The notes under the pieces: model-generated | Databases searched by the model: none | What the model was told of the DNA's origin: nothing | Seen by the model: the letters and a program-made list of their open reading frames with translations, nothing else | Position numbers and translations under genes: made by a program | Shown here: positions 1 to 6,488 of the stretch, in pieces | How positions within the stretch are numbered: position 1 is the stretch's first letter | Layout: every line of letters begins with the position of its first letter | Assembly: GCA_947463165.1 (NCBI GenBank) | Contig: CANHSW010000126.1 | Location: 1-6,488 of the forward strand | Reading direction: 5' to 3' | DNA: 6,488 bases | Source of the DNA: Cyanobacteriota bacterium | GTDB lineage: Bacteria > Cyanobacteriota > Cyanobacteriia > PCC-6307 > Cyanobiaceae

Positions 1-439
1 AGCCACTGATGCGTACGGGATCTCCGGCGTAGAGCTGGGGATCTGGTGCCGCCCTCAGCAGCCGCACCCAGTCGGTGAGGCTGCGCTGGCCGGCCGGCAG
101 TACAAAACTGATTTCTTCCTGGAGCATCTGGCCGCTGCCTCTGGTGGCCGCCAGATCCGAAAACGAGGGCTCAGGTGGTATCAGCAGCATCGCCACGGCC
201 ACCATTCCCCCCAGTAACCAGCTGACCAACTCCCGCCTGGGCAGGCGCTGGCGCCCCTGGCCCTGGCCCAGGCCCATATCCAGCCCCGCCAGCAGCAACA
301 AAACCACTCCCGCCAGGCCAATCACGGGTTGTAGAGGTGCCCTCACCAGCAAATTCAGACGCTCGCTGCTGTAGCTGAACAGCAGCAGGGCACCCCAGAG
401 GCCCAGGCAGATGCCGCGCAGCCCTTTCAAAGTTGCCAC
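1..439 (-). CDS. TIGR03943/DUF1980 family membrane protein (YcgQ-like), N-terminal part, cut by window edge
   Basis: The frame is open from about 439 to the left edge, so only the first 146 residues are visible. There are three hydrophobic segments (about residues 8-24, 37-53 and 72-88), with a charged linker at about 60-70. A soluble part follows, including TDWVRLLRAAPDPQLYAGDPVRISG, cited here only as residues 122-146; a Trp followed by a Tyr-x-Gly-x-x-Val stretch is typical of the start of the TIGR03943 C-terminal domain. The gene overlaps the end of the upstream permease and is presumably translationally coupled to it. This permease-TIGR03943 pairing is common in bacteria (B. subtilis YcgR-YcgQ style). 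The start is uncertain: GTG at 439 is used here, GTG at 451 and TTG at 430 (a TTGA overlap with the permease stop) are also possible, and no ATG is available near the N-terminus. The biochemical function is unknown. The family call rests on layout and motif memory. Confidence 0.72.
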   Translation of the reverse strand, partial: MATLKGLRGICLGLWGALLLFSYSSERLNLLVRAPLQPVIGLAGVVLLLLAGLDMGLGQGQGRQRLPRRELVSWLLGGMVAVAMLLIPPEPSFSDLAATRGSGQMLQEEISFVLPAGQRSLTDWVRLLRAAPDPQLYAGDPVRISG

Positions 440-1383
440 AGGTTTACCCACTGACAAATCAGCAACACCACCACCGCCGTGCCAGCCACCGTGAGGGCAA
501 GGGCCCCTGGCCTGAGCACCACTCCAAAGAGGCTGAGGGATTTGAGATCAATCACCGGGCCCAGGATCAAAAAGGCCAGCAGCGCCCCAGGGGTGACATG
601 GGCCGCAAACCCCAGCGCTAGGAAAGCATCCACGCTGGAGCACACGGATACCAGCACCGCCAGCAGCATCAGGCTCAGGATTGAGAGGGTGGGCGCATCC
701 CCCACCGCCAGCAACCAGCTGCGGGGCACGAGGGTCTGGACCAGGGAGGCGATGGCGCAGCCGAACACCAGCAGGGTGGCCAGATTCAGGAATTCCCGCA
801 CCCCATGGCCGAGGGCCTCGGCCGCTGCCATTCGCTGGGGCCCCAGAGGCGGTTGGGGCCTTTCCCCCAGCAGCCCTCCCCGCCGCTCCAACAAACTCAA
901 CTGGCCCAGGGGTTGATTCAGGCGCCGCTCCTCCAGCAGTTCATCGCTGAGCAGTTCCCCCTCTGGCAGCAGGCGCAACAGCGATGCCAGCGCCAGGGCG
1001 ATGGCCAGGGCCGCCAGGGGCCTGGCCAGCAGCAACCAAGGGCGATCTGGAAAGGCGGCCCAGGTGCTGGCCAGCACGATCGGATTGAGCACCGGCGCGG
1101 CAAACAAAAAGCCAAAGGCGGTGGCCATCGGCGCCCCTGAGGCGATCAGCCGCCGGGCGACGGGCACATTGCCGCATTCACAGGCCGGCAGGGCAAAGCC
1201 CAGGGCCGCCCCCGTTAGCGGACCCAACAGGGGATCCGCAGGCAAGCGCCGCAGCCAACCCCCAGCGGGGCTGAACCAGCGCACCAGAGAAGCGATGCCA
1301 ACGCCGATCAACAGGAACGGCAGCGCCCCGATCAACAGCCCCTGGAAGACAGCCCAGGTGGTGGCGAGCTTGTCCCAGCCCAT
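427..1383 (-). CDS. Permease of the ArsP_1 / YraQ (DUF318) family
   Basis: A 318-residue polytopic inner-membrane protein. Family hallmarks are the PACECGNVPVARRL stretch (Cys68 and Cys70, then Gly71) followed by a long hydrophobic segment with the APVLNP motif (96-101). In the second half CSSVDAFLALGF (from Cys248) is the internal counterpart. A hydrophilic loop at about 140-200 separates two halves of several membrane segments each. Members are called permeases by homology, some exporting arsenicals; the substrate of this subgroup is not established. The ATG at 1383 is preferred because MGWDKLATTW leads straight into the first membrane segment and an AGG lies just upstream. Extending to 1479 would add 32 unlikely residues and overlap zur. 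The gene is divergent from zur by 86 bp and overlaps the TIGR03943 gene. A zinc-related role is inference from this position. Confidence 0.85.
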   Translation of the reverse strand: MGWDKLATTWAVFQGLLIGALPFLLIGVGIASLVRWFSPAGGWLRRLPADPLLGPLTGAALGFALPACECGNVPVARRLIASGAPMATAFGFLFAAPVLNPIVLASTWAAFPDRPWLLLARPLAALAIALALASLLRLLPEGELLSDELLEERRLNQPLGQLSLLERRGGLLGERPQPPLGPQRMAAAEALGHGVREFLNLATLLVFGCAIASLVQTLVPRSWLLAVGDAPTLSILSLMLLAVLVSVCSSVDAFLALGFAAHVTPGALLAFLILGPVIDLKSLSLFGVVLRPGALALTVAGTAVVVLLICQWVNLWQL

Positions 1384-1469
1384 CGCTTGCCTGCATCTGC
1401 CTGCTAGAGACACCCATATAAACCAGCCCCTTGCCCTCCATAGGATCGGCGAATAGTTTTTGCAACTCC
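1384..1469. promoter_or_regulatory. Divergent promoter region between the permease and zur
   Basis: This 86-bp gap must carry the start signals for both divergent genes. For zur, TTGCCC at 1431 and TAGTTT at 1454, 17 bp apart, form a weak sigma-70-like pair that would give a very short leader. For the permease, the minus strand has TTGCAA (1465-1460) and a poor TATGGA 17 bp on, and also a TTTATAT box at about 1416-1422. I see no copy of the TGATAATGG-type element found at znuA and the porin. The gap is certain; the promoter boxes are weak guesses. Confidence 0.35.
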
Positions 1470-1928
1470 ATGGCCCCACCGCTCGCTGCTCCAGCGCTTA
1501 CGGAGAAGCAGGAGCGGCTGCTGGAGCAGTTGCGCCAGGCCAAGACGGAACTCACCGGCCAGCAAATTCATGCCCAGTTGCGCCAGAGCTCGCTGCCGAT
1601 GGGTCTGGCCACCGTCTATCGCCACCTGCGCCAACTGCAGCAGCGGGGCCTGCTGCGCTGTCGCCACCTACCCAGCGGCGAAGCCCTCTATGCCCCCACC
1701 GAACGGGATGAGCACCACCTCACCTGCGTCGACTGCGGCCGCACCATCAGCCTCAATAGCTGCCCAATGCACGACGTGCACCTGCATGGCGATCAGCTAC
1801 AGGGTTTTGCATTGCTATTCCACACTCTCGAATTTTTTGGCATCTGCGCCGCCTGCCAAGCCGCCCAGGCCAGCTCTCACGCCGCCAATCCAGCTGCCGC
1901 AGCTCAGCAAGATATCAACAACCATTAG
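1470..1928 (+). CDS. zur: Fur-family zinc uptake regulator (Zur)
   Basis: A 152-residue, Fur-sized cytoplasmic repressor expected to bind DNA when loaded with zinc. The N-terminal winged helix (about 10-78) contains the recognition-helix stretch GLATVYRHLRQLQQRGLL (45-62). The dimerisation and metal-binding half has HHLTCVDCG (His82, His83, Cys86, Cys89) and HTLEFFGICAAC (His118, Cys126, Cys129). The two CxxC pairs are the structural zinc site of Fur/Zur proteins. Choosing Zur over Fur or PerR rests on context: it lies beside znuACB, converging tail-to-tail with znuB 26 bp away. The ATG at 1470 is chosen because the reading frame further upstream has only a TTG (1431) and adds no Fur homology. 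The last 20 or so residues are Ala/Gln-rich and probably disordered. Its likely targets in this window are the two palindromic elements near 4654-4670 and 5930-5964. Confidence 0.9.
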   Translation: MAPPLAAPALTEKQERLLEQLRQAKTELTGQQIHAQLRQSSLPMGLATVYRHLRQLQQRGLLRCRHLPSGEALYAPTERDEHHLTCVDCGRTISLNSCPMHDVHLHGDQLQGFALLFHTLEFFGICAACQAAQASSHAANPAAAAQQDINNH

Positions 1929-1945
1929 GGAATAACCACTCCAGT

Positions 1946-1970
1946 TGGCGCCCATCAGCCGGCGGCGCCA
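1946..1970. terminator. Possible bidirectional hairpin between convergent zur and znuB
   Basis: TGGCGCC at 1946-1952 pairs perfectly with GGCGCCA at 1964-1970 around an 11-nt loop. It spans the last codons of znuB and the convergent gap after zur. There is no U-run on either side, so factor-independent termination would be weak. It could simply be GC-rich coding sequence. Confidence 0.3.
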
Positions 1971-2794
1971 GGGCCCTTGGAGCGGGGTGCCAGCGCCAAC
2001 GCCAGCAGAAAACCAGCCAGTTGAACGATCACCACACTGGGGCCGGAAGGCAGGCTTAAAGCACCGGAGAGCAGCAGGCCCAACACCGCACAGCCTCCCC
2101 CCAGGCCCGCCGCCACGGGCACATACAAATTGAAGCTGTTGCTCACCAGCCGGGAGGCGCAGGCTGGAATCACCACGAAGGCACTGATCAGCAACACCCC
2201 CACCGCCTTGATCGAGAGGGCCACCACCAGGGCCAGCACCACGATGAACAGCAACCGGTGCAGCCCCACGTCCACGCCCCGGGAGCGGGCCAGGGATTCA
2301 TCGAGGGTTAGCAGGATCTGATCACGACGGCTGAGCAGCAGGTAGCCGCTCGCCCCGATCAACAGCAGCAGGATCAGGCCTAGATCCAGCCAGGAAACGC
2401 CGAGGATGTCGCCAAATAACAGGTTTGCGATGCCGCCCTTATAGCTATCTACAAAACTGAGCGCCACCACGGCCAGGGCCAGGGAGGAGGAATAGATGAT
2501 ATTCAGCAGGGCGTCGGTGGGCAGGCGGTTGTTATCCACCAACCGGCTCACCATCAGCGCGAAGAGCACCGCAAAGGGGATAAGCACCAGGGTGGGATTC
2601 AGCCCCAGCAGGATGCCCAGGGTGATCCCCAGCAGGGCGGAATGGCCCAGGGCATCACTGAAAAAAGACAATTGGCGCAATACCGCAAAACTGCCCAACA
2701 GGCCGCCGAGGCTGCCGGTGAGCAGTCCTCCAATCAAGGCCCGTTGCATGAACGGTTGCTGCAGCAAATCCAGCCAGCCTTCCCAGGGGCTCAT
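1955..2794 (-). CDS. znuB: Zinc ABC transporter, membrane permease subunit ZnuB
   Basis: A 279-residue polytopic protein of the ABC-3 family, which carries Zn2+, Mn2+ or Fe2+ across the inner membrane. Family signatures are FSDALGHSALLG (45-56), the DESLARSRGVDV cytoplasmic segment (165-176) that normally contacts the ATPase, the KAVGVLLISAFVVIPACASRL stretch at 196-216, and a GPSVVIV segment near residue 251 in the last membrane helix. Its length is normal for the family. The ATG overlaps the znuC stop by four bases (ATGA), so the two are translationally coupled and made in one operon. Zinc rather than manganese specificity is inferred from the adjacent zur and from the histidine-rich loop of the partner binding protein. 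Confidence 0.93.
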   Translation of the reverse strand: MSPWEGWLDLLQQPFMQRALIGGLLTGSLGGLLGSFAVLRQLSFFSDALGHSALLGITLGILLGLNPTLVLIPFAVLFALMVSRLVDNNRLPTDALLNIIYSSSLALAVVALSFVDSYKGGIANLLFGDILGVSWLDLGLILLLLIGASGYLLLSRRDQILLTLDESLARSRGVDVGLHRLLFIVVLALVVALSIKAVGVLLISAFVVIPACASRLVSNSFNLYVPVAAGLGGGCAVLGLLLSGALSLPSGPSVVIVQLAGFLLALALAPRSKGPGAAG

Positions 2795-3576
2795 GGCAGC
2801 GGCGGACTGGGGGCGTGGTGATGCTGGTAGGGCACATAACCGCGGCCGTACACCTGCTCCAACTGCTGCGGCTGCAGGGCATGGTTGGGGGGGCCGGAGC
2901 AGCGCAGGCGGCGGTTTAGGCAGAGCACCCCGGTACAGGTGCGGCGCACCATCTCTAGATCATGAGATACCTGCAAAATTGTCCAGCCTTCGGTGCGGCG
3001 CAGCTGAAATAACAGGTTGTAAAAACTCTCCACCGCCTGGGCATCCAGCCCCGCCTGGGCTTCGTCGAGCACCAGCAGACGCCGGGGCCGCACCAGGCAA
3101 AAGGCCAACAACACCCGCTTTATTTGGCCCGGGGAGAGCTCGCTGATCAGCCGATCGGCCAGGTCTTGGCTGGCGGTCTTGCCCAGGGCCTGGACCACGG
3201 CCCGGCGGCGCTGCTCGCCCCCCCGCCAGGGCCAGCGCAGGCCGGCTGGATCCCAGCCCAAACCCACAAATTCGGCCACGGTGAGAGGAACGCGGCCCAC
3301 CAGCGGAAAGGTTTGAGGCAGGTAGGCCACCTGGGCGCGCACCGCTTCCGGTAGGCGGCCCTGGCGACTGAGGCGGTGGCCCAGCAATCTCACCTCCCCC
3401 TCCTGGTGGGGAATGATGCCGAGCAGCGCCTGCACCAGGCTGCTCTTGCCGGCGCCGTTGGGACCCACAAGGGCGGTATCGGTTTCCGCCGCCAGGCCAA
3501 AGCTCACCGCTTGCACCGCCGTGAGCGATCCGCGGCGCACGGTGAGCCCGCTGACTTCGAGAACCATTTCCGCCAT
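2791..3576 (-). CDS. znuC: Zinc ABC transporter, ATP-binding subunit ZnuC
   Basis: A 261-residue ABC ATPase that powers zinc import through ZnuB. Visible motifs: Walker A GPNGAGKS (38-45), Q-loop YLPQ (Gln88), signature LSPGQ (147-151), Walker B LLVLDE (Glu172), D-loop GLD (176-178) and switch His205. The signature has Pro where LSGGQ is usual, and Walker B continues DEAQAGLD instead of DEPTAGLD. All catalytic residues remain, so it should be active. The C-terminal tail carries HHH (252-254), possibly metal-related. The ATG at 3576 is used; a second Met at residue 4 is an alternative. It lies 48 bp after znuA, with a GC hairpin in that gap, and overlaps znuB by four bases. Confidence 0.93.
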   Translation of the reverse strand: MAEMVLEVSGLTVRRGSLTAVQAVSFGLAAETDTALVGPNGAGKSSLVQALLGIIPHQEGEVRLLGHRLSRQGRLPEAVRAQVAYLPQTFPLVGRVPLTVAEFVGLGWDPAGLRWPWRGGEQRRRAVVQALGKTASQDLADRLISELSPGQIKRVLLAFCLVRPRRLLVLDEAQAGLDAQAVESFYNLLFQLRRTEGWTILQVSHDLEMVRRTCTGVLCLNRRLRCSGPPNHALQPQQLEQVYGRGYVPYQHHHAPSPPLP

Positions 3577-3603
3577 CGGTCCAGGCTAGCGAACTCGCGC
3601 CAC

Positions 3604-3623
3604 AGCTCCCCCACTGGGGGGCT
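3604..3623 (-). promoter_or_regulatory. Intercistronic hairpin between znuA and znuC
   Basis: Immediately after the znuA stop, AGCTCCCC (3604-3611) and GGGGGGCT (3616-3623) pair as an eight-base stem with one T/G wobble and a CACT loop. No U-tract follows. In ABC operons such hairpins often protect the binding-protein mRNA or partly stop transcription, giving more ZnuA than ZnuBC. That role is inferred here. Confidence 0.45.
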
Positions 3624-3624
3624 A

Positions 3625-4641
3625 TCAGCCCCCGAAGGCCGTTACCAGGGCATCGCCGTTGCGGCGCATGGTTTGGAGGTAGTAATCGCCCTGGCTGGCC
3701 GCTGCCGTGGGGCCACTCTCCAGGGAATCAAAGCTACCAATCTTCACCCCCAGGTCGCTGGCGAGGGCCTCAAATGAACTGCTATCCAGTTGGGGTTCGC
3801 TGAGCAGCGCCGTGAGGCCGGAAGCCTTCACCTGCTGGAGCACCCGCCTCAGGTCGGCTGGAGTTGGGTTTTCCTCTGGCATATCCACTAGAAAATTGGT
3901 TTTTAGTTGATAGCGAGCGGCGAAATAGGGGGTGAAATCATGGAAGGTTACAAACGTCTTGCCGGCATAGGGATTGAGCTTCTGGGCCAGCTCGGCATTG
4001 AGCCGGCGCAACTGGGCGGTGTAACTGGCGGCATTGGCGGTGAATTTTGTTCTACAGGAGGGCTGGGCGGCGATCAAGCCATCGCGGATGCCGTTCACCT
4101 GCTGGATAGCGAGCACAGGATCCAGCCAAATGTGGGGGTTTGGCCCTGCGCCAACTTTGGCATTTGCTTCTGGGTGACCATGGTCATGGCCATGATCATG
4201 GGCGGCGCTTTCCAAGGTGGCGATTCCTTGGCTGGAATCGATCAGGCGCAGGCGGGGGTTGTCGGCATTGGCGATTAATTTATCTAAGAAAACTTCCAGG
4301 CCCAAGCCATTTTTTACCAGCACATCGGCATGGCGCAGTCGCACCAGCTGGTCGGGATTTGCCTGAAAGTCGTGGGGGCCAACGTTGCTGGGAATCAGCG
4401 GCATCACTTCGGCGCAATCGCCGGCCACCGCTCTGGTAAATATCGTGATCGGCAGGATGGTGGTCACCACCTGGAGGCGCTGGCCAGGGGCACTACCGCC
4501 AAATTTGTGAACCGCGCCGCAGCTTGTCAGCAGCAGGGCTGCTGGCAGGAGGGCGGTTTTCAGGCCAGTCTTCAGCCCAGCCTTCAGGCCAGTTGCCAGG
4601 GAGGCAAGCGGCGCCGGCCAAGGAGCTCGCAACACAAACAC
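3625..4641 (-). CDS. znuA: Zinc ABC transporter, substrate-binding lipoprotein ZnuA
   Basis: A cluster A-I binding protein that captures zinc in the periplasm for ZnuBC. From GTG 4641 it has 338 residues. A signal peptide ends in the lipobox LLTSC (Cys41), so it is probably a lipid-anchored protein. Expected metal ligands are present: His90 (GPHDF), His170 (NPHIWLD), His234 (TFHDF) and a late acidic residue at about Asp305 (FDSLE). A short His/Asp loop HDHGHDHGH (148-156) is typical of ZnuA rather than manganese-binding relatives. Start choice is uncertain: the frame extends to GTG 4671 and contains ATG 4665, but these fall inside the presumed Zur operator and would make the signal peptide about 50 residues, so GTG 4641 (or 4635, or TTG 4632) is preferred. 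The signal region contains a threefold GLK(A/T) repeat. It is the first gene of znuACB. Confidence 0.92.
   Translation of the reverse strand: MFVLRAPWPAPLASLATGLKAGLKTGLKTALLPAALLLTSCGAVHKFGGSAPGQRLQVVTTILPITIFTRAVAGDCAEVMPLIPSNVGPHDFQANPDQLVRLRHADVLVKNGLGLEVFLDKLIANADNPRLRLIDSSQGIATLESAAHDHGHDHGHPEANAKVGAGPNPHIWLDPVLAIQQVNGIRDGLIAAQPSCRTKFTANAASYTAQLRRLNAELAQKLNPYAGKTFVTFHDFTPYFAARYQLKTNFLVDMPEENPTPADLRRVLQQVKASGLTALLSEPQLDSSSFEALASDLGVKIGSFDSLESGPTAAASQGDYYLQTMRRNGDALVTAFGG
4555..4590 (-). repeat. Three 12-bp tandem repeats in the znuA signal peptide
   Basis: Three consecutive 12-base units of the type CTGAAGRCTGGC encode GLKA-GLKT-GLKT just before the hydrophobic core. They supply three lysines to the n-region of the signal peptide. 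The repeat looks like a recent slippage expansion; it keeps the reading frame. Confidence 0.7.
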
Positions 4642-4651
4642 GCGACCGCCG

Positions 4652-4671
4652 CCAATGGGAACCATTATCAC
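4652..4671. promoter_or_regulatory. Candidate Zur operator at znuA
   Basis: The plus strand reads AATGGGAACCATTATCA at 4654-4670, with AATGG/CCATT symmetry around a 3-bp centre and an ATTATCA half-site like those in Fur/Zur boxes. On the znuA strand it reads TGATAATGG and so contains GATAAT, a good -10 hexamer, so a bound repressor would block the promoter. The same 17-mer with one difference recurs at 5941-5957 before the porin. Regulation by Zur is inferred from the neighbouring zur and the transporter genes. Confidence 0.7.
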
Positions 4672-4714
4672 CGATCAGCGCCAAGACAGGCGGGCTGTGC
4701 TGGTGAGGGGCGCT

Positions 4715-4758
4715 CGTCAGTTGGCGTGAGTGTGCCAAGCCAGGGCGACAGTTGGCAT
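4715..4758. repeat. Paired 13-bp direct repeat upstream of znuA
   Basis: CGTCAGTTGGCGT (4715-4727) and CGACAGTTGGCAT (4746-4758) match at 11 of 13 positions and are 31 bp apart, about three helical turns. A complementary GCCAA lies between them (4734-4738), so either copy can pair with it as a small hairpin. They sit roughly 45-90 bp upstream of the candidate znuA operator and could bind a regulator. No known factor is recognised. Confidence 0.4.
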
Positions 4759-4820
4759 CCTGGCCCTGCGCAGCCGGTCTCGAATCGCCCTTCTGCAGCG
4801 CTCCAGCTCTATTTTTACCC

Positions 4821-4886
4821 TCCACATTCACATCCACATCCACATCCACATCCCCCTTTACATCCACATCTCCCTTTACATCCACA
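4821..4886. repeat. TCCACA hexamer / 18-bp minisatellite between the dioxygenase and znuA
   Basis: The stretch is built of TCCACA units (one variant TTCACA at 4827), with two 12-base insertions of the form TCYCCCTTTACA. Two 18-bp units, at 4845-4862 and 4863-4880, differ at a single base. It begins 8 bp past the dioxygenase stop and lies in its 3' flank, upstream of the znuA promoter. Such repeats change length by slippage. No gene is credible across it, although every frame is open. Confidence 0.8.
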
Positions 4887-4893
4887 CCCAGCT

Positions 4894-5559
4894 TCAATCT
4901 GCCCACATCCTCAGCAAGTTTGTGTAACTGCGGCTGATCAGGTCGAAGGCTTCCGTTTTGCCCAGTTGATTAAATAGCAGCCGCCTCGCCGTATCCAGCT
5001 CGAACAGCAGCTCCCGCCGCTCGGCGTTGCGGATGCGGCTCTGGATCCAGCCCACGCACACTAGCCGCTGCCCCTCAATCACCGGCTCCACCCGGTGCAG
5101 CAGGGTGCTGGGGTAGACGATCGCAGCGCCGGCCTCTAGGCGGATCGACTCCTCGCCATGGGGGAACTGCAGCACCAGTGCTCCGCCGCTGTAGTCCTCC
5201 GGCGGCGTCAGGAACAGGGTGAAGGAGAGATCGGAGCGGCCTGCCGCCATGAAGGCATTGTCCACATGGCTGCCATAGCCCTCTCCCGGCCCGCAAAGGC
5301 TGAACAGCAGTCCGTGCACCTCAACCGGCAGGGCCGCCGAACAGAGCAGTGGCTGGCCTAGCAGCGCCTTGTTCACCTGGGCCGCCAGGTTCTGATGCAG
5401 CGCTGAGCTCCGGTCCAATTGGCGGTTGTGCTTCACCGCCCGGGCATGCCAGCCAGCCGTCTGCTCACCTGGCTTCCAGGGCACATCTGACGCCAGCAAT
5501 TGGCCTCGCCAGTCGAGCAGCTGCTGATCCGTGAGTAGCGATTCAAGTTGAAAGCGCAT
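4894..5559 (-). CDS. PKHD-type Fe(II)/2-oxoglutarate dioxygenase (PiuC/YbiX-like)
   Basis: A 221-residue cytoplasmic enzyme, the usual length for the PKHD hydroxylase family. The double-stranded beta-helix core carries the iron triad His98-x-Asp100 (YGSHVDNAFM) and His155 (STLLHRVEPV), and Arg165 to bind 2-oxoglutarate (GQRLVCVGWIQS). The RSDLSFTLFLTPPEDYSGGAL stretch (108-128) and the C-terminal RRELLFELD (181-189) also match PiuC. The physiological substrate of PiuC is not known; in proteobacteria the gene usually sits next to TonB-dependent iron-siderophore receptors. Here it is instead upstream of znuA on the same strand, and divergent from a small lipoprotein gene by 105 bp. I see no copy of the znuA/porin operator before it. 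Its 3' side has a hexamer repeat and no clear terminator, so read-through into znuA is possible. Confidence 0.88.
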   Translation of the reverse strand: MRFQLESLLTDQQLLDWRGQLLASDVPWKPGEQTAGWHARAVKHNRQLDRSSALHQNLAAQVNKALLGQPLLCSAALPVEVHGLLFSLCGPGEGYGSHVDNAFMAAGRSDLSFTLFLTPPEDYSGGALVLQFPHGEESIRLEAGAAIVYPSTLLHRVEPVIEGQRLVCVGWIQSRIRNAERRELLFELDTARRLLFNQLGKTEAFDLISRSYTNLLRMWAD

Positions 5560-5664
5560 CGATCCAGGCTTGGTAGGTAACTAAAGGCACCTGCAGTTGT
5601 GCCCTATGGCCGAGCAAGGGCAGTCCAGCCAGGCACAATCTCCAGGATCCGATCTTCCTTCGCC

Positions 5665-5919
5665 ATGCAACGCGGCAGCATCGCCATCTTCCTCACCGCC
5701 GCCGGCCTGCTGGCCGGCACCGTCGGCTGTGGCAAGGCTCCCGAGCCCAGGGATTCGAATGCCCCCTCCATGGAGCGCAGCGCGCCGGGCTCAGCTGAGT
5801 ACAACAAAGATCACAACGACGACGACTCCGATAAAAAGGAAAAGTCCGACAAACACGATTCTGATAAGTCAGGGGAGGGCGGCGAAGGCGGCGAAGGCGG
5901 CGAGGGCGGAGAGGGCTGA
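5665..5919 (+). CDS. Small acidic lipoprotein with C-terminal Gly-Glu-Gly repeats
   Basis: An 84-residue protein I cannot assign to a named family. Residues 1-21 form a signal peptide (IAIFLTAAGLLAGTVG) followed by Cys22, a plausible if non-ideal lipobox (TVGC). The mature chain is very hydrophilic: a Lys/Asp/Ser-rich region at 46-69 with His50 and His64, including NDDDSDKKEKSDKHDSDK, then five GEG repeats (70-84) encoded by 9-bp units. It is probably unfolded and anchored in a membrane facing the periplasm. The many carboxylates and two histidines could bind divalent metal weakly, which is speculation prompted by the zinc neighbours. The ATG at 5665 is chosen because the signal peptide begins there; the frame's extension to 5599 starts at GTG and adds no hydrophobic core. 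The 35-bp palindrome follows the stop by 10 bases, and the porin gene lies downstream. Confidence 0.72.
   Translation: MQRGSIAIFLTAAGLLAGTVGCGKAPEPRDSNAPSMERSAPGSAEYNKDHNDDDSDKKEKSDKHDSDKSGEGGEGGEGGEGGEG
5872..5916 (+). repeat. Five 9-bp tandem repeats coding GEG
   Basis: Five successive 9-base units of the form GGSGARGGC encode five Gly-Glu-Gly triplets at the end of the small lipoprotein and run up to its stop codon. The unit number is likely to vary between strains by slippage without frameshift. Confidence 0.8.
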
Positions 5920-5929
5920 GTCCCAAATG

Positions 5930-5964
5930 CCCCAAATGAAAATGGGAGCCATTATCATTTGGGG
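5930..5964. promoter_or_regulatory. 35-bp palindrome: candidate Zur operator before the porin and possible terminator
   Basis: CCCCAAATGAAAATGG (5930-5945) is the reverse complement of CCATTATCATTTGGGG (5949-5964) apart from one A/A mismatch, with only GAG between. Its core, 5941-5957, equals the znuA operator candidate at 16 of 17 bases. In RNA it would form a long stem with GC clamps, but no U-run follows. It starts 10 bases after the small lipoprotein stop and about 90 bases before the porin start. It may both end the first transcript and control the second. Confidence 0.68.
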
Positions 5965-6050
5965 CAGATGCCGCCTCCCGAGCTTCGCCAGGGGCTCTGG
6001 GGTAGCTAATCAAGCGATCCCGATCGCCACCATCCCCATTTAGGCAACCG

Positions 6051-6488
6051 ATGGCCCAACCTCATTTGCACCGGTTCGCCCGAGGTCTGCTGCTGGCTGC
6101 AGCCCTTGTTCCGGTTGCAGCCGCTGCTACTGCCGCTGCCGGGGCCGAACAAAATCTTCAGGAATTGGGCCGCTATGGCGATCCGGCGGCCAGCAAGGAG
6201 CAGGTAGCTGGCATCTCCCAGTTTGCCGATCTGCGGCCCACCGACTGGGCCTACCAGGCCCTCTCAAACCTGATCGAGCGCTACGGCTGCGTTGCCGGCT
6301 ACGCCAATGGCAGCTTCCAAGGCGGCCAGACGATCAGCCGCTATGAAGCCGCAGCCCTGCTCAACGCCTGCCTCGATCGAGTCACCGAGGTGACCGATCA
6401 GCTTAAAAAGCTAATCAAGGAATTCGAGCAGGAACTCGCCGTACTGCGCGGCCGGGTGGATGGCCTGGAAGCTCGGCTGGGGGAGCTG
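6051..6488 (+). CDS. SLH-domain outer-membrane porin (cyanobacterial iron-uptake porin/Som family), N-terminal part, cut by window edge
   Basis: The first 146 residues are visible and the frame is open at the right edge. A signal peptide (about 1-32, FARGLLLAAALVPVAAAA) is followed by one SLH domain at about 54-115. It carries the cyanobacterial porin signature FADLRPTDWAYQAL, ERYGCVAGYANGSF and SRYEAAALLNACLDR, including the two cysteines Cys80 and Cys107 usual in this family. The SLH domain normally anchors the porin to the peptidoglycan-linked polymer. Residues 112-146 form a heptad-like coiled coil (VTDQLKKLIKEFEQELAVL). The missing part should be a beta-barrel of several hundred residues. 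Automatic annotation often calls these iron-uptake porins, but the candidate Zur operator about 90 bp upstream suggests a zinc-responsive member. The ATG at 6051 is the first start before the signal peptide; only a weak AGG precedes it. Confidence 0.9.
   Translation, partial: MAQPHLHRFARGLLLAAALVPVAAAATAAAGAEQNLQELGRYGDPAASKEQVAGISQFADLRPTDWAYQALSNLIERYGCVAGYANGSFQGGQTISRYEAAALLNACLDRVTEVTDQLKKLIKEFEQELAVLRGRVDGLEARLGEL

Follow-up and report, generated by a model that had tools for sequence, protein, structure and literature searches.

Candidate Zur operators before znuA and an outer-membrane porin gene in a picocyanobacterial zinc gene cluster

Introduction

The closest described system is that of Synechococcus sp. 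WH8102, in which Zur (SynZur, SYNW2401) has operators at znuA/znuC and at bmtA, and activates the latter gene (PMC9337993). The WH8102 Zur regulon comprises eight genes, and in the portion of the main text available the word "porin" is absent (PMC9337993). In Anabaena sp. PCC 7120, Zur connects outer- and inner-membrane zinc uptake, and its outer-membrane targets are TonB-dependent receptors (PMC6103462, PMC10957091, PMC9705863). According to the available part of one of these reports, none of the Anabaena porin-like genes investigated was found to be Zur-regulated (PMC9705863). Furthermore, the porin MspD of Mycobacterium smegmatis, which lies beside the Zur-regulated ZnuABC, is induced by zinc starvation and by the loss of Zur (PMC13098993). 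A Zur-controlled cyanobacterial porin is not reported in titles and abstract openings of the open-access literature searched, and the accessible parts of two other cyanobacterial Zur studies mention no porin. To our knowledge, the outer-membrane passage of zinc in picocyanobacteria is poorly known.

The locus described here has the same type of Zur as WH8102 and likewise a predicted Zur box before znuA. One box serves the divergent znuA and znuC in WH8102 (PMC9337993), whereas znuA, znuC, and znuB all have the same orientation in the present locus. As in Anabaena, Zur would connect the uptake of zinc across the outer and inner membranes, but the outer-membrane candidate is a porin rather than a TonB-dependent receptor. 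Compared with MspD, both the outer membrane and the porin are unrelated, since the candidate is a por_somb protein with an SLH domain. By score it belongs to the por_somb "iron uptake porin" family (NCBIfam NF033921), from which it differs in its predicted zinc control, and some of its relatives share an operon with the genes of a zinc-type ABC importer. We consider it probable that two near-identical sequences of this locus are Zur operators, one before znuA-znuC-znuB and the other before the outer-membrane porin gene.

Results and Discussion

Gene content and the Zur regulator

The window, meaning the whole stretch of DNA analysed (6488 bases), corresponds to all of contig C126 of the genome G000, which is incomplete (77.66%) and comprises 332 contigs with 2.27 Mb in total. 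It contains, in order, a TIGR03943-like gene (-), an ArsP_1 permease gene (-), zur (1470-1928, +), znuB for the permease (1955-2794, -; PF00950), znuC for the ATPase (2791-3576, -; PF00005), and znuA for the zinc-binding protein of the importer (3625-4671, -, putative start; PF01297, 232 bits). These are followed by a PKHD-type Fe(II) hydroxylase gene (-), a small acidic ORF (+), and the start of a por_somb porin gene (6051-6488, +). The porin gene is truncated by the contig end, and its N-terminal 146 aa include an SLH domain. This fragment scored 115.8 bits against the NCBIfam por_somb model, above the cut-off of 100, and the complete porin of G002, a genome of the same genus, scored 248.7 bits and had an OprB domain in addition.

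The TIGR03943-like protein scored under the cut-off of that model. Its gene and the ArsP_1 permease gene form a pair (2-1479) beside zur, and many loci of the family have this pair in the vicinity of zur or znuA. The small ORF (5665-5919) encodes an acidic, Gly/Glu-rich product with a lipoprotein-like start, and among the 42 loci searched it was present only in the window and G002. In addition, CACATC-type short repeats lie between znuA and the hydroxylase gene (about 4825-4890), and this form is absent from G002.

The preliminary description had named zur in the window, and the gene product indeed matched PF01475 (64 bits) as a predicted Fur-family zinc sensor. Its closest PDB entry was 7ne9 (E 2.2e-47), the Zur of Synechococcus sp. 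WH8102 (PMC9337993). In the alignment to this entry, the protein retained D77, H79, C95, and H115 together with the structural residues C83, C86, C123, and C126, the sensory and structural roles being those given for SynZur (PMC9337993). Having both sets of residues, it was assigned to the SynZur type.

The two near-identical sites

A single 17-bp element had been claimed for znuA and the porin, and the two copies were found as AATGGGAACCATTATCA at 4654-4670 and AATGGGAGCCATTATCA at 5941-5957. They were identical at 16 of 17 positions and were the only matches in the window within three mismatches. The claim that such a likeness is improbable by chance was borne out, as shuffled windows gave a mean of 0.01. 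The placement in start-region or non-coding DNA was also correct. The 5' end of the open znuA frame lies inside the znuA copy, and the first start-type codon of this frame, the putative start, is at 4671; the porin copy is non-coding, with 93 bases between it and the porin ATG (6051).

The genome scan proposed in the preliminary description gave no additional copies of the 17-mer at zero or one mismatch in the 2.27 Mb of G000. Up to three mismatches, 11 places were obtained (the two of the window at zero, one at two, and eight at three), compared with 3 places for the backwards control. Among the two other genomes of the genus, both sites were exactly retained in G002 (C51:7525 and 8849), with the same gene order; the named collection lists this contig under Cyanobacteria bacterium UBA5018 (L214). 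No match to the 17-mer within two mismatches was found in the other, G001, where boxes of 13.9 and 15.5 bits, as scored below, precede a more distant porin and a znuA, respectively. Upstream of znuA, 247 of 427 columns align between G000 and G002, and the 17-mer is intact. The conservation of the porin site carries little weight, because the DNA of the porin region is identical at 167 of 180 positions between the two genomes.

The AATGG-N3-CCATT symmetry was present as described, and at the porin it makes up the centre of a 39-bp inverted repeat with an 18-3-18 layout (5928-5966; arms 5928-5945 and 5949-5966, 94% complementary), which encloses the site. The search returned no inverted repeat of at least 8 around the znuA copy. 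The RNA of 5920-5985 folds at about -27 kcal/mol, and none of 200 shuffles was equally stable. No T tract follows the hairpin and no terminator-like site was found in 4400-6200, so the repeat did not qualify as an intrinsic terminator and a terminator role is less likely; a hairpin in RNA may be an added effect of the repeat. Sigma-70-like promoters were also absent from 4400-6200 (0 found, 0.3 expected). With none near either site, a block to RNA polymerase cannot be assigned a position.

The conserved box and its symmetry

The znuA gene was detected in 40 of the 121 family genomes. A symmetric 15-bp motif was trained on 34 of 41 znuA loci, after removal of seven, of which four belonged to the genus of the window and three were fragmentary or at contig edges, and it was grown from two seeds picked after the upstream regions had been viewed. 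A site was obtained at 30 of the 34 training loci, all of other genera, with the 15-bp consensus TGAGAAYSRTTCTCA. In the window, the best match was the core of the znuA site, TGGGAACCATTATCA, at 4656-4670 (18.9 of 26.4 bits), followed by the core of the porin site at 5943-5957 (13.3 bits). Both sites thus fit the box common to znuA promoters of related genera. A score of 13.3 bits was reached 0.0067 times per shuffled window, and 18.9 bits in none of 300 shuffles. Since the znuA site fits a motif derived from promoters of other genera, it is one member of a family of znuA boxes. A third match at the znuC start (3558-3572, 12.5 bits) lies within coding sequence and was not counted.

The symmetry was different in part from that in the preliminary description, which had proposed an operator with a 3-bp centre. 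In 30 znuA boxes that scored 14 bits or more and came from outside the genus, 0.62 of the pairs matched at a 7-1-7 centre, which lies three positions from the proposed one, compared with 0.40 and 0.41 at three bases to either side. In 41 porin boxes, the fraction was 0.57 at the 7-1-7 centre and 0.61 at an axis three bases away, but these boxes had been oriented to the fuller flank before the count, which favours the second axis. The 3-bp centre was therefore retained as a second axis, and not as the centre of the conserved core, which is 15 bp with a single-base centre. By this comparison, the core appears to be a 7-1-7 palindrome, and at porins a third half-site often seems to overlap with it, giving a 21-bp unit. 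In the model for the Fur family, two overlapping dimers occupy overlapping operator frames, and the 21-bp unit could by analogy hold two overlapping Zur dimers. Because overlapping 7-1-7 frames suit overlapping dimers, the porin unit of the window was read as 5937-5957, TGAAAATGGGAGCCATTATCA, a predicted operator with its core in second rank.

A degenerate 15-mer, TGRDAAYSRTTHYCA, was also tried. It occurred exactly at 17 sites in 16 other genomes, compared with 2 in the control, and in G000 and G002 it matched exactly at znuA alone. The porin site belongs to its one-mismatch matches, of which there were 12 in G000 and 14 in G002 versus 9 and 9 in the controls, and the 15-mer was dropped as evidence for the porin.

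Boxes before related porins

A porin at E <= 1e-40 was present in 38 of the 40 znuA-bearing genomes, counting the porins among the matches listed. The 300 bases upstream of each were scored, and identity was measured to the G002 porin. Among the matches listed, a box scoring 9 bits or more preceded 21 of 23 porins with at least 57% identity, a limit set after the box scores had been seen, compared with 2 of the 46 paralogs retrieved (50 rows minus four duplicates), which are a subset of all paralogs. The Fisher p for this difference was about 2e-13, with the relatives being non-independent. At 12 bits or more, the corresponding listed matches were 16 of 23 close porins and one paralog. When the window's genus was excluded, 19 of the 21 close porins listed still had such a box at the 9-bit limit; the close porins without a box among the matches listed were L082 and L093.

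A wider set of named relatives, chiefly Synechococcus, Cyanobium, and Vulcanococcus, was formed by the best 80 of 305 stretches encoding a relative, of which 77 had sufficient upstream sequence. Among these best 80 of 305, boxes preceded 25 of the 48 porins with at least 60% identity and 4 of the 29 with at most 58%. By neighbourhood, boxes were found in 17 of 28 rows when zur or znuA lay within the retrieved flanks (up to 8 kb) and in 12 of 49 when neither did. Identity to the porin failed as a predictor of the box in this named set, as many porins of 67-72% identity were boxless. On a tree of 122 porins, built by a quick method with SH-aLRT support only and without the window fragment, which was too short for inclusion, the box label required 12 changes versus 33.9 when shuffled, so that boxes were clustered but in several clades. 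Within the subclade of the G002 porin, 4 of 26 scored rows had a box. In four of the boxless rows (L236, L238, L240, and L243), the region separating zur from the porin contains a box some 1.2-1.3 kb farther upstream. A gene lies between this box and the porin, and in L238 it encodes a ZnuA-family protein.

The strongest single comparison is Vulcanococcus limneticus LL, whose porin gene, about 4.3 kb from zur, is preceded by the znuA 17-mer of the window letter for letter. The probability of such an exact match by chance in 600 start points is about 3.5e-8. In the same collection, contigs titled Bifidobacterium breve (L215 and L259) encode cyanobacterial por_somb-like porins, and this public bin is probably misnamed.

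Whole-genome search with the porin-box model

The 28 boxes used to build a sequence model (R1) came from porins in other genera. Across G000 at E <= 10, the model returned three places: the znuA site of the window, C133:4004 before a second znuACB, and C133:1860 before a CobW-family GTPase gene. All three places in this 77.66% complete genome lie at zinc-type genes, which favours Zur over Fur. Across G002, the znuA site was the one place returned. The window-type porin site was missing from the searches of both genomes at E <= 10, and on the window alone, with filters off, the porin site scored 9.7 bits (E 0.01). Genome-wide, the znuA site stands out in its own genome and the porin site does not. 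The porin site is best regarded as a degenerate member of the family, supported through the comparison and the 16 of 17 positions that it shares with the znuA site, and not by its own score.

On contig C133 of G000 (L083), the second znuACB lies behind the CobW-family GTPase gene and a second ORF. The Zur-like boxes there are at 1865-1879 before the GTPase gene (15.4 bits) and at 4009-4023 before the second znuA (15.0 bits).

Porin-importer operons and riboswitches

In three loci, L091 (G124), L093 (G099), and L271 (Synechococcus sp. UW140), the porin gene is followed on one strand by znuA-znuC-znuB, with 24-37 nt between the porin stop and the first possible znuA start. This adjacency ties the porin to the importer independently of any motif. 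The porin is preceded by a 16.3-bit box in L091 and by a cobalamin riboswitch in L093 (9986-10136, -; 60.5 bits), which is of the same genus as L091, and in L271 (7722-7868, +; 56.1 bits). A Zur-like box in one case and a cobalamin riboswitch in the others at the head of the same gene order suggests an exchange of switches. The riboswitch-headed operons of L093 and L271 may be for cobalt, in which case zinc would not be the metal of every porin-importer pair.

Alternative explanations

The proposal of a Zur operator linking importer and porin was upheld at different strengths for its two parts. A Zur operator at znuA is well supported and nearly certain; the one at the porin is likely, being supported by comparison and weaker at the single site. 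It is also conceivable, though unlikely, that the znuA site alone is a Zur operator and that the porin copy forms the loop end of a terminator hairpin for transcription of the small ORF at 5665-5919, its likeness to the znuA site being chance or a relic. The 18-3-18 repeat begins 8 bases past this ORF and is very stable as RNA, the porin site fell under the whole-genome threshold of R1, and the majority of porins in its subclade are boxless. A terminator is, however, at odds with the lack of a T tract or terminator-like site in 4400-6200, and the boxes of related porins occur without such a repeat. Moreover, the 16/17 identity and the occurrence of the exact znuA 17-mer upstream of the porin in V. 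limneticus speak against this reading.

The regulator could instead be another member of the Fur family (Fur or PerR), with the porin and znuABC answering to iron or peroxide, which we judge to be improbable. Fur-family operators resemble one another, G000 has three Fur-family genes (zur and two more), and the porin family is named for iron; against this, the R1 matches in G000, as far as that genome is complete, were solely at zinc-type genes, and the boxes accompany znuA, often near zur. That the copies are a dispersed or mobile repeat with no regulatory role is suggested by their near-identity at a distance of 1.3 kb, but the flanks of the two sites differ, and the whole-genome scans, with no further copy inside one mismatch in G000 and the long inverted repeat occurring once each in G000 and G002, led to its rejection as extremely improbable.

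Proposed regulation and significance

If both sites are Zur operators, zinc-loaded Zur, encoded in the same cluster, would sit on both and block transcription, and in zinc shortage it would leave, so that ZnuABC and the porin would rise together. Zur binding, repression by that binding, and the passage of zinc through the porin are the steps that we infer; the direction is assumed to be repression; SynZur also activates a gene. More broadly, one branch of the cyanobacterial "iron uptake" porins might serve metal ABC importers as their dedicated gate in the outer membrane, joined to them by a common Zur operator or by an operon with znuABC, and in some members a swap between Zur box and cobalamin riboswitch might re-task the porin-importer pair between zinc and cobalt. 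This wider proposal is tentative, and we hold it to be possible rather than probable.

A porin under Zur, if true, would be the outer-membrane step of picocyanobacterial zinc import, and one protein, Zur, would adjust zinc entry across both membranes. In that case, zinc starvation would raise znuA and this porin together, with the other porins of the same genome unresponsive. Furthermore, annotations as "iron uptake porin" may then conceal porins for other metals.
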